Assembly (NCBI GenBank): GCA_017396945.1
Contig: JAFQKI010000002.1
Location: 1 to 64,000 of the forward strand
Source of the DNA: Muribaculaceae bacterium
Lineage (GTDB): Bacteria; Bacteroidota; Bacteroidia; Bacteroidales; Muribaculaceae
Reading direction: 5' to 3'
DNA: 64,000 bases
The notes below the pieces were generated by a model. It saw only the letters and a program-made list of their open reading frames with translations, had not been told where the DNA came from and did not search any database. A program made the position numbers and the translations under genes. Shown piece by piece: positions 1 through 64,000 of this stretch (within the stretch, counting starts at the first letter, position 1; every line of letters starts with the position of its first letter).

Positions 1-1752
1 ATATGCGTCAACCACATAGATTTGGTTGTTGGAATTGTCAACACGATATACGGCATAGAGTTTGCCGTTGGCTACTGCGATATCATTGTTTACTTGAGTG
101 CCATAGCTTACCCAATCAGCGGTTTTATTAGAAACTTGTGAATAATTCCAAACTTCAGTGAGTGAAGTGATATTGTCGTTAGTCTCAGGTTCTACAGGTT
201 CCGGATTAGGAGTTGGCTCTTCAACCTCTTCCTCGTTAGAACCCGAAAGGTTTATTGTCAATGAGGTTGCGGCGTCTGATGATATCGTTACTTTGGCAGA
301 GTGTGAGCCAAATGATTTAGGAGCGTAAGTTACTGTTATGCTCCCGCTTGTCGTAGCAATCGATGTAGATGACAATTTAAAACAATCAGCATTTGTGCCC
401 GATAAAGCTAATTTTATATTGCCACGCAAGTTGCTACCTGACACGGTAATAGTCTTTGTCACAAGCTCGCTATCGGTGGTAGAGAATGATAGCGAGCTTG
501 CACTTGTTGAAATAGTTGGCGTAGGGAGTTCGACAATAAACAATCCATCAGCAACCGAACGGATTTGACCACTTTTGTTATTGTTATTGTATGTATCATT
601 TACTACCCCGCCCTTGCAAGTCCAGAATGTAGAAGAGCCTCCACCATCAAAGTTCATTGCATCACTACACCCAAGAGTTTTCATTATATCACCAAGTATT
701 TTACCATTGCAACCATCAGCCCAACCTGAGTTGCGACCATCAACGACAACCATTACAAGTTTGGTCTTATCGGCATTATAGCCTACAGCTGTACGAGGGG
801 CTGCATATGAAATATCGCCAAGTGTATTAGGATAAGATGACATCGTTACACCATCGCAAAGTATCATAGCCGACCCCCCAAGGGCTTGTTCTGCAATAGG
901 ATTTTCAATAACTCCGTTATTATCCTTTATGTAATTTTTGAGATATACCGTAATCTCTTGCCCAACTGACATGCCTTTAACATAGGCTCCATTTTGAGTT
1001 CCCTTCCCATAAAGTACTATTCCTCCCGATGGGATAGTAACATTGCCTGATGAAGGGGCACTTGCTACTTTATATTTCATGTATTCACCGGGGGTAAGAG
1101 TAGCGCCATCAACCGGAGTAAGTTGAACAGCATAACCGCCGGTGCCACTTGTTGCTGATGTTGAACCATATTCGGGAGTATAAAAGATGAGCATTTCACC
1201 AATACCACAACTGCTCACATATGAGGGCGTTGAGTTGATCGCCGCACCATCGGTCCACCCTTCGATGCCATTTACACTGCTACACCAACAATCAATTTTA
1301 TTAAGGTAACCGATATAAGGCACGTTTTTACGATCCATCACAATACTATAATATCCATCGCCACTAAATCCTTTACGAGCCTCAGCATCGATGACTGTGT
1401 AACCGCCGGGGGTTGTTGTGCTGAAAAAACCACCATTAATACCAACTATAGGAGTCGCATCGGATATATTGCCAGCCATTGTTGCAACTGTAGCACGAGA
1501 TGTCAATTTGCTACCACCGGACACTGCTTTAATTGCGATATTTGGGTTGGTCAAATCGGTGATTGTATAAAAAATCATCATACTGCGAGAACTATTGTAA
1601 ACTCTCACCACACGATAAGATGTAGCCGAGCCTAATGAAGTTGTCGCAACTCTCTCCTCTACCGTATAGGTTGAACCTTGTAAAGTCCAAGTCTCGGCAG
1701 ATACCGCAAGCGAAACCACGCCGGCGATTAACGCTAACAAAATTTTTTTCAT
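1..1752 (-). CDS. Exported phosphodiester glycosidase (NAGPA-type), C-terminus cut by window edge
   Basis: The gene reads leftwards from an ATG at 1752 and is still open at base 1 (584 residues visible). Residues 1-19 form a signal peptide. Residues about 100-408 match the phosphodiester glycosidase (NAGPA/DUF2233) fold: VGINGGFFS near 103-111, an APRTAVGY segment near 318-325 and MNFDGGGSST near 366-375 are its hallmark glycine-rich motifs. An Ig-like beta domain follows (about 412-505), then an acidic Pro/Glu linker and the start of a module (531 onward, VWNYSQ then ANGKLYAV) that recurs inside the 46.0-49.6 kb protein. Family members remove sugars from phosphodiester linkages; the substrate here is unknown. 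A TATCTTTG box lies 40 bases upstream. The start and first domain are secure; the lost C-terminus may carry a sorting signal. Confidence 0.85.
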   Translation of the reverse strand, partial: MKKILLALIAGVVSLAVSAETWTLQGSTYTVEERVATTSLGSATSYRVVRVYNSSRSMMIFYTITDLTNPNIAIKAVSGGSKLTSRATVATMAGNISDATPIVGINGGFFSTTTPGGYTVIDAEARKGFSGDGYYSIVMDRKNVPYIGYLNKIDCWCSSVNGIEGWTDGAAINSTPSYVSSCGIGEMLIFYTPEYGSTSATSGTGGYAVQLTPVDGATLTPGEYMKYKVASAPSSGNVTIPSGGIVLYGKGTQNGAYVKGMSVGQEITVYLKNYIKDNNGVIENPIAEQALGGSAMILCDGVTMSSYPNTLGDISYAAPRTAVGYNADKTKLVMVVVDGRNSGWADGCNGKILGDIMKTLGCSDAMNFDGGGSSTFWTCKGGVVNDTYNNNNKSGQIRSVADGLFIVELPTPTISTSASSLSFSTTDSELVTKTITVSGSNLRGNIKLALSGTNADCFKLSSTSIATTSGSITVTYAPKSFGSHSAKVTISSDAATSLTINLSGSNEEEVEEPTPNPEPVEPETNDNITSLTEVWNYSQVSNKTADWVSYGTQVNNDIAVANGKLYAVYRVDNSNNQIYVVDAY

Positions 1753-1791
1753 AATTATAAATTGCTATATACTATATTTAGAAATCTGTCG

Positions 1792-1799
1792 CAAAGATA
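1792..1799 (-). promoter_or_regulatory. -7 promoter box for the phosphodiester glycosidase gene
   Basis: The minus strand reads TATCTTTG, a perfect match to the Bacteroidetes -7 consensus TAnnTTTG, about 40 bases upstream of the ATG. No convincing -33 TTTG is seen at the usual 19-21 base distance. Confidence 0.6.
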
Positions 1800-1852
1800 G
1801 TTATAATTCTTAGAATATGGAAATTGTCGCCAACAAATCTAATCGCATAAAA

Positions 1853-1881
1853 CGAAAAGAGTTCGACTTGATGCCGAACTC
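1853..1881 (-). terminator. Intrinsic terminator after the S8 protease gene
   Basis: On the minus strand a GAGTTCG / CGAACTC hairpin with a 9-base loop is followed by TTTTCGTTTT. It starts 27 bases beyond the protease stop codon and separates that gene from the next promoter. Confidence 0.75.
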
Positions 1882-1907
1882 CTTATAAATTAAATTTTAG
1901 AGGATTT

Positions 1908-4106
1908 CTATTTCAATAAAACTCGTGTCGAGTATTGAGATTTTGTACCTTTAACTATAAGAATATAAACACCCTTAGCCACATTTCCCGCATTAATCAC
2001 AACTGTATCATCTTGAGCGAATGAAGATGACACCAATTGACCCGAAACATTGTACAGAGATGCTTGCAACTGAGACTCCCCGGCGACGTATGCCTCTATC
2101 TCAGTATCGCTTAATTGAGATACGATAAAATGATTATCTTTATCAACAACAACATCCTCAACGCCAAGAGCCACAATCACCTCTTTCAATCCCGCAAGAG
2201 CATTAAATTTACCGGCGCCCCAACGCAAAGGAACTGCATCACCGGTCACATATAAATCTTTTGTAGCTGTCATTGCAATTATATCTTTGATTTGAGAAAC
2301 TGTCAATGTTGGGTCAGCCTCAAGCCACAATGCGATTGAACCCGCGACAAAAGGAGTTGCCATAGATGTTCCCAAATCCATCTCCCAATAGTTATCACGG
2401 CCATTAGCTGTAACTTTGGCATTCATATATTCCTCATTTGCCAAGCTATGAAGCAAACGATATTGCACATTAGGAGTACTCACCGAAGATACCAACAATC
2501 CCGGAGCGCAGACATGGGGTAATATACGTCCGTCATACAATTGCCCATAACTTGAAAATGGCAAGATACCACCTTCAACAGCGTTTAATGATGGGTAATA
2601 CAATGTCTGCCCATTAACCGTTTTGGAGTTTATACGAGACGCGAATGCACCGACAGCCACAACATAATCGCCACAAGCCATATTACTGATTGAACCATCG
2701 GTCATACCATCGTCCCAACCGGCAACACCTCCATCAGAGAACTCAGTGTAACTACCATCGCAATATCCGTCAACTCGTTGTCCTGCCTCTCCTTCAATAA
2801 TAAAGCCAAGCATATATTTTCCATCGGAATTTTGTACGGTTTCTGTCAGATTGGAAAAAACATAAGCGGTATATCGACCATTTATCGCATCAACCTCAGA
2901 GGCATAACCAAAATAACCGGTAAAGGCTTTATCAAAATCGGGAGATGTTATATCGCCATCGGCAGCATAGAGATTACTTGACACATAAACCGGATTGGAT
3001 GTATTTGTAAGTGTTGGCGCAGTGAATAAAATCACACCGTTTGACTTATCATAAACAACCGGAGTGAATGAGAAAGGCTTATCGCTATTGCTCCAAAACT
3101 CATAAGTGCCATAGATGCCCTGCTCTGACACATTTTCAACTGCAAAGGTTTTTAAAGTCGTTGAAGATGCGGTAAAAGTCTTATTTACGGCAATTGGGAA
3201 CTCACCTTCATTTCCAGCCGCAACACAGATGATTGCCTCTTTGCCCAACTCATCAAGATATAGGTCAAACTCATCGTTCCCATCATGAGGACCGGAACTG
3301 ATACCTAATGAAAGATTAATCACCGCAGGTTTACCTTCAGATGCCGCATACTCTATTATATTTTCAACCCCCGCAAGGATACATGAATTGAGCAATTCTC
3401 CACATGATATAGCAATATCAGAACCGGTTGCCACACCATAGTAACTATTGGCTGTGTAGCCACCTGCCATAATTCCCAGCACGTGAGTACCATGTGTTGA
3501 CGCATTGTTTTCGGTAGTAAACGCGGCGATTTCCGAAGGAGTTTCATAGGAAATTACAGAATTTGCTGAAGTAAAATTCCACAAGCGCTTTGTTCGAGGC
3601 ATACCGGCATCGTCAAGAAAAGCTATGTGATTGGGATCAAGACCACTATCCATCAATCCGGTTACAACTCCTTTCCCGGTAAAACGTTGTGGCAAACCTA
3701 TTCCATTATGAATATCAGTGACACCTGTAGCCTTACGCCCGGTATCAAGTTTCAATGTCGCGGCACCTCCGACAGAGACTTTCTTTACTTGTGGCATACG
3801 TGAGAATGCAACCAAATCTTTGGTTGGAATGGTAGCGATTACCATATTGGCTCGTTGGCCAAGAATCACAGCACCGATTTCTGTCAACTCTTCAGCCGAA
3901 ACGCCATCGGCAAGAGTCACCACTGCCGTAACATGTTGCGGAGCATTAATTTTTTGAGTTTCTACGGCACTAAGCATTCTGACCTTAGGGCTTTGTTGCA
4001 ACTCATAGCGACGCACTATATCAAGAGCATGAACGTCAAGTTTTCCCTGAGCAAAAGCAAACAATCCGCAACACATAGCCAACACACTTAAACATATTTT
4101 TTTCAT
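1908..4106 (-). CDS. Subtilisin-like serine protease (S8) with T9SS sorting domain
   Basis: This 732-residue exported protease carries the complete S8 triad: Asp153 (GLMDSGLD), His205 (STHGTHVLG) and Ser581 (GTSMATP). Residues 1-19 are a signal peptide and 50-115 look like an inhibitor-type prodomain. A long insertion rich in beta structure separates His from Ser. The last 75 residues (LYNVSGQLV, then AKGVYILIVKG and a basic end) fit a type A T9SS C-terminal sorting domain, which implies export across the outer membrane and cell-surface anchoring or release. Established: such domains are recognised by the Por system. Inferred: the host encodes T9SS, although no Por gene is in the window. The gene has its own promoter box and terminator, so it is monocistronic. 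Confidence 0.93.
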   Translation of the reverse strand: MKKICLSVLAMCCGLFAFAQGKLDVHALDIVRRYELQQSPKVRMLSAVETQKINAPQHVTAVVTLADGVSAEELTEIGAVILGQRANMVIATIPTKDLVAFSRMPQVKKVSVGGAATLKLDTGRKATGVTDIHNGIGLPQRFTGKGVVTGLMDSGLDPNHIAFLDDAGMPRTKRLWNFTSANSVISYETPSEIAAFTTENNASTHGTHVLGIMAGGYTANSYYGVATGSDIAISCGELLNSCILAGVENIIEYAASEGKPAVINLSLGISSGPHDGNDEFDLYLDELGKEAIICVAAGNEGEFPIAVNKTFTASSTTLKTFAVENVSEQGIYGTYEFWSNSDKPFSFTPVVYDKSNGVILFTAPTLTNTSNPVYVSSNLYAADGDITSPDFDKAFTGYFGYASEVDAINGRYTAYVFSNLTETVQNSDGKYMLGFIIEGEAGQRVDGYCDGSYTEFSDGGVAGWDDGMTDGSISNMACGDYVVAVGAFASRINSKTVNGQTLYYPSLNAVEGGILPFSSYGQLYDGRILPHVCAPGLLVSSVSTPNVQYRLLHSLANEEYMNAKVTANGRDNYWEMDLGTSMATPFVAGSIALWLEADPTLTVSQIKDIIAMTATKDLYVTGDAVPLRWGAGKFNALAGLKEVIVALGVEDVVVDKDNHFIVSQLSDTEIEAYVAGESQLQASLYNVSGQLVSSSFAQDDTVVINAGNVAKGVYILIVKGTKSQYSTRVLLK

Positions 4107-4133
4107 ATCTCAATTTTTCTTTTTGATAACTTG

Positions 4134-4141
4134 CAAAGATA
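4134..4141 (-). promoter_or_regulatory. -7 promoter box for the S8 protease gene
   Basis: The minus strand reads TATCTTTG 28 bases upstream of the protease ATG and matches TAnnTTTG exactly. A TTG occurs 23 bases further upstream, slightly beyond the usual spacing. Confidence 0.6.
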
Positions 4142-4188
4142 AGACTTTATTTAATTACAATCATCAATCGTCGCAAAATTTAACACAC

Positions 4189-4221
4189 AAAAAAAGCGTG
4201 CCACAAGAATTTGTAGCACGC
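4189..4221 (-). terminator. Intrinsic terminator after the TPR gene
   Basis: On the minus strand the arms GCGTGC-T-ACAA and TTGT-G-GCACGC enclose a 4-base loop and run straight into TTTTTTT. It is a strong rho-independent terminator 25 bases beyond the TPR stop codon. Confidence 0.85.
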
Positions 4222-4245
4222 TCTGTGATATTAATTAGGCTATAT

Positions 4246-5868
4246 TTATTTAACCTTGGTTTTCAATTTTGCGATTACCTCTTCCAATTGAGTTTTTGAA
4301 GGATCGGCAGCCAAAGCCTTTTCGTAATAAGTCAACGCAGTTGCGTAGTCTTTTTGTTCATTGGCAATTTGACCAATCATACCACACACGTTTACATACA
4401 ATTTGTTTTGTTTTTCAAGAACAGTGGCATCAACTTCCAATGCTGCAACTAATTCTTTCAATGCAGCCATCACTTCGGGAGTTGTATTGTCGTTATTTGC
4501 CTTGGCAGAAAGAAGTGTAACCTTATATGACAAGAACATGAATTTGCTTTGTTCCGCAACTTTAGGCAAACCTAATTCAATATATTTAAGACCGCTTTCA
4601 ACTGCAGGCATACGAGTTTCAGTGGTATCGACAGTCGCTGATTTTGCAAACTTAATAACAACGTTCAAATAATCATTTGGAGAAATTTGAGCCTTACCGT
4701 TTACATATTTTTCATATGCCAACGCAGCTTGATAAAGATTTCCATTATTTTCGTGGATTTTGCTTACACGTTCATACAACCCTGTATTTTTTACGGTGTC
4801 AACTGCAATCGCTTTTTCAAATTGCACCAATGCGAGTGAATCTTGTTTCAACTCAACAAGTACGTCTCCATAATAAGCGTAGTCATTTGTGCTAAAGAAA
4901 CCACCTTGGTTGGCACTGAAAAACTCTTCAGCATATTTCACTGCCGCATCATAATCTTTCAACGCAGCTTTACTCCAGAACATCATGCGTTGAATCAAGA
5001 ATGATTTTTCACAAGATTGAGCAAAGTCAAACGCTTCTGCAAATTTACCATTGGCAAACAAAAGCACTGTATAACGTTCCTCATCTTCACGGAAGTGGTT
5101 AGGGTTCTTTACATATTGACCATACAACTCAGCAGCCTTGGCAAACTGACCATTGTCATAGTATTTAATCGCCAACTCACGTTGAGCGAGAGCAGAGTTA
5201 GGTTGCAATGAAAGAAGTGTTTCAAGCATTTCAATCGCCGAAGTAGGGTTAATCACGAAATAGATATTAGCCGACTTTACATAAGCCGCAGATTGTTCAG
5301 GGCCAAAATAAACTGCTTGACCATATTGCTCAACCGCTTCATTGATAGAGTCAGCAGCTGCCAACATATCACCTTTCAAAATGTAAATTGAAGGCTCTTT
5401 ACGTTTAGAATCTTTTGTAGCTTTTTCGAGATATTTGCTGATTTGTTTAGCATATACTTCGGGGTTAGCCACATAATAAGCACGAGCAATGGCTACTGTA
5501 ACCTCATTGTTTTTCTTGCCAAACTTTTCTGCCAATTTAATGTTTTCTTTAGCAGCATCTTCATTGCCATTCAACAAATCCAATGTCGCCAAACCAACAT
5601 AGTTGTAAGGATTTTCGGCATTTGCAGCAATACCATTGTCAAAGTATTGTTTAGCCAACACTTTATTTCCATCACGCAATGCGATTTCACCGAGGTAATA
5701 GTAAGCCAAAGACTTATCGGTATCGGCATTGTTCAACGTGCGCTCAAGAATAGTCTTGGCATTGGCAAACTGATCGGCTTTGTAATACTCAATACCATCT
5801 TGATAACCTTGTGCCGAAGCCGACATAACAGCACCTAAAAGGAAAGCAATTAAAAATTTAAATTTCAT
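4246..5868 (-). CDS. Exported tetratricopeptide-repeat protein
   Basis: The 540-residue product has a signal peptide (1-19, ending SASAQ). The rest is almost entirely helical TPR units, for example around residues 52-118 and the C-terminal unit near 500-535 (ATALTYYEKALAADP). TPRs mediate protein-protein contacts, so this is probably a periplasmic scaffold. It lies 38 bases downstream of the PstS-like gene on the same strand and ends at a strong terminator, so it is the last gene of that transcript. In Bacteroides, a similar TPR gene closes an ExbB/ExbD/TonB-PstS cluster (recalled from known gene order). That supports a link to TonB energisation or phosphate-type binding proteins, but the partner is not shown here. 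Confidence 0.85.
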   Translation of the reverse strand: MKFKFLIAFLLGAVMSASAQGYQDGIEYYKADQFANAKTILERTLNNADTDKSLAYYYLGEIALRDGNKVLAKQYFDNGIAANAENPYNYVGLATLDLLNGNEDAAKENIKLAEKFGKKNNEVTVAIARAYYVANPEVYAKQISKYLEKATKDSKRKEPSIYILKGDMLAAADSINEAVEQYGQAVYFGPEQSAAYVKSANIYFVINPTSAIEMLETLLSLQPNSALAQRELAIKYYDNGQFAKAAELYGQYVKNPNHFREDEERYTVLLFANGKFAEAFDFAQSCEKSFLIQRMMFWSKAALKDYDAAVKYAEEFFSANQGGFFSTNDYAYYGDVLVELKQDSLALVQFEKAIAVDTVKNTGLYERVSKIHENNGNLYQAALAYEKYVNGKAQISPNDYLNVVIKFAKSATVDTTETRMPAVESGLKYIELGLPKVAEQSKFMFLSYKVTLLSAKANNDNTTPEVMAALKELVAALEVDATVLEKQNKLYVNVCGMIGQIANEQKDYATALTYYEKALAADPSKTQLEEVIAKLKTKVK

Positions 5869-5906
5869 TGTTTCTGTATTTGTGTTTAATAAATTATTAT
5901 TTCAGA

Positions 5907-6881
5907 TTAACGTGTCAATTCAATTACTTGCGGATATATTACCGCCGGGAGCACTCCGGTGCGCATCATAAGTTTCTGACCATTTACACTTGTCACAAAT
6001 GAGAAGAAACCATTATCAACTCCACCTCTAGCTCCGGTTGTAATCATATATATCTGTCGGAACAACGGATATTCCCCACTATATATATATGATTGATAAG
6101 GCTTGCGCGGGCGATATTGGTCGCTCGGACTCACTGCCAAAACCTTTATATTAGAGTCATATTCATAATCATTCATCTCAGCATTCATATCCTTTGAGAT
6201 TTCCACAAGTTGCTCAGTGGAAAGTTCTCGGCTACGCATATCGGTGGTTATCCACGAAACACCGATTATACCCATCGCATTTTTATTATGAGAAACTATT
6301 TCAAACACGCCTTCGATAGAATCTTGAACATAAACATTTTTACCAAATTGGCGTCCATTCATCAACGAATCGCGCATATATTGCATTGTGCTTGAGCCAT
6401 TGTGGTCAAAGACAACATCAATAGTACCCAAATCACTTGGCGCCAAATCATTCCAATCAGTGATTTCGCCGGCCAATATATCTCCTATCTCCGCAACAGT
6501 CAATTCCTCAATAGTATTTACAGGATTAACTATCAAAGCTAAGGCGTCAACCGCAATCATTTCACTATAGACTGTTTGATTTTTATTTTTCAGCTTAGCC
6601 CGCTCATTTTTGGTCAAATCACGAGCAATGACAATCGTATTGGTTTTTAACGCCAACAATGAGTCTATCGCATCTTGTTGTGGGATATAATATGGAATGA
6701 TAAACGCTTCGGGATATTGGAACTCATACACATCAATTTCTTGTTGCATAATGTTCTCAAAGCTATTGTCACACATTATAGTCATCATACCTGAAGTGGT
6801 TGATGTCTTAGGCATAGGACGACACGACGGCAAAATCGCCATTATCAACATTATCAACAATAGATTTATCGTTTTCTTCAT
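5907..6881 (-). CDS. PstS-like phosphate-binding lipoprotein
   Basis: This 324-residue protein has a lipoprotein signal peptide (LPSC, Cys20) and the periplasmic binding fold of the PstS family. Recognisable segments are the early MTIMCDNSFENIMQQE strand-helix region, VNPVNTIEELTVAEIGDILAG, the HNGSSTMQYMRDSL loop in the phosphate-binding position, and the YPLFRQIYMITTG motif near the end. No PstC, PstA or PstB transport genes adjoin it, so it may sense or bind phosphate rather than feed an ABC importer. Its ATG overlaps the stop of the upstream membrane gene (TAATG), indicating translational coupling; the TPR gene follows by 38 bases. Confidence 0.85.
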   Translation of the reverse strand: MKKTINLLLIMLIMAILPSCRPMPKTSTTSGMMTIMCDNSFENIMQQEIDVYEFQYPEAFIIPYYIPQQDAIDSLLALKTNTIVIARDLTKNERAKLKNKNQTVYSEMIAVDALALIVNPVNTIEELTVAEIGDILAGEITDWNDLAPSDLGTIDVVFDHNGSSTMQYMRDSLMNGRQFGKNVYVQDSIEGVFEIVSHNKNAMGIIGVSWITTDMRSRELSTEQLVEISKDMNAEMNDYEYDSNIKVLAVSPSDQYRPRKPYQSYIYSGEYPLFRQIYMITTGARGGVDNGFFSFVTSVNGQKLMMRTGVLPAVIYPQVIELTR

Positions 6882-7255
6882 TATTCTCTGCCTCTGTAAT
6901 TACTATAATAGTCAAGCCCCTTAAATTGACGATATCCGCGCCAAATTCCATAAAGGACCAAAATTGCGCCAATAATCCAGCGCACCCACTCCAACCCGTT
7001 ACTATCTATATTATATAGATATTGCTCAATTGCAACTATTCCCAAGTCAAAGCCACCTAAAAGAATGACACCGACTCCGATATAGAATGCCATCATAATC
7101 AATCCGATTGTGTAACGGATTATCTTACTCACTTGTATTTGTGCGGGAGCCTCTTTAACTTGAGACAAACGGGGACGATACTTTTCCAAATCAATCTCTT
7201 GATTTTCTTCCGGTTGTTGAGACTCATTTTGTTTCTTAACTTCTTCTAATTCCAT
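6881..7255 (-). CDS. Small two-helix membrane protein of PstS/TPR operon
   Basis: The 124-residue product has a charged N-terminal cytoplasmic segment (Glu/Gln/Lys rich, 1-45). Two hydrophobic stretches follow, about 46-68 and 92-107, and then a short basic tail. I recognise no catalytic motif. Proteins of this shape sit between ExbD and TonB genes in the corresponding Bacteroides cluster, so a role near the inner-membrane energising complex is possible but inferred from position alone. It is the first gene of the three-gene leftward operon and overlaps pstS-like by one base. It is divergent from rarA across a 278-base gap. Confidence 0.7.
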   Translation of the reverse strand: MELEEVKKQNESQQPEENQEIDLEKYRPRLSQVKEAPAQIQVSKIIRYTIGLIMMAFYIGVGVILLGGFDLGIVAIEQYLYNIDSNGLEWVRWIIGAILVLYGIWRGYRQFKGLDYYSNYRGRE

Positions 7256-7491
7256 TGTCAGCGATTTGTTTACAAAGTTCTTTGTTTATAAACATCTGCA
7301 TTACAATATATGTTCGCCACAGACTGCATACAAGACACAATCTCGGCAATTTACATTGCGAGTGTAAAGTTACACAAAATTTCTCATGAAAAAGCGGTTT
7401 TCACTATATATTATAAACAATTAACAACAAATCATACCTCGCCAAATCACAAAAAACCGATTTGGGGCTATGAAAATCCAAAAAGTTGGGC

Positions 7492-7499
7492 TATTTTTG
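7492..7499 (+). promoter_or_regulatory. -7 promoter box for rarA
   Basis: TATTTTTG matches TAnnTTTG and would place the transcript start about 28 bases before the rarA ATG. A TTTG upstream (7461-7464) is 27 bases away, too far for a standard -33. Otherwise the 7256-7533 divergent gap shows only AT-rich sequence. Confidence 0.5.
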
Positions 7500-7533
7500 C
7501 ACCAAAGTTTCAGAAGCAGTTATATAAATCGAT

Positions 7534-8811
7534 ATGCAGGCTCCGTTGGCTGAGCGACTACGTCCAAAGTCGCTCGATGATTACATAGGACAATCACATT
7601 TGGTGGGCGATGATTGCATTTTACGCCAAATGATAAACTCCGGTAAAGTTTCCTCATTTATACTTTGGGGACCTCCCGGCGTTGGGAAAACCACATTAGC
7701 TCGCATAATCGCAAACACGACCAAATCACCCTTTTACACTCTTAGCGCCGTACACGCCGGAGTTAAAGAGGTCAGAGATGTGCTTGACCGCTGTCGCGCC
7801 GATGCACAAAGCGTATTCACCCAAGGACGCCCGATATTGTTTATCGACGAAATCCACCGCTTTAACAAGTCTCAACAAGACAGCCTATTGGGTGCGGTAG
7901 AAAGTGGGATTGTAACACTAATTGGAGCGACAACCGAAAACCCTTCTTTTGAGGTAATCAGGCCTCTCCTTTCACGAGCACAGGTTTACACCCTTAAACC
8001 TCTTGACGCCGAAGAGTTAACAACATTATTAAACCGTGCGTTAACAACCGATGAGATTTTAAAACAACGTAAAGTAAATGTCGAAAGCACCGATGCGTTA
8101 TTTAGATTTTCAGGTGGCGACGCCCGAAAACTTCTTAACATCCTTGACCTATTAGAGCAATCCACCACACAAGATGAAACATTGGTAATAAACGATGAAC
8201 TTGTAACCAAACGGCTACAAGAAAATCCCATGGCATTTGACAAAAACGGCGAGATGCATTATGACATAATCTCGGCATTTATAAAAAGCGTGCGCGGTAG
8301 CGACCCTGACGCCGCGATATATTGGCTCGCAAGGTTAATCGCCGGAGGTGAAGACCCCAAGTTTATTGCCCGACGACTCGTTATTCTTGCGTCAGAAGAT
8401 ATAGGATTGGCAAACCCAAATGCACTATTACTCGCAAACGCGACATTTGACACTATCCATAAAATCGGATGGCCCGAAGGGCGCATCCCACTTGCAGAAT
8501 GTACTATATACCTTGCCACATCACCCAAAAGCAACTCGGCATACATGGCTATAAATCAGGCGCTGGAATTTGTTAATCAAACCGGCAACTTACCTGTTCC
8601 CTTACATCTGCGCAATGCACCTACAAAGCTAATGAAAGACTTAGGCTATAGTCAAAATTACAAGTATTCACACGACTATCCGGGAAACTTCGTACGCCAA
8701 CAATTCATGCCCGAAGAAATCGGTCACCCTACTTTTTGGAATCCGTGTGACAATCCGGCAGAAAACAAGCTACACGAGCTAAACAATCATCGCTGGAAAT
8801 CAAGTAATTAA
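7534..8811 (+). CDS. rarA: Replication-associated recombination protein RarA (MgsA), AAA+ ATPase
   Basis: The 425-residue protein is a full-length RarA/MgsA/WRNIP1-family ATPase. It begins with the family motif PLAERLRPKSLDDYIGQ, followed by Walker A GPPGVGKT (46-53), Walker B IDEIHRF (104-110) and the sensor segment LIGATTENPSFEV. The C-terminal half holds the helical tetramerisation region (ARRLVILASEDIGLANP, APTKLMKDLGY). It acts on stalled forks and single-strand gaps through SSB. The ATG at 7534 is the only start that keeps the conserved N-terminus, and a -7 box sits 35 bases upstream. It appears to be a single-gene unit. Confidence 0.97.
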   Translation: MQAPLAERLRPKSLDDYIGQSHLVGDDCILRQMINSGKVSSFILWGPPGVGKTTLARIIANTTKSPFYTLSAVHAGVKEVRDVLDRCRADAQSVFTQGRPILFIDEIHRFNKSQQDSLLGAVESGIVTLIGATTENPSFEVIRPLLSRAQVYTLKPLDAEELTTLLNRALTTDEILKQRKVNVESTDALFRFSGGDARKLLNILDLLEQSTTQDETLVINDELVTKRLQENPMAFDKNGEMHYDIISAFIKSVRGSDPDAAIYWLARLIAGGEDPKFIARRLVILASEDIGLANPNALLLANATFDTIHKIGWPEGRIPLAECTIYLATSPKSNSAYMAINQALEFVNQTGNLPVPLHLRNAPTKLMKDLGYSQNYKYSHDYPGNFVRQQFMPEEIGHPTFWNPCDNPAENKLHELNNHRWKSSN

Positions 8812-8927
8812 CTCCTTTTGTGGATTTTTCTTAAAAAATTCACACTTATCAGTGTCACAAAAATAATAGTTATGCGTCTGCTTAATGAACAACATTAAAT
8901 TAACGCATTAAAACCACATTTTTTATT

Positions 8928-9353
8928 ATGAAAAAAATTATTTTATCACTTATCGCGATTATCGCATCAGCGACAACCATGTCGGCAATTACTCTTAGCG
9001 AAGCATTTGATCGTTGCGCCGAAGTAGAATCCACAATGAAAATGGATCTTCCTGTAGAACTAATGGGAAATGCGGAAGGCATCCATAGTGGCAAAATGGC
9101 AACGTTTGACATTTCTAAAGCAGAGGACATTCATGCCATTACCGCAGAAATTCCCAAAGATTATATCATGGCAAGCGTCAATCACGAGGGGGTAAATGTC
9201 AACATTTATTGTCAACCTCATGAAAACAACGACTTGGTCAACCTTTTCATAAACGTCGAAGGGGAAGAACATGGTAAACCGCAATTATTAGTATTATTCC
9301 TGACTTGCGAAAAAAGCAAAATTAATGACGTAATTAAAATTGCCAACCAATAA
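8928..9353 (+). CDS. Small exported DUF4252-like protein
   Basis: The product is 141 residues with a clear signal peptide (MKKIILSLIAIIASATTMSA). The mature part is a compact alpha/beta domain. Its plan resembles the DUF4252 protein at the other end of the same cassette: an early amphipathic helix, a middle region of about 40 residues, then a strand-rich end (LLVLFLTCE). Sequence identity between the two is low, so the DUF4252 assignment is tentative. It lies 24 bases before an ECF sigma factor gene and probably opens a four-gene transcript. An exported partner fits a signal or target protein of the sigma/anti-sigma pair (inference). Confidence 0.7.
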   Translation: MKKIILSLIAIIASATTMSAITLSEAFDRCAEVESTMKMDLPVELMGNAEGIHSGKMATFDISKAEDIHAITAEIPKDYIMASVNHEGVNVNIYCQPHENNDLVNLFINVEGEEHGKPQLLVLFLTCEKSKINDVIKIANQ

Positions 9354-9377
9354 ACCCTTGTAATTTCATCTCTCGCA

Positions 9378-9881
9378 ATGACTGCAACGGAGTTCAAAAA
9401 ACAGCTGTTACCTCATTATCGACGTATGTATGCTGTGGCGATGACCATGCTACACAATAGTGACGATGCGAGCGATATGGTACAGGAAGCGTTTACCAAA
9501 TTGTGGGAAAAACGAGATGAATTGCAAAACATTGACAACCCTGAAGCCTATTGCGTCACGGTCATAAAACGCATTTGCATCGACAGAATCCGCAATTATA
9601 ACGAACAAACTTGCGACTACATGGAGCAAACAAATTTAATGACCAACGATGCCGATGACATCAGGAAAATCATCGAAGGTCGAGAGAAATTGCAGATTGT
9701 CAAGGCTCTGATAAACAACCTGCCGGAACAACAACGCAACATATTGAAGCTAAGAGCCATTGGAGAATGCACATTTGAAGAGATACAAAAACTCACCGGA
9801 CTATCTAACGTCAACGCCAGGACATTGCTCAGCAGAGCACGACGCCGTCTAAAAGAATTGTATAACAACTATATCGGATAA
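9378..9881 (+). CDS. ECF-type RNA polymerase sigma factor
   Basis: This 167-residue sigma-70 family protein has region 2 at about 8-75 (HNSDDASDMVQEAFTKLWEK is the core-binding and -10 recognition helix) and region 4 at about 110-160 (LPEQQRNILKLRAIGECTFEEIQ, then a helix-turn-helix ending LLSRARRRLKELY). There is no region 3, as expected for ECF factors. The next gene encodes a single-pass membrane protein four bases downstream, the normal place for an anti-sigma factor. Target promoters are not identifiable here; autoregulation from the 8812-8927 gap is likely but unproven. Confidence 0.93.
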   Translation: MTATEFKKQLLPHYRRMYAVAMTMLHNSDDASDMVQEAFTKLWEKRDELQNIDNPEAYCVTVIKRICIDRIRNYNEQTCDYMEQTNLMTNDADDIRKIIEGREKLQIVKALINNLPEQQRNILKLRAIGECTFEEIQKLTGLSNVNARTLLSRARRRLKELYNNYIG

Positions 9882-9885
9882 ATAT

Positions 9886-10449
9886 ATGACACCGACAGCC
9901 AATCAGAATAAAATCATAGAATTGCTCAACCTCTATTATGATGGGAAAACAACAATTGAGCAAGAGCAAACTCTGATAAAATACTTCTCAGAAGAGACTG
10001 ACATCCCGAAAGAATTGCTTGCCGAGAGAGATCTTATCATGGCGATGAGAGAGACTGTAGATATTGAAATCCCGGCAAAGTTGGAAGAAGAATTAGTCAA
10101 TCATATTGACAAACTCGATCGTAAAGAGCAATTTAGAAACAGCAGTTGGGTCAAACGTTTTGGCATTCCTGCCATCGCCGCAAGTATAGTTATAGCTATC
10201 GCGGTTGGAGCATTTTTAACATATAGTCCTATTGACCCGATAAACAACAATGTGGTAGCAAACAATCAATTAATCGCAGCAAACACGACTCGATATGACG
10301 AGGTTACAAATATTGATGTCGCTTACCAGGAAACTGAAAAAGCATTAATGCTACTTTCTTCAAAGTTAAATAAATCAGGTCACGGCTTAGCTGTAGCCGA
10401 TGTAAAAATAAATCACATAAATCACAAATTAAATTCAATTCTAAAATGA
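9886..10449 (+). CDS. Probable single-pass anti-sigma factor
   Basis: The 187-residue protein has a soluble, acidic N-terminal helical region (1-85, beginning IIELLNLYYDGKTTIEQEQTL), one membrane helix (about 93-112) and a periplasmic tail without recognisable domains. The N-terminal element resembles the start of many Bacteroidetes proteins encoded beside ECF sigma genes. Its position four bases after the sigma gene and its topology support an anti-sigma role. No zinc-binding HxxxCxxC motif is present, so it is not a classic ZAS-type anti-sigma factor. It overlaps the next gene by four bases (ATGA), indicating coupled translation. Confidence 0.75.
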   Translation: MTPTANQNKIIELLNLYYDGKTTIEQEQTLIKYFSEETDIPKELLAERDLIMAMRETVDIEIPAKLEEELVNHIDKLDRKEQFRNSSWVKRFGIPAIAASIVIAIAVGAFLTYSPIDPINNNVVANNQLIAANTTRYDEVTNIDVAYQETEKALMLLSSKLNKSGHGLAVADVKINHINHKLNSILK

Positions 10450-10913
10450 AAACTATATACCGAAACTTAATAATCATTGTAGTTGCTATTTTTGCAACAA
10501 ATTTTACAGCCAACGCACAATCTCTGTCACTCGAAAAAGCATCCAACATCAAGGGAGTGACAAGCGTTTATATCTCCAAAATGATGCTATCGCAAATAGG
10601 TGAGTCAAAATTAGTTGGGGGCGTAAACATCGAAGATATTGCATCATATTTGAACTCTGTTGAAATTGTTATTGCAGAAGATAAAAATTGTGCTAAGGAA
10701 TTACGCCAAGAGACCAACAAACTCTCTAAACTTCCCGGAGTCGAATTATTAACAAAAATAAAAGACGATGACGAAAACGTAACCATTTATGGAAAAATGA
10801 AGGGAAACATTTACGAAGCCGTACTACTTATTGTTGATGATGGTGAGGACCTAATAGTTATATTGATAACCGGCAATATTCCCCTCGACAAAATAGCAGA
10901 ATTAACGAAATAA
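10446..10913 (+). CDS. Exported DUF4252 protein
   Basis: The 155-residue protein has a signal peptide (residues 1-24, ending TANAQ) and a DUF4252 domain, recognisable by KGVTSVYISKMML near the start and the closing strand-rich segment (YEAVLLIVDDGEDLIVILI). The function of DUF4252 is unknown; in Bacteroidetes these genes are typically found next to ECF sigma genes. Its start overlaps the anti-sigma gene (ATGA) and an intrinsic terminator lies 45 bases after its stop, so it ends the cassette. Confidence 0.85.
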   Translation: MKTIYRNLIIIVVAIFATNFTANAQSLSLEKASNIKGVTSVYISKMMLSQIGESKLVGGVNIEDIASYLNSVEIVIAEDKNCAKELRQETNKLSKLPGVELLTKIKDDDENVTIYGKMKGNIYEAVLLIVDDGEDLIVILITGNIPLDKIAELTK

Positions 10914-10957
10914 CACACATTATATAAACAGCAAGAATAATTTTTAGGATTAGACTA

Positions 10958-10991
10958 AATGAGTGCATCGAGATGGTGTACTCATTTTTTA
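10958..10991 (+). terminator. Intrinsic terminator of the ECF sigma cassette
   Basis: Arms AATGAGT and ACTCATT, with an inner CATC/GATG pair, are followed by a run of six Ts. It closes the 8928-10913 transcript. Confidence 0.8.
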
Positions 10992-11081
10992 TAATCGCAT
11001 AAATATGCCCCATTAAATAATTTTTTCCACAATCAAATGCTTTTTTCTGTCATTTTGTCGCTCTATCTTTAAGAAAATTAC

Positions 11082-11089
11082 TACATTTG
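11082..11089 (+). promoter_or_regulatory. -7 promoter box for serC-serA
   Basis: TACATTTG matches TAnnTTTG exactly and lies 36 bases before the serC ATG. A TTTG at 11054-11057 is 24 bases further upstream, a little longer than the usual spacer. Confidence 0.65.
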
Positions 11090-11125
11090 CAGAATATAAA
11101 AATATAACTCTAAATAAAAGAAAAA

Positions 11126-12193
11126 ATGAAGAAGCACAATTTTTATGCAGGTCCCTCAATTCTTAGTGAATATACCATTAAGAATACCGCAGATGCAGTA
11201 ATGAATTTTGCCAACACCGGCTTGTCTATACTTGAAGTATCTCACCGTAGCAAAGAATTTCAAGCAGTAATTGATGAAGCCTCAGATCTCATCAAAGAAC
11301 TACTTGAAATACCCGAAGGATACCACGTATTGTTCCTTGGTGGTGGTGCAAGTACTCAATTCTGCATGGTACCTTTCAATATACTCAAAAAGAAAGCGGC
11401 ATATTTGGAAACCGGTACATGGGCAGTAAACGCAATTAAAGAAGCGAAACTTTTTGGCGAAGTCGATGTAGTAGCATCTTCAAAAGAAGCTAACTTCTCT
11501 TACATCCCCAAAGACTTTGTAATCCCAACCGATGCAGATTATTTCCACTTCACCACCAATAACACAATTTTTGGTACTGAAGTACGCAAAGATATAGACT
11601 CACCGGTTCCATTGGTAGCCGACATGTCAAGCGATATATTCTCTCGCCCCATCGACGTGTCAAAGTATGATGTAATCTATGCCGGAGCGCAAAAAAATCT
11701 TGCTCCCGCCGGTGTTACAATCGTTATTGTAAAAGAAGATGCCCTTGGAAAAGTTGAACGCGCTATTCCTACAATGCTCGACTATCGCACCCACATCAAG
11801 AAAGGCTCAATGTTCAATACTCCCCCGGTTCTTCCTATCTACTCGGCACTCCAAACACTTAAATATTACAAGAGCCTCGGTGGTATAAAAGAAATCGAGA
11901 AAATCGATGTTCGCAAAGCCGCAAAACTTTATGAAGCAATTGATTCAAGCAAATTGTTTGTAGGAACAGCCGCCGTAGAGGACCGCTCTATAATGAACGT
12001 TTGTTTCGTTATGAAACCAGAATATACCGAACTCGAAAAAGAATTTGTCGAATTTGCGACATCTCAAGGCATGGTAGGTATCAAGGGACACCGTTCAGTT
12101 GGTGGTTTCCGTGCATCACTCTACAACGCACTCCCCGAAGCAAGCGTTGACGCCCTCATCGCTACCATGAAAGAATTTGAAGCTAAACACTAA
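11126..12193 (+). CDS. serC: Phosphoserine aminotransferase
   Basis: SerC converts 3-phosphohydroxypyruvate and glutamate to O-phosphoserine and 2-oxoglutarate; it also serves pyridoxal phosphate synthesis. The 355-residue length is standard. Visible motifs are FYAGPSILS at the start, [10 protein letters not shown] (cofactor phosphate binding, about 70-79), [11 protein letters not shown] (165-175) and [12 protein letters not shown] with the PLP lysine at 190. The C-terminal [18 protein letters not shown] binds the substrate phosphate. serA follows after 12 bases, so the two steps of serine synthesis are co-transcribed and end at the 13154 terminator. The DUF1015 gene that often follows serA in Bacteroides is absent here. 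Confidence 0.98.
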
Positions 12194-12205
12194 TAATTAT
12201 AAGAA

Positions 12206-13126
12206 ATGAAAGTATTAGTTGCTACCGAAAAACCATTTGCTGCTGTTGCTGTCAATGGCATTCGTGAAGTTATCGAAGGAGCGGGATATGAACTCGTACT
12301 CCTTGAAAAATATGCAGCAAAACAAGATTTATTGAATGCGGTTGCCGATGTTGACGCAATTATCATTCGCAGTGACATCGTCGATGCCGAAGTGCTTGAA
12401 GCCGCAAAAAATCTAAAAATAGTAGTTCGTGCAGGTGCGGGTTATGACAACATCGACCTTGCCACATCAAAAGCTAAAGGCATAGTTGCACAAAATACTC
12501 CCGGGCAAAACTCAAATGCGGTTGCCGAACTTGTGTTTGGCATGACAGTAATGGCTGTGCGCAACATGTATAACGGCACATCAGGAACCGAACTTAAAGA
12601 CAAGACCCTTGGCATCCACGCATTCGGACAAGTTGGTCGCAATGTAGCTCGCATTGCAAAAGGTTTTGAAATGACTGTATCGGCACTTGACCCATATTGC
12701 CCTGATGAAGCAATCGAAGCTGCCGGAGTAAAGGCAATTCACTCTGTCGAAGAACTTTACAGCAATAACCAGTTTGTGTCACTTCACATTCCCGCAACAG
12801 CTGAGACAAAAAAGTCAGTAGGTTATGAATTGGTGAAACTTATGCCTAAAAATGGTGTACTCATCAACACTGCCCGCAAAGAAGTAATTGACGAAGAAGG
12901 TTTGGCAAAAGCGCTTGAAGAACGTCCCGACATTAAATATGTTGCCGACATCAAGCCTGATACAGCCGATGAATTGAAAGCAAAATTTGGCGATCGTGTA
13001 TTCTTCACTCCAAAGAAAATGGGAGCACAAACCGCTGAAGCCAACATCAATGCAGGAATCGCAGCAGCACGTCAGATTGTCGAGTTTTTGCGCGACGGCA
13101 TCAATCGTTACCAAATAAACAAGTAA
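12206..13126 (+). CDS. serA: D-3-phosphoglycerate dehydrogenase, short form lacking ACT domain
   Basis: SerA oxidises 3-phosphoglycerate, the first step of serine synthesis. At 306 residues it has only the substrate- and NAD-binding domains, without the regulatory ASB or ACT domains of the E. coli enzyme, so allosteric serine control is unlikely. RAGAGYDNID marks the substrate loop and HAFGQVGRNVA the nucleotide loop (a variant of GxGxxG). NTARKEVID holds the catalytic Arg. Where most 2-hydroxyacid dehydrogenases have the catalytic His, this one reads TPKKMGAQTAEA, with Lys270/271. A Lys-type subgroup of PGDH is known from Bacteroides and Entamoeba. It is the second gene of the serC-serA operon. 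Confidence 0.96.
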   Translation: MKVLVATEKPFAAVAVNGIREVIEGAGYELVLLEKYAAKQDLLNAVADVDAIIIRSDIVDAEVLEAAKNLKIVVRAGAGYDNIDLATSKAKGIVAQNTPGQNSNAVAELVFGMTVMAVRNMYNGTSGTELKDKTLGIHAFGQVGRNVARIAKGFEMTVSALDPYCPDEAIEAAGVKAIHSVEELYSNNQFVSLHIPATAETKKSVGYELVKLMPKNGVLINTARKEVIDEEGLAKALEERPDIKYVADIKPDTADELKAKFGDRVFFTPKKMGAQTAEANINAGIAAARQIVEFLRDGINRYQINK

Positions 13127-13153
13127 GAAAGATTCTTCTTAAATAAAAACATT

Positions 13154-13188
13154 GACAATTCCCCCAATGAAAGGGGAATTGTCTTTTT
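13154..13188 (+). terminator. Intrinsic terminator after serC-serA
   Basis: Perfect 11-base arms GACAATTCCCC and GGGGAATTGTC around an 8-base loop are followed by TTTTT. The next ATG is only ten bases beyond the T run. Confidence 0.92.
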
Positions 13189-13198
13189 ATCACAATAA

Positions 13199-14404
13199 AT
13201 GAAAACAGGACTCATAAAACAACATTTCGGACTGCATAACAATACTGAAAAATTGTCATGGATACTCGTTTTTGCCATTTGTTGCGTTTTTGGGTTTCAA
13301 TTTCTACCTATGGTTGAGCAAGAAGCGTTTTATGACCAATCGGGGTATGACACGTTTTACTACTTACGCATCAGCCATAAAATATGGGACAATATGCGTC
13401 ATCCTATATTGGGTGTATTCCTATATCCATTTGTAAAATTCCGCTATCTATTAGACGAGTTTTTAGGAGTGCCCGATAGTCGTTTTGTTATCATATTGCT
13501 GTTTGGCGTCATTGTGGCTTACAGTTATCTGTTTTTATTTCGCATTGTGCGCCACAATAGTAATGGCAACAAACTAAAAACATGGCTATCTATGTTGACA
13601 TTTGTGTCAATGGCTCATGTGATAATGCAATTTATAGCTTGCGATAGTTTTGCCATATCAATGATGCTGATACTTTTGTCTTTACAGACACTTTATTATG
13701 ACAATGTCAGGAGCCGATGGATTGACAACATTCTGTTTTTGCTCCTTACCGGCACAACACTATCTAATGGCGCATTTTTTCTGATCCTTTTTCTTTTTAC
13801 AGAAAAAAACACATCCCAAGCAATAAAGAGATTGGCTAAAGCATCAATAGGATTCATCGTCGTATATGTAGCGATGCTTGGATATGTATTGACCAGATAC
13901 TATTTTATTGATGCCGATCTCTCTTCTTTCATAACCGAAATAACCATTGGCAACACCACTTATTTTTCAAATGCCTATTCAATTAGCACGACTATCGCAT
14001 TGCTTTGGGAACACTTCTGGTGTGAGGCAATCGCATTTCACGCTGACGTATTAATCTGGCACGGACATCCACCAATGTTTTCATCACATCCAATATGGTT
14101 GTTATTCCCAATAATATCATTATTGACAATAACCATAGTTGGGATAATCAAAACAAAAGCAATCACTGCGTCTCGCATTGTCTCATGCTGGTTACTATAT
14201 TGCATAGCAGTTTCTTCTTTTTATGGGCTGATTGAATCATACATCGCTTGCGCTCATTGGGCTTTCACTATTCCGATTGTATTGTCACTTGTAAAATGGA
14301 GAACTGTTAAAATGCAACGCCTATGGATGTTAACCATAGGCATTACCGTTGGGATATTATTAATTCACAATATCTCTACTTTTGTAGGATTTTTCACTGA
14401 CTAA
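13199..14404 (+). CDS. Polytopic membrane protein of unknown function
   Basis: The 401-residue protein is strongly hydrophobic with roughly nine to eleven membrane spans, for example about 20-35, 88-106, 120-150, 170-195, 210-228, 295-315, 325-345 and 375-398. A polar loop near residues 43-70 (EAFYDQSGYDTFYYLRISHKIW) follows the first helix. The Asp residues after the first span recall GT-C-type glycosyltransferases, but I cannot confirm that and name no function. The gene begins ten bases after the serA terminator and I see no -7 box, so its promoter or read-through source is unclear. Its stop overlaps the convergent ahpF stop by four bases. Confidence 0.75.
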   Translation: MKTGLIKQHFGLHNNTEKLSWILVFAICCVFGFQFLPMVEQEAFYDQSGYDTFYYLRISHKIWDNMRHPILGVFLYPFVKFRYLLDEFLGVPDSRFVIILLFGVIVAYSYLFLFRIVRHNSNGNKLKTWLSMLTFVSMAHVIMQFIACDSFAISMMLILLSLQTLYYDNVRSRWIDNILFLLLTGTTLSNGAFFLILFLFTEKNTSQAIKRLAKASIGFIVVYVAMLGYVLTRYYFIDADLSSFITEITIGNTTYFSNAYSISTTIALLWEHFWCEAIAFHADVLIWHGHPPMFSSHPIWLLFPIISLLTITIVGIIKTKAITASRIVSCWLLYCIAVSSFYGLIESYIACAHWAFTIPIVLSLVKWRTVKMQRLWMLTIGITVGILLIHNISTFVGFFTD

Positions 14405-15960
14405 TCTATCACACAACGTATGCGATCATCAAATGCCGATAACGCAGCTTTGGCGCCCTCTCCCATAGAGATTATAATCTGCTTGTAAAGCACAGTTGAC
14501 ACATCTCCGGCTGCATATACACCGGGTAGTGAAGTGCGACATTGAGCATCTATTTTTATCTCTCCGATAGGAGAAGTCTCAAGTTCAGGCGCAAAAGGTG
14601 TGCTATTAGCGACAAGTCCAATCTGTACAAAGACTCCATCAAATTTATAATCGCGCTCCTCTCCGGTTGCGCGATTTTTTATTCTCAGCGCAGTCATTTT
14701 AGTTCCATCCCCTAATACTCGTGTAGTCTGCATCGAGGTAAAGACCTCGACATTGGATAGAGAACGGAGATTTTGTTGCAACACACAATCGGCTTTTAAT
14801 TCATCTGCAAACTCGATTACAGTGACTTTGCGACATATCCCCGCCAAATCGATTGCGGCTTCTATACCGGAATTTCCTCCACCTATCACAGCGACATCTT
14901 TTCCCGCATAAAACGGGCCATCGCAATGGGGGCAAAACGCAATGCCATGACCTATATATTCTGCCTCGCCTACAACGTTAAGTTTTCGCCAACTCGCTCC
15001 GGTTGCGATTATCACAGCAGGAGCTGTAAAAACCTCTCCCCCGACAACTTCTATGGATTTTTGTTTACCTGTTAATCCTGCCTTTTGAACCTTGCGATGC
15101 TCGTATATATCGATTGGATATTTTCCTATATGTTCACGAAGATTTGCTGCAAGCGTCTCGCCAGTTGTATAAGGAACCGATATGAGGTTTTCAATACCAA
15201 CAGTCTCTTTAACCTGCCCACCAATTCTTTCGGCAACAACAGCGACCTTAAGACCCTTGCGAGCCGAATATATCGCCGCCGATGCCCCGGCCGGACCACC
15301 ACCCACTACAATGACGTCATAGTCGCGTTCAACCGATCGCATCTCAATTGGTTCACTTCCAAACATATCTTCAAGTTTCTGAAGCAATACACCCAATTCG
15401 CCTCGACCAACATGTAATGGCACACCATTTGCATATACCGATGGTACTGCTTGAATTTTAAGAGCATCTATCTCTTTTTGGAATAACGCACCATCAATCA
15501 TCTCGTGAGACACACGAGGATTTAACAATGCTATTACATTTAACGCCTGAACCACGTCGGGGCAATTGGTACAAGAGAGAGAAACGTATGTATGCAACTT
15601 GATATTACCGAGCAACGCTTTGACACGATTTGCAATCGCATCATCGGGGAGATTTTTCCCTTTGCCATCGGCATTCAACACAGCTAACAACAATGATGTA
15701 AACTCATGCCCATTGGGAATGCCTCGGAACTTCACTCCCGTATCGGTATTACCCTTATATAGTGAAAATTCCAGAGCATTTCCTCCTACCTGATTTAAGT
15801 TATAATCAAGTTTGGGAGAGCAACTTGCCACATCACGCACAAACTCAATCAACTCCTGAGCGTCAACACGCTCAGGAGAATAATTGACGTTTAAAGTATA
15901 TTGGTCATCAAGCATTGCAAAAATGCCTCTCACTTGTTCCAAAATGCTTTTATCCAACAT
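14401..15960 (-). CDS. ahpF: Alkyl hydroperoxide reductase subunit F
   Basis: AhpF transfers electrons from NADH through FAD and two disulfide centres to AhpC. The 519-residue length is normal. The N-terminal double-thioredoxin domain carries Cys130-Thr-Asn-Cys133. After a linker, IVVGGGPAGASAA (217-229) binds FAD, the thioredoxin-reductase-type centre is Cys343-Pro-His-Cys346, and VIGGGNSGIEAA binds NAD. YAAGDVST near the end closes the FAD site. ahpC lies upstream on the same strand with a 33-base gap, so the two are co-transcribed from the ahpC promoter. Together with oxyR and dps this is a peroxide-response block. Confidence 0.98.
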   Translation of the reverse strand: MLDKSILEQVRGIFAMLDDQYTLNVNYSPERVDAQELIEFVRDVASCSPKLDYNLNQVGGNALEFSLYKGNTDTGVKFRGIPNGHEFTSLLLAVLNADGKGKNLPDDAIANRVKALLGNIKLHTYVSLSCTNCPDVVQALNVIALLNPRVSHEMIDGALFQKEIDALKIQAVPSVYANGVPLHVGRGELGVLLQKLEDMFGSEPIEMRSVERDYDVIVVGGGPAGASAAIYSARKGLKVAVVAERIGGQVKETVGIENLISVPYTTGETLAANLREHIGKYPIDIYEHRKVQKAGLTGKQKSIEVVGGEVFTAPAVIIATGASWRKLNVVGEAEYIGHGIAFCPHCDGPFYAGKDVAVIGGGNSGIEAAIDLAGICRKVTVIEFADELKADCVLQQNLRSLSNVEVFTSMQTTRVLGDGTKMTALRIKNRATGEERDYKFDGVFVQIGLVANSTPFAPELETSPIGEIKIDAQCRTSLPGVYAAGDVSTVLYKQIIISMGEGAKAALSAFDDRIRCVID

Positions 15961-15993
15961 GGGGAGATGGTATTTAATAGTTGACTTTAATTT

Positions 15994-16560
15994 TTAGATT
16001 TTACCAACGAGATCGATGCTTGGTTTAAGCGTTTCGGCACCTTGTTGCCACTTTGCAGGACACACTTCGCCGTCATGAGTTGCCACAAACTGAGCCGCAG
16101 CCACTTTTCTAACCAACTCATCGGCATTGCGACCGATACTATTATCTTGAATTTCGGCTATTTTGATTTTACCTTCGGGATTCACAAGGAATGTTCCACG
16201 ATAAGCCATGCCATCCTCTTCAATCATTACGCCAAAACCACGGCTTAACACACCTGTTGGGTCAGCAAGCATAGGATATTGGATTTTACGGATGCTTTCA
16301 GATGCATCGTGCCAAGCTTTGTGAACAAAGTGAGAATCAGTGCTGACAGAATAAACCTCTATACCCATTTGTTGAAGTTGCTCATATTTTTCAGCCAAGT
16401 CAACCAACTCAGTTGGGCAAACAAATGTAAAATCGGCAGGATAGAAAAAGAAAATAGCCCACTTGCCCTTTACGTCATCGCTTGAAACAGTTTTAAACGC
16501 GCCATTGTGATAAGCTTGAACTTTGAACTCGGGAAATTGAGAATTGATAATTGGTTGCAT
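15994..16560 (-). CDS. ahpC: Alkyl hydroperoxide reductase subunit C (2-Cys peroxiredoxin)
   Basis: AhpC reduces hydrogen peroxide and organic hydroperoxides in the cytoplasm. The 188-residue protein has the peroxidatic Cys48 in FTFVCPTEL and the resolving Cys167 in GEVCPAKW, so it is a typical 2-Cys enzyme. The GGLG-type segment and YF-type C-terminus of eukaryotic sensitive forms are absent. It is recycled by AhpF, encoded 33 bases downstream. A TAACTTTG box with a TTTG at -33 precedes the gene and a candidate OxyR half-site lies further upstream. Confidence 0.98.
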   Translation of the reverse strand: MQPIINSQFPEFKVQAYHNGAFKTVSSDDVKGKWAIFFFYPADFTFVCPTELVDLAEKYEQLQQMGIEVYSVSTDSHFVHKAWHDASESIRKIQYPMLADPTGVLSRGFGVMIEEDGMAYRGTFLVNPEGKIKIAEIQDNSIGRNADELVRKVAAAQFVATHDGEVCPAKWQQGAETLKPSIDLVGKI

Positions 16561-16601
16561 AATTTCTATATTTAAATTGTTATTAATTTGATTTCTTGAC
16601 G

Positions 16602-16634
16602 CAAAGTTATAGCGTGAAATCTATATAATAACAA
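16602..16634 (-). promoter_or_regulatory. Promoter of ahpC-ahpF
   Basis: The minus strand reads TAACTTTG at the -7 position (16602-16609), and a GTTTG-type -33 element (CAA on the plus strand at 16632-16634) lies 22 bases upstream. The -7 match is exact; it lies 41 bases from the ahpC ATG. Confidence 0.7.
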
Positions 16635-16663
16635 ACTTCCCGATTGATAGTTTTTATGGCTCG

Positions 16664-16678
16664 ATAGAGTATATCTAT
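16664..16678 (-). promoter_or_regulatory. Candidate OxyR half-site upstream of ahpC
   Basis: ATAG-N7-CTAT occurs here, the half-operator pattern recognised by one OxyR dimer, about 30 bases upstream of the ahpC -33 element. The second half-site at the expected 7-base spacing is not conserved, so the call rests on one palindromic half and on position. Confidence 0.4.
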
Positions 16679-16679
16679 A

Positions 16680-17606
16680 CTATATCGCAACTTGCGTTGT
16701 AGCAAGCGATAACATCGCTTTTGGCACCGATGAGCGAATTTCTTCGACAATGGTATTCAACACTGTGTGACGAATGAAATCGCGCGATGTGAGCATAACA
16801 ATGTGACGTGTGGGAGATGGCAATGCAAATGGGCGCACAAGCTCACGCTGGGCGTCGCTGAGTTGCGACACGGCAAGCCCCGGGATAAAAGTCACCCCTT
16901 TTCCACTCTCAACCATGCGCATAAATGTTTCCATGCTACCAAGATTGTATGTAAGCTGACTTGCTTGCGCCGATTTTATCTGACAAAACTTCACCAACTG
17001 ATCACGGAAACAATGCCCTTCATCGAGTAACCACAATTCTTGATCGGCAAGGTCAGATGTTTTAACCTTTGACTTTTCAAACAACGAACTTTCACGAGAA
17101 ACGTAAGCGAAATACTGCTCATAGAACAAAGAGGTCATTTCATACTCTTCAAAGTCGGGCAAATCGGCAAGAATACCGGCTTCAAGTTCCCCTGTTAATA
17201 GAGTACGCTTAATATCTGATGTTTTCATCTCAGATACTCTCAAATCGAGATGAGGAAACTTCTTGGTTAATGCCGGAAAAAAACGTGGTAACAGATAAGG
17301 GGCAATCGTGGGGAGTATTCCCAATGTGAATTTACCGGCAACTGCGTGTTTCTCCTCTGCTATTATATTATTAATGCGCTCGGCTTGAACTAAAACTTCC
17401 CGAGCTTGTTTTAATATTAGAATACCGGCAGGGGTGGGTGCAATAGGTTGCTGTGTGCGGTCAAAAATGCGCACGTCCAATTCATCCTCAAGTTTCTGAA
17501 TCATGGCACTCAAAGTGGGTTGAGTCACGTTACAAGCTTCTGCTGCACGAGTAAAATGTCTATAACGTTCTACTGCGAGAATGTATTCTAATTGTTGTAA
17601 AGTCAT
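16680..17606 (-). CDS. oxyR: Peroxide sensor OxyR (LysR family)
   Basis: The 308-residue LysR-type regulator has an N-terminal winged helix-turn-helix (residues 3-60, FTRAAEACNVTQPTLSAMIQKLE) and an effector domain from about 90. The two redox cysteines of OxyR are present at Cys199 (LLDEGHCFRDQ) and Cys208 (KFCQI), with the E. coli numbering and spacing, so disulfide switching by peroxide should be intact. In Bacteroides fragilis OxyR activates ahpCF, dps and catalase genes. Here it sits between ahpC (same strand, 119-base gap) and the divergent dps, an arrangement that suggests direct control of both. Confidence 0.95.
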   Translation of the reverse strand: MTLQQLEYILAVERYRHFTRAAEACNVTQPTLSAMIQKLEDELDVRIFDRTQQPIAPTPAGILILKQAREVLVQAERINNIIAEEKHAVAGKFTLGILPTIAPYLLPRFFPALTKKFPHLDLRVSEMKTSDIKRTLLTGELEAGILADLPDFEEYEMTSLFYEQYFAYVSRESSLFEKSKVKTSDLADQELWLLDEGHCFRDQLVKFCQIKSAQASQLTYNLGSMETFMRMVESGKGVTFIPGLAVSQLSDAQRELVRPFALPSPTRHIVMLTSRDFIRHTVLNTIVEEIRSSVPKAMLSLATTQVAI

Positions 17607-17666
17607 AATTATAAACCAATTATCTCAATATATAGATTTTATAAATATCACGATAGATTTTGTCAG

Positions 17667-17698
17667 TTGGAGTAACGAAGACAACAATACTATCTTTG
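17667..17698 (+). promoter_or_regulatory. Promoter of dps
   Basis: TATCTTTG (17691-17698) is an exact -7 box with a TTG 21 bases upstream (17667-17669). Two ATAG tetramers at 17632 and 17653 lie 21 bases apart, near but not at OxyR operator spacing, so OxyR control is plausible and unproven. Confidence 0.7.
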
Positions 17699-17744
17699 CA
17701 ACACAAAGGAAAGAAAAATAATTAATAACTCAAAAAATATCAAT

Positions 17745-18242
17745 ATGAAAACATTAGATTATCTCCAAGTTTGTGAAAATAAAGCCAACAATGTAGTTAA
17801 CGCATTAAGCCAATTGCTCGCCGATTTTCAAGTTCACTACACCAATCTCAGAGGAATGCATTGGGAAATAACCGGTCGTGGGTTCTTTGTACTTCACGAA
17901 AAATTTGAAAACATGTATGACGACGCAGCTGAAAAAGTTGATGAAATCGCAGAACGCATCTTGATGCTTGGCGGAACTCCCGAAAATCGTTTCAGCGAAT
18001 ATCTCAAAGTTGCCAAAGTGAGCGAAGTTAACGGAATCACTTGCGGAGATGCGGCAGTTGAACATATCCTAGACGCCTATAAATATCTTATGGGAGCCGA
18101 AAAAGAAGTATTGAAAGTAGCTGAAGAAGCCGGCGACGTCGTAACTGTTGACTTAATGACCGGTTATCTCAAAGAGCAAGAAAAAATGGTTTGGATGCTC
18201 GTGGCTTACAGCACTCGCAATTGTGGCTGCGAAAAGAAATAA
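17745..18242 (+). CDS. dps: Dps-family ferritin-like DNA-protection protein
   Basis: Dps oxidises ferrous iron with hydrogen peroxide and stores the product inside a 12-mer, which prevents hydroxyl-radical damage. The 165-residue sequence has the inter-subunit ferroxidase ligands: His in NLRGMHWEITG, and the His/Asp/Glu set in LHEKFENMYDDAAEKVDEIAERI. The acidic second half forms the helical bundle. The C-terminus ends in CGCEKK, a short Cys pair that is unusual for Dps and might bind metal or cross-link (inference). It is transcribed away from oxyR with its own promoter. Confidence 0.96.
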   Translation: MKTLDYLQVCENKANNVVNALSQLLADFQVHYTNLRGMHWEITGRGFFVLHEKFENMYDDAAEKVDEIAERILMLGGTPENRFSEYLKVAKVSEVNGITCGDAAVEHILDAYKYLMGAEKEVLKVAEEAGDVVTVDLMTGYLKEQEKMVWMLVAYSTRNCGCEKK

Positions 18243-18304
18243 AAAAAACACACAAATCAACACATAGCTGTTTTGTTGACCACTTAATATAAATTTTCTT
18301 CATG

Positions 18305-18348
18305 AATAACCCCGGGGTGTCGCGCGACGCAACACCCCGGGGGTTATT
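18305..18348. terminator. Very stable GC-rich hairpin between dps and the convergent barrel gene
   Basis: A 16-base arm (AATAACCCCGGGGTGT) pairs with a 17-base arm that differs by one extra C, around an 11-base loop of CG repeats. It lies between the two convergent stop codons. There is no clean T run, so it may act as a bidirectional transcription block or a 3-prime-end stabiliser for either transcript. Confidence 0.65.
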
Positions 18349-18368
18349 TATCAAAAATATGTCGTTTA

Positions 18369-18971
18369 TTAAAACTTATAACCTATTGACAATGTCAGAT
18401 TTGAATTTCGTACTGCTTCGTCCACCTCTTTTGCGACATTAACCAAGCCGAAATCATATCCAACAGAAATCGGAACTCTATTACTTAATTCTACTCCAAG
18501 ACGAAAACCTAAACCAAAATCAAACCGATTCACTCCTCCTTCATCACTAAATGTATCTACTTTTGCTTTATCGCCCATTGATGCCACACTCGCTTTTCCA
18601 AACAGCCCAAATGAAAAATAAGGACCAAACTCACCAAATACTGCGACATTTTCATTAAATACATATTTGTATCCAAAATGAACCGGGATCTCCAAATAGT
18701 ACGCATTAAAATTCACATCTAACAAATCTCCATAATCTTTTTCTGCGCCCTTCAACGACAACAACGCGGCGCCATTAATATATGCACCATTAAAAACTGA
18801 TGGCAAATCTTTCCCAATTCTAACACCCGCATGAAAACCGATTTTAGAATCTAAAGAACTCATGCTTGATAAATTCATACCGGCTAAAACCTCAACACTT
18901 GTGTTTTGAGCTGACATTGGCTGAGCTGACAAGCATAAAACGCCCAACAATGCAAAAAATACTTTTCTCAT
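18369..18971 (-). CDS. Outer-membrane beta-barrel protein (PorT-like)
   Basis: The 200-residue protein has a signal peptide (ending SAQPMSAQ, residues 1-22) and alternating amphipathic strands typical of small 8-stranded barrels: GFHAGVRIG, AYYLEIPVHFGYKY, AVFGEFGPYFSFGLFG, DFGLGFRLGVEL and a C-terminal ITL-type strand ending in Phe (SIGYKF). The terminal aromatic residue is the BAM insertion signal. PorT-like/outer membrane beta-barrel family membership is clear by pattern; the ligand and role are unknown. It lies downstream of the structured RNA and may be read from the same promoter, giving a 275-base leader, because no closer -7 box is visible. Confidence 0.85.
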   Translation of the reverse strand: MRKVFFALLGVLCLSAQPMSAQNTSVEVLAGMNLSSMSSLDSKIGFHAGVRIGKDLPSVFNGAYINGAALLSLKGAEKDYGDLLDVNFNAYYLEIPVHFGYKYVFNENVAVFGEFGPYFSFGLFGKASVASMGDKAKVDTFSDEGGVNRFDFGLGFRLGVELSNRVPISVGYDFGLVNVAKEVDEAVRNSNLTLSIGYKF

Positions 18972-19042
18972 TTTTGTTAAATTTTGTGCATCATTAGGCT
19001 CTTATGATGCAGTTATAAAAGCAGAAAGTGTGAGCCTACTTC

Positions 19043-19248
19043 GCGTCTATCCTAACGGGTGGCTCTGGACTGCCAAAGTTGTAGATAAACTGAAATGCTC
19101 ACACCTTTGGCGTCATATATGAATTTAACATATAACAAAGCCAAAGGATAACGCATTCAATACCCCTACAACTTCTTGAATTGTCCAGATTCTCCGTTAA
19201 GGAATAGAGCAAAACGCTTCCTAATATGTAATTTCGTCACAAAGTGCG
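19043..19248 (-). ncRNA. Structured RNA with 6S RNA-like architecture (candidate)
   Basis: Transcribed leftwards from a strong promoter, the sequence folds into one long interrupted hairpin. Helices, in plus coordinates, are 19043-19058 with 19194-19217 (GCGT plus CTATCCTAACGG, two bulged A), 19065-19070 with 19183-19188 (CTGGAC), 19076-19084 with 19166-19174 (AAGTTGTAG), then an open internal loop of 19 nt on each side, and 19104-19111 with 19140-19147 (CCTTTGGC) capped by an AT-rich stem. A closing stem, a symmetric central bubble and a terminal stem over about 175 nt is the 6S RNA plan, in which the bubble mimics an open promoter. The identity is inferred from shape; a long leader of the downstream barrel gene is the main alternative. 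The 3-prime end is not defined. Confidence 0.5.
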
Positions 19249-19254
19249 ACTATG

Positions 19255-19285
19255 CAAATATACATATCTTTTAGAGATTTCACAA
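19255..19285 (-). promoter_or_regulatory. Promoter for the structured RNA
   Basis: The minus strand reads TTG (19283-19285), 20 bases of spacer, then TATATTTG (19255-19262), a complete Bacteroidetes promoter. Transcription would start near 19248, just before the hairpin. Confidence 0.75.
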
Positions 19286-19352
19286 TAATACGTTTATATT
19301 TTTCTACCGCTATGAGGTTCTCCCAAGAAACTTTATTTTAATAATACCGCAT

Positions 19353-19386
19353 AAAAAAGAATGCCAACCTTTTTAGGTTGGCATTC
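19353..19386 (-). terminator. Intrinsic terminator after the M18 aminopeptidase
   Basis: On the minus strand GAATGCCAACC and GGTTGGCATTC form an 11-base-pair stem with a 6-base loop, followed by TTTTTT. Confidence 0.92.
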
Positions 19387-19410
19387 CGTATTTTCACTTT
19401 TAGAAATCTA

Positions 19411-20706
19411 TCAACAATTGTAGAAGCGGGTGAAAGCGAGGATTGCGAAGATATGATCAGCTACTGAGGCAGTTTCACGCACTGAGTGCATTGCCCAAAG
19501 CGCATTACCCATATCCACACCACGTAAGTCTATCTGCGAAGTTAAGATATTGCCAAGTGTAGAGCCTCCTGCTACATCGCTATGATTCACAAAGTATTGA
19601 CATGGCACACCGGCTTCATCACAAATCGTCTTAAAGACCGCAGCCGAGTCGGCATCGGTCATATACTTACAATTGGCATTTATCTTAATAACCGGTCCTC
19701 CGCCAAGCACAGGGTGGTTGGTGGGATCTTGCTTCTCTACATAGTTGGGGTGCACGGCATGGGCATTATCGGCCGATACCATAAACGATGCTGCAATAGC
19801 TCGCAAATAATCCTCTTCATTACCACCAAGACAAACGTTGACACGACGCAAAATGTGGTCAAGCACAGGAGATGCAGCACCTTGTTTAGTTCCACTGCCG
19901 GTCTCCTCATTGTCAAATATAGCCATGACACGAGTCATAGCGTTATCCTCAGACTCAAGCAACGCCGTCATTGCCGCATGAGCCATACTAAGGTCATCGA
20001 GACGCCCCGATGTAATAAACTCATTACGATAGCCCACAAGACAAGCCGGAGTCGTATCAAACAACGACAAGTCAAAATCTATAATCTCATCAGGCTCTAC
20101 GCCCAATTCAGTAGCGACAAGTCGCAATACAAAATTATCTTTTTCCATTGCCTCGTTGACTTTGGCAATAACCGGCAACATATCTTTTTGTCGTGACAAT
20201 GGATTGCCATCATTAACGGCACGATTGAAATGGATTGCAAGATGTGGAATTGTCAGCAATGGGCGGTCGATTTTTATGAAACGAGTCTTAGGATGTAACG
20301 GATTTTCACCGCGCAAAAGCACTCGTCCAGCAATAGACAATGGGCGGTCAAACCAAGTATAGAGTATCGGTCCGCCATAAACCTCAGTGTTAAGTTTCAA
20401 CATGCCACCACTCACCATTTCAGGGTTAGGCTTAATGCGAAAACATGGAGAGTCGCTATGTGCCGAAATGATTTTATAGCCGGCTGTAGCTCCACCGACA
20501 CCAACGGCAAAAGCAAATATCGCAGAGTGATTTTTTACCACATAGTATTTTCCGCCGGGCTTAACATCCCACTTTGCGGTTGCGTCAAGACAAGTGTAAC
20601 CCTCGGCATCGAGACGTTCACGCATTGTTTTCACGGCAAAAAAATTGATAACGCTCTTGTCCATAAACGTCATCAAATCATCAATATATCGTTTTGAAGT
20701 TTCCAT
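19411..20706 (-). CDS. M18 family aminopeptidase (aspartyl aminopeptidase type)
   Basis: The 431-residue enzyme belongs to the dinuclear zinc M18 peptidases, which release N-terminal acidic or other residues from peptides in the cytoplasm. Metal-binding segments are visible in order: SAHSDSPCFRIKP (His83, Asp85), the central IFDNEETGSGTKQGA with the catalytic and metal Glu pair, SADNAHAVHPNY, and VNHSDVAGGSTLG near the end with the last His. There is no signal peptide. It has its own promoter, whose -33 element falls in the end of the DUF5063 gene, and its own terminator. Confidence 0.95.
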   Translation of the reverse strand: METSKRYIDDLMTFMDKSVINFFAVKTMRERLDAEGYTCLDATAKWDVKPGGKYYVVKNHSAIFAFAVGVGGATAGYKIISAHSDSPCFRIKPNPEMVSGGMLKLNTEVYGGPILYTWFDRPLSIAGRVLLRGENPLHPKTRFIKIDRPLLTIPHLAIHFNRAVNDGNPLSRQKDMLPVIAKVNEAMEKDNFVLRLVATELGVEPDEIIDFDLSLFDTTPACLVGYRNEFITSGRLDDLSMAHAAMTALLESEDNAMTRVMAIFDNEETGSGTKQGAASPVLDHILRRVNVCLGGNEEDYLRAIAASFMVSADNAHAVHPNYVEKQDPTNHPVLGGGPVIKINANCKYMTDADSAAVFKTICDEAGVPCQYFVNHSDVAGGSTLGNILTSQIDLRGVDMGNALWAMHSVRETASVADHIFAILAFTRFYNC

Positions 20707-20757
20707 AATATATTTAGTTTTAGGTTAAGTGTTTTATTAATTTTACCCTTAATAACG

Positions 20758-20788
20758 CAAAGATAATTGATTTTATTGAAAATATCAA
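20758..20788 (-). promoter_or_regulatory. Promoter of the M18 aminopeptidase
   Basis: The minus strand has TTG (20786-20788), 20 bases, TATCTTTG (20758-20765). The -33 element overlaps the last codons of the upstream DUF5063 gene. Confidence 0.75.
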
Positions 20789-21309
20789 TCTTCAGAAGGA
20801 GTGTAGCGAACATGGTTGAGCGCACGCAAAACATTACAAAGGATACGGCTCCAATAGTTTTCAAACTCCTCTTTCACTGCGGAGAGTGATTGTCCTATTA
20901 ATTCGGTTGGCGACTCTTTGACTGTTTCTACAAAGTTGTACAACACTTGGAATATATCGGCAAGACACTCAGCGATACTCGCTCCTATAGGAGTATCGGA
21001 GTATTTCATGTTCTCCTCAAAGACCTCAAGATACACATCATCAGCCCCCATAAGATTTTCGATGCTGCGACGCACAGCCTCATAATAATCCTCATCAAGA
21101 GCCGAATCAAGATATGCGCCAAACTCATCGTCGGCAACTTCTATCTTCAAATCAGACGCAGAGATATAAAGACGTGGCAACAATCGCAACATTGACGAGA
21201 TAAACTCATCGCGTTCGCTCTCGCGAGCATTTTCCACTGCCACACAATACTCGTTACACAAGGCGATAAACGCCAAGGCATTATTATTCAATGCTGATTT
21301 TTCCATCAT
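20785..21309 (-). CDS. DUF5063 protein
   Basis: The 174-residue soluble, acidic, all-helical protein matches the DUF5063 pattern (NNALAFIALCNEYCVAVENA near the start, LRLLPRLYISA, and a Trp-Arg helix near the end). Its function is unknown. It is the last gene of the yicC-gmk-nadD-DUF5063 transcript and its start overlaps the nadD stop by four bases (ATGA). Two consecutive ATGs occur at 21309 and 21306; the first makes the overlap and is used here. The same neighbour relation with nadD is common in Bacteroidales, which suggests co-regulation more than a shared pathway. Confidence 0.88.
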   Translation of the reverse strand: MMEKSALNNNALAFIALCNEYCVAVENARESERDEFISSMLRLLPRLYISASDLKIEVADDEFGAYLDSALDEDYYEAVRRSIENLMGADDVYLEVFEENMKYSDTPIGASIAECLADIFQVLYNFVETVKESPTELIGQSLSAVKEEFENYWSRILCNVLRALNHVRYTPSED

Positions 21310-21881
21310 TGATAAAGTTTATTGGTTTTAATATATTTAATAACAGGAGCCGGCAACAAATCATCGACAGGCTCTCCGGTTGATATTGCTCGGCGCAACA
21401 TAGTGCTTGACACATCGGTCATAGGAGCCGAAACTATCTCTACATTATCTTTTTCTATAGGCAGTTGGATTTCATATCCGGGGCGTGGATAAACAATTAC
21501 ACCATAGTCGGCAATTATACGCTCACTCTCTCGCCAACGGTCAAATGTCAACCAATTATCACTGCCAATAATTAACCGAAATCGGCAATCTGGGAAGCGT
21601 GAAGACAGTAGATCAAGGGTGTTTATCGTATAGGATGGCCGAGGCATCGACAACTCCACATCACACACCTCAATATCGTTATATTCAGCCACAGCAAGGC
21701 GCAACATTGCCAATCTGTGAAAATCATCAACAAGCAAGTCAGTATCTTTGAGCGGATTTTGAGGCGAGAGTGTCAACCACACAGCATCAAGAGCTCCACA
21801 CTGACGCAAATGTCGTGCAAGTCGCAGATGCCCGACATGTACCGGATTGAAAGAACCGCCAAATATACCTACACTCCTCAT
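21306..21881 (-). CDS. nadD: Nicotinate-nucleotide adenylyltransferase
   Basis: NadD couples nicotinate mononucleotide with ATP to give deamido-NAD. The 191-residue protein shows the nucleotidyltransferase signature GGSFNPVHVGHLRLA (8-22, with the HxGH motif), a conserved IIGSDNW segment, and DVSSTMLRRAI (the ISSTxxR motif) near the C-terminus. Length and motifs are complete. It lies 15 bases after gmk and overlaps the DUF5063 gene. Confidence 0.97.
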   Translation of the reverse strand: MRSVGIFGGSFNPVHVGHLRLARHLRQCGALDAVWLTLSPQNPLKDTDLLVDDFHRLAMLRLAVAEYNDIEVCDVELSMPRPSYTINTLDLLSSRFPDCRFRLIIGSDNWLTFDRWRESERIIADYGVIVYPRPGYEIQLPIEKDNVEIVSAPMTDVSSTMLRRAISTGEPVDDLLPAPVIKYIKTNKLYQ

Positions 21882-21896
21882 CGCCTATGCGATACA

Positions 21897-22463
21897 TTAA
21901 TTCACAAAATCACTGATAATGCGACGTGTCTCATCTATTGCCGTTGCCAAATCATCGTTTATGACTTGACAATCATAATCTTTGGCAAAAGAGATTTCAT
22001 ACTCGGCTTTACCTACTCGTTCATCGATAACTTCAGGAGCATCGGTAGCTCGACCTTCAAGGCGACGGCGCAATTCCTCTATGCTTGGAGGCATAATGAA
22101 TATGCTCAACGCATTATCACCATAAAGACGCTTTACATTGACTCCGCCTTTTACATCGATATCAAGCACTACATTATGACCGGCATCACAAATGCGTTGC
22201 ACTTCACTTTTCAATGTACCATAGAAACGACCTTGATACACCTCTTCATATTCCACAAAAGCATCTTCAGCTATAGCTTTGCGAAATTCATCGTCGGAAA
22301 GGAAATAATAATTTACGCCATGTGTCTCACCTGAGCGTGGCACACGGTTAGTCGCTGATACCGAAAACTGCATATCTATTTTACCCTCGGCAAGTATAGC
22401 ATTGATAATTGTTGACTTGCCACAACCCGAAGGTGCTGAAATTATGATAATTTTTCCTGCCAT
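21897..22463 (-). CDS. gmk: Guanylate kinase
   Basis: Gmk phosphorylates GMP to GDP with ATP. The 188-residue enzyme begins with the P-loop SAPSGCGKSTII (9-20). SVSATNRVPRSGETHGVNYYFLS carries the GMP-binding Arg and Tyr, and DIDVKGGVNVKR is the second GMP-site motif. It lies eight bases downstream of yicC and 15 upstream of nadD. Confidence 0.98.
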   Translation of the reverse strand: MAGKIIIISAPSGCGKSTIINAILAEGKIDMQFSVSATNRVPRSGETHGVNYYFLSDDEFRKAIAEDAFVEYEEVYQGRFYGTLKSEVQRICDAGHNVVLDIDVKGGVNVKRLYGDNALSIFIMPPSIEELRRRLEGRATDAPEVIDERVGKAEYEISFAKDYDCQVINDDLATAIDETRRIISDFVN

Positions 22464-22471
22464 AAGAGATA

Positions 22472-23347
22472 TTACATCACGTTTAGTACTTGTTCTTTAA
22501 TCTGTTCAAGCTCGTCTTTCATCATCACAACAAGACGTTGCATCTCGGCATGATTGCTTTTTGAACCAAGTGTATTAATCTCACGTCCCATTTCTTGGGA
22601 GATAAATCCGAGCTTTTTACCTTGCCCATGAGTTCCTGCCATAGTCTCCATAAAGTAATTGAGATGTTGTGTAAGACGTTGTTTTTCCTCATTGATATCA
22701 AGCTTCTCGATATAAAAAATCATTTCTTGCTCAAGACGTGACTTGTCATAATCAATAGTATTGATTTTAGCCAAGCCCTCTTCTATGCGAGCACGAATTT
22801 TCGCGACACGCTCTGATTCAAATTGAGGCACCTCACCAAGACGAGTCGTGATATTCTCGATACGTTTGGTGAAAAACTCTTCCAGTTTCAATCCCTCTTG
22901 ACGGCGGAACTCCATTAATCCATCGACAGCCTCATCAACAGCCTTAAATAGAGCGTTACTCTCTTCTTCTGAAATTGTCGCGACGCCATCGATTTTCATT
23001 GTATCGGGGAAACGCAACAACACGCTATACCAATCCGATGGTAGCGGTATAGACAACTCTTGTGACATCTGTTCCACCTGTTGCTTATAGTTGGCAAGCA
23101 AGCCAAGATTTAATGAAGCAGAGCTTTCAGCCTGCAAAGTTTCCACATATACAGTAACATCAACTTTGCCACGCTCAAGACGAGCGGCAATGCGATTGCG
23201 CATTTCCAATTCTTTCTCACGATAGGCGGCAGGCACTCGTGCCGACATATCAAGTTGCTTACTATTGAGTGATTTTATCTCAACTGTGATTTTCTTATTG
23301 GGTATCTCGGCAACTGCTCTGCCAAACCCGGTCATTGATAATAACAT
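22472..23347 (-). CDS. yicC: YicC-family endoribonuclease/stress protein
   Basis: The 291-residue protein has the YicC_N domain (MLLSMTGFGRA at the start, EIKSLNSKQLD) and the C-terminal DUF1732 domain (QEMGREINTLGSKSNHAEMQRLVV, MKDELEQIKEQVLNV). E. coli YicC takes part in RNA turnover. A longer frame opens at 23371, but that start lies inside the -7 box, and family members begin with the SMTGFG motif, so the ATG at 23347 is chosen. It opens the yicC-gmk-nadD-DUF5063 transcript and is divergent from tsaB. Confidence 0.95.
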   Translation of the reverse strand: MLLSMTGFGRAVAEIPNKKITVEIKSLNSKQLDMSARVPAAYREKELEMRNRIAARLERGKVDVTVYVETLQAESSASLNLGLLANYKQQVEQMSQELSIPLPSDWYSVLLRFPDTMKIDGVATISEEESNALFKAVDEAVDGLMEFRRQEGLKLEEFFTKRIENITTRLGEVPQFESERVAKIRARIEEGLAKINTIDYDKSRLEQEMIFYIEKLDINEEKQRLTQHLNYFMETMAGTHGQGKKLGFISQEMGREINTLGSKSNHAEMQRLVVMMKDELEQIKEQVLNVM

Positions 23348-23368
23348 TGTTTCTAATTTATTTTTCCA

Positions 23369-23376
23369 CAAAGTTA
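23369..23376 (-). promoter_or_regulatory. -7 box for yicC operon
   Basis: The minus strand reads TAACTTTG 22 bases upstream of the chosen yicC start. It lies 22 bases from the oppositely directed tsaB box. Confidence 0.65.
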
Positions 23377-23398
23377 CAAGTTTAAGCGTGAAAATGCG

Positions 23399-23406
23399 TA
23401 AATTTG
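23399..23406 (+). promoter_or_regulatory. -7 box for tsaB
   Basis: TAAATTTG is an exact match 20 bases before the tsaB ATG, giving a leader of only about a dozen bases. Confidence 0.6.
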
Positions 23407-23425
23407 CAGTGAAATTTTCAAGAAA

Positions 23426-24127
23426 ATGGCAGTAATACTTAATATAGAGACATCAACCAACGTTTGCTCGGTGGCTGTAACCGCCGAAGGTTTGGTATTA
23501 AAACATTATGAGGACTTCCAAGGGCAAAACCATGCAGCCCTATTGAGCGGATATATTAAAGCATGCTTGGACCACTTAGCAGATCATGAGATGAAACTTG
23601 ATGCGGTGGCTGTGAGCCTCGGACCTGGCAGCTATACCGGGCTGCGCATCGGATTATCTGAAGCCAAAGGACTCGCATACGCTCTAAATATCCCATTAAT
23701 CGGGATTGACACACTACAACTGATGGCGGTATCAGTGATGTTTAATCATGAGGTTTCACCCGACGCATTGTTTGTTCCGATGATTGACGCCCGACGCATG
23801 GAAGTATATACCGCTATCTATGATATGACTCTTAACACACTGCTATCCCCCACTCCGCTCATTTTAGATGAGATATCTTACAGCGAGTGGCTTGACAATA
23901 GTGACCATCAAGAAATTTTATTTTTCGGCAACGGCAGCGACAAAGCTCGCGAGTTGCTCGAAAAACGCCCCAACGCCCGATTTATCGCAGACGTTAACCC
24001 ACTCGCAGTCGATATGATGGCACTTGCCGACCGTGCATACTCTCAAAAAGATTTTCTTGACCTCGCCTACTCCGTCCCCTCCTACCTCAAAGAGTTCCAA
24101 GCCACCAAACCTAAAAATCTCATCTAA
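23426..24127 (+). CDS. tsaB: tRNA threonylcarbamoyladenosine biosynthesis protein TsaB
   Basis: TsaB is the non-catalytic partner of TsaD and TsaE in adding the threonylcarbamoyl group to A37 of ANN-decoding tRNAs. The 233-residue protein has the ASKHA fold: ILNIETSTNVCSVAV at the start, then AVSLGPGSYTGLRIGLSEAKGLAYAL, the family signature. The C-terminal SVPSYLKEFQATKPKN is typical. It stands alone in divergent orientation to yicC. Confidence 0.95.
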   Translation: MAVILNIETSTNVCSVAVTAEGLVLKHYEDFQGQNHAALLSGYIKACLDHLADHEMKLDAVAVSLGPGSYTGLRIGLSEAKGLAYALNIPLIGIDTLQLMAVSVMFNHEVSPDALFVPMIDARRMEVYTAIYDMTLNTLLSPTPLILDEISYSEWLDNSDHQEILFFGNGSDKARELLEKRPNARFIADVNPLAVDMMALADRAYSQKDFLDLAYSVPSYLKEFQATKPKNLI

Positions 24128-24221
24128 ATATAAGATAGTCATATTTTTGCAATTCACAATAGACATTATGTGCAAAGATATGTATTGAAATTACACTTTT
24201 ATGCGACAATATCAACAATAA

Positions 24222-24250
24222 TAAAAATGGCGATCAAAGTTGACCGCCAT
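24222..24250 (-). terminator. Intrinsic terminator after fumarase
   Basis: ATGGCG and CGCCAT arms, with an inner TCAA/TTGA pair, are followed on the minus strand by TTTTTAT. It could also stop tsaB transcripts from the other side. Confidence 0.82.
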
Positions 24251-24275
24251 TAGTTTTATATTTAATCTAACTTAA

Positions 24276-25928
24276 TTACTTGTTGAGGGCACATGATTTG
24301 CATTTTTCTGAAATTTCAACGAAGAAGTCATTGCCTTTGTCATCTACGAGGATGAATGCGGGGAAGTCTTCAACTTCGATTTTCCAGATTGCTTCCATGC
24401 CGAGTTCAGGATACTCAAGACACTCAATTTTCTTGATGCTGTTTTGAGCGAGAACCGCAGCCGGGCCGCCAATACTGCCAAGGTAGAAACCTCCATGTTT
24501 GTGGCAAGCGTCGGTTACTTGCTTACTACGATTACCCTTTGCAATCATAACCATTGAGCCACCGGCAGCTTGGAATTGGTCAACATAAGAGTCCATACGA
24601 CCTGCTGTAGTTGGACCAAATGACCCTGAGGGCATTCCTTCAGGTGTTTTTGCGGGGCCGGCATAGTAAATGGGGTGATCTTTGAGATATTGAGGCATCT
24701 CTTCACCACGATCAAGGCGTTCCTTAATTTTAGCGTGAGCGATGTCACGACCCACAATAATTGTACCCTTGAGAGAAAGACGTGTAGAAACAGGGTACTT
24801 GCTCAATTCAGCAAGGATTTCAGGCATCGGGCGGTTCAAGTCGATATTTACAACCGCACCTTCTCCCGCTTTGCGATAAGATTCAGGGATAAGTTCGCCG
24901 GGATTACTATCAAGTTTTTCAATCCAGAGACCATCTTTATTGATTTTTGCTTTAACATTGCGGTCGGCAGAGCAAGAAACACCGAGACCAACAGGACAAG
25001 ATGCTCCATGACGAGGCAAACGGATAACTCGAATGTCGTGAGCAAAGTATTTTCCACCAAATTGAGCGCCAAGACCTATTTTGTGGGTTTCTTCGAGAAG
25101 TTGTTTTTCAAGCTCAATATCGCGGAACGCATGACCGAGTTCATTACCTTCAGTTGGAAGATCATCGTAGTATTTTACAGACGCTTTTTTCACTGTGGCA
25201 AGGTTCATTTCGGCAGAGGTACCTCCAATCACAAACGCGATGTGATATGGAGGACAAGCGGCAGTCCCCAAAGATTTCATTTTCTCAACGAGGAACGGGA
25301 TGAGAGTTTTGGGATTAATCAGAGCCTTTGTCTCTTGATAGAGATATGTTTTGTTGGCAGAGCCACCACCTTTAGCTACAAAAAGGAAATTATACTCGTT
25401 TCCGTCGCAAGCATGAAGATCGATTTGAGCCGGAAGGTTGCAACCGGTATTAACCTCATCATACATGTTAAGTGGAGCATTTTGCGAGTAACGAAGATTA
25501 TCTTCGGTATAAGTCAAATAAACACCTTTAGATAGACGCTCTTCATCGCCACCACCGGTAAACACGTTTTGACCCTTGCTGCCATGAATAATCGCCGTAC
25601 CGGTATCTTGACAGAATGGGAGTTGACCTTTTGCGGCAACTTCGGCATTACGCAACATGGTAAGTGCTACAAATTTGTCGTTTTCACTTGCTTCAGGGTC
25701 GTTGAGAATTTTAGCGACCATAGCATTGTGCTCACGACGAAGCATGAAAGCGTTGTCGTGGGTAGCTTGACGAGCGAGTACAGTCAATGCCTCCGGATCG
25801 ACAACAAGCATTTCGTGGCCATTCCAATTTTCGACTTTGACATAGTCAGATGTCAAATGATAATACTCTGTGGTGTCCGCCTTTGCATGGGGGAACATCG
25901 CTTGATATTTAAACGGTTTGTTTGCCAT
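24276..25928 (-). CDS. Class I fumarate hydratase (4Fe-4S)
   Basis: The 550-residue enzyme is a single-chain class I fumarase, the oxygen-sensitive iron-sulfur type, interconverting fumarate and malate. Candidate cluster cysteines lie in [22 protein letters not shown] and [17 protein letters not shown]. The C-terminal beta domain shows [26 protein letters not shown] and [17 protein letters not shown]. In anaerobic Bacteroidales this works in the reductive branch that makes succinate. Single-gene unit with its own promoter and terminator. Confidence 0.97.
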
Positions 25929-25954
25929 AATATATTTATAGTTTTAAAACATCA

Positions 25955-25984
25955 CAAAGTTAATACTAAATCTTAATTAATCAA
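25955..25984 (-). promoter_or_regulatory. Promoter of fumarase
   Basis: The minus strand shows TTG (25982-25984), 19 bases, TAACTTTG (25955-25962), a complete promoter. It overlaps the stop codon end of the upstream lipoprotein gene. Confidence 0.75.
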
Positions 25985-26438
25985 TGACTATATGTCGGAA
26001 TAATTTATTTTCCCCATTGATATTTACCGATAAAATCCCATTTTTGATACAACAATCGGTCATCGAAGTATAACGATTATAATAATGGGCAATAATTGTC
26101 GTAATTTCAGGGGATAACTCATTTGGCAACACTTCAAGAGTTGATGGATCAAGCGAGACATGAATTGTGTTATCATTGGCAATTGAGAATGTACCTTTTT
26201 GCACAGAGACTCCATTTATATAAGAGTCTGAAGATAAATATCTTCTAATAAGCGAGCTTATTATCACAGTGTCGCCGGGTTCTTTAAATTCAAGAGTAGT
26301 CATTGCCACAACATCCATAAAGTCATCAGCGCCAATCTCCTCATAATCGCCACTCGACCACGAGCCGTTTAGCTCATCCTTAAAACTGTCACATGAACTA
26401 AACGCATAAAACAACGACAAGAGAAAAAGCCACCTCAT
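25977..26438 (-). CDS. Small lipoprotein of unknown function
   Basis: The 153-residue product has a lipoprotein signal (MRWLFLLSLFYAFSSC, lipid Cys at 16 or next). The mature part looks like a small beta domain of the lipocalin-like or META-like kind found in many Bacteroidetes lipoproteins (NGSWSSGDYEEI, then strands around GTFSIANDNTIHVSLD). A GTG three codons upstream at 26447 overlaps the preceding stop, but the ATG at 26438 gives the better signal peptide. It shares the beta-strand style of the upstream lipoprotein, and the pair may be paralogous. Confidence 0.7.
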   Translation of the reverse strand: MRWLFLLSLFYAFSSCDSFKDELNGSWSSGDYEEIGADDFMDVVAMTTLEFKEPGDTVIISSLIRRYLSSDSYINGVSVQKGTFSIANDNTIHVSLDPSTLEVLPNELSPEITTIIAHYYNRYTSMTDCCIKNGILSVNINGENKLFRHIVID

Positions 26439-26446
26439 AAATAACA

Positions 26447-27091
26447 CTATGGTTGCATGTGATAAGTTATTTTTATTCCACTACGATTTATTACCGACAT
26501 TTTATCACCAACAATTTCGATATGAGTCCAACGAACCTCGCGAGGTAATTGACCGATCAAATTATCCTTTAACAAGGACGCGCAACGCTCCAATATACTT
26601 TGACGATCGGCAAGCAACGCATCTCGCTCGATTTCATTATCGGTTTTTATCGTCAATGGATTTTTCTCATCAAAAATAGTAGCAAATGTATCAGTATTTG
26701 GGGTTATAAGTAATGTATCGGAACGCTCTTCCCATTTTGTATCAGCCAAGACCGAACCTCTTACCACATAACTTGAGTTCTCGTCAATTTGTGTTGTCAT
26801 CGAGAAGGCAAAACCCAATGAGCCGGTTCCATCAGAATTAAATGTGACTTCAGGGCGTGATATCATGGTTTTCTTATAGCCTACAGTCGTTTCAACCGGA
26901 GAACTCAACCAACGCCCATCATAAACCGATCGAACCACAGCAGATTGGACTTGTTCACTTTCATTTGTTTCAGTAGCACTAACAACCGAAGAGTCGCCCG
27001 ATTTTTCTCCGGTAAAAAAATTACATCCACACAACATCATCAAAGGAATTCCACACAATACAATCTTGCAGATATTTTTTCTTTTCATCAT
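26447..27091 (-). CDS. Lipoprotein of unknown function
   Basis: The 214-residue protein begins MMKRKNICKIVLCGIPLMML and has a lipobox LCGC near residue 22. A Ser/Glu-rich linker leads into a domain beginning YDGRWLSSPVETTV and containing VTFNSDGTGSLGFAFSM, a pattern seen in lipocalin-like Bacteroidetes domains. A longer frame opens at 27130, upstream of the promoter box, so 27091 is used. It probably forms a two-gene transcript with the following lipoprotein. Confidence 0.75.
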   Translation of the reverse strand: MMKRKNICKIVLCGIPLMMLCGCNFFTGEKSGDSSVVSATETNESEQVQSAVVRSVYDGRWLSSPVETTVGYKKTMISRPEVTFNSDGTGSLGFAFSMTTQIDENSSYVVRGSVLADTKWEERSDTLLITPNTDTFATIFDEKNPLTIKTDNEIERDALLADRQSILERCASLLKDNLIGQLPREVRWTHIEIVGDKMSVINRSGIKITYHMQP

Positions 27092-27118
27092 GGTAATGTT
27101 TTTACTTAGATTATTCAA

Positions 27119-27151
27119 CAAAGATAACAAAATTGCGCTATTTTAATCAAA
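27119..27151 (-). promoter_or_regulatory. Promoter of the lipoprotein pair
   Basis: The minus strand reads TTTG (27148-27151), 21 bases, TATCTTTG (27119-27126). It rules out translation from the upstream start at 27130 because the RNA begins below it. Confidence 0.75.
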
Positions 27152-27160
27152 GATTTAACC

Positions 27161-28837
27161 TCAAAAATCAGTTAAAGCATCCATTTCGGGTGGATAATTG
27201 AAAACATCATCAGGATTTTTGGGTCGCAAAATCTCATACCACCTGAATTTAGGCAAATAGTATATCGATTTTTTCGCAAGATAGAGCGGATAACCCTCAG
27301 AGTTGCTTTCGGGCCAAAATTTAAGTTTCTCAATTTGCTTCCCTTTAAAATCTGCCGACATGAAACTACTCTCAACCTTGAATATCTTATTAAACGTGCT
27401 ATCACTCTCCTGAGGTAATACAATTACTTGAACATTGCCTTCAACATCAAGATGATCTATAGAGTTTTCGGCAAACGTGGCAAACATTTTCTTACCACTT
27501 ATCTGATTATAAAACTCTTCATCAATATGCTCCGCCGCAAACCCAAATTGAGGCAAACGCGCCCAATCGGCAGTAGAGTCGTTGAAATGGACTTGTATTT
27601 CGTTCCCGAAAATTTGTCTATTCCCACTCCATATTATAGGGTTATAGTGCATATATAACATTGAGTCTTTCTCCTGAAAACTCAACGAGTCACAAAGACC
27701 CTGAATGTCAGCCCGATAAAAACGCACACGGGGATTTGCTATTATTACATGAGTCGTATCTACTTTTACTGCTCCGCTATCGGGAATAATAGAATCTCGC
27801 ACCAAGAAAGAACGAATTTCTCGAGCATGAAGATATAACGTATCTTTTTGAGAAAATTCCTTCACAAGGGCATGACCGGTGGCATAGGCACTATCAATCA
27901 ATTGGTGATAATATCCATAGCTACCGTTAAGTGAGATATGACGTGTCGTGTCGGTCAATATCATATTACCAAAGGCTTCTCCAATTCCAGAACGATGGTC
28001 ATATCGGATTGTGTCACCCCAAAGCGTATTGCCATTCTTAGCCACTATTAGCGAGCGAGTGTCAAAATAAGCTGTATCTCTATCAGTATCATAAACACCA
28101 CCCATCGTAAACATTGTGGCATTGACATTTGAGATTTCAGACCTGCTTGATACTGCCGCAATATGTGACACTGTGTTATAAAACAATGAATCGGTATAGA
28201 TATTGAGCGTGTCGTTCTGTGAACGTCCGGTCAAGTGAACATTATTATAGAAGTTTGCATCTTTTGTTGCCGGGCTATATTCGCCCTCAATAGATTCAAG
28301 TCGATTTTGCGCATCGGTCAAAACTCCACCTACATCATAATATCCCAAATCTATCGTAAGGTCATATTCAAATTTATCGGTTTCAAGCGTCACGTCCCGA
28401 TTTATCAGACGCACCTTATTCCCTTCATTGGCATATAATGTGGCAATCTCCATTGTTCCATCAAAATCCAACTCATCTGCATAGACATACAATGTATCAC
28501 CCTGCTCCATTTTTACATTACCAAACGCTTTGAAAGAGCCTGATTTATCGTAGAAATGTGCACTATCACAATACATATACATATCTTGACGACGAAATTC
28601 TACATTACCAACAAGTATCTGGAAACTATCAGAAGCCGCCTTTTTCAAAACATCGGCATGCTCAAGAAAAACCCGGCCTTGCGCATAACGATCGGCGGTA
28701 GGGATTTGAGGGCGAATGTCGGGTTTGGTAGTTGGCGCATTTTGCGCAATGACAACAAACGCAAACATTATAAACGCAAATAGGCACAAACGATATTTGT
28801 GCCATTTACGAGTAGAGTATTTTGGTTGTAATGCCAT
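27161..28837 (-). CDS. OstA-like protein (LptD/LptA N-terminal family)
   Basis: The 558-residue protein has an N-terminal membrane or signal segment (about 14-32) and a long series of strand repeats of the OstA/LptA type: FQILVGNVEFRRQDMYMYCDSAHFYDKSGSFKAFGNVKMEQGDTLYVYADELDFDG is the typical start, given here only as a span near residues 72-127. Such beta-jellyroll repeats form the LPS bridge between membranes in LptA, LptC and LptD. The Bacteroidetes OstA-like proteins are thought to serve LPS transport, but direct proof is limited. It lies seven bases after a SurA-type chaperone gene on the same strand, which fits a shared role in outer-membrane assembly. Confidence 0.88.
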   Translation of the reverse strand: MALQPKYSTRKWHKYRLCLFAFIMFAFVVIAQNAPTTKPDIRPQIPTADRYAQGRVFLEHADVLKKAASDSFQILVGNVEFRRQDMYMYCDSAHFYDKSGSFKAFGNVKMEQGDTLYVYADELDFDGTMEIATLYANEGNKVRLINRDVTLETDKFEYDLTIDLGYYDVGGVLTDAQNRLESIEGEYSPATKDANFYNNVHLTGRSQNDTLNIYTDSLFYNTVSHIAAVSSRSEISNVNATMFTMGGVYDTDRDTAYFDTRSLIVAKNGNTLWGDTIRYDHRSGIGEAFGNMILTDTTRHISLNGSYGYYHQLIDSAYATGHALVKEFSQKDTLYLHAREIRSFLVRDSIIPDSGAVKVDTTHVIIANPRVRFYRADIQGLCDSLSFQEKDSMLYMHYNPIIWSGNRQIFGNEIQVHFNDSTADWARLPQFGFAAEHIDEEFYNQISGKKMFATFAENSIDHLDVEGNVQVIVLPQESDSTFNKIFKVESSFMSADFKGKQIEKLKFWPESNSEGYPLYLAKKSIYYLPKFRWYEILRPKNPDDVFNYPPEMDALTDF

Positions 28838-28844
28838 TTTGGAA

Positions 28845-30197
28845 TTATTTTAACCAACCGCTATGCAAAAATTCACAATCGCGCCACCCATCTTCAATGC
28901 GTATATATGTATCATTTATTTTGCGCTCAATCCAAGCCTTAATAATTTCACCTTTTGCGTAAGATTCATACATGTTTTTAATTAACTGGTAGTCATCAGA
29001 CAGGTTGGCTTTGTGTCCATCAATGCGTGCCGTAAGTTTTACAATAGCTACAACATCACGATTAAATTTAGGATCTTTCATTATAAACGGAGTCGAGATT
29101 TCTCCCGGTTGCATCCCGGCAACAACTCTTGATATTTCTTGAGGGAGTTGAGACATTTCAAATCGCACCGTACCGGTCTGCTGATTGACCATCACACCAC
29201 GACTGTTACGTGTATCCTTATCTTGCGAGATGACCAGCGCAGCATCTTCAAATGTGAACAATTTATTATCCACGATGTCGGTTCTAACCGAGTCAAGACG
29301 AACTATTGCCGCCGACAAATCTTTGTCAGATACATGTGGGCGCAACAATATGTGACGCGTATTAATGCGGTCACCACGCTTTTCTATCAATTGAATAATG
29401 TGAAATCCGGCCTCAGACTCTACAATTTTAGACACCTTTTTGGTGTCATTTAGATTAAATGCCACAGCGGCATACTCAGGATCTAAGTGACCGCGTCCCA
29501 TAAAGCCAAGTTCTCCCCCACGCACACTGCTTGGACACTCTGAATACAAAATCGCAAGCGTAGAAAAATCACTTTCACCATTGTTTATGCGGTCGGTAAA
29601 CTCGCGCAATCTTGCTTTTACCGCATCAATCTCCTCACGAGGGATAATCGGATTGAGTGTAATAATCTGCACCTCAACCTGAAGAGGCACATAAGGGATG
29701 CTATCGGCAGGAAGCGCATTAAAATATCTTCTCACATCGGCCGGTGTCGTTTTTATATCCTTAGTCAAAGATCGTTGAACCTCTTGCACCCTATATTGGT
29801 TGCGCATGATTTGAAGCATATCTTCTCGCAACTCAGGCAAAGGCTTACGGAAGTATTCTTCCACCTTTTCCTTAGAGCCAAGATTGGTTATAAAATAATT
29901 AATACGGCTATCGACTTGTTGCTGAATCATTGCATCCTGAACTTCCACCGTATCAATATCGGCTTGGTGCAAAAATAGTTTTTCTACCGCAAGACGCTCG
30001 GGGATTACACAATAGGGATCGCCATTAATCGGCTGACGCTCATATTGCATTTGTTGATAGGTTTCTTCTATCTCTGACTTAAATATCGGCTGGTCTCCAA
30101 TCATCCATGCGACCTCTTCGACCACATTGTTTTGTGCAATCACAAACATAACAGATGACACACACGCCAAACAGAATGTAATGAATTTCAGTTTCAC
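28845..30197 (-). CDS. SurA-type periplasmic chaperone / parvulin isomerase
   Basis: The 450-residue exported protein (signal peptide 1-21) has an N-terminal helical chaperone region and two parvulin (PpiC) domains. The first, about 175-270, shows SECPSSVRGGELGFMGRGHLDPEYAAVAF and AGFHIIQLIEKRGD. The second, about 275-375, starts RINTRHILLRP but is less conserved and may lack isomerase activity. SurA escorts unfolded outer-membrane proteins to BAM. It has a -7 box in the preceding 112-base gap and is followed seven bases later by the OstA-like gene. Confidence 0.93.
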   Translation of the reverse strand: MKLKFITFCLACVSSVMFVIAQNNVVEEVAWMIGDQPIFKSEIEETYQQMQYERQPINGDPYCVIPERLAVEKLFLHQADIDTVEVQDAMIQQQVDSRINYFITNLGSKEKVEEYFRKPLPELREDMLQIMRNQYRVQEVQRSLTKDIKTTPADVRRYFNALPADSIPYVPLQVEVQIITLNPIIPREEIDAVKARLREFTDRINNGESDFSTLAILYSECPSSVRGGELGFMGRGHLDPEYAAVAFNLNDTKKVSKIVESEAGFHIIQLIEKRGDRINTRHILLRPHVSDKDLSAAIVRLDSVRTDIVDNKLFTFEDAALVISQDKDTRNSRGVMVNQQTGTVRFEMSQLPQEISRVVAGMQPGEISTPFIMKDPKFNRDVVAIVKLTARIDGHKANLSDDYQLIKNMYESYAKGEIIKAWIERKINDTYIRIEDGWRDCEFLHSGWLK

Positions 30198-30227
30198 TTT
30201 ATTTTCGGTTTATTTTGTTTTAAGTTA

Positions 30228-30235
30228 CAAATTTA
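30228..30235 (-). promoter_or_regulatory. -7 box for the surA/ostA-like pair
   Basis: The minus strand reads TAAATTTG 31 bases upstream of the SurA-type start, so this pair can be transcribed independently of the two upstream isomerase-related genes. Confidence 0.6.
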
Positions 30236-30309
30236 CATTTTCTTTTTGAGACTTCGAAACGTTTTAATTTTATTAAGTGTATTTATAGAAGTTCTCTTAA
30301 GTGGATTTA

Positions 30310-31194
30310 TCATATACCCATATCGCATCGTATTTCTATCTTACCACTGCTGATAGCATCATCATATATCTGTTTGCGCAGATTTATATCAAACTCCTCT
30401 CTCCTACTATTTTTCATCTCCTCTATTATTATAGGTATTGCCACCTCATAAGGCATAACACTCCCTGATGTGAGCAAATCAGAGATATCAAGTAGATAGG
30501 TATATCCTCCTTGCGACACCTCTATTTGACGATGAGTCCTCAGATAGTCGTCGGGCGACGCCCCAATCTCGATTGGGATTCTTGCCTCAACCTGCGCCCA
30601 ATCAATCCACCGATCTCTGAAATAATCGAAATGAACAACACCCGTAAGTGTCGTTTTCTCGATTTTCTCAACATCGGCACTATCGGCAGATATATACAAT
30701 CGTTTCAACTCTGCCAAACGTGGCGCGTTATCCTCAGCCTTAATATAAATTCCTTTTATCAATGGCGACGATAATTTATATCGATTACGATTTGTCTCAT
30801 AATGCACAAATAAAGAATCCTCACTCAACTGTGAATTAGAATCAGCATTAGTGTCAAACATCAATCGACTATATTCCCACATTATCAAGTCAAAACGATA
30901 TTGCTCCACCATCTTATCGATATTATCCATATCGATATTTTTGGATGCGACTTCTGATATCAACTGAAACTCAATCCAATTCCGAATATAAGTGCGCGCC
31001 AACTTAATACTATCGTCTCGAAGTATTCCATGAGGGATTTCGGCATCCAATTGTTGCCGAGTCAAAGTTTTGTCCCCTATTCTTACCAATATATCCCCAT
31101 CGTCGGATTTCTCCTTGCCGTCGCCACAAGCAACCACAACTACAGAGAAACACAAGATGAGGATATATTGAAGTTGTCGATTAAGACTCTTCAA
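30310..31194 (-). CDS. Lipoprotein related to peptidyl-prolyl isomerase chaperones
   Basis: The 294-residue lipoprotein (lipobox VVAC, Cys23) begins its mature part with VRIGDKTLTRQQLDAEIP, the same N-terminal helical element as SurA/PpiD-type chaperones. It is all helical to about residue 120. I see no PpiC catalytic signature (no SxC, GGxLGx or FGYHII motifs), so it is likely a non-catalytic chaperone subunit. It lies between two genuine parvulin proteins, seven bases after the upstream one. Its function is inferred from position and the N-terminal element. Confidence 0.75.
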   Translation of the reverse strand: MKSLNRQLQYILILCFSVVVVACGDGKEKSDDGDILVRIGDKTLTRQQLDAEIPHGILRDDSIKLARTYIRNWIEFQLISEVASKNIDMDNIDKMVEQYRFDLIMWEYSRLMFDTNADSNSQLSEDSLFVHYETNRNRYKLSSPLIKGIYIKAEDNAPRLAELKRLYISADSADVEKIEKTTLTGVVHFDYFRDRWIDWAQVEARIPIEIGASPDDYLRTHRQIEVSQGGYTYLLDISDLLTSGSVMPYEVAIPIIIEEMKNSRREEFDINLRKQIYDDAISSGKIEIRCDMGI

Positions 31195-31201
31195 AATTAT
31201 A

Positions 31202-33127
31202 CTATTTTACTTTTTTAAGTACTTTCTGATTGATTTTTACCGGATAGCGATACTTTAATTGCTCCACCCAATTCTTTTCAAGCAATGCTTGATAATCGGC
31301 GGTCACTTGACCTCTTACATCAAGAGCCTCTTCAGGTGTTGCAATAATGCGACCGATACCGAAATAATAGTTCCATTTATTTTGCTCTGCGACAGGTTTA
31401 GTTCCACCAAAAGCCACATAGTCGATTATCGCATTTTCACCTTGTGCCGCAATCACACGCTCGACTCTGATGTCACGACCAAATTTCGTACGCAACACTT
31501 GAGAAAGAGAGTCGTTAGGTACATTGTTTTCTGAAATATATTGTTTAGCGACATTCAACAAAGAATCGCTTGACGCAAACACTACATATCCTTTATATTT
31601 AGGAGCATTCCAAGTGTAGTTTTGACGATTTTCATTGAAAAACGCCTCCAACCCTTCTCGGTCATTGGCCGCACGTTCCCACACATTGCGATTGCTTATT
31701 TCAAATAACAACATTCCATCGCGATATTCATTTATCAAATTACGATAATCAGGATATTTTGATGGCAATTGAGAAATTTCATATTCGATTGTTTTTGCCT
31801 CCAATACCGACATAGCCGAACCGCGAAGCGTTGCAAATCCATTTTCTGCCGAGATTTTTGCTGTCACAGGCATACGTTTGATTACTTCGCTCAAAGGATA
31901 TGTTTGATTTGCGACAACAATCACAGGGAGATCACTATTTTTATACTTTCTGATAAAAGTAGAATCATATCCGCCATTAGCGATCAGGTCAAGACGCAAT
32001 TGCTCCATAATTTCCTCATCAAGATGAGAGTTATACTCCTCTTTGAATTGATCGATTCGAGTTTGACGCGCCATATTTCCACGCTCGTCACCATTAATCA
32101 TATTCAAAATACCTTGACGAGCCGAAGCCAATGACTCGATACCTTTACCCTCAATGCGTTGGATGATATGATAACCAAATTGAGTTTTTACCGGTTGAGA
32201 GATTTCGCCATCGTTCAACGCAAATGCGACATCAGAAAACTCGGCAACCATCATGCCGGGCGCAAACCAACCGAGGTCACCACCTTGACGCGCAGAACCA
32301 CATTGAGACTCGGCGATAGCAAGCTGTGCAAAATCGGCACCATTTTGGATCAAGTTGTAGATTGAGTCAATTTGAGCTTTTGCCACAGCCTCTTGCTCTG
32401 GAGTCATGTTTTGTGTAAGTTTGAGAATGTGACGCGCATGTACTTGCCCTTTTGCCGGACGACGTACGTCAACTTTTATGATATGATAACCAAAATCAGT
32501 TTTTACAATATCAGAAACTCCGCCTAAATTTGTATCATACGCAGCCTTTTCAAAAACATACGGATACTGACCAATTGGCAAAAAGCCCATTGAGCCACCA
32601 TTTTCCGCGCTATAACGATCTATCGAGTGACGACGAGCTTCTGTAGCAAAATCCCCACCATTAAGAATTACAGTGCGAATGCTGTCAAGTTTTGCGATAG
32701 TCTGGTCGTTTTCTGATGACGTACGACCCAAAGGCAACATTATGTGGCTAACACTTATTTCCTCTTGCATTCTGGCATAAGCCTCATTTACAAGTCGATC
32801 TTCAACAGACGCATCCACCATATATGGCTGAGCCAACTCGTTTTGATATCCGCGAAACTCATTAATAAACGCCGCAGTGGTATCAATTCCGGCTGCTTCG
32901 GCATCAGCAACTTTGAGTTTATAAATCACAAACATATCCACATACTCTTCAAGAGATTGTGGTTGCTGTTGTTGTGCATTGTTTTTGTGATAAAGATATT
33001 CAAATTCGCTCTGCGTAACAGGCTTTCCGTTGATTGTCATCAACACAGGGTCATCATTTTTTGCCGATACGCTTAAAAGTGTTGTGGCCGCTATCGCCAC
33101 CGACAAGAAACGTTTTATCATTGTCAA
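31202..33127 (-). CDS. Periplasmic parvulin-type peptidyl-prolyl isomerase with two PpiC domains
   Basis: The 641-residue exported protein (signal 1-22, ending SVSA) has two tandem PpiC domains, about 120-220 ([33 protein letters not shown]) and 228-330 ([35 protein letters not shown]). A long helical C-terminal region (about 340-640) follows. It resembles SurA/PpiD proteins that assist folding of exported proteins. It is the first of three envelope-chaperone genes downstream of guaB. The guaB terminator separates it from guaB, and its own promoter is not obvious. Two Met codons two residues apart are possible starts. Confidence 0.93.
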
Positions 33128-33148
33128 TTTAGGTTTATGTTTTTAATC

Positions 33149-33204
33149 AAAAAATATATAGAGATATAACGAAATCTTAATCTGATTTATTATATCTCTA
33201 TATA
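33149..33204 (-). terminator. Terminator after guaB
   Basis: A perfect 15-base-pair AT-rich stem (33155-33169 with 33190-33204, core AGAGATATAA) encloses a 20-base loop and is followed on the minus strand by TTTTTT. Confidence 0.75.
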
Positions 33205-33224
33205 TATATTTATTTCAAACTCAA

Positions 33225-34703
33225 TTATTGATGAGAAGCGCTATAGTTGGGAGCCTCACTTGTGATAGCCACATCGTGAGGGTGACTTTCTGCTACTCCG
33301 GCATTAGTAATGCGAGTAAATTTAGCGGTGTGCAGTTTATCTATATTTTCAGCACCGCAATATCCCATACCGGCACGAAGTCCGCCAAGAATTTGGTAAA
33401 CAACTTCATATAACGTTCCTTTATAAGGCACACGAGCGGCAATACCTTCGGGAACAAGTTTCTTTGCATCACTTTCATTTGCTTGGAAATAGCGATCTTT
33501 TGATCCTTTTTCCATCGCTTCAAGCGATCCCATACCGCGATATGATTTAAATTTACGTCCGTTGTAGATGATTGTGCTACCGGGAGATTCTTCTACTCCG
33601 GCAAGCATTCCGCCAAGCATTACAGAGTAGGCTCCGGCAGCAAGAGCTTTAACGATATCTCCGGAATAACGAATACCTCCATCGGCAATCAAAGGCACAC
33701 CTGTACCTTGAAGGGCTTTAGCAACATCATAAACCGCGCTTAATTGAGGCACACCTACACCGGCTATCACACGAGTTGTACAGATCGATCCGGGTCCAAT
33801 GCCGACTTTAACACCATCAGCACCATTTTCAACAAGATATTTAGCAGCCTCGCCTGTTGCGATATTTCCTACCACAACATCAATTTGTGGATATTTTTCT
33901 TTCACGGCTTTCAACACCCCTACTACTCCTTTTGAGTGACCATGAGCCGTATCGATTACAATTGCGTCAACACCAGCCTCAACAAGGGCATCGACGCGAT
34001 CCATTGAGTCGGCTGTCACGCCTACTCCCGCAGCTACACGCAAACGACCGAGTTTGTCCTTGCATGCGTTGGGCTTATCTTTAGCTTTGGTTATATCTTT
34101 ATATGTAACAAGACCTATCAAATGATTCTCGCTATCAACTACCGGAAGTTTTTCGATCTTGTATTGCTGAAGAATTTCAGAGGCCTCTTCAAGATTGGTT
34201 GACTGATTGGTTGTAACAAGATTTTCCTTTGTCATTACATCGTCAATGAGACGAGTGTGGTCATGCTCAAAACGCAAGTCGCGATTAGTCACAATGCCAA
34301 CAAGCTTGTTGTTATCATCAACAACGGGAATACCACCAATATGATATTCCTTCATCATGTTGAGTGCATCACTCACTGTGCTACCACATTTAATAGTAAC
34401 AGGGTCGTAAATCATACCATTTTCAGCACGCTTTACGGCATGCACTTGACGAGCCTGCTCCGCTATCGACATGTTTTTGTGGATAACACCGATACCGCCT
34501 TCACGAGCAATTGCGATAGCCAATTGCGCCTCAGTGACAGTGTCCATCGCAGCCGATACGATAGGAGCATTAAGGGTGATGTTACGAGAGAATTTTGTCT
34601 GTAAACTGACACAGCGGGGAAGAACTTCCGAATAAGCCGGAATCAAGAGGACATCGTCAAATGTGAGTCCGTCCATTTTTACTCGATCTGCAATAAATGA
34701 CAT
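33225..34703 (-). CDS. guaB: Inosine-5-monophosphate dehydrogenase
   Basis: IMPDH oxidises IMP to XMP, the committed step of guanine nucleotide synthesis. The 492-residue protein has the TIM-barrel catalytic domain split by two CBS domains (about 95-205, [16 protein letters not shown] and the following [14 protein letters not shown]). The catalytic Cys308 is in [10 protein letters not shown], and [17 protein letters not shown] with [10 protein letters not shown] are the phosphate and flap regions. It has its own promoter and terminator, although the downstream genes run in the same direction. Confidence 0.98.
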
Positions 34704-34731
34704 AAAAACGAAGTTTAGATTTTATTGCACG

Positions 34732-34739
34732 CAAAGTTA
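34732..34739 (-). promoter_or_regulatory. -7 box for guaB
   Basis: The minus strand reads TAACTTTG 28 bases upstream of the guaB ATG; a TTG lies 22 bases further upstream. Confidence 0.65.
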
Positions 34740-34876
34740 AGCATTTTTTCGCAATCAATCACAATTTCAACACCACTTTTTCAGCATATATGTTTCAATT
34801 GGCATCAAGGTAAGTTCAACTTGCCATTTTAATAACATTATCGTTTGGATTTTATAGGTTATTTCAAGAGTTTTAT

Positions 34877-34884
34877 TAAATTTG
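34877..34884 (+). promoter_or_regulatory. -7 box for the Fib_succ_major-domain gene
   Basis: TAAATTTG is an exact match that lies 38 bases before the ATG at 34923 and downstream of an earlier in-frame ATG at 34845, so it decides the start. Confidence 0.65.
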
Positions 34885-34922
34885 CATTTCAGTGTAAATC
34901 AACTTTAAAATCAAAAGTAATT

Positions 34923-36008
34923 ATGAAAAAGGTAGTTTCAGTATTGGTAATGGTGTTTTGTTGTATCGCCATGCTTCAAGCAAAGGAGTTTACGACAAAA
35001 CAGAAACAGTTAAGAACCAACATCGTCTCGTTTTTAAAGACTGAGGGCTATATGCCTGAAATCGATTCTGACGGTGACATCAAGTTTAAAAGTGAAGGCA
35101 ACGTTTACTATGTAATTATCGATGCGAATGAAAGTTCTCCGTTTTATCTGTCATTGGTAAGTATATATAGCTACAATGATTCCGGCAAGTGGTCAAGACG
35201 TTGGTTTGAGGGAGTGGCATCAGAGATAAACTTGTACAAAGGCCTTTCTTTGGAATTGTATTCATCAACGGCATATTTGTCAATGGGGATGTTCTTGACC
35301 GAGGCAGAGCATTTCAATCGCAGTTTCTATCGCATGTTGCAAGTTTTAAAAACTGCAGAAAATGAATTGAAAGAAACCAACAGTGGTAGTAGCGGGAACA
35401 GCGGTTACTCAGCCTCATACGTTCCCGAACATGCCGTAGATTTGGGATTGAGCGTACTTTGGGCAGATCGCAACATCGGAGCATCTTCCCCAAGTGACCA
35501 AGGCGATTATTTTGCGTGGGGCGAAACCAGAACCAAATATGAATATAGCTGGAGTACATATATCCATTTCACGGATCGTAATGGAAATGGCACACCATTA
35601 AACGAAAATTCACAAAATGAGCCGAATGAATTAGCTCACATTGGCGACAATATCGCAGGGACAAGATATGATGCCGCTGCTCAAAATTGGGGAAATGGTT
35701 GGCAACTTCCCACAGAAGCACAATTCAACGAGTTAATAAACAAATGTACATGGAGATGGACTTCTCAAAACGGACAATATGGGTATAGAGTTACCGGACC
35801 AAATGGAAACAGCATTTTCTTACCCGCAGCAGGAGAGAAACACTCTTCATCTCTTATATACGAAAATGAGGAATGCCATTATTGGACAGCGACCAATGAT
35901 GGTAGCGACAATGGCGCATACTATTTTGGGGGCAGTTCAGATAGCTACAGGACATCTTTAAGTTATAATTTTGATGGATTAACAATCCGTGCAGTACACG
36001 CCAAATAG
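34923..36008 (+). CDS. Exported protein with YbjN-like N-terminus and Fib_succ_major domain
   Basis: The 361-residue protein has a signal peptide (MKKVVSVLVMVFCCIAMLQA). Residues 25-145 form a compact alpha/beta domain that resembles the YbjN/chaperone-like fold (weak). A Ser/Gly linker near 150-160 leads into a C-terminal domain of the Fibrobacter succinogenes major paralogous type: AVDLGLSVLWADRNIG, YFAWGET, NWGNGWQLPTEAQF, FLPAAGE, and YWTAT before the AV end. Such domains are common on exported Bacteroidetes proteins and their role is unknown. The start is set by the promoter box. It is a single gene closed by a terminator. Confidence 0.82.
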   Translation: MKKVVSVLVMVFCCIAMLQAKEFTTKQKQLRTNIVSFLKTEGYMPEIDSDGDIKFKSEGNVYYVIIDANESSPFYLSLVSIYSYNDSGKWSRRWFEGVASEINLYKGLSLELYSSTAYLSMGMFLTEAEHFNRSFYRMLQVLKTAENELKETNSGSSGNSGYSASYVPEHAVDLGLSVLWADRNIGASSPSDQGDYFAWGETRTKYEYSWSTYIHFTDRNGNGTPLNENSQNEPNELAHIGDNIAGTRYDAAAQNWGNGWQLPTEAQFNELINKCTWRWTSQNGQYGYRVTGPNGNSIFLPAAGEKHSSSLIYENEECHYWTATNDGSDNGAYYFGGSSDSYRTSLSYNFDGLTIRAVHAK

Positions 36009-36030
36009 AATAACTCACACAAATACATCC

Positions 36031-36064
36031 AAGAAGTCATATCGTGCATGATATGACTTCTTTT
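36031..36064 (+). terminator. Intrinsic terminator after the Fib_succ_major gene
   Basis: Perfect 13-base arms AAGAAGTCATATC and GATATGACTTCTT around a 6-base loop run into TTTT. It ends at the stop codon of the convergent gene. Confidence 0.88.
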
Positions 36065-36683
36065 ATTTTGACAGTTTGGGCAACAACTGAGTTTCAAATA
36101 TATCACGACGGATTATGCGATAATGAGGATGATAACATTCGTTATAACGACTGCTGTGATGCATCACATACCCTCCCCTATTCAACGATTGTCTAATAGC
36201 CCCAGCATCGGTTTCCATATTTTGCAACTCAGGCTTAATATCTCGCACTATCGACAATATAGCTTCCCATTCATCAATCCATTGTTGTGTAACCGATGGT
36301 ACTGTATCGGGAGCACTCGCAATAAACGCATCAACAAGTTGGTCAAGCGTAATTATCCCATCCTTTATCGCTCTGAGACTTACCCTCACATAATTTCCCT
36401 GCCAACCACAAGACTCATAATAAACGCTATCGGGCAAATAATCATCTTCATTTAATTCCGCTACAATATAGTACTCTACCCTACTCCTATCAGCAAGAAT
36501 ATGAGTCATTCCAAAGCGATCTTGAAAGCAACTTTTATATACATCCCGCAACGTCGCTTCAGGATAGCGCCGAAACAATTCCGCCACCGAACGCTTCACC
36601 GCAACTTTATCAACCGCTTCAGATGCTTCAATTTGCATCACTATTGATACAAGCATAAATAATATAATACATACTTTCTTCAT
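36063..36683 (-). CDS. Conserved exported protein of unknown function
   Basis: The 206-residue protein has a signal peptide (1-20, ending QIEASE). The mature part is mostly helical and contains distinctive stretches: LRDVYKSCFQDRFGMTHIL (46-64), YYESCGWQGNYVRVSL and RGGYVMHHSSRYNECYHPHYRII near the end. The conserved Cys and several His residues could bind a metal or form disulfides, but I recognise no family with a known function. A -7 box lies just upstream and the gene is monocistronic. Confidence 0.7.
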   Translation of the reverse strand: MKKVCIILFMLVSIVMQIEASEAVDKVAVKRSVAELFRRYPEATLRDVYKSCFQDRFGMTHILADRSRVEYYIVAELNEDDYLPDSVYYESCGWQGNYVRVSLRAIKDGIITLDQLVDAFIASAPDTVPSVTQQWIDEWEAILSIVRDIKPELQNMETDAGAIRQSLNRGGYVMHHSSRYNECYHPHYRIIRRDIFETQLLPKLSK

Positions 36684-36691
36684 ATCATCGG

Positions 36692-36699
36692 CAAATATA
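36692..36699 (-). promoter_or_regulatory. -7 box for the 36063-36683 gene
   Basis: The minus strand reads TATATTTG nine bases upstream of the ATG, so the leader would be only a few bases long. Confidence 0.5.
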
Positions 36700-36753
36700 G
36701 TTATTTTCTATTCAAATACTGATAAGATACTCTACATTTATCCGATTTTTTCC

Positions 36754-36761
36754 TATCTTTG
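36754..36761 (+). promoter_or_regulatory. -7 box for the thioredoxin-like gene
   Basis: TATCTTTG lies 30 bases before the ATG at 36792 and matches TAnnTTTG. It faces away from the minus-strand box 55 bases to the left. Confidence 0.6.
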
Positions 36762-36791
36762 CGGAGAATAATCAATTAAATCTCAAAGTAT

Positions 36792-37817
36792 ATGATAATC
36801 TCAAAAAAATCAATCATCGCAGCAGTCACATTGACCGCAGCAACTTTATCGGTTCAAGCCGCTACATATAAAGTCACTGCAAATCTTTCAGAAGACGAAA
36901 ACGGGTTGACTGCATATATTGTAAACTATGACAACGGCAACAAGATCGATAGCGTAGTAGTAGCCGACAATCAAGCGATTTTTACCGGAGATATTAATGA
37001 CGCTCTCCTTGCCCGCCTTATAATCGATGGCAATCGCTATGGCACATTCATCCTTGAAGAAGGCGACATCACAATGAGCAACGGAGAAGCGACAGGGACT
37101 CCTCTCAATTACAAAATGAAAGCATTTAACGCTCAAACCAAAGCAATCGGCGAAGTATTCCAAAATGCACAAACCGACGGAGAAAAAAGAGCTATATATG
37201 GAGTTTACAATGATTTGGTTCAAGAAACATGCCAAAATAACATCAACAACCCAATCGGGTACTATCTATTCATACAATCAGCCTATGAAATGAGTTTGCC
37301 GGAACTTCAAGCCGCTCTTGAAAAGACTCCAAGCCTAAAGAAATATGAACGCGTCAACAAACTTGTCGAAGCAATGCAACGCAAAGAATTGACTTCGGTA
37401 GGACATAAATTCGCCGACTTTGAAATTACATACAACGGGAAAACCGAACGTTTGAGCGACTATGTTGGCAATGGTAAATACGTAATAGTTGATTTCTGGG
37501 CAAGTTGGTGTGGCCCATGCATACGCCAAGCGGCAGTATTAAAAGAGATATACAACGAATACCATTCACAAGGACTTGAAGTGCTTGGCGTGGCAGTGTG
37601 GGACGAACCCGAAAACACACTTGAAGCAATAGAATCTCATGGATTACCTTGGCACAACATTCTTAACGCACAAAACATACCAACCGACCTTTATGGCATC
37701 TCAGGCATTCCTTGTATTATCTTGTTTGGTCCTGACGGAACAATTCTCAGCCGCGACAAGCAAGGCGATGAGTTAAAAGAGGATGTTCGCAAAGCAATGA
37801 CGGGAGAATTAAAGTAA
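36792..37817 (+). CDS. Exported TlpA-like thioredoxin with DUF4369 N-terminal domain
   Basis: The 341-residue protein has a signal peptide (1-23, ending VQAA) and an N-terminal beta domain of the DUF4369 type (25-110). A helical linker follows, then a TlpA/AhpC-TSA thioredoxin fold (about 205-335). The active site is Cys240-Gly-Pro-Cys243 in FWASWCGPC, with the cis-Pro segment GISGIPCIILFGPDG. It probably reduces or exchanges disulfides in the periplasm; substrates are unknown. This two-domain layout is frequent in Bacteroidetes. Its stop overlaps the end of the convergent VanZ gene by nine bases. Confidence 0.92.
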   Translation: MIISKKSIIAAVTLTAATLSVQAATYKVTANLSEDENGLTAYIVNYDNGNKIDSVVVADNQAIFTGDINDALLARLIIDGNRYGTFILEEGDITMSNGEATGTPLNYKMKAFNAQTKAIGEVFQNAQTDGEKRAIYGVYNDLVQETCQNNINNPIGYYLFIQSAYEMSLPELQAALEKTPSLKKYERVNKLVEAMQRKELTSVGHKFADFEITYNGKTERLSDYVGNGKYVIVDFWASWCGPCIRQAAVLKEIYNEYHSQGLEVLGVAVWDEPENTLEAIESHGLPWHNILNAQNIPTDLYGISGIPCIILFGPDGTILSRDKQGDELKEDVRKAMTGELK

Positions 37818-38198
37818 TCTCCGCATTACAGACGGAGCTATAATTGTCGCCACGACAGAGCCGACCGAATCCGCCATAAAATCATACAAATCACAACCGC
37901 GATTTATCAGTTCTGTTCCTTGCGCCAACTCAATAGCTCCACCGATTGCGATTGTAATCACAAGCAACCACAGTTTTACCGAAAGCGATAACAATAGTTG
38001 TCGCTTTTGTCGTAAATAGTCAAAAGCAAACATCAAATAAACGCCTACCATCATCACCACATGCACAATTTTGTCAAAACCGATGTCGGGTAAGTCCATC
38101 GGTGGAATAGGTTGAGGTGTGAGTGTAAAATAATACAACAACCCCACAACGACTATGCTTGGTAAATATGCCGGTATTTTATTGTGATATGTTTTCAT
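37809..38198 (-). CDS. VanZ-family membrane protein
   Basis: The 129-residue protein has four membrane spans (about 8-25, 45-62, 75-95, 105-122) and VanZ-like motifs: DKIVHVVMMVGVYLMFA after the first span and AIELAQGTELINRGCDLYDFMADSVGSV, with the conserved Glu, Gln and Asp residues. VanZ of Enterococcus gives low-level teicoplanin resistance, but most family members have no known role. It has a -7 box 20 bases upstream and overlaps the thioredoxin-like gene at its 3-prime end. Confidence 0.88.
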   Translation of the reverse strand: MKTYHNKIPAYLPSIVVVGLLYYFTLTPQPIPPMDLPDIGFDKIVHVVMMVGVYLMFAFDYLRQKRQLLLSLSVKLWLLVITIAIGGAIELAQGTELINRGCDLYDFMADSVGSVVATIIAPSVMRRLL

Positions 38199-38217
38199 TC
38201 TTAAAATTTATTTGAGA

Positions 38218-38225
38218 CAAAATTA
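38218..38225 (-). promoter_or_regulatory. -7 box for the vanZ-like gene
   Basis: The minus strand reads TAATTTTG, a match to TAnnTTTG, 20 bases upstream of the start. Confidence 0.5.
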
Positions 38226-38279
38226 CTATAAAACGACAAAATTATCTCACATAAATCCATTTATTGGCGACTTTTTATG

Positions 38280-38287
38280 TAAATTTG
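38280..38287 (+). promoter_or_regulatory. -7 box for the symporter operon
   Basis: TAAATTTG lies 20 bases before the first symporter ATG. The divergent gap to the vanZ-like gene is 109 bases and holds both boxes. Confidence 0.55.
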
Positions 38288-38307
38288 TCAGATAATTAGA
38301 TTGATAT

Positions 38308-39675
38308 ATGGCACAAAAAGCTCAATTCAGTTCAAAGATAGGATTAATCGCCGCGACAGTAGGATCGGCAGTCGGATTAGGCAACGTGTGGAGATTTCCA
38401 GCCGAAACACAAGCTAATGGCGGAGCCGCATTTTTATTGATATATATTGGTTGCGTATTTCTATTGGGGATTCCTGTAATGCTTGCGGAGTTTTCTTTAG
38501 GGCGAAGTACACGTTCCGATGCGGTTGGCGCGTTTAAAGCAATAACTCCTAAGAAAAAGTGGTGGTTATCAGGCGCATTGGCAATCATCGCATCATACAT
38601 TATATTGTGTTTTTACATGGTAGTTGCCGGATGGACCATTGAATACCTATGGCAATCCATTACCGGTAACTTATATGAAGGTGGGCAAGCCGGTGGCGCA
38701 GTTGATAATGCCATATTTCAAAGTCGCATGAGCGAATATATAGTTGATGACATCAATCCACTGATATTTACCTACATTGTAATAATCATAAATATCGGCA
38801 TTCTGCTATGTGGAGTAAAGAAAGGGATTGAACGACTATCCAACATAATGATGCCAATGCTATTTCTATTACTGCTTGTTTTTGCGGGAGTTTCATTGTC
38901 TTTACCAAACGCAAGCGAGGGATTGGCATTTTTCTTAAATCCGGATTTCTCAAAAATCACACCAACGGTAATTGTAAGCGCCTTAGGACAAGCGTTCTTT
39001 TCATTGAGTCTTGGTATGGGTATTCTCATCACCTACTCCTCATACTTCCCTAAAGACACAAAATTGACACGTACAGCAATAACTGTATCATTACTCGACT
39101 TAACGGTTGCGTTTATGATGGGAGTTATAATCTTCCCTGCTGTGACATCATTTGGGCTTGAAGGAGAATCTCTGAATGGAGCGACATTGATATTTATCAC
39201 ATTACCTGAGATATTCACCCAATTACCGGGAACTCAAATTTGGTCAGTATTATTCTTCTCATTCCTTGTTATCGCAGCTATAACTTCGACTATATCAATC
39301 GCAGAGGTTTCAATAGCATTTATGCAAGACAGGCTCAAAATGTCGCGCCCCAAAGCATGTTTAACCGTATTATTACCGGTATTTGTTTTAAGCAGCATCT
39401 GTTCGCTCTCACAAGGCTCCTTAAGTCATATTACAATTGCAGGGCTAAACATTTTTGACTTCTTAGACACATTGGCAACCAACATCATGTTACCAATCTG
39501 TTCAATTTTGATATGTATTTACATCGGGTGGGTTGCGCCCCGCAATCTCATGGACAAACAGTTGACAAATAATGGCGCAATGAAATCTCACGTATTCGGG
39601 ATTGTCTTATTCATTGTAAGATATATTGCACCTATATTAATCGCATTTATTCTCGCTTCACAATTTTTCAAATGA
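38308..39675 (+). CDS. Sodium-dependent transporter, NSS/SLC6 family (first copy)
   Basis: The 455-residue protein is a LeuT-type sodium symporter with about eleven spans. The first helix shows GLIAATVGSAVGLGNVWRFP, the unwound substrate and Na-binding segment, followed by NGGAAFLLIY. EFSLGR ends span 2, and SALGQAFFSLSLGMG is the span 6 signature. The substrate is probably an amino acid; the exact one cannot be read. The next gene, a small membrane protein, overlaps its stop by four bases (ATGA), and a second NSS gene follows, so the three form one operon. Confidence 0.95.
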   Translation: MAQKAQFSSKIGLIAATVGSAVGLGNVWRFPAETQANGGAAFLLIYIGCVFLLGIPVMLAEFSLGRSTRSDAVGAFKAITPKKKWWLSGALAIIASYIILCFYMVVAGWTIEYLWQSITGNLYEGGQAGGAVDNAIFQSRMSEYIVDDINPLIFTYIVIIINIGILLCGVKKGIERLSNIMMPMLFLLLLVFAGVSLSLPNASEGLAFFLNPDFSKITPTVIVSALGQAFFSLSLGMGILITYSSYFPKDTKLTRTAITVSLLDLTVAFMMGVIIFPAVTSFGLEGESLNGATLIFITLPEIFTQLPGTQIWSVLFFSFLVIAAITSTISIAEVSIAFMQDRLKMSRPKACLTVLLPVFVLSSICSLSQGSLSHITIAGLNIFDFLDTLATNIMLPICSILICIYIGWVAPRNLMDKQLTNNGAMKSHVFGIVLFIVRYIAPILIAFILASQFFK

Positions 39676-39959
39676 GGAACAATGCCGGAAAATTTACAGT
39701 TGGCGAACGACGTGGCATGATAGCGTTGTTAATTGTCGTTGTCATTGCATTAATTGCAGTATATATGTGTAACAACACAACTGCAATTTATAATCAAATC
39801 ACTATTGACAGCGCAACTCAGGTTGCAGTTGCAACTGAAAATGGTGGCGACACAATAAAGCCCAAGAAGAAAAGAAAGAAAAAGGCAAATACGCCGGAGA
39901 CAAAACCGACTCCACCGAGAGATATACTTGATGAAGAAGTACCACAAATAACCGAATGA
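39672..39959 (+). CDS. Small single-span membrane protein between two NSS transporters
   Basis: The 95-residue product has one hydrophobic segment (about 16-33), then a polar stretch and a basic block KPKKKRKKKA followed by Pro/Glu-rich sequence. I know no family for it. It overlaps the upstream transporter gene by four bases and lies seven bases before the downstream one, so translation of all three is coupled. A role as an accessory or regulatory subunit of the symporters is inferred from this position only. Confidence 0.7.
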   Translation: MRNNAGKFTVGERRGMIALLIVVVIALIAVYMCNNTTAIYNQITIDSATQVAVATENGGDTIKPKKKRKKKANTPETKPTPPRDILDEEVPQITE

Positions 39960-39966
39960 ATAACTA

Positions 39967-41334
39967 ATGAACGAACCAGATAAACAAAACAGAGCGCAAT
40001 TCGCGACACGACTTGGCGTCATAGCGACAACCGTCGGCTCAGCCGTCGGCCTTGGTAATATATGGCGTTTCCCTTACGAAGCCGGACAAAACGGCGGTGG
40101 AGCGTTTTTACTTTGCTACATACTCATAATTCTTGCCTTTGGCATACCTGTTCTTTGCGCCGAATTTGTAATGGGACGCTCCACTCGTAGCAATATCTTT
40201 GGTGCATTCAGAAAATTAGGGTCAAAAAGCAAGTGGCACAACGTAGGATACATCGGTATTATAGCATCAATAATGATACTGAGTTTCTACTCAGTTGTTG
40301 CCGGGTGGACTATGGAGTACCTTTACCAATCTATTTCCGGAGCACTAAGCCACGACACCCCAGCACAGTATCATGAGCAATTTGTATCATTCAGTACAAG
40401 CAATTGGCGACCTATAATGTGGACAGCGATTTTCCTTGCCCTTAACTATCTAATAGTAAGACAAGGGGTAAAAAAAGGTATTGAAAAGATGTCAAACATT
40501 ATGATGCCGATACTATTCATAATACTACTCATTTTCTGTGTCAACTCATTAATGATGCCCGGGGCAAAGGCGGGTTTATCATTTCTTTTCAATCCCGATT
40601 TTGATAAAATAACCCCATCGGTGATTTTAAGCGCAATGGGACAAGCATTTTTCTCTCTTAGCCTTGGGCTTGGCACAATGATGACATACGGTTCTTATTT
40701 CCAGAAAGACACCCCTCTTGTAAAAAGTGCTACCACCACCGCGTTATTAGACTCCCTTATCGCGATACTCGCCGGAGTGATCATTTTCCCTGCTGTATTT
40801 TCTTTTGGCGTATCGCCTGAACAAGGACCGACACTCGTATTTGAAATACTTCCATCAATTTTCAACCACCTACCAGGTAGCATTATATGGTCATCTTTGT
40901 TCTTCTTATTACTTGTCATAGCATCACTTTCCTCTACAATATCTATGAGTGAGGTTTCGATAGCTTATTTCACTGAGGAGAAAAAAATGAGTCGCAGTCG
41001 CGCCACAATTTTAAACACAGCAATCGCATTGTTTTTCGGAATAATTTGTGCCATGTCATTTGGATGTCTCAGTGACTTGACATTTTTCGGGTTATTCCGC
41101 ATTGACCTGTTTACGTTCTTTGATTTTTTCTCATCCAATGTATTGTTACCCCTTGGAGGTATGTTTATCTCAATTTTTGTAGGATGGAAACTTGACAAAA
41201 AATTTCTACGCGATGAATTAAGCAATCATGGCACTCAACATGCTCGATCTCTCCACTTGATTATTTTTGGTCTAAGATACATTGCTCCAACCGGAATTGC
41301 GCTCATATTCCTTATGGGCTTAGGCATAATTTAA
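39967..41334 (+). CDS. Sodium-dependent transporter, NSS/SLC6 family (second copy)
   Basis: This is a paralogue of the 38308 gene with the same length (455 residues) and the same motifs: GVIATTVGSAVGLGNIWRFP, NGGGAFLLCY, SAMGQAFFSLSLGLG. The two differ in external loops, for example EGGQAGGAVDNAIFQ in the first and SHDTPAQYHEQF here, which suggests different substrates or a divided role. Its stop codon lies inside the 41331-41356 palindromic terminator. Confidence 0.95.
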   Translation: MNEPDKQNRAQFATRLGVIATTVGSAVGLGNIWRFPYEAGQNGGGAFLLCYILIILAFGIPVLCAEFVMGRSTRSNIFGAFRKLGSKSKWHNVGYIGIIASIMILSFYSVVAGWTMEYLYQSISGALSHDTPAQYHEQFVSFSTSNWRPIMWTAIFLALNYLIVRQGVKKGIEKMSNIMMPILFIILLIFCVNSLMMPGAKAGLSFLFNPDFDKITPSVILSAMGQAFFSLSLGLGTMMTYGSYFQKDTPLVKSATTTALLDSLIAILAGVIIFPAVFSFGVSPEQGPTLVFEILPSIFNHLPGSIIWSSLFFLLLVIASLSSTISMSEVSIAYFTEEKKMSRSRATILNTAIALFFGIICAMSFGCLSDLTFFGLFRIDLFTFFDFFSSNVLLPLGGMFISIFVGWKLDKKFLRDELSNHGTQHARSLHLIIFGLRYIAPTGIALIFLMGLGII

Positions 41335-41356
41335 GGGGGCTTTAAAGCCCCCTTAA
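41331..41356. terminator. Perfect palindromic bidirectional terminator containing both stop codons
   Basis: The 26-base palindrome has arms TTAAGGGGGC and GCCCCCTTAA. The symporter stop (TAA, 41332-41334) is in its left arm and the TSCPD stop (41353-41355) in its right arm. Symmetry allows the same hairpin in both transcripts. Confidence 0.85.
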
Positions 41357-41604
41357 TTCTGTTCCACTATCGCTCTTAACGCCTTTGCAAGTTGGTCAGG
41401 ACAAGATGTTGACTTCATTCCACACCTCACACCTTCTAACCGATTTATTACATCGGCGGGGCGCATTCCTCGCACCAATTGTCCGATTCCTTTCAGATTG
41501 CCATCACACCCGCCATAGAATTGAACACTCTCAATCACTCCATTTTCGATATCAATTTCTATTGCTTGGCTACAAGTGCCACTTGTTCGATAAGTATATT
41601 TCAT
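41353..41604 (-). CDS. TIGR03905 TSCPD domain protein
   Basis: The 83-residue protein is the stand-alone TSCPD domain found at the C-terminus of some ribonucleotide reductases. It has the four conserved cysteines in TSGTCS, GGCDGN, RCGMKSTSCPDQL, so it probably binds zinc. Its function alone is unknown. It follows the focA-like gene by nine bases and has its own -7 box overlapping that gene. Confidence 0.93.
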   Translation of the reverse strand: MKYTYRTSGTCSQAIEIDIENGVIESVQFYGGCDGNLKGIGQLVRGMRPADVINRLEGVRCGMKSTSCPDQLAKALRAIVEQN

Positions 41605-41608
41605 ATCA

Positions 41609-41616
41609 CAAATTTA
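41609..41616 (-). promoter_or_regulatory. -7 box for the TSCPD gene
   Basis: The minus strand reads TAAATTTG four bases before the ATG, overlapping the focA-like stop. Such closeness would make the transcript leaderless, so it may be fortuitous. Confidence 0.3.
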
Positions 41617-42399
41617 TTTAGACCGATTTATATACGTGTAAGCCACACCAACAAACAATGCGCCACCTACGATATTCCCAAGTGTAGCAGGTATGAGATT
41701 ATCCATTATTACCGATGATACCTCTACCGAGGCACCTTCCATCATTCCTAATGGGATAAAAAACATATTAGCGATAGAGTGTTCATAACCTAACGCGACA
41801 AACGCCATCACCGGCAACCAACACCCGGCCATTTTGCCAAGCAATGTGCGTCCCGATAATGCCAACCACACAGCAAGACAAACACACCAATTGGCTCCAA
41901 TCCCTTTAAAAAACACGACATGCCACGACATTGAGACTTTTGCTTCCGCAATTTTTACAATCGCACTATTATATGGTTCCGTGGCTGTCAATCCACATAC
42001 ATGAACCATTACATAGGTAAATGTTATTGCCCCTACAAAGTTTCCCAAATATACCAGAGTCCAATTCTTCAATACTGCGCCAAAACCATAATGTTTTTTC
42101 ATATATGCGGGAATCAGCAACGCATTGTTTCCGGTAAAAAGTTCTGCGCCTAAAACGACAACAAGAATCAATCCGATTGGAAACATTGCGCCACTCAACA
42201 ACTTCTGCATCGCAGGATTGGCAGCAGTAATTTCCGGAAATCCATAGCCAATAATTAGAGACAACGTGCCTCCAAAAGCTATATATATACCTGCCAAAAT
42301 CGACAAAATGGTCAATCTCCCATAGGATTTTGAACTTAATGATACCTTTTTTTGTCCAACTGCAATTGCGTTTTCTATTACGTCTTGAGGTGTATTCAT
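41614..42399 (-). CDS. FNT-family formate/nitrite channel
   Basis: The 261-residue protein has the six-span FNT fold. It shows GIYIAFGGTLSLIIG in the first span region, LVYLGNFVGAITF, WCVCLAVWLALSGRT and the AFVALGYEHSIANMFFIPLG signature with the conserved His near 207. FNT channels pass formate, nitrite or hydrosulfide. Formate export during mixed-acid fermentation is the likely role in an anaerobe. It follows the GH97 gene by 19 bases and precedes the TSCPD gene by nine. Confidence 0.93.
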   Translation of the reverse strand: MNTPQDVIENAIAVGQKKVSLSSKSYGRLTILSILAGIYIAFGGTLSLIIGYGFPEITAANPAMQKLLSGAMFPIGLILVVVLGAELFTGNNALLIPAYMKKHYGFGAVLKNWTLVYLGNFVGAITFTYVMVHVCGLTATEPYNSAIVKIAEAKVSMSWHVVFFKGIGANWCVCLAVWLALSGRTLLGKMAGCWLPVMAFVALGYEHSIANMFFIPLGMMEGASVEVSSVIMDNLIPATLGNIVGGALFVGVAYTYINRSK

Positions 42400-42418
42400 C
42401 TTTTACAAGTTACTTAGA

Positions 42419-44596
<2,178 letters not shown>

Positions 44597-44653
44597 TTAT
44601 AATGGTATTTGGTTTAATATAGGTTATAAACTCAATTATAAAAATAAGCAATG

Positions 44654-44661
44654 CAAATATA
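44654..44661 (-). promoter_or_regulatory. -7 box for GH97 operon
   Basis: The minus strand reads TATATTTG 60 bases upstream of the GH97 ATG, an exact -7 match. Confidence 0.6.
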
Positions 44662-44737
44662 CATAATTTCCGCTGATTAGCCATGCTAAATACCACAAAT
44701 ACATATAATAAAACCTTAACAACACAACGACAAAATC

Positions 44738-44776
44738 AGAGGGAGTCCGCTCCTACATAAGGTGCGAACTCCCTCT
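44738..44776 (-). terminator. Probable terminator after the leucine-rich protein
   Basis: Arms AGAGGGAGT and ACTCCCTCT enclose a loop of 21 bases, followed on the minus strand by TGATTTTG. It stands 30 bases beyond the stop at 44807. The T run is weak in that direction and better (TTTT) on the plus strand. Confidence 0.5.
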
Positions 44777-44806
44777 TTTGGCATTATAACCTAATCGTAA
44801 TGTCTT

Positions 44807-45865
44807 TTAATAATTCCATTGAGAAGCAATCATGCGCAAGTTGGGACACGCCATCGTGCGCAAATCTGTTATCATGTTAAACCTACAATTTATATATACA
44901 AGTTGTTGGTCAAACGACACATCAAGCGTTGTCAACTGATTATTATCACACAATAATCGCTGTAGAAACGTTTGATTTGATAAGTCAAGTGTAGATAAGT
45001 CATTATAAGAGCAATCTACAAACGTGAGATTAGGGCAATCTTCCACCGTCAGGGATGTTAAATCATTATAGGAACACACCAAATCCATCAACGCATTACA
45101 ATCTCGCACCACCAACTTTGTCATGCGATTATCACTGCATATCAATGTTGAGAGTGCCGGTAATCCCGACACAATCATCGTTTCAATTTTATTTCCATCA
45201 AGATTTAAGCAACTCAAGTTCTCCACCTCAAGAAGATTCAGGCTTGTCAACTCATTATATCCACAATACAGATTTTTAAGACTTGTACATCCACTTATAA
45301 GCAATGACTCGATATGGGAACTTTGACAATTAAGCGTCTCAAGTTTCTTTGCTTCTGAGACATTAAGAGTCGCAAAGAAATTGTTGCTACAATTCAGATA
45401 TTTCAACGCAGGCACTTCGGCAACCGAAAAATCAGTTAATCGATTTCGATTGATTGAAACACGTTCAAGCATCACGCATCCATCAAAATTCACAGTCGTC
45501 AATGCGTTTCGAGACGCATTTAATTCAGTCAAAACATCATCATTAGCAACAGATAGAGATGTAAGTTTATTATGAGACACATCTACCCTCTTCAACGCTT
45601 TAAATCCCGACAAATCAAGCGTTCCGGCAAGACCTTTCCCCTTCCAATCAATGGACACAACATTGCCATTGCTGATAGTGACGCCATGCCACAATGCTGG
45701 GGCATTCATGTCGGTAATTCCTAAAGCTTGGGCATTGGTTCCTACATGAAGCGCCGGTTGAGACAAAAATGATTGAAGCTGACGCATTTCCTGTTTGTTG
45801 ATTTTTTGAGCGAAAACGGCTACGCTACTCAACGCAACCATAATCAATAATAATGTTTTTTTCAT
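44807..45865 (-). CDS. Exported leucine-rich-repeat protein
   Basis: The 352-residue protein has a signal peptide (1-19, ending AVFAQ). From about residue 80 it consists of roughly a dozen repeats of 21 residues with the pattern LxxLxCSxNxLTSLxVxxC, for example LYCGYNELTSLNLLEVENL and FVDCSYNDLSTLDLS. The Cys-rich form (LDCSxN) is common in Bacteroidetes surface LRR proteins. Such repeats form a curved solenoid that binds proteins. No sorting domain is seen at the C-terminus. No promoter box is visible. Confidence 0.85.
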   Translation of the reverse strand: MKKTLLLIMVALSSVAVFAQKINKQEMRQLQSFLSQPALHVGTNAQALGITDMNAPALWHGVTISNGNVVSIDWKGKGLAGTLDLSGFKALKRVDVSHNKLTSLSVANDDVLTELNASRNALTTVNFDGCVMLERVSINRNRLTDFSVAEVPALKYLNCSNNFFATLNVSEAKKLETLNCQSSHIESLLISGCTSLKNLYCGYNELTSLNLLEVENLSCLNLDGNKIETMIVSGLPALSTLICSDNRMTKLVVRDCNALMDLVCSYNDLTSLTVEDCPNLTFVDCSYNDLSTLDLSNQTFLQRLLCDNNQLTTLDVSFDQQLVYINCRFNMITDLRTMACPNLRMIASQWNY

Positions 45866-45950
45866 AATATAAATAAGTTGAGATTTTATAGATTACACTT
45901 TACACATATCTAAACAACCTAAACCCGGTAAAAGTTTTATAAATTTCACA

Positions 45951-45994
45951 CAAAAATAAGATGGGATAAATTGCGAATGCAATTTATCCCATCT
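45951..45994 (-). terminator. Intrinsic terminator after the beta-helix protein operon
   Basis: Sixteen-base perfect arms AGATGGGATAAATTGC and GCAATTTATCCCATCT with a 4-base loop are followed on the minus strand by TATTTTTG. One of the strongest hairpins in the window. Confidence 0.92.
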
Positions 45995-46020
45995 CGTCCA
46001 ACTATTATATTCAGAGATTT

Positions 46021-49000
46021 TTACAAGCTCACTAAGTTAGAAGAAATCGTAAATGTTTTTTTCAACGTACCACCTGAGAATGTTCCTCCTTTTGTAACTT
46101 CATTGAATACCGTTCCGCCACTCACTGAACCTCCGGTATATAGTTTATATGAGCTACCTGACACAAATTCGGGTAACGTGATATAGCAACCTTGACTCAT
46201 AGCTTGAGGAGCTTTAAACGATAAGATGTGTTTACCCGATGAATCGGTTATTGTAATCAATGTACCGGCAGAAATTGAAGAAGAGTATTTGATTGTTGGC
46301 ACTTTACATTGTGTTGTAGTAAGATTCAACATATTACCCTTCTGATTGATAACAGTACCTCCGGTGATTGATAATTTACTTGCAGAGTCAACGTCGATAC
46401 CTTCTTCTAGATCGCGAGAACCACTTGCAAGAACAAGACCTCCGGTAATAGTCATTGCACCATTAGAGTCAACGGCATCATTACCGGTTGCTACACAACG
46501 AAGATTACCACCATTGATATTCAGAGCTGTCGCAGCATTCAAGCAATCATCATAGGTATTGAAATAGAAGTTACCACCATTAATTGTCATTGTGGTTTTT
46601 GATTCAAGACCTTCGCCACCTTCATTTGAGGATTTGATTGTGAAGCTACCGCTATATATAGTCATCGCAGCCATCGCTTTGATTACTTTAGGACTGGTTG
46701 AACCACTTGTTGAGGTTGAACTACCTGGCGCACCTGGACGACCGGGTTGACCACTTGAAGATGAAGACCCAAATTGCGCACCTGTAGTTTCGGCTGTAAC
46801 CACCAATGGGGCGATTTCTCCAGTAGTAGTTGACCCGCTATCTTCTTCACCACTGTTTCCGCTATCGTCATCTGATGTAGGTTCTGAATATTTATAACAA
46901 GCTACACCTTGGAATGGTACATTTACCCAAACATAGTAGTAATCTGTACCGGCTTCAGCGCATACTGAGCTGCGGAAACAGGTGTTACGTGTGCTACCAA
47001 GATCGGCTGATGGATATGTTCCCTCTACCGAACTTGTTGACATATTGATTACCGAGACTGCTCCTTCTGTAATTGCGGTGTTAGATCTGTTTAAGTATGT
47101 TGATGCTGCAGCATATTTCACACCATTATATGTGAAGAATTTAATATCTGTACCTTGATTGTTTACCAATCCACTTGTCAATTCTTCAATATAAGCTCCG
47201 TTAGAGCTGAAGTGAGTTGCGACATAGTTGGCCAATGAACTTGATACCCAGAATGAGCCATCACTTTCAACTGTGATATTTGAGTATGGTACTCCCGATG
47301 CTATTTCATAAGCAGACCCATTCTTTGTCAAATTGATTGTTGTAGGCGTTGTTGATGTGATAGCTCCATTTGAGATTGTATAATAATATACTTGGCTACC
47401 ATATGCAAACCATATGCGACCACTCGTCATATCACCACTTACCGACATTGCATCGCCTGCACGAGTGCATGGAGGGGTGGAATTGAGCAATATGGTTGGG
47501 GTTGAGCTATCGCTATCCCATTTATATATTACCAAATTGGTAGATGTATTAGCCGCTAAATTACATGCAAGAATAGTGCTACCAAGTGTTTCTACCGAGC
47601 TGAGGTTATAAGTACCTGCCGTACAAGAAGTAGTATTTAATGTGCCGGTTTGTGCACCTGTATAAGCATTAATAATCTTAATTGTGTGGTCGGTTGCACT
47701 TGACCCACGGCACACAGCATAAAGTTTACCATTAGCCAATGCTATATCTTCTACGCCTTGTGAACCGGTCGTTACCCAACTTGAGCTATTTCCTCCATTT
47801 TGTGAGTAGTTCCAGACTTGAGTCATTGAGCCTGACCCGATAGAAGGTGTTACAGAGATTTCGGGAGATTCTCCATCAATTGTACCCATAATGATTTGTT
47901 GATCACTCTTGATACATTTGCCACCGGCACCGGTTGATTTTACATTAAATGTACCTCCTAAGAGATATAGATTGCCATCAACCGAAATACAGATTGGACT
48001 ATAAGTGTCGGTGCCTGATGATGCAGTATAGCTTGCGGCACTACCACTTGTGGTAATTGTTACATTTCCAGAATTAAATGTAGCAATTCCATCAACCGAA
48101 ATGCCTTTGCCCCCAACGCCTGAATGTGTTGCGTTGATAGTTCCGCCATTCATAGTGTAATTTCCATCACATTTAATTAATGTACAATGTGATGGATCAT
48201 AATTTACGACAACTGAACTTCCTGTCAAAGTACCTGTGATTGTACCGCCTGAGATATTTGTGTTCAAATCAGACTTGAATCCTTTGGCAGAATTAGCTTT
48301 TACATTAAGTGTGATATTTCCACCGGTAACATTTACATTACCATCGGCCGACACACAAGTCGGGGCATAATTATCGGTAACTCCCGATGTGTTTGTATAT
48401 GTACCATTACCTCCTGTTACGGTAATAGTAAGTGTGCCACCTTGAAGATTTACATTGTTGTCTGCTGAGATGCCTCGACCACCGGCACCGGAGTGAGTGA
48501 TATTGATAGTCCCATTGGTTTGTACAAAATCAATATCAGCTTTAATTGCAGAGCAATAAGAAGGATCGTTTGCAACAATAGCAACATCACCGGTCATGTT
48601 GGCAGTAATTATACCACCATTCACAGTCATTGTTTGCTTTGTTTTGAATCCCTTACCTTGAGCAGCTGGAACGGTAAGATTAATATTACCACCATTTACT
48701 ATAATAATACTATCACACTTAATTCCCTTAGTATCAGCGGTTGATACTATTACATTCATTGTACCACCATCGATTTGGATATATCCGGCATCACCATCAA
48801 TTCCATCTCCGGTAGCAGCAGTCGTAAGTGTACCTCCTGTCATCAAAAAGTAATCATTTACACGAATACCATCATTTGCAGCTTTTACGATATTAACAGT
48901 ACCACTTTGAAAGTCAATGTAATCGTCACTACATATACCATGTTTATAGTTACCTGTAACATTTAATGTTCCTGCTCCGGTAAATATAATTTGACCTTCG

Positions 49001-49596
49001 CTGAAGAAACAGCCTTTTTGATCTTCTCCCGAAACCGAAGTATAAGACCCCGCATCAACAAGATTTGACGTACCAATCAAGTTAACAGTACATTTTTTGC
49101 CTGTTTGGATATTAATTGCCGCGCCATCATCATTTGTAATGCTCACGCTATTCATATCAAGTTGAAATTTCTTATCAGAATAAATCTTGAATGAACCGGT
49201 TGCGGTTGTTCCTGTCAATTGATATGTAATTTCTGATAACGAAGTGGATGTAACAACGACATCTGCTCCGGTTTTAGTAATTGTTACCCCCTTAAACGCA
49301 AAGGGATTTACTATTTCGGCATCATCCCCATCATAATTGATTGTTACAATGGTTTCGGAATCGCCAAAGGTGACTTTTTCTATAAGAGTATTGGCAACCG
49401 AATATGTGCCGACGCCATTTAACGCCACAAAACTGATAGTAGCACCATCATCAGAAACCTTAATGCTATCAGCCATTTCCAATGGCATACCAAGAGTCAT
49501 ACGGTCGGTTTGATGAATCCACATAGTTTCAGCCGCCCAAGCGATTGACAAGACCGACAATGCAGAAGCGCAAAATAATAGTGTTTTCTTTTTCAT
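46021..49596 (-). CDS. Large exported Cthe_2159-type beta-helix protein with internal module
   Basis: The 1191-residue protein has a signal peptide (1-22). Residues about 95-580 are short beta-helix repeats of the Cthe_2159/carbohydrate-binding type: units such as GICSDDYIDFQSGTVNI, GIKCDSIIIVNGGNINL and GISADNNVNLQGGTLTI recur about every 40 to 50 residues. Residues 592-904 are a different, Trp/Tyr-rich module beginning VWNYSQ with DIALANGKLYAV. A low-complexity Ser/Gly/Asp linker with GQPGRPGAPG follows (905-972). The helix repeats resume at 973-1090 (GLESKTTMTINGGNF), and a terminal domain ends LVSL. The Cthe_2159 prototype binds acidic polysaccharide. No typical sorting domain is present. 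It overlaps the upstream small gene by four bases. Confidence 0.88.
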   Translation of the reverse strand: MKKKTLLFCASALSVLSIAWAAETMWIHQTDRMTLGMPLEMADSIKVSDDGATISFVALNGVGTYSVANTLIEKVTFGDSETIVTINYDGDDAEIVNPFAFKGVTITKTGADVVVTSTSLSEITYQLTGTTATGSFKIYSDKKFQLDMNSVSITNDDGAAINIQTGKKCTVNLIGTSNLVDAGSYTSVSGEDQKGCFFSEGQIIFTGAGTLNVTGNYKHGICSDDYIDFQSGTVNIVKAANDGIRVNDYFLMTGGTLTTAATGDGIDGDAGYIQIDGGTMNVIVSTADTKGIKCDSIIIVNGGNINLTVPAAQGKGFKTKQTMTVNGGIITANMTGDVAIVANDPSYCSAIKADIDFVQTNGTINITHSGAGGRGISADNNVNLQGGTLTITVTGGNGTYTNTSGVTDNYAPTCVSADGNVNVTGGNITLNVKANSAKGFKSDLNTNISGGTITGTLTGSSVVVNYDPSHCTLIKCDGNYTMNGGTINATHSGVGGKGISVDGIATFNSGNVTITTSGSAASYTASSGTDTYSPICISVDGNLYLLGGTFNVKSTGAGGKCIKSDQQIIMGTIDGESPEISVTPSIGSGSMTQVWNYSQNGGNSSSWVTTGSQGVEDIALANGKLYAVCRGSSATDHTIKIINAYTGAQTGTLNTTSCTAGTYNLSSVETLGSTILACNLAANTSTNLVIYKWDSDSSTPTILLNSTPPCTRAGDAMSVSGDMTSGRIWFAYGSQVYYYTISNGAITSTTPTTINLTKNGSAYEIASGVPYSNITVESDGSFWVSSSLANYVATHFSSNGAYIEELTSGLVNNQGTDIKFFTYNGVKYAAASTYLNRSNTAITEGAVSVINMSTSSVEGTYPSADLGSTRNTCFRSSVCAEAGTDYYYVWVNVPFQGVACYKYSEPTSDDDSGNSGEEDSGSTTTGEIAPLVVTAETTGAQFGSSSSSGQPGRPGAPGSSTSTSGSTSPKVIKAMAAMTIYSGSFTIKSSNEGGEGLESKTTMTINGGNFYFNTYDDCLNAATALNINGGNLRCVATGNDAVDSNGAMTITGGLVLASGSRDLEEGIDVDSASKLSITGGTVINQKGNMLNLTTTQCKVPTIKYSSSISAGTLITITDSSGKHILSFKAPQAMSQGCYITLPEFVSGSSYKLYTGGSVSGGTVFNEVTKGGTFSGGTLKKTFTISSNLVSL

Positions 49597-50039
49597 CGCT
49601 TGATAATTTTAGAGGTTAAACTTCCGGCTTGAACTACATACGCACCTTCAATTAGGTCCGACACATCAAGACAATTTCCATCACCCGAAATAATCAAAGC
49701 ACCGGAAAGGGAATACACGTTTATTACGTCACAGACTTCACCGACTACTGTAATGTTGTTACCATCAAAGAAAATCGCAGGGCCGGACAACATTGCGTCC
49801 TGGTCAACTCCCGACAATTCCGCATTAAAACGCAATGAAACAAGAGCGCCTTTAGCATAGCTTTGGTAAGTTCCATCATTAAATGAGATTTTTGCACCGG
49901 TTCCGTCAAAAGAGATCTCTTTAATCGTAGTTATAGAAAACGAGGTATCGCCTGTTTTCTGCCTAACGACCAAGTAATCAGTTGTAGCAGACAGCGATAA
50001 CGCACATGAAATTAGTAAGGTTAAAATAAAATATCGCAT
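49593..50039 (-). CDS. Small exported protein ending in a T9SS-like sorting domain
   Basis: The 148-residue protein has a signal peptide (MRYFILTLLISCALSLSA). The first half (YLVVRQKTGDTSFSITTIKEISFD) has the same short-strand layout as residues 23-80 of the large downstream protein. The second half ends VINVYSLSGALIISG, CLDVSDLIEGAYVVQAG and a basic IIKR, closely matching a type A sorting domain. So it is almost only a sorting signal with a short cap. A longer frame opens at 50120, above the promoter box, and is rejected. The stop overlaps the large gene by four bases (ATGA). Confidence 0.8.
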   Translation of the reverse strand: MRYFILTLLISCALSLSATTDYLVVRQKTGDTSFSITTIKEISFDGTGAKISFNDGTYQSYAKGALVSLRFNAELSGVDQDAMLSGPAIFFDGNNITVVGEVCDVINVYSLSGALIISGDGNCLDVSDLIEGAYVVQAGSLTSKIIKR

Positions 50040-50093
50040 ATTATTATGTTTTGGTTTGTATATTGCTAAATTTACAGGTTTAATTACCAAACA

Positions 50094-50123
50094 CAAATTT
50101 AGAATAAATAACTCAGACACAAA
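50094..50123 (-). promoter_or_regulatory. Promoter of the beta-helix operon
   Basis: The minus strand reads TTTG (50120-50123), 18 bases, TAAATTTG (50094-50101). It lies inside the upstream part of the longest frame and sets the start at 50039. Confidence 0.65.
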
Positions 50124-50209
50124 AAGAGAATAGACAAAAACGGAATAATTGAGTAAATTATTCTGAGCGACTCAGTCTATTTAACACTTCTTAATCTCAT
50201 ATTTAAATT

Positions 50210-50246
50210 AATTGCCACCTACACAACAAGCGCATAGGTGGCAATT
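50210..50246 (-). terminator. Terminator-like hairpin after the OmpA-family gene
   Basis: Arms AATTGCCACCT and AGGTGGCAATT form an 11-base-pair stem 20 bases past the OmpA stop. The minus-strand tail is AT-rich but not a clean T run; on the plus strand it is followed by ATATTTTT. Confidence 0.65.
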
Positions 50247-50266
50247 ATATTTTTAATTTATATTTA

Positions 50267-51505
50267 TTATTCTGCCTCTTCAATAGTTACCGCACGACCA
50301 AGAGCTTGATATTTTTCACCAAGATCCACAAGGTTGTTGTGGTTGATTTCAACATCAAATTGTTCGGCAGGAACACCAAGTTTTAGAAGTTGTTTTTCAA
50401 CACCTGCTACACGGTTTTGACGAAGACGAGTATTGATTTTATCATTACCGGTATAGTTGTCAGCCCATCCTGTAATTACATAACGCTTGTCAGGATTATC
50501 CAACATTACTTGAGCGCAAGCTTTCACAATATCAATATCCTTACGTGTCAACTTAAACACGTTGATTGGATAGTAGATTGTAGCCAATGGCGCAGGCTCC
50601 TCTTCAACAACAACTTCTGCGGGGCGATTGAGACAATCATTAAGTTGTTGTTCAAGATCAGCAATACGAGCATCTGCAACTTGGAGACGAGCACGAAGCG
50701 GTTCGCAGTCCTCGGGTTCGGGGCATACAGGAACGATAGGAGCATTCCATTCGCGTTTCTTGAATAAATAAGTCACACCAAGATATGCCTGAATGTCATG
50801 AGAAGTTTTATTCCATCCTTCTCCGGCTTCATCTTTATGGTTGTCAATACCGCTATAACGAATATCAAGAGACAATTGTACTTGTTTGCTAATGTTGAAC
50901 GAGTTAATGATACCTGCGCGGAATGTGATTACACGGTCATCATTAAGTTCCCAACCATCTTTATCAAAACCATACATACTGTTATCATCTTCAACATACG
51001 CTTTTGACATTGACCAATAACCTCCGGCACCGGCATATGCGGTCAAGTTATACCAACGACCCGGTTTATAACCACACACCCAATTGGTCAAATTAAACAT
51101 TACATCGAAGACCGGACCGATTTCTGAAAACTTCTGTTTATAGTATTTTCCATCAACCAATGGTTGATCCCACTCGATACCGGCTCCACTTGGCGCATCA
51201 GATAGACCTTTAGTTTGCAACCAGTTTACGCCAAGACGCACTCCGATAAGCGGAGAAAACCATTTACCAACATAGATTGACGCAGCAGGCGACATACGGT
51301 CACTCCATTTACGTTCGCTATCACCAGGAGACAAGTAGAAACCTACGCCACCCTCACCGGTAATAAACCAATTGTCTTTCATTCTGTTGAAGAGATAGCC
51401 TTGAGACGGATCTTCAACATAAGTAATCTCTTGATTGTCTTGAGCAAACGCATCTTGACCAATAAAGAGAACACATAATAATGCTAAAATCGCACTCTTT
51501 TTCAT
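50267..51505 (-). CDS. OmpA-family outer-membrane protein
   Basis: The 412-residue protein has a signal peptide (1-21) and an N-terminal eight-strand-type barrel domain (about 35-255, GEGGVGFYLSP, SIYVGKWFSPLIGVRLGVNWL, LTAYAGAGGYWSM). A short coiled-coil follows (ARLQVADARIADLEQQL). The C-terminal OmpA domain (about 305-405) binds peptidoglycan; its core is IYYPINVFKLTRKDI, then YVITGWADNYTGNDKINTRLRQNRV. It tethers the outer membrane to the cell wall and is typically abundant. A 13-base T homopolymer lies upstream in the 51506-51686 gap. Confidence 0.94.
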   Translation of the reverse strand: MKKSAILALLCVLFIGQDAFAQDNQEITYVEDPSQGYLFNRMKDNWFITGEGGVGFYLSPGDSERKWSDRMSPAASIYVGKWFSPLIGVRLGVNWLQTKGLSDAPSGAGIEWDQPLVDGKYYKQKFSEIGPVFDVMFNLTNWVCGYKPGRWYNLTAYAGAGGYWSMSKAYVEDDNSMYGFDKDGWELNDDRVITFRAGIINSFNISKQVQLSLDIRYSGIDNHKDEAGEGWNKTSHDIQAYLGVTYLFKKREWNAPIVPVCPEPEDCEPLRARLQVADARIADLEQQLNDCLNRPAEVVVEEEPAPLATIYYPINVFKLTRKDIDIVKACAQVMLDNPDKRYVITGWADNYTGNDKINTRLRQNRVAGVEKQLLKLGVPAEQFDVEINHNNLVDLGEKYQALGRAVTIEEAE

Positions 51506-51686
51506 AGAATTTAATATGAATTATTGTTTAATTATTAATTCTTAGTTAAAAATCGGCTACTAAGTTAGCGTTTTTTTTTTTTTCGCGCTAATAAATTCAA
51601 AAAAATCAACAAAATAATCGAAGTATTGTTGTCTTTTTTAGATTTTTTCAGACTTCACCAAAAAGGAAGTCTGAAAATACCATATC

Positions 51687-53717
51687 TTATTGAGCAATAT
51701 AACGTTTAACTTCATTAAGGATATTAGCCGCAGTAAAACCAAATTTTTCATCAAGCACCTTAAATGGGGCTGACGCGCCAAAACGATTTAACCCATACAC
51801 CTTAGCATTGGCACCAACGACACCACGCAATGTTGATGGCAATCCGGCAGTTAAACCAAACACAGGTTTATCGGTTGGTATAACAGAGGTTTTATACTCT
51901 TTGTCTTGAACATTAAACAAGCCTAACGATGGGACAGATACCACTCTTGAAGAAATCCCTTCAGCCTCTAAAAGTGTAGATACTTCCCAAAGCAAAGAAA
52001 CTTCAGATCCATTGGCGACTAAAACAACCTTGGGATCAACCGCATCTTTTACTACATAACCTCCTCGACGCACACCTTGCGCATCGGCATATCTGTCACC
52101 GGTAGTTGATGGTATATCTTTAACATCTTGGCGTGTAAGAATCAATGCTGTAGGAGTAAGGTTATTTTCCATTGCCATTTCCCATGCGATAGTTGTCTCG
52201 GCACTATCGGCAGGGCGAAGCACAAGCATACTCGGACGTCCACTGAGGTTGTTAACCTCTTCAAGCAAGCGTATTTGAGCTTCTTGCTCTATTGGCTCAT
52301 GTGTAGGACCATCTTCACCAACACGGAACGCATCGTGAGACCACACATATTTCACCGGAAGTTCCATCAACGCAGCCATGCGAGCAGCCGGCTTCATATA
52401 GTCAGAGAACACAAAGAATGTCCCACAAGCGGCGTGCATACCTCCATGCAAAATAATACCATTCATAATTGACGCCATTGTCAACTCAGCAACACCGGCG
52501 TGCAAGAATGCGCCTGAGAAGTCACCTCTTACCAATGCGCCGGTCTTTTTCAAGAAAGCTTCAGTTTTATCTGAATTGGCAAGGTCAGCAGAAGAAACAA
52601 TCATATTTTTCACTTTTTCACCAAGCACAGAGATCACATTTGCCGAAGCTGTACGAGTTGCGATATCGGGTTTGTGTGCGATTGCAGCATAATCAATTTC
52701 AGGCAACTTGCCATCAATAAAATCTCGAAGCTGTGCCGCAAGTTCCGGATTTGCGTCAGCCCATGCTTTTTCTTCGGCACGACGTTGTTTAACGATTTTG
52801 CGAAGTTCCTCTTTGCGTTGCGCATACAATTCAGCGACTTCATCCCATACAACCCACGGATTTTCGGGATTTCCGCCCAAATTCTCTATTGTTTTATTGA
52901 TGTCGGCACCTGATTTACTCAATGGTTGACCATGAGTGCTGCATTGCCCCTCAAAGTTCTCGCCGGTAGCGGTTACACAACCACGTCCCATGATTGTATT
53001 ACCAATAATCAAAGTTGGACGAGCGGTTTCGGCTTGAGCCGCATCTATCGCATTTGCAATATCAATAGGATTGCAACCATCAATTTCTATAACATTCCAA
53101 CCCCATGCACGATATTTAGCGGCATAATCTTCTTCAGTAACCGCATCAACATCGGTTGAAAGTTGCACTTTATTGCTATCAAAAAACATAATAAGATTAC
53201 TCAATCCAAGATAGCCGGCAATACGCCCGGCTCCTTGCGCAATCTCCTCTTGGATACCACCATCAGAGATAAATGTATATGTCTTGTGGCTAATCCATTC
53301 ACCAAAACGAGCCGCGAAGAATCGTTCAGCAATCGCAGCGCCAACAGCCATTGTATGACCTTGACCGAGCGGACCTGAAGTATTTTCAATACCACGTTCT
53401 GGGTCCAACTCAGGGTGACCTGGTGTTACACTACCCCATTGGCGGAATTGTTGCAACTCCTCAATAGTAAATTTCCCGGTCAAAGCCAATACACTATAAA
53501 GCATAGGAGACATGTGCCCCGGATCCAAGAAGAAACGGTCACGAGCTATCCACTTAGCATCATCGGGATCGGTTATCAGATACTTGGAATAAAGTACGTT
53601 TATAAAATCAGCGCCACCCATGGCACCTCCGGGGTGACCTGACTTAGCTTTCTCTACCATTGAAGCCGCGAGAATACGTATATTATCGGCTGCTCTATCC
53701 AATACCTTTGTGTTCAT
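51687..53717 (-). CDS. tkt: Transketolase
   Basis: Transketolase moves two-carbon units in the pentose phosphate pathway using thiamine diphosphate. The 676-residue protein has the expected order: SGHPGGAMGGAD at the start, PGHPE and GPLGQGH, and the cofactor segment FISDGGIQEEIAQGAGR (ISDGG replaces the usual GDGDLMEG of enterobacterial enzymes). Then come SADLANSDKT, FVFSDYMKPAARMAAL, HDAFRVGEDGPTHEP and FGASAPFKVL. All catalytic His and Asp positions that I can place are present. It appears to be a single-gene unit. Confidence 0.97.
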   Translation of the reverse strand: MNTKVLDRAADNIRILAASMVEKAKSGHPGGAMGGADFINVLYSKYLITDPDDAKWIARDRFFLDPGHMSPMLYSVLALTGKFTIEELQQFRQWGSVTPGHPELDPERGIENTSGPLGQGHTMAVGAAIAERFFAARFGEWISHKTYTFISDGGIQEEIAQGAGRIAGYLGLSNLIMFFDSNKVQLSTDVDAVTEEDYAAKYRAWGWNVIEIDGCNPIDIANAIDAAQAETARPTLIIGNTIMGRGCVTATGENFEGQCSTHGQPLSKSGADINKTIENLGGNPENPWVVWDEVAELYAQRKEELRKIVKQRRAEEKAWADANPELAAQLRDFIDGKLPEIDYAAIAHKPDIATRTASANVISVLGEKVKNMIVSSADLANSDKTEAFLKKTGALVRGDFSGAFLHAGVAELTMASIMNGIILHGGMHAACGTFFVFSDYMKPAARMAALMELPVKYVWSHDAFRVGEDGPTHEPIEQEAQIRLLEEVNNLSGRPSMLVLRPADSAETTIAWEMAMENNLTPTALILTRQDVKDIPSTTGDRYADAQGVRRGGYVVKDAVDPKVVLVANGSEVSLLWEVSTLLEAEGISSRVVSVPSLGLFNVQDKEYKTSVIPTDKPVFGLTAGLPSTLRGVVGANAKVYGLNRFGASAPFKVLDEKFGFTAANILNEVKRYIAQ

Positions 53718-53863
53718 GTTATATTATGTTTAATATCTTACGTTATAGTTTCAATCTACGAAAGTACAATAAAACTTCCATTTAGACAAATTCATATTTA
53801 TTAAATAGTCTTTCATTTTCCACTACTATAAACATCCATTTTAGCCAAACGCCTATAAATGTG

Positions 53864-53899
53864 AAAAATAAAGGCGAATTGAGACAACCCAATTCGCCT
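53864..53899 (-). terminator. Intrinsic terminator after the MFS gene
   Basis: Arms AGGCGAATTG and CAATTCGCCT with an 8-base loop are followed on the minus strand by TTATTTTT. Confidence 0.88.
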
Positions 53900-53920
53900 G
53901 ATTATTTTTTAACCGTTTTG

Positions 53921-55198
53921 TTATTTTTTTGGCTTAGACCCAACCATTGCATAGAACAACAGATAAGCGAGCAATCCAAACACAAGCCAAAAACTTGTTA
54001 AAACTGATGTCATATCGGCAATCCATCCTTGCAGTGCAGGCAAAATTCCGCCACCACACACCAAACACATAAATACGCCAGATGCTACAGCAGTATATTT
54101 GCCAAGTCCATTAACCGATAGATTAAATATAGCACCCCACATGACCGAAGTACAAAGACCGCAAGCAATTAAGAACAATACATTTATCGGCAGTTGCACG
54201 ATTGTAATTTCAAATCCGCCTGAATTATCTACACCAAGCATAGGCACGATTGTGTCTTGAGGAGAAATCACCGCCATGGCAACCAATATCATTCCAATCG
54301 CAGAAACCGTAGCCAACATAGCGCGACTTGAGACCTTAGCACCAACAGCACCTCCAATTAATCGTCCCACCAACATCAATAACCAATATACACCAACCAC
54401 AGCACCGGCAATAGCCGTTACACTTCCCACATTAAGACTTGCGATGCTTTCACTGCTTGAGATATACTGATATGTGATATTTGCTATGCCCACTTCAATA
54501 CCAACATAAAAGAATATAGCAATTACCCCAAGTGTAAAATTACGATAACGGAATGCGCCAGATGCTTTTATCGGTTCTTTTACCTTACCCAAATCGGGTG
54601 ATTCAGGAAGTTTTGACAAATACAACACAGCAAATGCCACCGCAAAGATAGCCATCGCCATATAGAACACCGGATTAGCAGATGCGATACCTGTCGCTTG
54701 ACCACCAAGCAAGTAGCCCACGATTACCGGAGCAAGAGTCGCACCAAGCGAATTACAGGAACCGCCAAATTGAATAAGCATATTACCCTTATTGGGAGTT
54801 GAGCCAAGCGAGTTGAGCAACGGATTTACAACTGTGTTGAGCATACACATTGAAAAGCCTGCGACAAACGCACCAATTATGTATATAACCACATTGTCGT
54901 TAAATCCCGATAAATAGGTAATCAGCACACCTGTAAAGCCAACGGCAACAGCCGAAAGCGCAGTAATGCGATAACCATATTTCTCCAATAGTTTGCCGGC
55001 AGGCAAACCCATCACAGCGTATGCGATAAAGTTGGCGAGATTGCCAAGTTGCGACATCAAAGTGTTACCTTTAGTCAAACCTTTAATTACGTCACCCAAC
55101 GGATTTTGATATCCGGTTACAAACGCTATCATAAAAAATAGCGAAAACATGATAATAATCGGCAACGTGTAATTTTTTCTTGTAGTGGTTGCGTCCAT
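53921..55198 (-). CDS. Sugar MFS transporter (FucP/GluP type)
   Basis: The 425-residue protein is a twelve-span major facilitator of the fucose/glucose-galactose proton symporter group. Family landmarks are GYQNPLGDVIKGLTKGN after the first span, NFIAYAVMGLPAGKLLEKYGYR, and FIIGAFVAG-type helix segments with NTVVNPLLNSLGSTPNKGNMLIQFGGSCNSLGA. The C-half contains FNLSVNGLGKYTAVASGVF. Substrate is probably a hexose, not determined. It follows yggS by 51 bases on the same strand. Confidence 0.93.
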   Translation of the reverse strand: MDATTTRKNYTLPIIIMFSLFFMIAFVTGYQNPLGDVIKGLTKGNTLMSQLGNLANFIAYAVMGLPAGKLLEKYGYRITALSAVAVGFTGVLITYLSGFNDNVVIYIIGAFVAGFSMCMLNTVVNPLLNSLGSTPNKGNMLIQFGGSCNSLGATLAPVIVGYLLGGQATGIASANPVFYMAMAIFAVAFAVLYLSKLPESPDLGKVKEPIKASGAFRYRNFTLGVIAIFFYVGIEVGIANITYQYISSSESIASLNVGSVTAIAGAVVGVYWLLMLVGRLIGGAVGAKVSSRAMLATVSAIGMILVAMAVISPQDTIVPMLGVDNSGGFEITIVQLPINVLFLIACGLCTSVMWGAIFNLSVNGLGKYTAVASGVFMCLVCGGGILPALQGWIADMTSVLTSFWLVFGLLAYLLFYAMVGSKPKK

Positions 55199-55249
55199 TT
55201 TATTATGATTTTAGTTAAGGGAATTTATACGTTTTTAATAACAACCAAA

Positions 55250-55921
55250 TTAATAATTGCGTTCACCAAAAATATCGGAACCTATTCTCACCATCGTGCT
55301 TCCACACTCTATCGCATCAAGATAATCGCCACTCATGCCCATGCTTATTACCTTAAAACTTTCATTTCCGACCATAATTCCGGTGGCGAGTCGGTCAAAA
55401 GCATTTTTTATTGAGTTGAAATCTTCAATAATTCGAGCAGTATCATCGGTATTTGAAGCCATACCCATAACACCAATGATATTTACATTTTGCAGTTCAT
55501 TAAAAATACCCATATCCGAAAGTTGAATTAACTCGTCGGGTGTAAAGCCAAATTTTGTTTCCTCCTGTGCGACATGCAATTGCAACAAAACATCAGTCAC
55601 TCGATTAATGCGTTTTGACTCAGCATCAACCATTCGCAGCAATCGTTCAGAATCAACACTATGGATTAATGAGACATAAGGTAAAATCTGGCGCACTTTG
55701 TTAGTTTGCAGATGCCCTATAAAATGCCATTTAATATCATCAGGCAACGATGTAGCTTTAGCGACTAATTCATTGGCGCGACTTTCCCCAAACGCTCTCT
55801 GACCGGCCTCGTATGCCTCCAAAATCGATTCATTTGGATGAAATTTAGACACCGCCACCAACTCCACATCGGTAGGGATTGTTGATTTATAATATCTTAT
55901 GCGATCGGCAATATATCCCAT
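55250..55921 (-). CDS. YggS-family PLP homeostasis protein
   Basis: The 223-residue protein is a single-domain TIM-barrel PLP protein of the YggS/PLPBP family, which buffers pyridoxal phosphate rather than catalysing a known reaction. The PLP lysine is Lys26 in VELVAVSKFHPN. GESRANELVAKA, WHFIGHLQTNKVR and ISMGMSGDYLDAIECGSTMVRIG follow in normal order. It follows the DUF4494 gene by 12 bases and precedes the MFS gene. Confidence 0.96.
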   Translation of the reverse strand: MGYIADRIRYYKSTIPTDVELVAVSKFHPNESILEAYEAGQRAFGESRANELVAKATSLPDDIKWHFIGHLQTNKVRQILPYVSLIHSVDSERLLRMVDAESKRINRVTDVLLQLHVAQEETKFGFTPDELIQLSDMGIFNELQNVNIIGVMGMASNTDDTARIIEDFNSIKNAFDRLATGIMVGNESFKVISMGMSGDYLDAIECGSTMVRIGSDIFGERNY

Positions 55922-55933
55922 TTTCAGAGTATA

Positions 55934-56386
55934 TTATTCTTCGGCGGGTTTTGGTGCATTTAATTTCACTTTATAAACATCCATTATCGGAGTTTCGGTA
56001 ATCGATACAATGTCAAAATCGGCCATTGTGCCTTTCATTCCTTCCATGAAATTATCGTATGCACCTTTAAAATCACTTGCAGCGACAAGTATTAACGATG
56101 TAGTTTTTTTCTCTACGGCAGTTTTTTCATCGATAGTGATAAATGCGACTTTCACGAGATACCATTTGTCGGCACTATCATCCCAAAATATCTCACTTAT
56201 TTTTGTACGCTTTACAGCCGAAACCGAAAATTCACCTGAGATAAACGGAGTTATTTCCTCTATGATGCGCGCTTCAGCCTCAGTAAAAGAGAGAGCGTCG
56301 ATAAGGTATGGTTCATTTACTTTTTTTTGTGCACCGTTCTCCATCATCTTGTCATAACGCACTTTACATTCAAACCAATTTGCCAT
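55934..56386 (-). CDS. DUF4494 protein
   Basis: The 150-residue cytoplasmic protein matches DUF4494: it starts NWFECKVRYDKMMENG, then YLIDALSFTEAEARI and DSADKWYLVKVAFITIDE. The function is unknown, though the family is widespread in Bacteroidales. It probably opens a DUF4494-yggS-MFS transcript, with a -7 box 50 bases upstream. Confidence 0.9.
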   Translation of the reverse strand: MANWFECKVRYDKMMENGAQKKVNEPYLIDALSFTEAEARIIEEITPFISGEFSVSAVKRTKISEIFWDDSADKWYLVKVAFITIDEKTAVEKKTTSLILVAASDFKGAYDNFMEGMKGTMADFDIVSITETPIMDVYKVKLNAPKPAEE

Positions 56387-56436
56387 AGTTAGTTTTATAA
56401 TTTTTATTTGTTATTTATATTCTTGAAATTTCATTG

Positions 56437-56444
56437 CAAACTTA
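56437..56444 (-). promoter_or_regulatory. -7 box for the DUF4494-yggS transcript
   Basis: The minus strand reads TAAGTTTG, matching TAnnTTTG, in the 80-base gap before the DUF4494 ATG. Confidence 0.55.
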
Positions 56445-56466
56445 CTCAAAAAATCTGCAACACGCA

Positions 56467-57315
56467 TTATTTTTCCTTAAAAACTTTCACCTGAGCCGGC
56501 GTTGCTCCAAGTTGCATCGCTCGCTTGAAATCCTCCTCGGCATCATCATTGCGAAAATACAACCGATTGAGCCAACCACGCAACAAATACAACTCCATAT
56601 CATCGGGGTATAGTTTCATCGCATCGGCAATGTCGGCCGACGCATCCGACAGATACTGCAACTCCAAATAGCAATTAATCCGACCGGTGTAATACTCTAT
56701 CACAGGGGCTTTTTCTATCAATTTGGAATAATATGGAATAGCTTCTTTAAATTGATTTAGCGATGTGTGAAACATCGCCATACCGATTGACGCCTCTTCG
56801 CTATCAGGAGCTACACGTTGCAACATTTTGAAATCACGTTCTGCGACATCTATCATTCCATTATACAATGCGATAATGCCGTGACTCAATCGCGGAGCGA
56901 TAACCATTGAGTCAAGTTGTAATATCAAGTCATAATCGCTATAAGCTTTTTCGACCTCTCCCATTGCGCTATATATCCTGGCTCGATTGCTTAATATCGT
57001 AACTGATGCCGGCGCAAGTTGGTGAGCATCATTTATCGTTGCAAGAGCAAGCGAGTCCTGCCCCATATAGAACCGCACCATCGCAAGGTTTGACATCAGC
57101 AACACGTTAGACGGATTTGAAGGTTGCACTCTCATTGCCTCAAGCAACAAATTCTCCGCATCTTGAAATCTATTTTCATTTATCGCACTATCGGCACTTC
57201 CCACTAATTCAAAATACCGGTTTTCGCCATTTTCTGCGGCTATTTCGCATCGCAAAAACGCCACTGCAATAACCAACAACAATATATTTTTCACCGTATT
57301 AAATACCATACTCAT
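56467..57315 (-). CDS. Exported TPR protein
   Basis: The 282-residue protein has an N-terminal hydrophobic segment (about 5-24) and six or so TPR units (AENLLLEAMRVQPSNPSNVLLMSNLA; EVEKAYSDYDLILQLD; EAIPYYSKLIEKAP). It ends without another domain. It is probably a periplasmic scaffold; the partner is unknown. It is the last gene of the nitroreductase-DUF2520-KdsC-Maf-TPR run, 13 bases after maf. Confidence 0.82.
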   Translation of the reverse strand: MSMVFNTVKNILLLVIAVAFLRCEIAAENGENRYFELVGSADSAINENRFQDAENLLLEAMRVQPSNPSNVLLMSNLAMVRFYMGQDSLALATINDAHQLAPASVTILSNRARIYSAMGEVEKAYSDYDLILQLDSMVIAPRLSHGIIALYNGMIDVAERDFKMLQRVAPDSEEASIGMAMFHTSLNQFKEAIPYYSKLIEKAPVIEYYTGRINCYLELQYLSDASADIADAMKLYPDDMELYLLRGWLNRLYFRNDDAEEDFKRAMQLGATPAQVKVFKEK

Positions 57316-57328
57316 AATTTATATTATA

Positions 57329-57928
57329 TCAAAAAGATTTCAATTCTGAATAGAGACGGTGCAATGGCAATCCCATTACATTATAAAAACTGCCATTGAT
57401 GTTTTTCACGCCGATGCATCCAATCCACTCTTGTATGCCATAGGCACCGGCTTTATCCAATGGTTTGAATGTTTCGACATAATCGGCAATCTCAATATCA
57501 TCAAGTGTCGCAAATTCCACTTCGGTAACAGCTGAGAAAGTTACTTGTTTCTGTCGTGTCGTAATCGTAACACCTGTTATCACCTTGTGGGTATGCCCCG
57601 ACAATGAGCGCAGCATTTCAATAGCCTCAGTCGCTGATTGCGGTTTGCCAAGCACCGCTCCGTTATTTATCACAACCGTGTCGGCGGTTATTACCAACTC
57701 ATCGTCGGCTATATCAATTTTATAGGCATCGGCTTTCTTGCGAGATAGATATGCAGCCACATCATCAACCGGCATTTCATCGGGATAACTCTCATCAACC
57801 TCCCACCAGACGGCAATCTCAAAATCAACAGACAACCGCTCCAATAATTCACGACGGCGAGGCGACGCGCTTGCCAACAATATGCGATATCTTCTCAAAT
57901 GACTTAATGATTTCATATTATCGCGCAT
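57329..57928 (-). CDS. Maf-family nucleotide pyrophosphatase
   Basis: Maf proteins hydrolyse non-canonical or canonical nucleoside triphosphates (dTTP/UTP type) and affect septum formation. The 199-residue protein has LLASASPRRRELLERL at residues about 15-30, a YLSRKKADAY segment and VITADTVVINNGAVLGKP, the catalytic Asp region. IQEWIGCIGVKNINGSFYNVMGLPLHRLY closes the domain (span near the C-terminus). The ATG at 57928 overlaps the upstream stop (TAATG). A TTG at 57934 is less likely, and an ATG at 57916 is possible. Confidence 0.94.
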   Translation of the reverse strand: MRDNMKSLSHLRRYRILLASASPRRRELLERLSVDFEIAVWWEVDESYPDEMPVDDVAAYLSRKKADAYKIDIADDELVITADTVVINNGAVLGKPQSATEAIEMLRSLSGHTHKVITGVTITTRQKQVTFSAVTEVEFATLDDIEIADYVETFKPLDKAGAYGIQEWIGCIGVKNINGSFYNVMGLPLHRLYSELKSF

Positions 57929-58452
57929 TACCAACCAAAAGCCTTAGCATTTTTCATCCACAATCCTTGTGCTTTCATAATCTGCTCAAGCAGGTCGCGC
58001 CCTACCCCTTCGCCTCCTCTGAATTGAGATACCGAAGTCGCTATTGATTTTATCTCTACAGCAGCATCGGCGGGAGCGACAGCCAGCCCGACAACTTTCA
58101 TCGGTTCATAATCGGGAATATCATCACCGACATAGGCTACTTCCTCTGGTCGCAGATTATATTTCTTCATCCACTGTTGCAAGCATGGCAACTTGGTAGC
58201 GACTTTCAAATATACGTCGGAAACACCTAAACCCTCAAAGCGTTTTCTCACCGCCTCACTATCGGCTCCGGTGATAATAGCAATCTGCAACCCCATTTTG
58301 ACCGCAAGTTGTAGCGCATAACCATCTTTAATGTTAACCATACGCATAGGAGTACCGTCGGGATGCAATGGGATCATCGACGGAGACAACACACCATCGA
58401 CATCAAAGGCGACAGCTTTAATTCGAGTCAAATCATAATTTATACTACTCAT
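57928..58452 (-). CDS. KdsC-like HAD phosphatase
   Basis: The 174-residue HAD-superfamily protein has the nucleophile motif AFDVDGVLSP (Asp18, Asp20), IAIITGADSEAV and the acidic VAYVGDDIPDYEPMKVVGLAVAP, the pattern of 3-deoxy-D-manno-octulosonate 8-phosphate phosphatase. It would make KDO for LPS inner core. The ATG at 58452 overlaps the upstream stop by eight bases; a longer frame from 58512 lies inside the DUF2520 gene and is rejected. Confidence 0.92.
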   Translation of the reverse strand: MSSINYDLTRIKAVAFDVDGVLSPSMIPLHPDGTPMRMVNIKDGYALQLAVKMGLQIAIITGADSEAVRKRFEGLGVSDVYLKVATKLPCLQQWMKKYNLRPEEVAYVGDDIPDYEPMKVVGLAVAPADAAVEIKSIATSVSQFRGGEGVGRDLLEQIMKAQGLWMKNAKAFGW

Positions 58453-59221
58453 CTTTCTCTGCTTTATATTGATTGATAATGCTTTGAGATAACATCTTAT
58501 ATAATATCGCACGCTCTTGCGACAACATAGCGCAATGACTTGTAATTATATCGGTATCACCACGACGAGCGGGACCTGTCTGTCCTTGTAACGGCGAAAT
58601 ATCTACCGCCTTTGCCAACGTCGCCTCAATTAGCGGCACAAGCACATCAAAAGAATAGCCCGCGTCGGCAAGGACTTCATCAGCCACAGCCCAAAGATGA
58701 TTTGCAAAATTGCAAGCAAAGACAGCCGCAACATGAAGCATTTTACGTTGCCTACTATCTGCCGCACTGACTTTTGAAGATAGCAAATGCGCCAAATCCG
58801 TAATTTCGGCAGTCACGGCATCTACGCTTCCCTCTACAAAAAACGGCACATGCGACACATCGACAGCAACAGCCTTTGAAAAAGTCTGCAACGGATACAA
58901 CACACCATAATTGCTGCGCTTCCCCTCAAAGACCGACATTGGCACACTTCCTGAGGTGTGAAGCCACAAGCCGTTCGAAACCGAAATATCGACAATGATT
59001 TTAGCGACCGCATCGTCACTTGCCGAAATAATATAAATGTCGGCATCGGGCGTCACTTGCGATGGATTATCAATCGCTTGGCATGCTCGCAAACGCACAG
59101 CCAATTCATTTGCCGATGATAAATGTTGGGAATATACTTGCACAACATCAGCCACTTTATCAAGCGCAAGCGCAAGATGAGTGGCGACATTGCCCGATCC
59201 TATAAATACAATACGTTTCAC
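58445..59221 (-). CDS. DUF2520 Rossmann-like oxidoreductase
   Basis: The 258-residue protein begins with IVFIGSGNVATHLALALD, a GxGxxA dinucleotide-binding fold, and continues with a DUF2520 C-terminal helical domain (FACNFANHLWAVADEVLADAGY). It resembles pyrroline-5-carboxylate reductase-like proteins. The chosen start is the GTG at 59221, which overlaps the upstream stop as GTGA. ATG codons further up (59236, 59260) lie deep in the nitroreductase gene. The substrate is unknown. Confidence 0.87.
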   Translation of the reverse strand: MKRIVFIGSGNVATHLALALDKVADVVQVYSQHLSSANELAVRLRACQAIDNPSQVTPDADIYIISASDDAVAKIIVDISVSNGLWLHTSGSVPMSVFEGKRSNYGVLYPLQTFSKAVAVDVSHVPFFVEGSVDAVTAEITDLAHLLSSKVSAADSRQRKMLHVAAVFACNFANHLWAVADEVLADAGYSFDVLVPLIEATLAKAVDISPLQGQTGPARRGDTDIITSHCAMLSQERAILYKMLSQSIINQYKAEKDE

Positions 59222-59757
59222 TCCACGTCTTTCCATGTGCCGATGTGAACTTTCTTCCACAACAATTTAGAGGTATCGCACGCGCGACGCTCTTCATCTT
59301 TGTGTCCGAAAGTCATGATACACACAACCGGAAGAGTCTCAGGCATATTGAGTAACTCTTGCACATACTCCTCTGATGGGGTTCCGTCATGAGCAAAACG
59401 CCCGCGTACCTGTATCCAACAAGAGCCTAAGCCCAAATCGGCGGCTTGAAGTTGCATATATGCCGCGGCAATAGAGGCATCCTCAACCCAAGGGTCAGAC
59501 AATTGAGGGTCGGCAGCAACTACAATGGCAAACGCCGCCTTTGCAATAGGGGTAGCTCCGGCAGGCTTACATTCACTGAGACGTTGTAACATATCTTTAT
59601 CCTCGACTACGACAAACTGCCAAGGACGACTGCTTTTGGATGTTGGAGCCATCAAAGCCGCTTCAAGAATAAGTTTGACCGCTTCGGGTTCAACCGGCTC
59701 AGAAGTATAACGACGTATGCTGCGACGATTCACGAGCAGCTCATGTAGATTTTCCAT
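59218..59757 (-). CDS. Nitroreductase-family protein
   Basis: The 179-residue FMN-dependent protein has RRSIRRYTSEPV near the start (flavin-binding Arg), LEAALMAPTSKSSRPWQFVVVED and CIMTFGHKDEERR. It is of the small single-domain type. The electron acceptor is unknown. It is the first gene of a leftward run (nitroreductase, DUF2520, KdsC-like, Maf, TPR), linked by overlaps of four, eight and one base. Confidence 0.93.
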   Translation of the reverse strand: MENLHELLVNRRSIRRYTSEPVEPEAVKLILEAALMAPTSKSSRPWQFVVVEDKDMLQRLSECKPAGATPIAKAAFAIVVAADPQLSDPWVEDASIAAAYMQLQAADLGLGSCWIQVRGRFAHDGTPSEEYVQELLNMPETLPVVCIMTFGHKDEERRACDTSKLLWKKVHIGTWKDVE

Positions 59758-59793
59758 AACGATATATTTGAATTGTATTTTTATAATGGTATC

Positions 59794-60825
59794 TTATCGG
59801 CAACAAACCCACGCGCCTTCATATCGGGCCGAAATCACCTCATTATCTTTTGCCTTCAATGCTTGTGACGCACTCTCTCCCGTAGCGGCATATATGCGAT
59901 AACGCCCATCTTTTTCAAGAATGCCCAAGCGACAATGATTAGAGTTTTGCGCCACATATTTTTCCGCATCAGCCATAGTGGTTAGCGACGCTACAACAAG
60001 GCAATATCGGTCATTTTCATCAAAACGTATCGTTGCAGACTCAACATCTGTTGCAATCTCAGGCTTCGCAATCGGAGTTATAGTAGCCGTCGATGCGGGA
60101 CTGTTTTTCTTTTCCTCTTCTGTAGATATTTCTGCCACAATGGGTTGTTGAACTTGATTTATATCCACCACCTCTACCATTGGCTGTGTCGCAACCGGAG
60201 CTTTAATTTCGGGAGCCGAAAGCGATGCGTAAGTTGTGGCTTCGTCAACAATCATTGGCGTAGAGAAAACGAAGCCCAAACCTAAGAATACAGCCACCGA
60301 AGCCGCGACTTTGAAGAAATTGCGACTAAGTGGCACGTAAACCACATCTTTTTTGCGTGGTTGCTCACCCTCAGCAGTCAATCCGGCATCAAGACGTGCT
60401 TGAGTGAGAAGCGGCACGATATTTAACGTTTTTAATGCTCTAAATTCTGAAGAAAGAGCAGTTGATGTGAATGGCTCGAAAATTGTTGTTCCGCCCATAT
60501 TGCGACGGAATACGCCTAATTTCCCGATTGCAATCTCACCGCAATCTTCAACCTGATGACGCAAAGCATTAACCTCGTTATTAACGATGGCAACAGCTTT
60601 ATCGTATGAAATTTTATCGCGACGAGCAATCGAGGCGGCAATCAACCCATCGTTGTGAACCAAAGAGGGATTAAACGAGAGCGAACGAGAGGGAGGCATA
60701 AGCATTCCGGTAGCCTCGTCAAGCATAGCCGCTTGATATTGCGCCACCAATGCACCCCACCCCGGCACAATGACACAATCATTGACACGCACAAGGTATT
60801 CAATATGTTCGCTTAACAGATTCAC
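59794..60825 (-). CDS. HU-CCDC81-type protein with SPOR domain
   Basis: The 343-residue protein has an N-terminal HU-like DNA-binding-fold region (IEYLVRVNDCVIVPGWGALVAQYQ, then LVHNDGLIAASIARRD), one membrane helix (about 176-192) and a C-terminal SPOR domain (about 266-343, RYCLVVASLTTMADAEKYV) that binds denuded peptidoglycan at the division site. This combination is a Bacteroidetes family. The frame starts with GTG at 60825, and the -7 box ends only five bases away. Confidence 0.9.
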   Translation of the reverse strand: MNLLSEHIEYLVRVNDCVIVPGWGALVAQYQAAMLDEATGMLMPPSRSLSFNPSLVHNDGLIAASIARRDKISYDKAVAIVNNEVNALRHQVEDCGEIAIGKLGVFRRNMGGTTIFEPFTSTALSSEFRALKTLNIVPLLTQARLDAGLTAEGEQPRKKDVVYVPLSRNFFKVAASVAVFLGLGFVFSTPMIVDEATTYASLSAPEIKAPVATQPMVEVVDINQVQQPIVAEISTEEEKKNSPASTATITPIAKPEIATDVESATIRFDENDRYCLVVASLTTMADAEKYVAQNSNHCRLGILEKDGRYRIYAATGESASQALKAKDNEVISARYEGAWVCCR

Positions 60826-60829
60826 ACGG

Positions 60830-60837
60830 CAAAATTA
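60830..60837 (-). promoter_or_regulatory. -7 box close to the SPOR gene start
   Basis: The minus strand reads TAATTTTG, five bases before the GTG start. Transcription from it would begin near the first codon, giving a leaderless message if this is the true promoter. Confidence 0.45.
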
Positions 60838-61026
60838 ATCAACTTCATTCAAGTAATCAAGAATTTTAATGTTAAAATCCAAAATTTGTTGATAAGTCTA
60901 AGGTTATTAACATTGCTGTTCTTTTGCTGTCAACGATTTATTTTTAGGTTTTGTGATGTACATTGTAATGTTTTTTTGATATACTGTTAATTTATCTGTG
61001 ACAAACAACCATGAATGATAAAAAAA

Positions 61027-61057
61027 TTGCATAATTGAGGTAAAGGGCTTAACTTTG
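61027..61057 (+). promoter_or_regulatory. Promoter of the LysM gene
   Basis: TTG (61027-61029), 20 bases, TAACTTTG (61050-61057) is a complete promoter with the same spacing as the structured-RNA promoter. It is 45 bases upstream of the ATG. Confidence 0.75.
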
Positions 61058-61102
61058 TGTCAATTATTAAATAGTTTGATTAAATAAATCCACATTACGC
61101 TG

Positions 61103-62554
61103 ATGCTTAAACATCTCAAACTCATAATGGTCACATTGATGATATTATTATCAATGCCCGCAATTACAGCGCTTGACCTACCTACAAAGAACATTAATGG
61201 CGAAACTTATCACTATTATGTAGTAAAGCAAAAAGAAACCGTTTACTCACTCTGCAAACGCTTTGGCATCAGCAAGGATGAGATGGTGAAATACAATCCG
61301 GCAGTAGCCGACGGACTAAAAACCGGAATGACTCTATATTTTCCGGCAGAAAACAATGTTGGCTCTGAAGTTGACATTGAGGTTGAAACAATGGCAACTC
61401 CGGCAGTTTCAACTCAAGTAGACCAACCGACAGTTCCGACTATTACTCCACAAACAGTAAACGACGTCCAACCTGCCACCATCTCTACATCCAACGATAA
61501 ACTAAGCATTGTTGTAATGTTGCCTTTCATGCTCAACGAAAGAAAACCATCACAAAACGCATTAAAATACACCGAATTTTACAAAGGGATATTACTTGCA
61601 GCCAATGAGCAAAAGAGCAATGGGCAACCAATCACAATATACGCCTATGATACAGCCGATAGCCTTGACCGAGTAAAAAACATTTTGACTTATCCGGAGT
61701 TAAAATCGGCAGACATAATCATCGCGCCAAGCGATAACAGGCAATATGTCGTAATCACAGAATTTGCGAAAGAGCATGGCAATTATGTATTGAACGCCTT
61801 TTCGGCAAACGACAAGACATACACCCGCAACAGCCAAATTTTACATGCCAACATTCCTCGTGACATGATGTATGCCAAAGCATTTGAATATCTTTGCAAT
61901 ACATACAACGACTACACATTTGTATTCCTAATAAGCGAAGGTGGCAAAAACGACAAAGGGGAATTTGCCATAGAACTACAAGCGACACTCGGCAAGCACA
62001 ACATAAAATACAGCGAAATCCTTTATGCCGGCGAACTTGAGAACAAACATCTGACAAAACTAAAAAAAGGTGGTAAATATCTATTCATACCATTGACATC
62101 AAGTGGTAGCGAGTTTCGCAAAATCGCACCTCAAATAATCGCGATGCAAGAAAGCGCAAGCAATAAAAACGACATTCGATTGTTTGGGTTCCCCGAATGG
62201 GTTACATTCAAAGGAGAGAACCTCAACAATCTCCATCGCATAAACGCAACAATATATTCTCGTTTTTTCAACGACAACAATGCGCCATCAAGCCGTGCGA
62301 TTAGCGAAGCTTTTAATCAATGGTTTGGCATCCAAATGATCGAAAGCTATCCAATACAAGGCATCTTGGGATATGATTTAGGTACGCTACTAATAAAGTC
62401 ACTCAGGAACAATAGTACTTTTGGCAAACAATATGATGGCGTACAGAGCGCTTTTGAGTTTATTTCGGCAAGCGAAACCGGTGGATACGTCAACAACTCA
62501 CTCTACATCATCAATTATAATGCCGACGGCTCAATAGATCGCAAACTATATTAA
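61103..62554 (+). CDS. LysM protein with type 1 periplasmic-binding fold
   Basis: The 483-residue exported protein (signal 1-23) has one LysM domain (about 37-82: YYVVKQKETVYSLCKRFGISKDEMVKYNPAV), a Thr/Pro/Val-rich linker and a large C-terminal region (about 133-475) with the fold of branched-chain amino-acid-type binding proteins (IVVMLPFML, FYKGILLAANEQ, VQSAFEFISASETGG). LysM binds peptidoglycan. The second domain could bind a small ligand or serve structurally. A beta-barrel gene follows after 14 bases in the same direction. Confidence 0.87.
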   Translation: MLKHLKLIMVTLMILLSMPAITALDLPTKNINGETYHYYVVKQKETVYSLCKRFGISKDEMVKYNPAVADGLKTGMTLYFPAENNVGSEVDIEVETMATPAVSTQVDQPTVPTITPQTVNDVQPATISTSNDKLSIVVMLPFMLNERKPSQNALKYTEFYKGILLAANEQKSNGQPITIYAYDTADSLDRVKNILTYPELKSADIIIAPSDNRQYVVITEFAKEHGNYVLNAFSANDKTYTRNSQILHANIPRDMMYAKAFEYLCNTYNDYTFVFLISEGGKNDKGEFAIELQATLGKHNIKYSEILYAGELENKHLTKLKKGGKYLFIPLTSSGSEFRKIAPQIIAMQESASNKNDIRLFGFPEWVTFKGENLNNLHRINATIYSRFFNDNNAPSSRAISEAFNQWFGIQMIESYPIQGILGYDLGTLLIKSLRNNSTFGKQYDGVQSAFEFISASETGGYVNNSLYIINYNADGSIDRKLY

Positions 62555-62568
62555 AACAGCGACACACG

Positions 62569-63252
62569 ATGAAACGAGTTCTTAGCTTAGTAACCGCATT
62601 TTTTTTTGTAGCCACATTGTCGGCACAAACTCATTATAAACCTAAAATTTATATCGGGGGAAAAGCCGGAGCGACACTGTCAAAGATGTCGTTTTCTCCG
62701 GGTGTTGAACAATCATGGCTTCCGGGGATCGCCGCAGGAGTACAATTTCGCTACACCGAAGAGAAGCATTTCGGGCTTATCGCAGAGTTAAACATTGAGC
62801 AACGCGGGTGGCAGGAAAACTTCAAAGATGACGCACCGGAATTATCATACAAGCGCACTCTTACCTATTTACAACTCCCATTAATGACACATCTCTATTT
62901 TGGCAGTCGTTCATTCAAAGGGTTTGTAAATCTTGGTCCTGAATTTGGCTATATGATAGGCAATAGCATAAATTCCAATTTTGATTATGCTAATACATCA
63001 ACCATTGCCAATTTCCCTAAAAATCGCATGACCGACCAAATGTCAATGGAAATCAAAAACCGTTTTGACTATGGTATTTCAGGAGGTCTCGGCATGGAGT
63101 ATTTCATGTCTCGTCGCAACTCTATAAACCTCGAAGCAAGGTTTTATTATGGATTGGGTAATATCTATCCGGCAAGCAAACGAGATGTTTTCGGCGCATC
63201 TCGCGGGATGTCACTTGAAGTGACACTTGGCTATTTTTTCAGAATAAAATAA
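62569..63252 (+). CDS. PorT-like outer-membrane beta-barrel protein
   Basis: The 227-residue protein has a signal peptide (1-20, ending LSAQ) and strands of the PorT/OmpW-like barrel: YIGGKAGATLSKMSF, GLIAELNIEQRGW, YLQLPLMTHLYFG, LGPEFGYMIG, and a terminal EVTLGYFFRIK with aromatic residues. Function unknown; it probably works with the preceding LysM protein (co-transcribed, 14-base gap). Confidence 0.85.
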   Translation: MKRVLSLVTAFFFVATLSAQTHYKPKIYIGGKAGATLSKMSFSPGVEQSWLPGIAAGVQFRYTEEKHFGLIAELNIEQRGWQENFKDDAPELSYKRTLTYLQLPLMTHLYFGSRSFKGFVNLGPEFGYMIGNSINSNFDYANTSTIANFPKNRMTDQMSMEIKNRFDYGISGGLGMEYFMSRRNSINLEARFYYGLGNIYPASKRDVFGASRGMSLEVTLGYFFRIK

Positions 63253-63363
63253 CGCAAATCAGTTTGAGTCTTTATTGGGACGCAGATAGCGCAATCAACA
63301 AACGCCCCTAACAACTTATCTGCCAAAAACCGGATATTTTTTTTATTAATTAGTCATTATTCT

Positions 63364-63371
63364 TATATTTG
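63364..63371 (+). promoter_or_regulatory. -7 box for the last gene
   Basis: TATATTTG matches TAnnTTTG and lies 34 bases before the ATG at 63406. No -33 TTTG is seen. Confidence 0.55.
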
Positions 63372-63405
63372 TGACATTATTCACAAACCTATAATCAAAT
63401 GAGCC

Positions 63406-64000
63406 ATGAAACAATTTAAAAGACAAATTCTACTCCTTATCGTATTCCTATCGTTTACATTCGTAGCAAAAGCACAATTCTATGAAATTGCAAACCAAGT
63501 ACCTCAACTTTTATCTCCAGCATTATCTGGTAGTTTTAATTACAAAGGCTACATTGAAGCATCATACATCAAAGGTATTGGAGATGAAAGAATCGATTTT
63601 GTGGACATATCAACCACTCAAGGGTTCAAATACGCCAACTGGCTTTTTATGGGAGTCGGTGCAGGTGTCGATATGATGCTTCCAAGCGTTGACATTGACC
63701 ACCACAGCTATGACCCAGCTGTTATGGTGCCTTTATATGCCGACTTTCGCTTTCTTATTGGCAACCAAAATAAAATAGGTATCAACCTTGATCTCCGCTT
63801 TGGCGCAGCGTTTTTATTTGACAGCTTCCCTACCAACAATGGTTGGCTCGTGAGCGAAGAAAACTTCTATCTCCGTCCATCACTCAGTATGAGAATACCT
63901 ATCAACAAAAACAAGCCAAAACAAGCGTTCAATATCGGATTTGCATACCAACTCATAGTAGGAGACTTTTCAGGTTATCATTGGGATTCCAACAAAGGCT
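63406..64000 (+). CDS. Outer-membrane protein, C-terminus cut by window edge
   Basis: The start ATG at 63406 opens MKQFKRQILLLIVFLSFTFV, a signal peptide ending VAKAQ, and the frame stays open to the window end (198 residues). The mature region alternates hydrophobic and polar residues with aromatic ends (GYIEASYIKGIG, WLFMGVGAGVDMML, MVPLYADFRFLIG, GINLDLRFGAAFL), as in beta-barrels. An upstream ATG at 63399 is closed after six codons, so 63406 is used. Function is unknown. Confidence 0.8.
   Translation, partial: MKQFKRQILLLIVFLSFTFVAKAQFYEIANQVPQLLSPALSGSFNYKGYIEASYIKGIGDERIDFVDISTTQGFKYANWLFMGVGAGVDMMLPSVDIDHHSYDPAVMVPLYADFRFLIGNQNKIGINLDLRFGAAFLFDSFPTNNGWLVSEENFYLRPSLSMRIPINKNKPKQAFNIGFAYQLIVGDFSGYHWDSNKG

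Follow-up and report, generated by a model that had tools for sequence, protein, structure and literature searches.

Genomic context and layout of the element

In the window, i.e., the whole 64,000-nt stretch of DNA analyzed here, a structured RNA element is located directly upstream of a gene for a 200-aa outer-membrane beta-barrel protein (18971-18369, minus strand), for which it occupies the position of a leader. The RNA-plus-barrel unit is situated between an M18 peptidase gene and a Dps gene; strong terminator-like inverted repeats lie between the barrel and Dps genes (18309-18343) and behind the M18 peptidase gene (19360-19386). The RNA is encoded on the minus strand, where, from 5' to 3', a promoter, a start hairpin, a 195-nt core, a T-rich tract, the hairpin H4 and the start codon at 18971 follow one another:

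19255..19262, minus: promoter P2, -7 box TATATTTG of the TAnnTTTG type, with TTG 20 nt upstream of the box
19236..19250, minus: 5' hairpin GTCGCACTTTGTGAC at the expected transcript start
19028..19222, minus: conserved RNA core of 195 nt, matched end to end by covariance model R1 at 161.6 bits, this copy being one of the 28 that built the model
19222-19214, minus: strand e, AGGAAGCGT, partner of f
19183..19199, minus: 5' strands of arm 1, comprising R2 5' (19199-19194), stem A 5' (19192-19189) and R3, a 7-nt loop strand (19189-19183)
19181-19178 and 19175-19165, minus: 3' strand of stem A and 5' strand of R4, just beyond the arm 1 span
19146..19155, minus: strand f, the 5' side of the bubble described in an earlier note, partner of e
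19104..19147, minus: hairpin 2 (CCTTTGGC ... GCCAAAGG), with the inner stem TATATG/CATATA
19097..19104, minus: strand g, GTGTGAGC, the 3' side of that bubble, partner of h and in other copies also of u1
19053..19085, minus: arm 3 partner strands, R4 3' (19085-19075) and R2 3' (19058-19053)
19075-19072 with 19063-19060, minus: hairpin B, enclosing R3 3' (19070-19064)
19028..19036, minus: strand h, GGCTCACAC, at the 3' edge, partner of g, its upper part also complementary to the H4 loop
19015..19027, minus: T-rich tract TTTCTGCTTTTAT, directly 3' of h, intrinsic-terminator-like
18988..19010, minus: hairpin H4, GCATCA-TAAGAGCCTAA-TGATGC, before the start codon; its loop GAGCCTA (19001-18995) has its complement TAGGCTC at 19038-19032
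18369..18971, minus: beta-barrel gene (Pfam OMP_b-brl / OMP_b-brl_2), starting 56 nt past h

The available part of PMC7366714 gives TAnnTTTG as the consensus of the -7 box. This motif occurs within 125 nt upstream of the element in 87 of 90 copies, and hairpins of differing sequence were seen by eye, uncounted, at the expected transcript start of other copies.

The earlier note on this DNA had described a rod-like structured RNA with no reading frame and with a promoter, TTG-N20-TATATTTG, pointing into it. All of these features are present, and their recurrence in many copies, with the same architecture and compensatory changes, lifts them far beyond chance. No ORF of at least 60 aa overlaps 19028-19222, the promoter is directed into the element from the minus strand (-7 box 19262-19255), and the helices quoted as CTATCCTAACGG, CTGGAC, AAGTTGTAG and CCTTTGGC are the reverse complements of R2 plus d, R3, R4 and H2, respectively. 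It is the strand that had to be revised: the letters quoted were those of the plus strand, whereas the RNA is that of the minus strand. Since promoter, T-tract, H4 and gene all lie on the minus strand, a plus-strand transcript was rejected.

The minus-strand fold of 19020-19252 reaches -84.3 kcal/mol (z -6.5, equaled by none of 200 shuffles), and the plus-strand fold of 19043-19262 has a z of -6.8. As a nested structure, the element forms a single long rod in which f and g face each other unpaired.

Distribution and copy number of the RNA family

Among 12 genomes of the genus, the own genome included, a DNA search gave matches in 6, with five in one genome (G007). A two-block pattern derived from 11 full copies recovered 24 stretches among 84,980 species genomes, all of them Bacteroidales-titled and assigned to Bacteroides, Phocaeicola, Parabacteroides, Prevotella, Paraprevotella, Muribaculaceae and others. 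R1, the covariance model built from 28 copies and applied at a match threshold of E <= 0.001, detected the element in 159 of 297 Muribaculaceae genomes, representing 24 of 30 genera, in 85 of the 393 genomes of a Bacteroidales sample that took in the own genome and members of the family, and in 4 of the 395 genomes of a phylum-wide sample that also contained the own genome; these counts are lower bounds, as the filters were strict and the best 6-8 candidates per genome were scored.

The element is multicopy. With at most 8 candidates scored per genome, G007 and G237 each carry it at six or more separate places, and each of these two genomes has the highest tally of matches, at least eight, a figure in which antisense matches can count. 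Because the element is nearly palindromic, many matches below 41 bits are antisense shadows of a stronger match. The own genome, which is 64% complete, holds four sense-strand places at E < 0.001, and the helices of the two weakest were checked by eye. On contig C5 of G237, three RNA copies of near-equal score lie within 11.4 kb (locus L105, 4724-16119); by eye, each heads lipoprotein, secreted or zinc-ribbon genes, and the neighbors resemble DNA methylase, restriction enzyme and protein kinase genes.

At gathering scores, Rfam 15 gave no match in the window and none in 14 loci holding other copies. Five divergent loci produced one chance match (E 0.63), and the region itself, searched at E up to 10, gave nine chance-level matches to unrelated families, the best at E 0.68 and all of them far below gathering. 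Phages and plasmids returned no match in a blastn search with one copy, and viral contigs none with one exact pattern. In the open-licence PMC literature, no paper was recognized as describing the element, and none of the ncRNA candidates of oral bacteria in the available part of PMC7160235 was noticed to fit it. As far as Rfam 15 and the searches of this literature show, the multicopy RNA family would be new.

Conserved arms and inter-arm helices

Comparison of the copies shows two predicted arms (e-f/a-b/A and g-h/c-d/B) whose loops and flanks pair with one another through R2, R3 and R4, an arrangement that would correspond to a pseudoknot or to two folds. In the 28-copy alignment, the 66 pairs that make up the two arms and the three helices between them hold in 86.7% of cells, and 35 of them display changes on both sides; double-change cells number 182, compared with 67.0 in shuffles (none of 500 as high) and at most 76 with slid partners. 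Covariation of the long-range helices is very strong. In the 80-copy alignment, which was fitted to the two arms only, with R2 and R3 outside the model that produced it, R2 and R3 are paired in 96.4% of cells, all 12 of their pairs carry both-side changes, and 253 double-change cells stand against 62.8 in shuffles and at most 49 in slid versions. The compensatory changes that the earlier note had proposed to look for in related genomes are thus found in the helices themselves. Double changes occur in each of a-b, c-d, R2 and R3. R4 is paired in 55.2% of cells in the 28-copy alignment, where it is badly aligned; when the copies were searched one by one, it was present in nearly all of them.

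The helices were also scored within and between copies, using 91 copies picked from the matches after removal of near-duplicates and contig-end copies, a set that a redundancy cut reduced to 88 and the R3 filter to 84. Across these 84, strands score higher against their partners in the same copy than against those in different copies, both for R2 (17.2 in cis vs 9.3 in trans) and R4 (18.7 vs 12.3) and for a-b (15.9 vs 13.0), c-d (15.6 vs 12.3) and stem A (9.2 vs 7.4).

R3, the loop-loop helix, exists in at least 11 sequence versions, e.g., UCUGGAC, CUUCGAC, UCACCACA, UCUGGUAA and UCGCCAAA. These versions were selected as the best complements, in a few copies wrongly (e.g., in L023, L081, L093, L104 and L116), so that the fair test of R3 is the fixed-column count over the 80 copies. 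The adenines flanking the R3 loop strand are 100% conserved in these 80 copies, as would be expected for a kissing loop.

The two strands that lie open in the nested rod have partners elsewhere: in the 28 copies, f pairs with e in 85.5% of cells and g with h in 98.8%. The pairing of GTGTGAGC (19104-19097) with GCTCACAC (19035-19028), which had been noticed as an alternative to the rod, is therefore borne out, and g-h is, as judged from the aligned copies, among the most constant helices of the family. The 19-by-19-nt open bubble proposed earlier does not hold as a conserved single-stranded region; the conservation of its two sides, f and g, is explained by their pairing with other strands.

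On geometric reasoning of our own, without computation, the arms and the inter-arm helices may not all be compatible in one structure. A rod with a-d and b-c pairing as the sole fold is not required, since L016, L017 and L019 keep a-b and c-d with a weak a-d (by eye), and it was set aside.

Leader position, T-tract and hairpin H4

The position of the element relative to genes is regular. The nearest downstream ORF is co-directional in 82 of the 88 copies with enough sequence (upstream: 67 of 87); of these 82 ORFs, 59 start 47-107 nt past h. A T-tract (at least 8 T in 14 nt) follows h in 83 of 91 copies, compared with 7% of background windows. The element thus has two of the features of attenuator leaders, a stem directly before a U-tract and a same-strand gene behind it.

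H4 is located after the T-tract and before the start codon, and its loop is complementary to the upper part of h. Mean scores of h are 15.7 against the H4 region of its own copy and 12.0 against those of other copies (84 copies, median rank 0.92). Pairs of H4 loop and h recognized by eye include GAGCCUA/UAGGCUC in the window, GGGCCUU/AAGGCUC in the sister copy L002, GAACCUC/GAGGUUC in L040, UGGAACUA/UAGUUCCA in L067 and UGAGACUG/CAGUCUCA in L061; in some copies, e.g., L020 and L034, no clear H4 was seen by eye. The explanation as a long leader, which the earlier note had kept as a second option, is supported by these data, namely the co-directional ORF, the confined gap and an H4 that covaries with the element.

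Upstream strand u1 and tandem promoter boxes

In about half of the copies, a second candidate partner of g lies upstream of the promoter. A strand complementary to g, termed u1, starts 30-39 nt upstream of the -7 box in 41 of the 82 copies that have 320 nt of upstream sequence and a promoter box, and is found in none of these 82 in a control slot 60 nt further up. With the slot fixed, the copies' own g gave 41 matches and the g of other copies 25.9, the latter still matching this often because g varies little. The letter next to the anchors (GCTCA in the slot, TGAGC in g) provides a less biased test: u1 and g are Watson-Crick there in 25 of 25 copies, counted singly irrespective of relatedness, with the letter pairs A/T in 17, G/C in 6 and C/G in 2, and h has G at the same letter in all 21 scorable copies. 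We prefer this fixed-anchor count to a second one, in which, of 94 positions without a Watson-Crick g-h pair, 83 had one between u1 and g; that figure is biased, because u1 had been chosen as the best g match and the g-h register extended past the helix. The neighbor of u1, u2, matches f with a score of 17.0 in cis and 13.4 in trans (41 copies).

Within 110 nt upstream of u1, a second TAnnTTTG box (P1) is present in 21 of 41 copies, versus 2.1 in shuffles. A slightly different cut gave P1 in 22 of 43 copies; in 14 of these 22, its distance is 17-21 nt to u1 and 52-55 nt to P2. A transcript from P1 would begin with u1, and one from P2 would be without it. The candidate strands that could compete for the terminator stem are u1 for g and the H4 loop for h; in the window copy, neither u1 nor a P1-type box was found.

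In nested folds of 43 copies, the mean probability of g-h is 0.07 in P2 transcripts and 0.02 in P1 transcripts, and that of g-u1 in P1 transcripts is 0.23; nested minimum-energy folds favor the rod over either pairing. As g-h and g-u1 are rare in nested folding, the proposed switch is unreadable from minimum-energy folds.

Genes around the RNA copies

A scan of 79 first downstream proteins gave matches to 58 Pfam families, so that there is no shared pathway by which to name a signal. Most frequent are OMP_b-brl (7) and OMP_b-brl_2 (4, overlapping), BspA-type leucine-rich repeats (4), DUF4595 (3), DUF4988 (2) and OmpA (2). By a crude hydropathy rule, 55 of 77 downstream proteins possess a hydrophobic N-terminus, compared with 62 of 154 other genes of the same loci; the genes headed by the family often encode surface or secreted proteins. 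Orthologous copies are found at the same place in sister species, and a unit of AraC-like regulator, RNA and OmpA-like gene is kept in G000, G001 and G006.

The M18 peptidase gene is present in 12 of 12 genomes of the genus. Dps comes next after it in G004, G005 and G011, where the RNA-plus-barrel unit is missing; in G001 the unit is present at the M18 peptidase gene and is followed by another gene. For the remaining seven relatives, R1 found no copy in the stretch beside the peptidase gene, which is cut short by a contig end in two of them.

On contig C4 of the own genome, one copy (132562-132763; 7563-7764 of locus L107), which has no evident intact cargo gene, precedes an EF-G paralog (EF-G2, fusA2-like) by about 280 nt. 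At the other 28 EF-G2 loci, R1 gave nothing at E up to 0.01, with two chance-level matches of 11.5 and 13.5 bits, and thus no copy there in sister species; sequence homology among the fusA2 regions reaches back no more than about 110 nt from the start codon, stopping short of the RNA. EF-G2 as a target was accordingly rejected as accidental. The available parts of three fusA2 papers (PMC6989115, PMC10294740 and PMC10994844) do not mention the element.

Among the upstream neighbors, of which 54 out of 63 listed were scanned, there are resolvases (N-terminal domain in 4, HTH domain in 5), protein kinases (4) and phage-type integrases (3). A serine recombinase gene ends directly before the element in L012, L015, L020, L023 and L028, with 50-80% identity to that of L012 and with a fragment in L023. 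Small tyrosine recombinases lie upstream in L013, L034 and L075 (Pfam) and in L113 and L124 (by eye). Genes resembling Ser/Thr protein kinases were seen by eye directly upstream in L004, L047, L103 and L105, and Pkinase was assigned in 4 of the 54 proteins scanned.

Proposed switch and alternative explanations

Considering the conserved pairing together with the leader position, we think it probable, by a moderate degree, that the window element belongs to a multicopy family of structured leader RNAs which head Bacteroidales genes and control them in cis as attenuator-type switches. The comparison of copies brings out the helices, their positions and the alternative partners predicted for g (h or u1) and for h (g or the H4 loop), and from these we infer the regulatory step. 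Strand g would serve as the switch strand. Held on h, it would form the g-h stem which, with the T-tract, would end the transcript early; captured by u1, a strand expected only in transcripts that begin upstream of P2, it would free h and let the polymerase read on, and the freed h could then pair with the H4 loop and act near the start codon. In copies without u1, the window copy included, the competition between g-h and h-H4 alone would be left, and a protein, a ligand or the inter-arm pairing might tip it; for copies with u1, promoter choice would be the simplest signal.

We offer, as a tentative and rather speculative extension, an RNA switch set by the choice between tandem promoters typically 52-55 nt apart, in which u1 of P1 transcripts would capture g and allow read-through and P2 transcripts would form g-h and stop at 230 nt, a single class of switch controlling dispersed surface and secreted genes of Bacteroidales. 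Several points count against the attenuator-type leader: the absence of u1 from the window copy and about half of the others, the frequent matches of the u1 slot to the g of other copies, the rarity of g-h and g-u1 in nested folds, the spread of downstream proteins over 58 Pfam families, the copies with no clear H4, and the own-genome copy on C4, which precedes an unrelated gene whose upstream conservation does not reach back to the RNA.

A riboswitch-like leader that binds a metabolite or a protein, with the conserved GAAGCGUUU, A-UCUGGAC-AA and GGC...GCC as the binding site, is possible though doubtful as the main explanation, and it is compatible with an attenuator-type leader, not opposed to it. 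The strong conservation of letters, including the invariant adenines on either side of R3, and the occurrence of one leader over many unrelated genes speak for a binding site; however, the conserved letters lie mostly within helices or the loop helix, and the downstream functions indicate no single ligand.

It is unlikely, in our estimation, that the stretch from P2 to the T-tract is a complete gene for a discrete trans-acting small RNA of about 230 nt which a protein gene merely follows. Such a gene would account for the promoter, the 5' hairpin and the terminator-like end, and multicopy small RNA families do exist in Bacteroides: the available part of PMC11697453 describes the FopS RNAs, about 65-70 nt long with a terminator hairpin, and a six-member family of B. 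thetaiotaomicron (BTnc020 and others) that adjoins transposases and invertases. Yet H4, which would lie outside such an RNA, matches the h of its own copy, and the nearest downstream ORF is co-directional in nearly all copies. Both families resemble ours as multicopy RNAs of Bacteroidaceae, the second also in its neighbors, as some copies here lie by such genes. FopS is ruled out by the 65-70 nt length described for it in that part of PMC11697453; identity with the six-member family, likened here by its description and not by sequence, is possible, since five copies of the element lie just behind a resolvase gene.

We consider it improbable that the element acts primarily as DNA, i.e., as a site at which a mobile gene cassette recombines or inserts and which folds as single-stranded DNA, the RNA features being of secondary importance. 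The serine recombinase genes that end just upstream of five copies, the small tyrosine recombinases beside others and the presence or absence of RNA plus barrel as a unit beside the M18 peptidase gene in sister species would fit a mobile cassette. An integron attC site was considered on hairpin shape and cassette-like context only. Against a DNA element stand the conserved promoter, T-tract and same-strand gene, the covariation of u1 with g and of H4 with h, the lack of an adjacent recombinase at most copies and the lack of viral-contig, phage or plasmid matches at the sensitivity used.

A Bacteroidales 6S RNA, or a 6S-like decoy of RNA polymerase, as suggested in the earlier note, was rejected and retains a very small probability at most. 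6S RNA is usually encoded by one or two gene copies, is not tied to a downstream gene and has a conserved single-stranded central bubble that mimics an open promoter. The element shares with 6S RNA (RF00013, RF01685) the length of about 200 nt, a rod-like minimum-energy fold and alternative pairing by the central region, but differs in occupying at least six places in single genomes (four in the own genome), ahead of unrelated genes, in the cis coupling of H4 and the downstream gene, and in the pairing of both bubble sides, which leaves no open-promoter mimic. The Rfam 6S models matched neither in the window at gathering nor in the own genome and were not among the nine matches of the region at E up to 10, a negative that is weak alone, since RF00013 is silent in all 41 genomes searched (own and 40 relatives) and RF01685 matched in no control genome. 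A 6S RNA with pRNAs has been reported for B. thetaiotaomicron (available part of PMC7366714).

Relation to known regulatory RNAs

In its predicted working, the attenuator-type leader proposed here would be most like terminator/antiterminator attenuators and, in the same respects, riboswitches, with which it shares the leader position, candidate mutually exclusive helices, a stem followed by a T-tract and a same-strand gene; we assign it to no family. Unlike in attenuators and riboswitches, no leader peptide was noticed and no ligand is known. It differs from attenuators further in that two long arms are joined by three inter-arm helices, the candidate antiterminator strand comes from the choice of an upstream promoter, and one RNA heads many unrelated gene families.

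The two-armed architecture has another parallel. CopA-CopT of plasmid R1 was reportedly described by Kolb et al. 2000 as an extended kissing complex, in which two stems keep their helices and loop and flanks pair between the stems in a four-way junction topology. The available part of PMC10798244 cites Kolb et al. 2000 on CopA-CopT. The likeness lies in intra-arm stems and inter-arm helices that are both conserved; CopA-CopT, however, is an antisense pair, whereas both arms here belong to one RNA molecule.

Control of the cell surface in gut Bacteroidales matters for colonization, and it is our impression from the papers searched that few large regulatory RNAs are known in these bacteria. A leader RNA present in more than half of the sampled Muribaculaceae (159 of 297) would provide a regulon readable from DNA, and the loop pair, in its at least 11 versions, lends itself naturally to the study and engineering of RNA switches. 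Should promoter choice set the fold, start-site selection would be tied to termination.

In four Muribaculaceae copies (L004, L005, L006 and L010), paired TGTACA motifs lie upstream of u1, before the distal promoter box; they look like the operator of a regulator.
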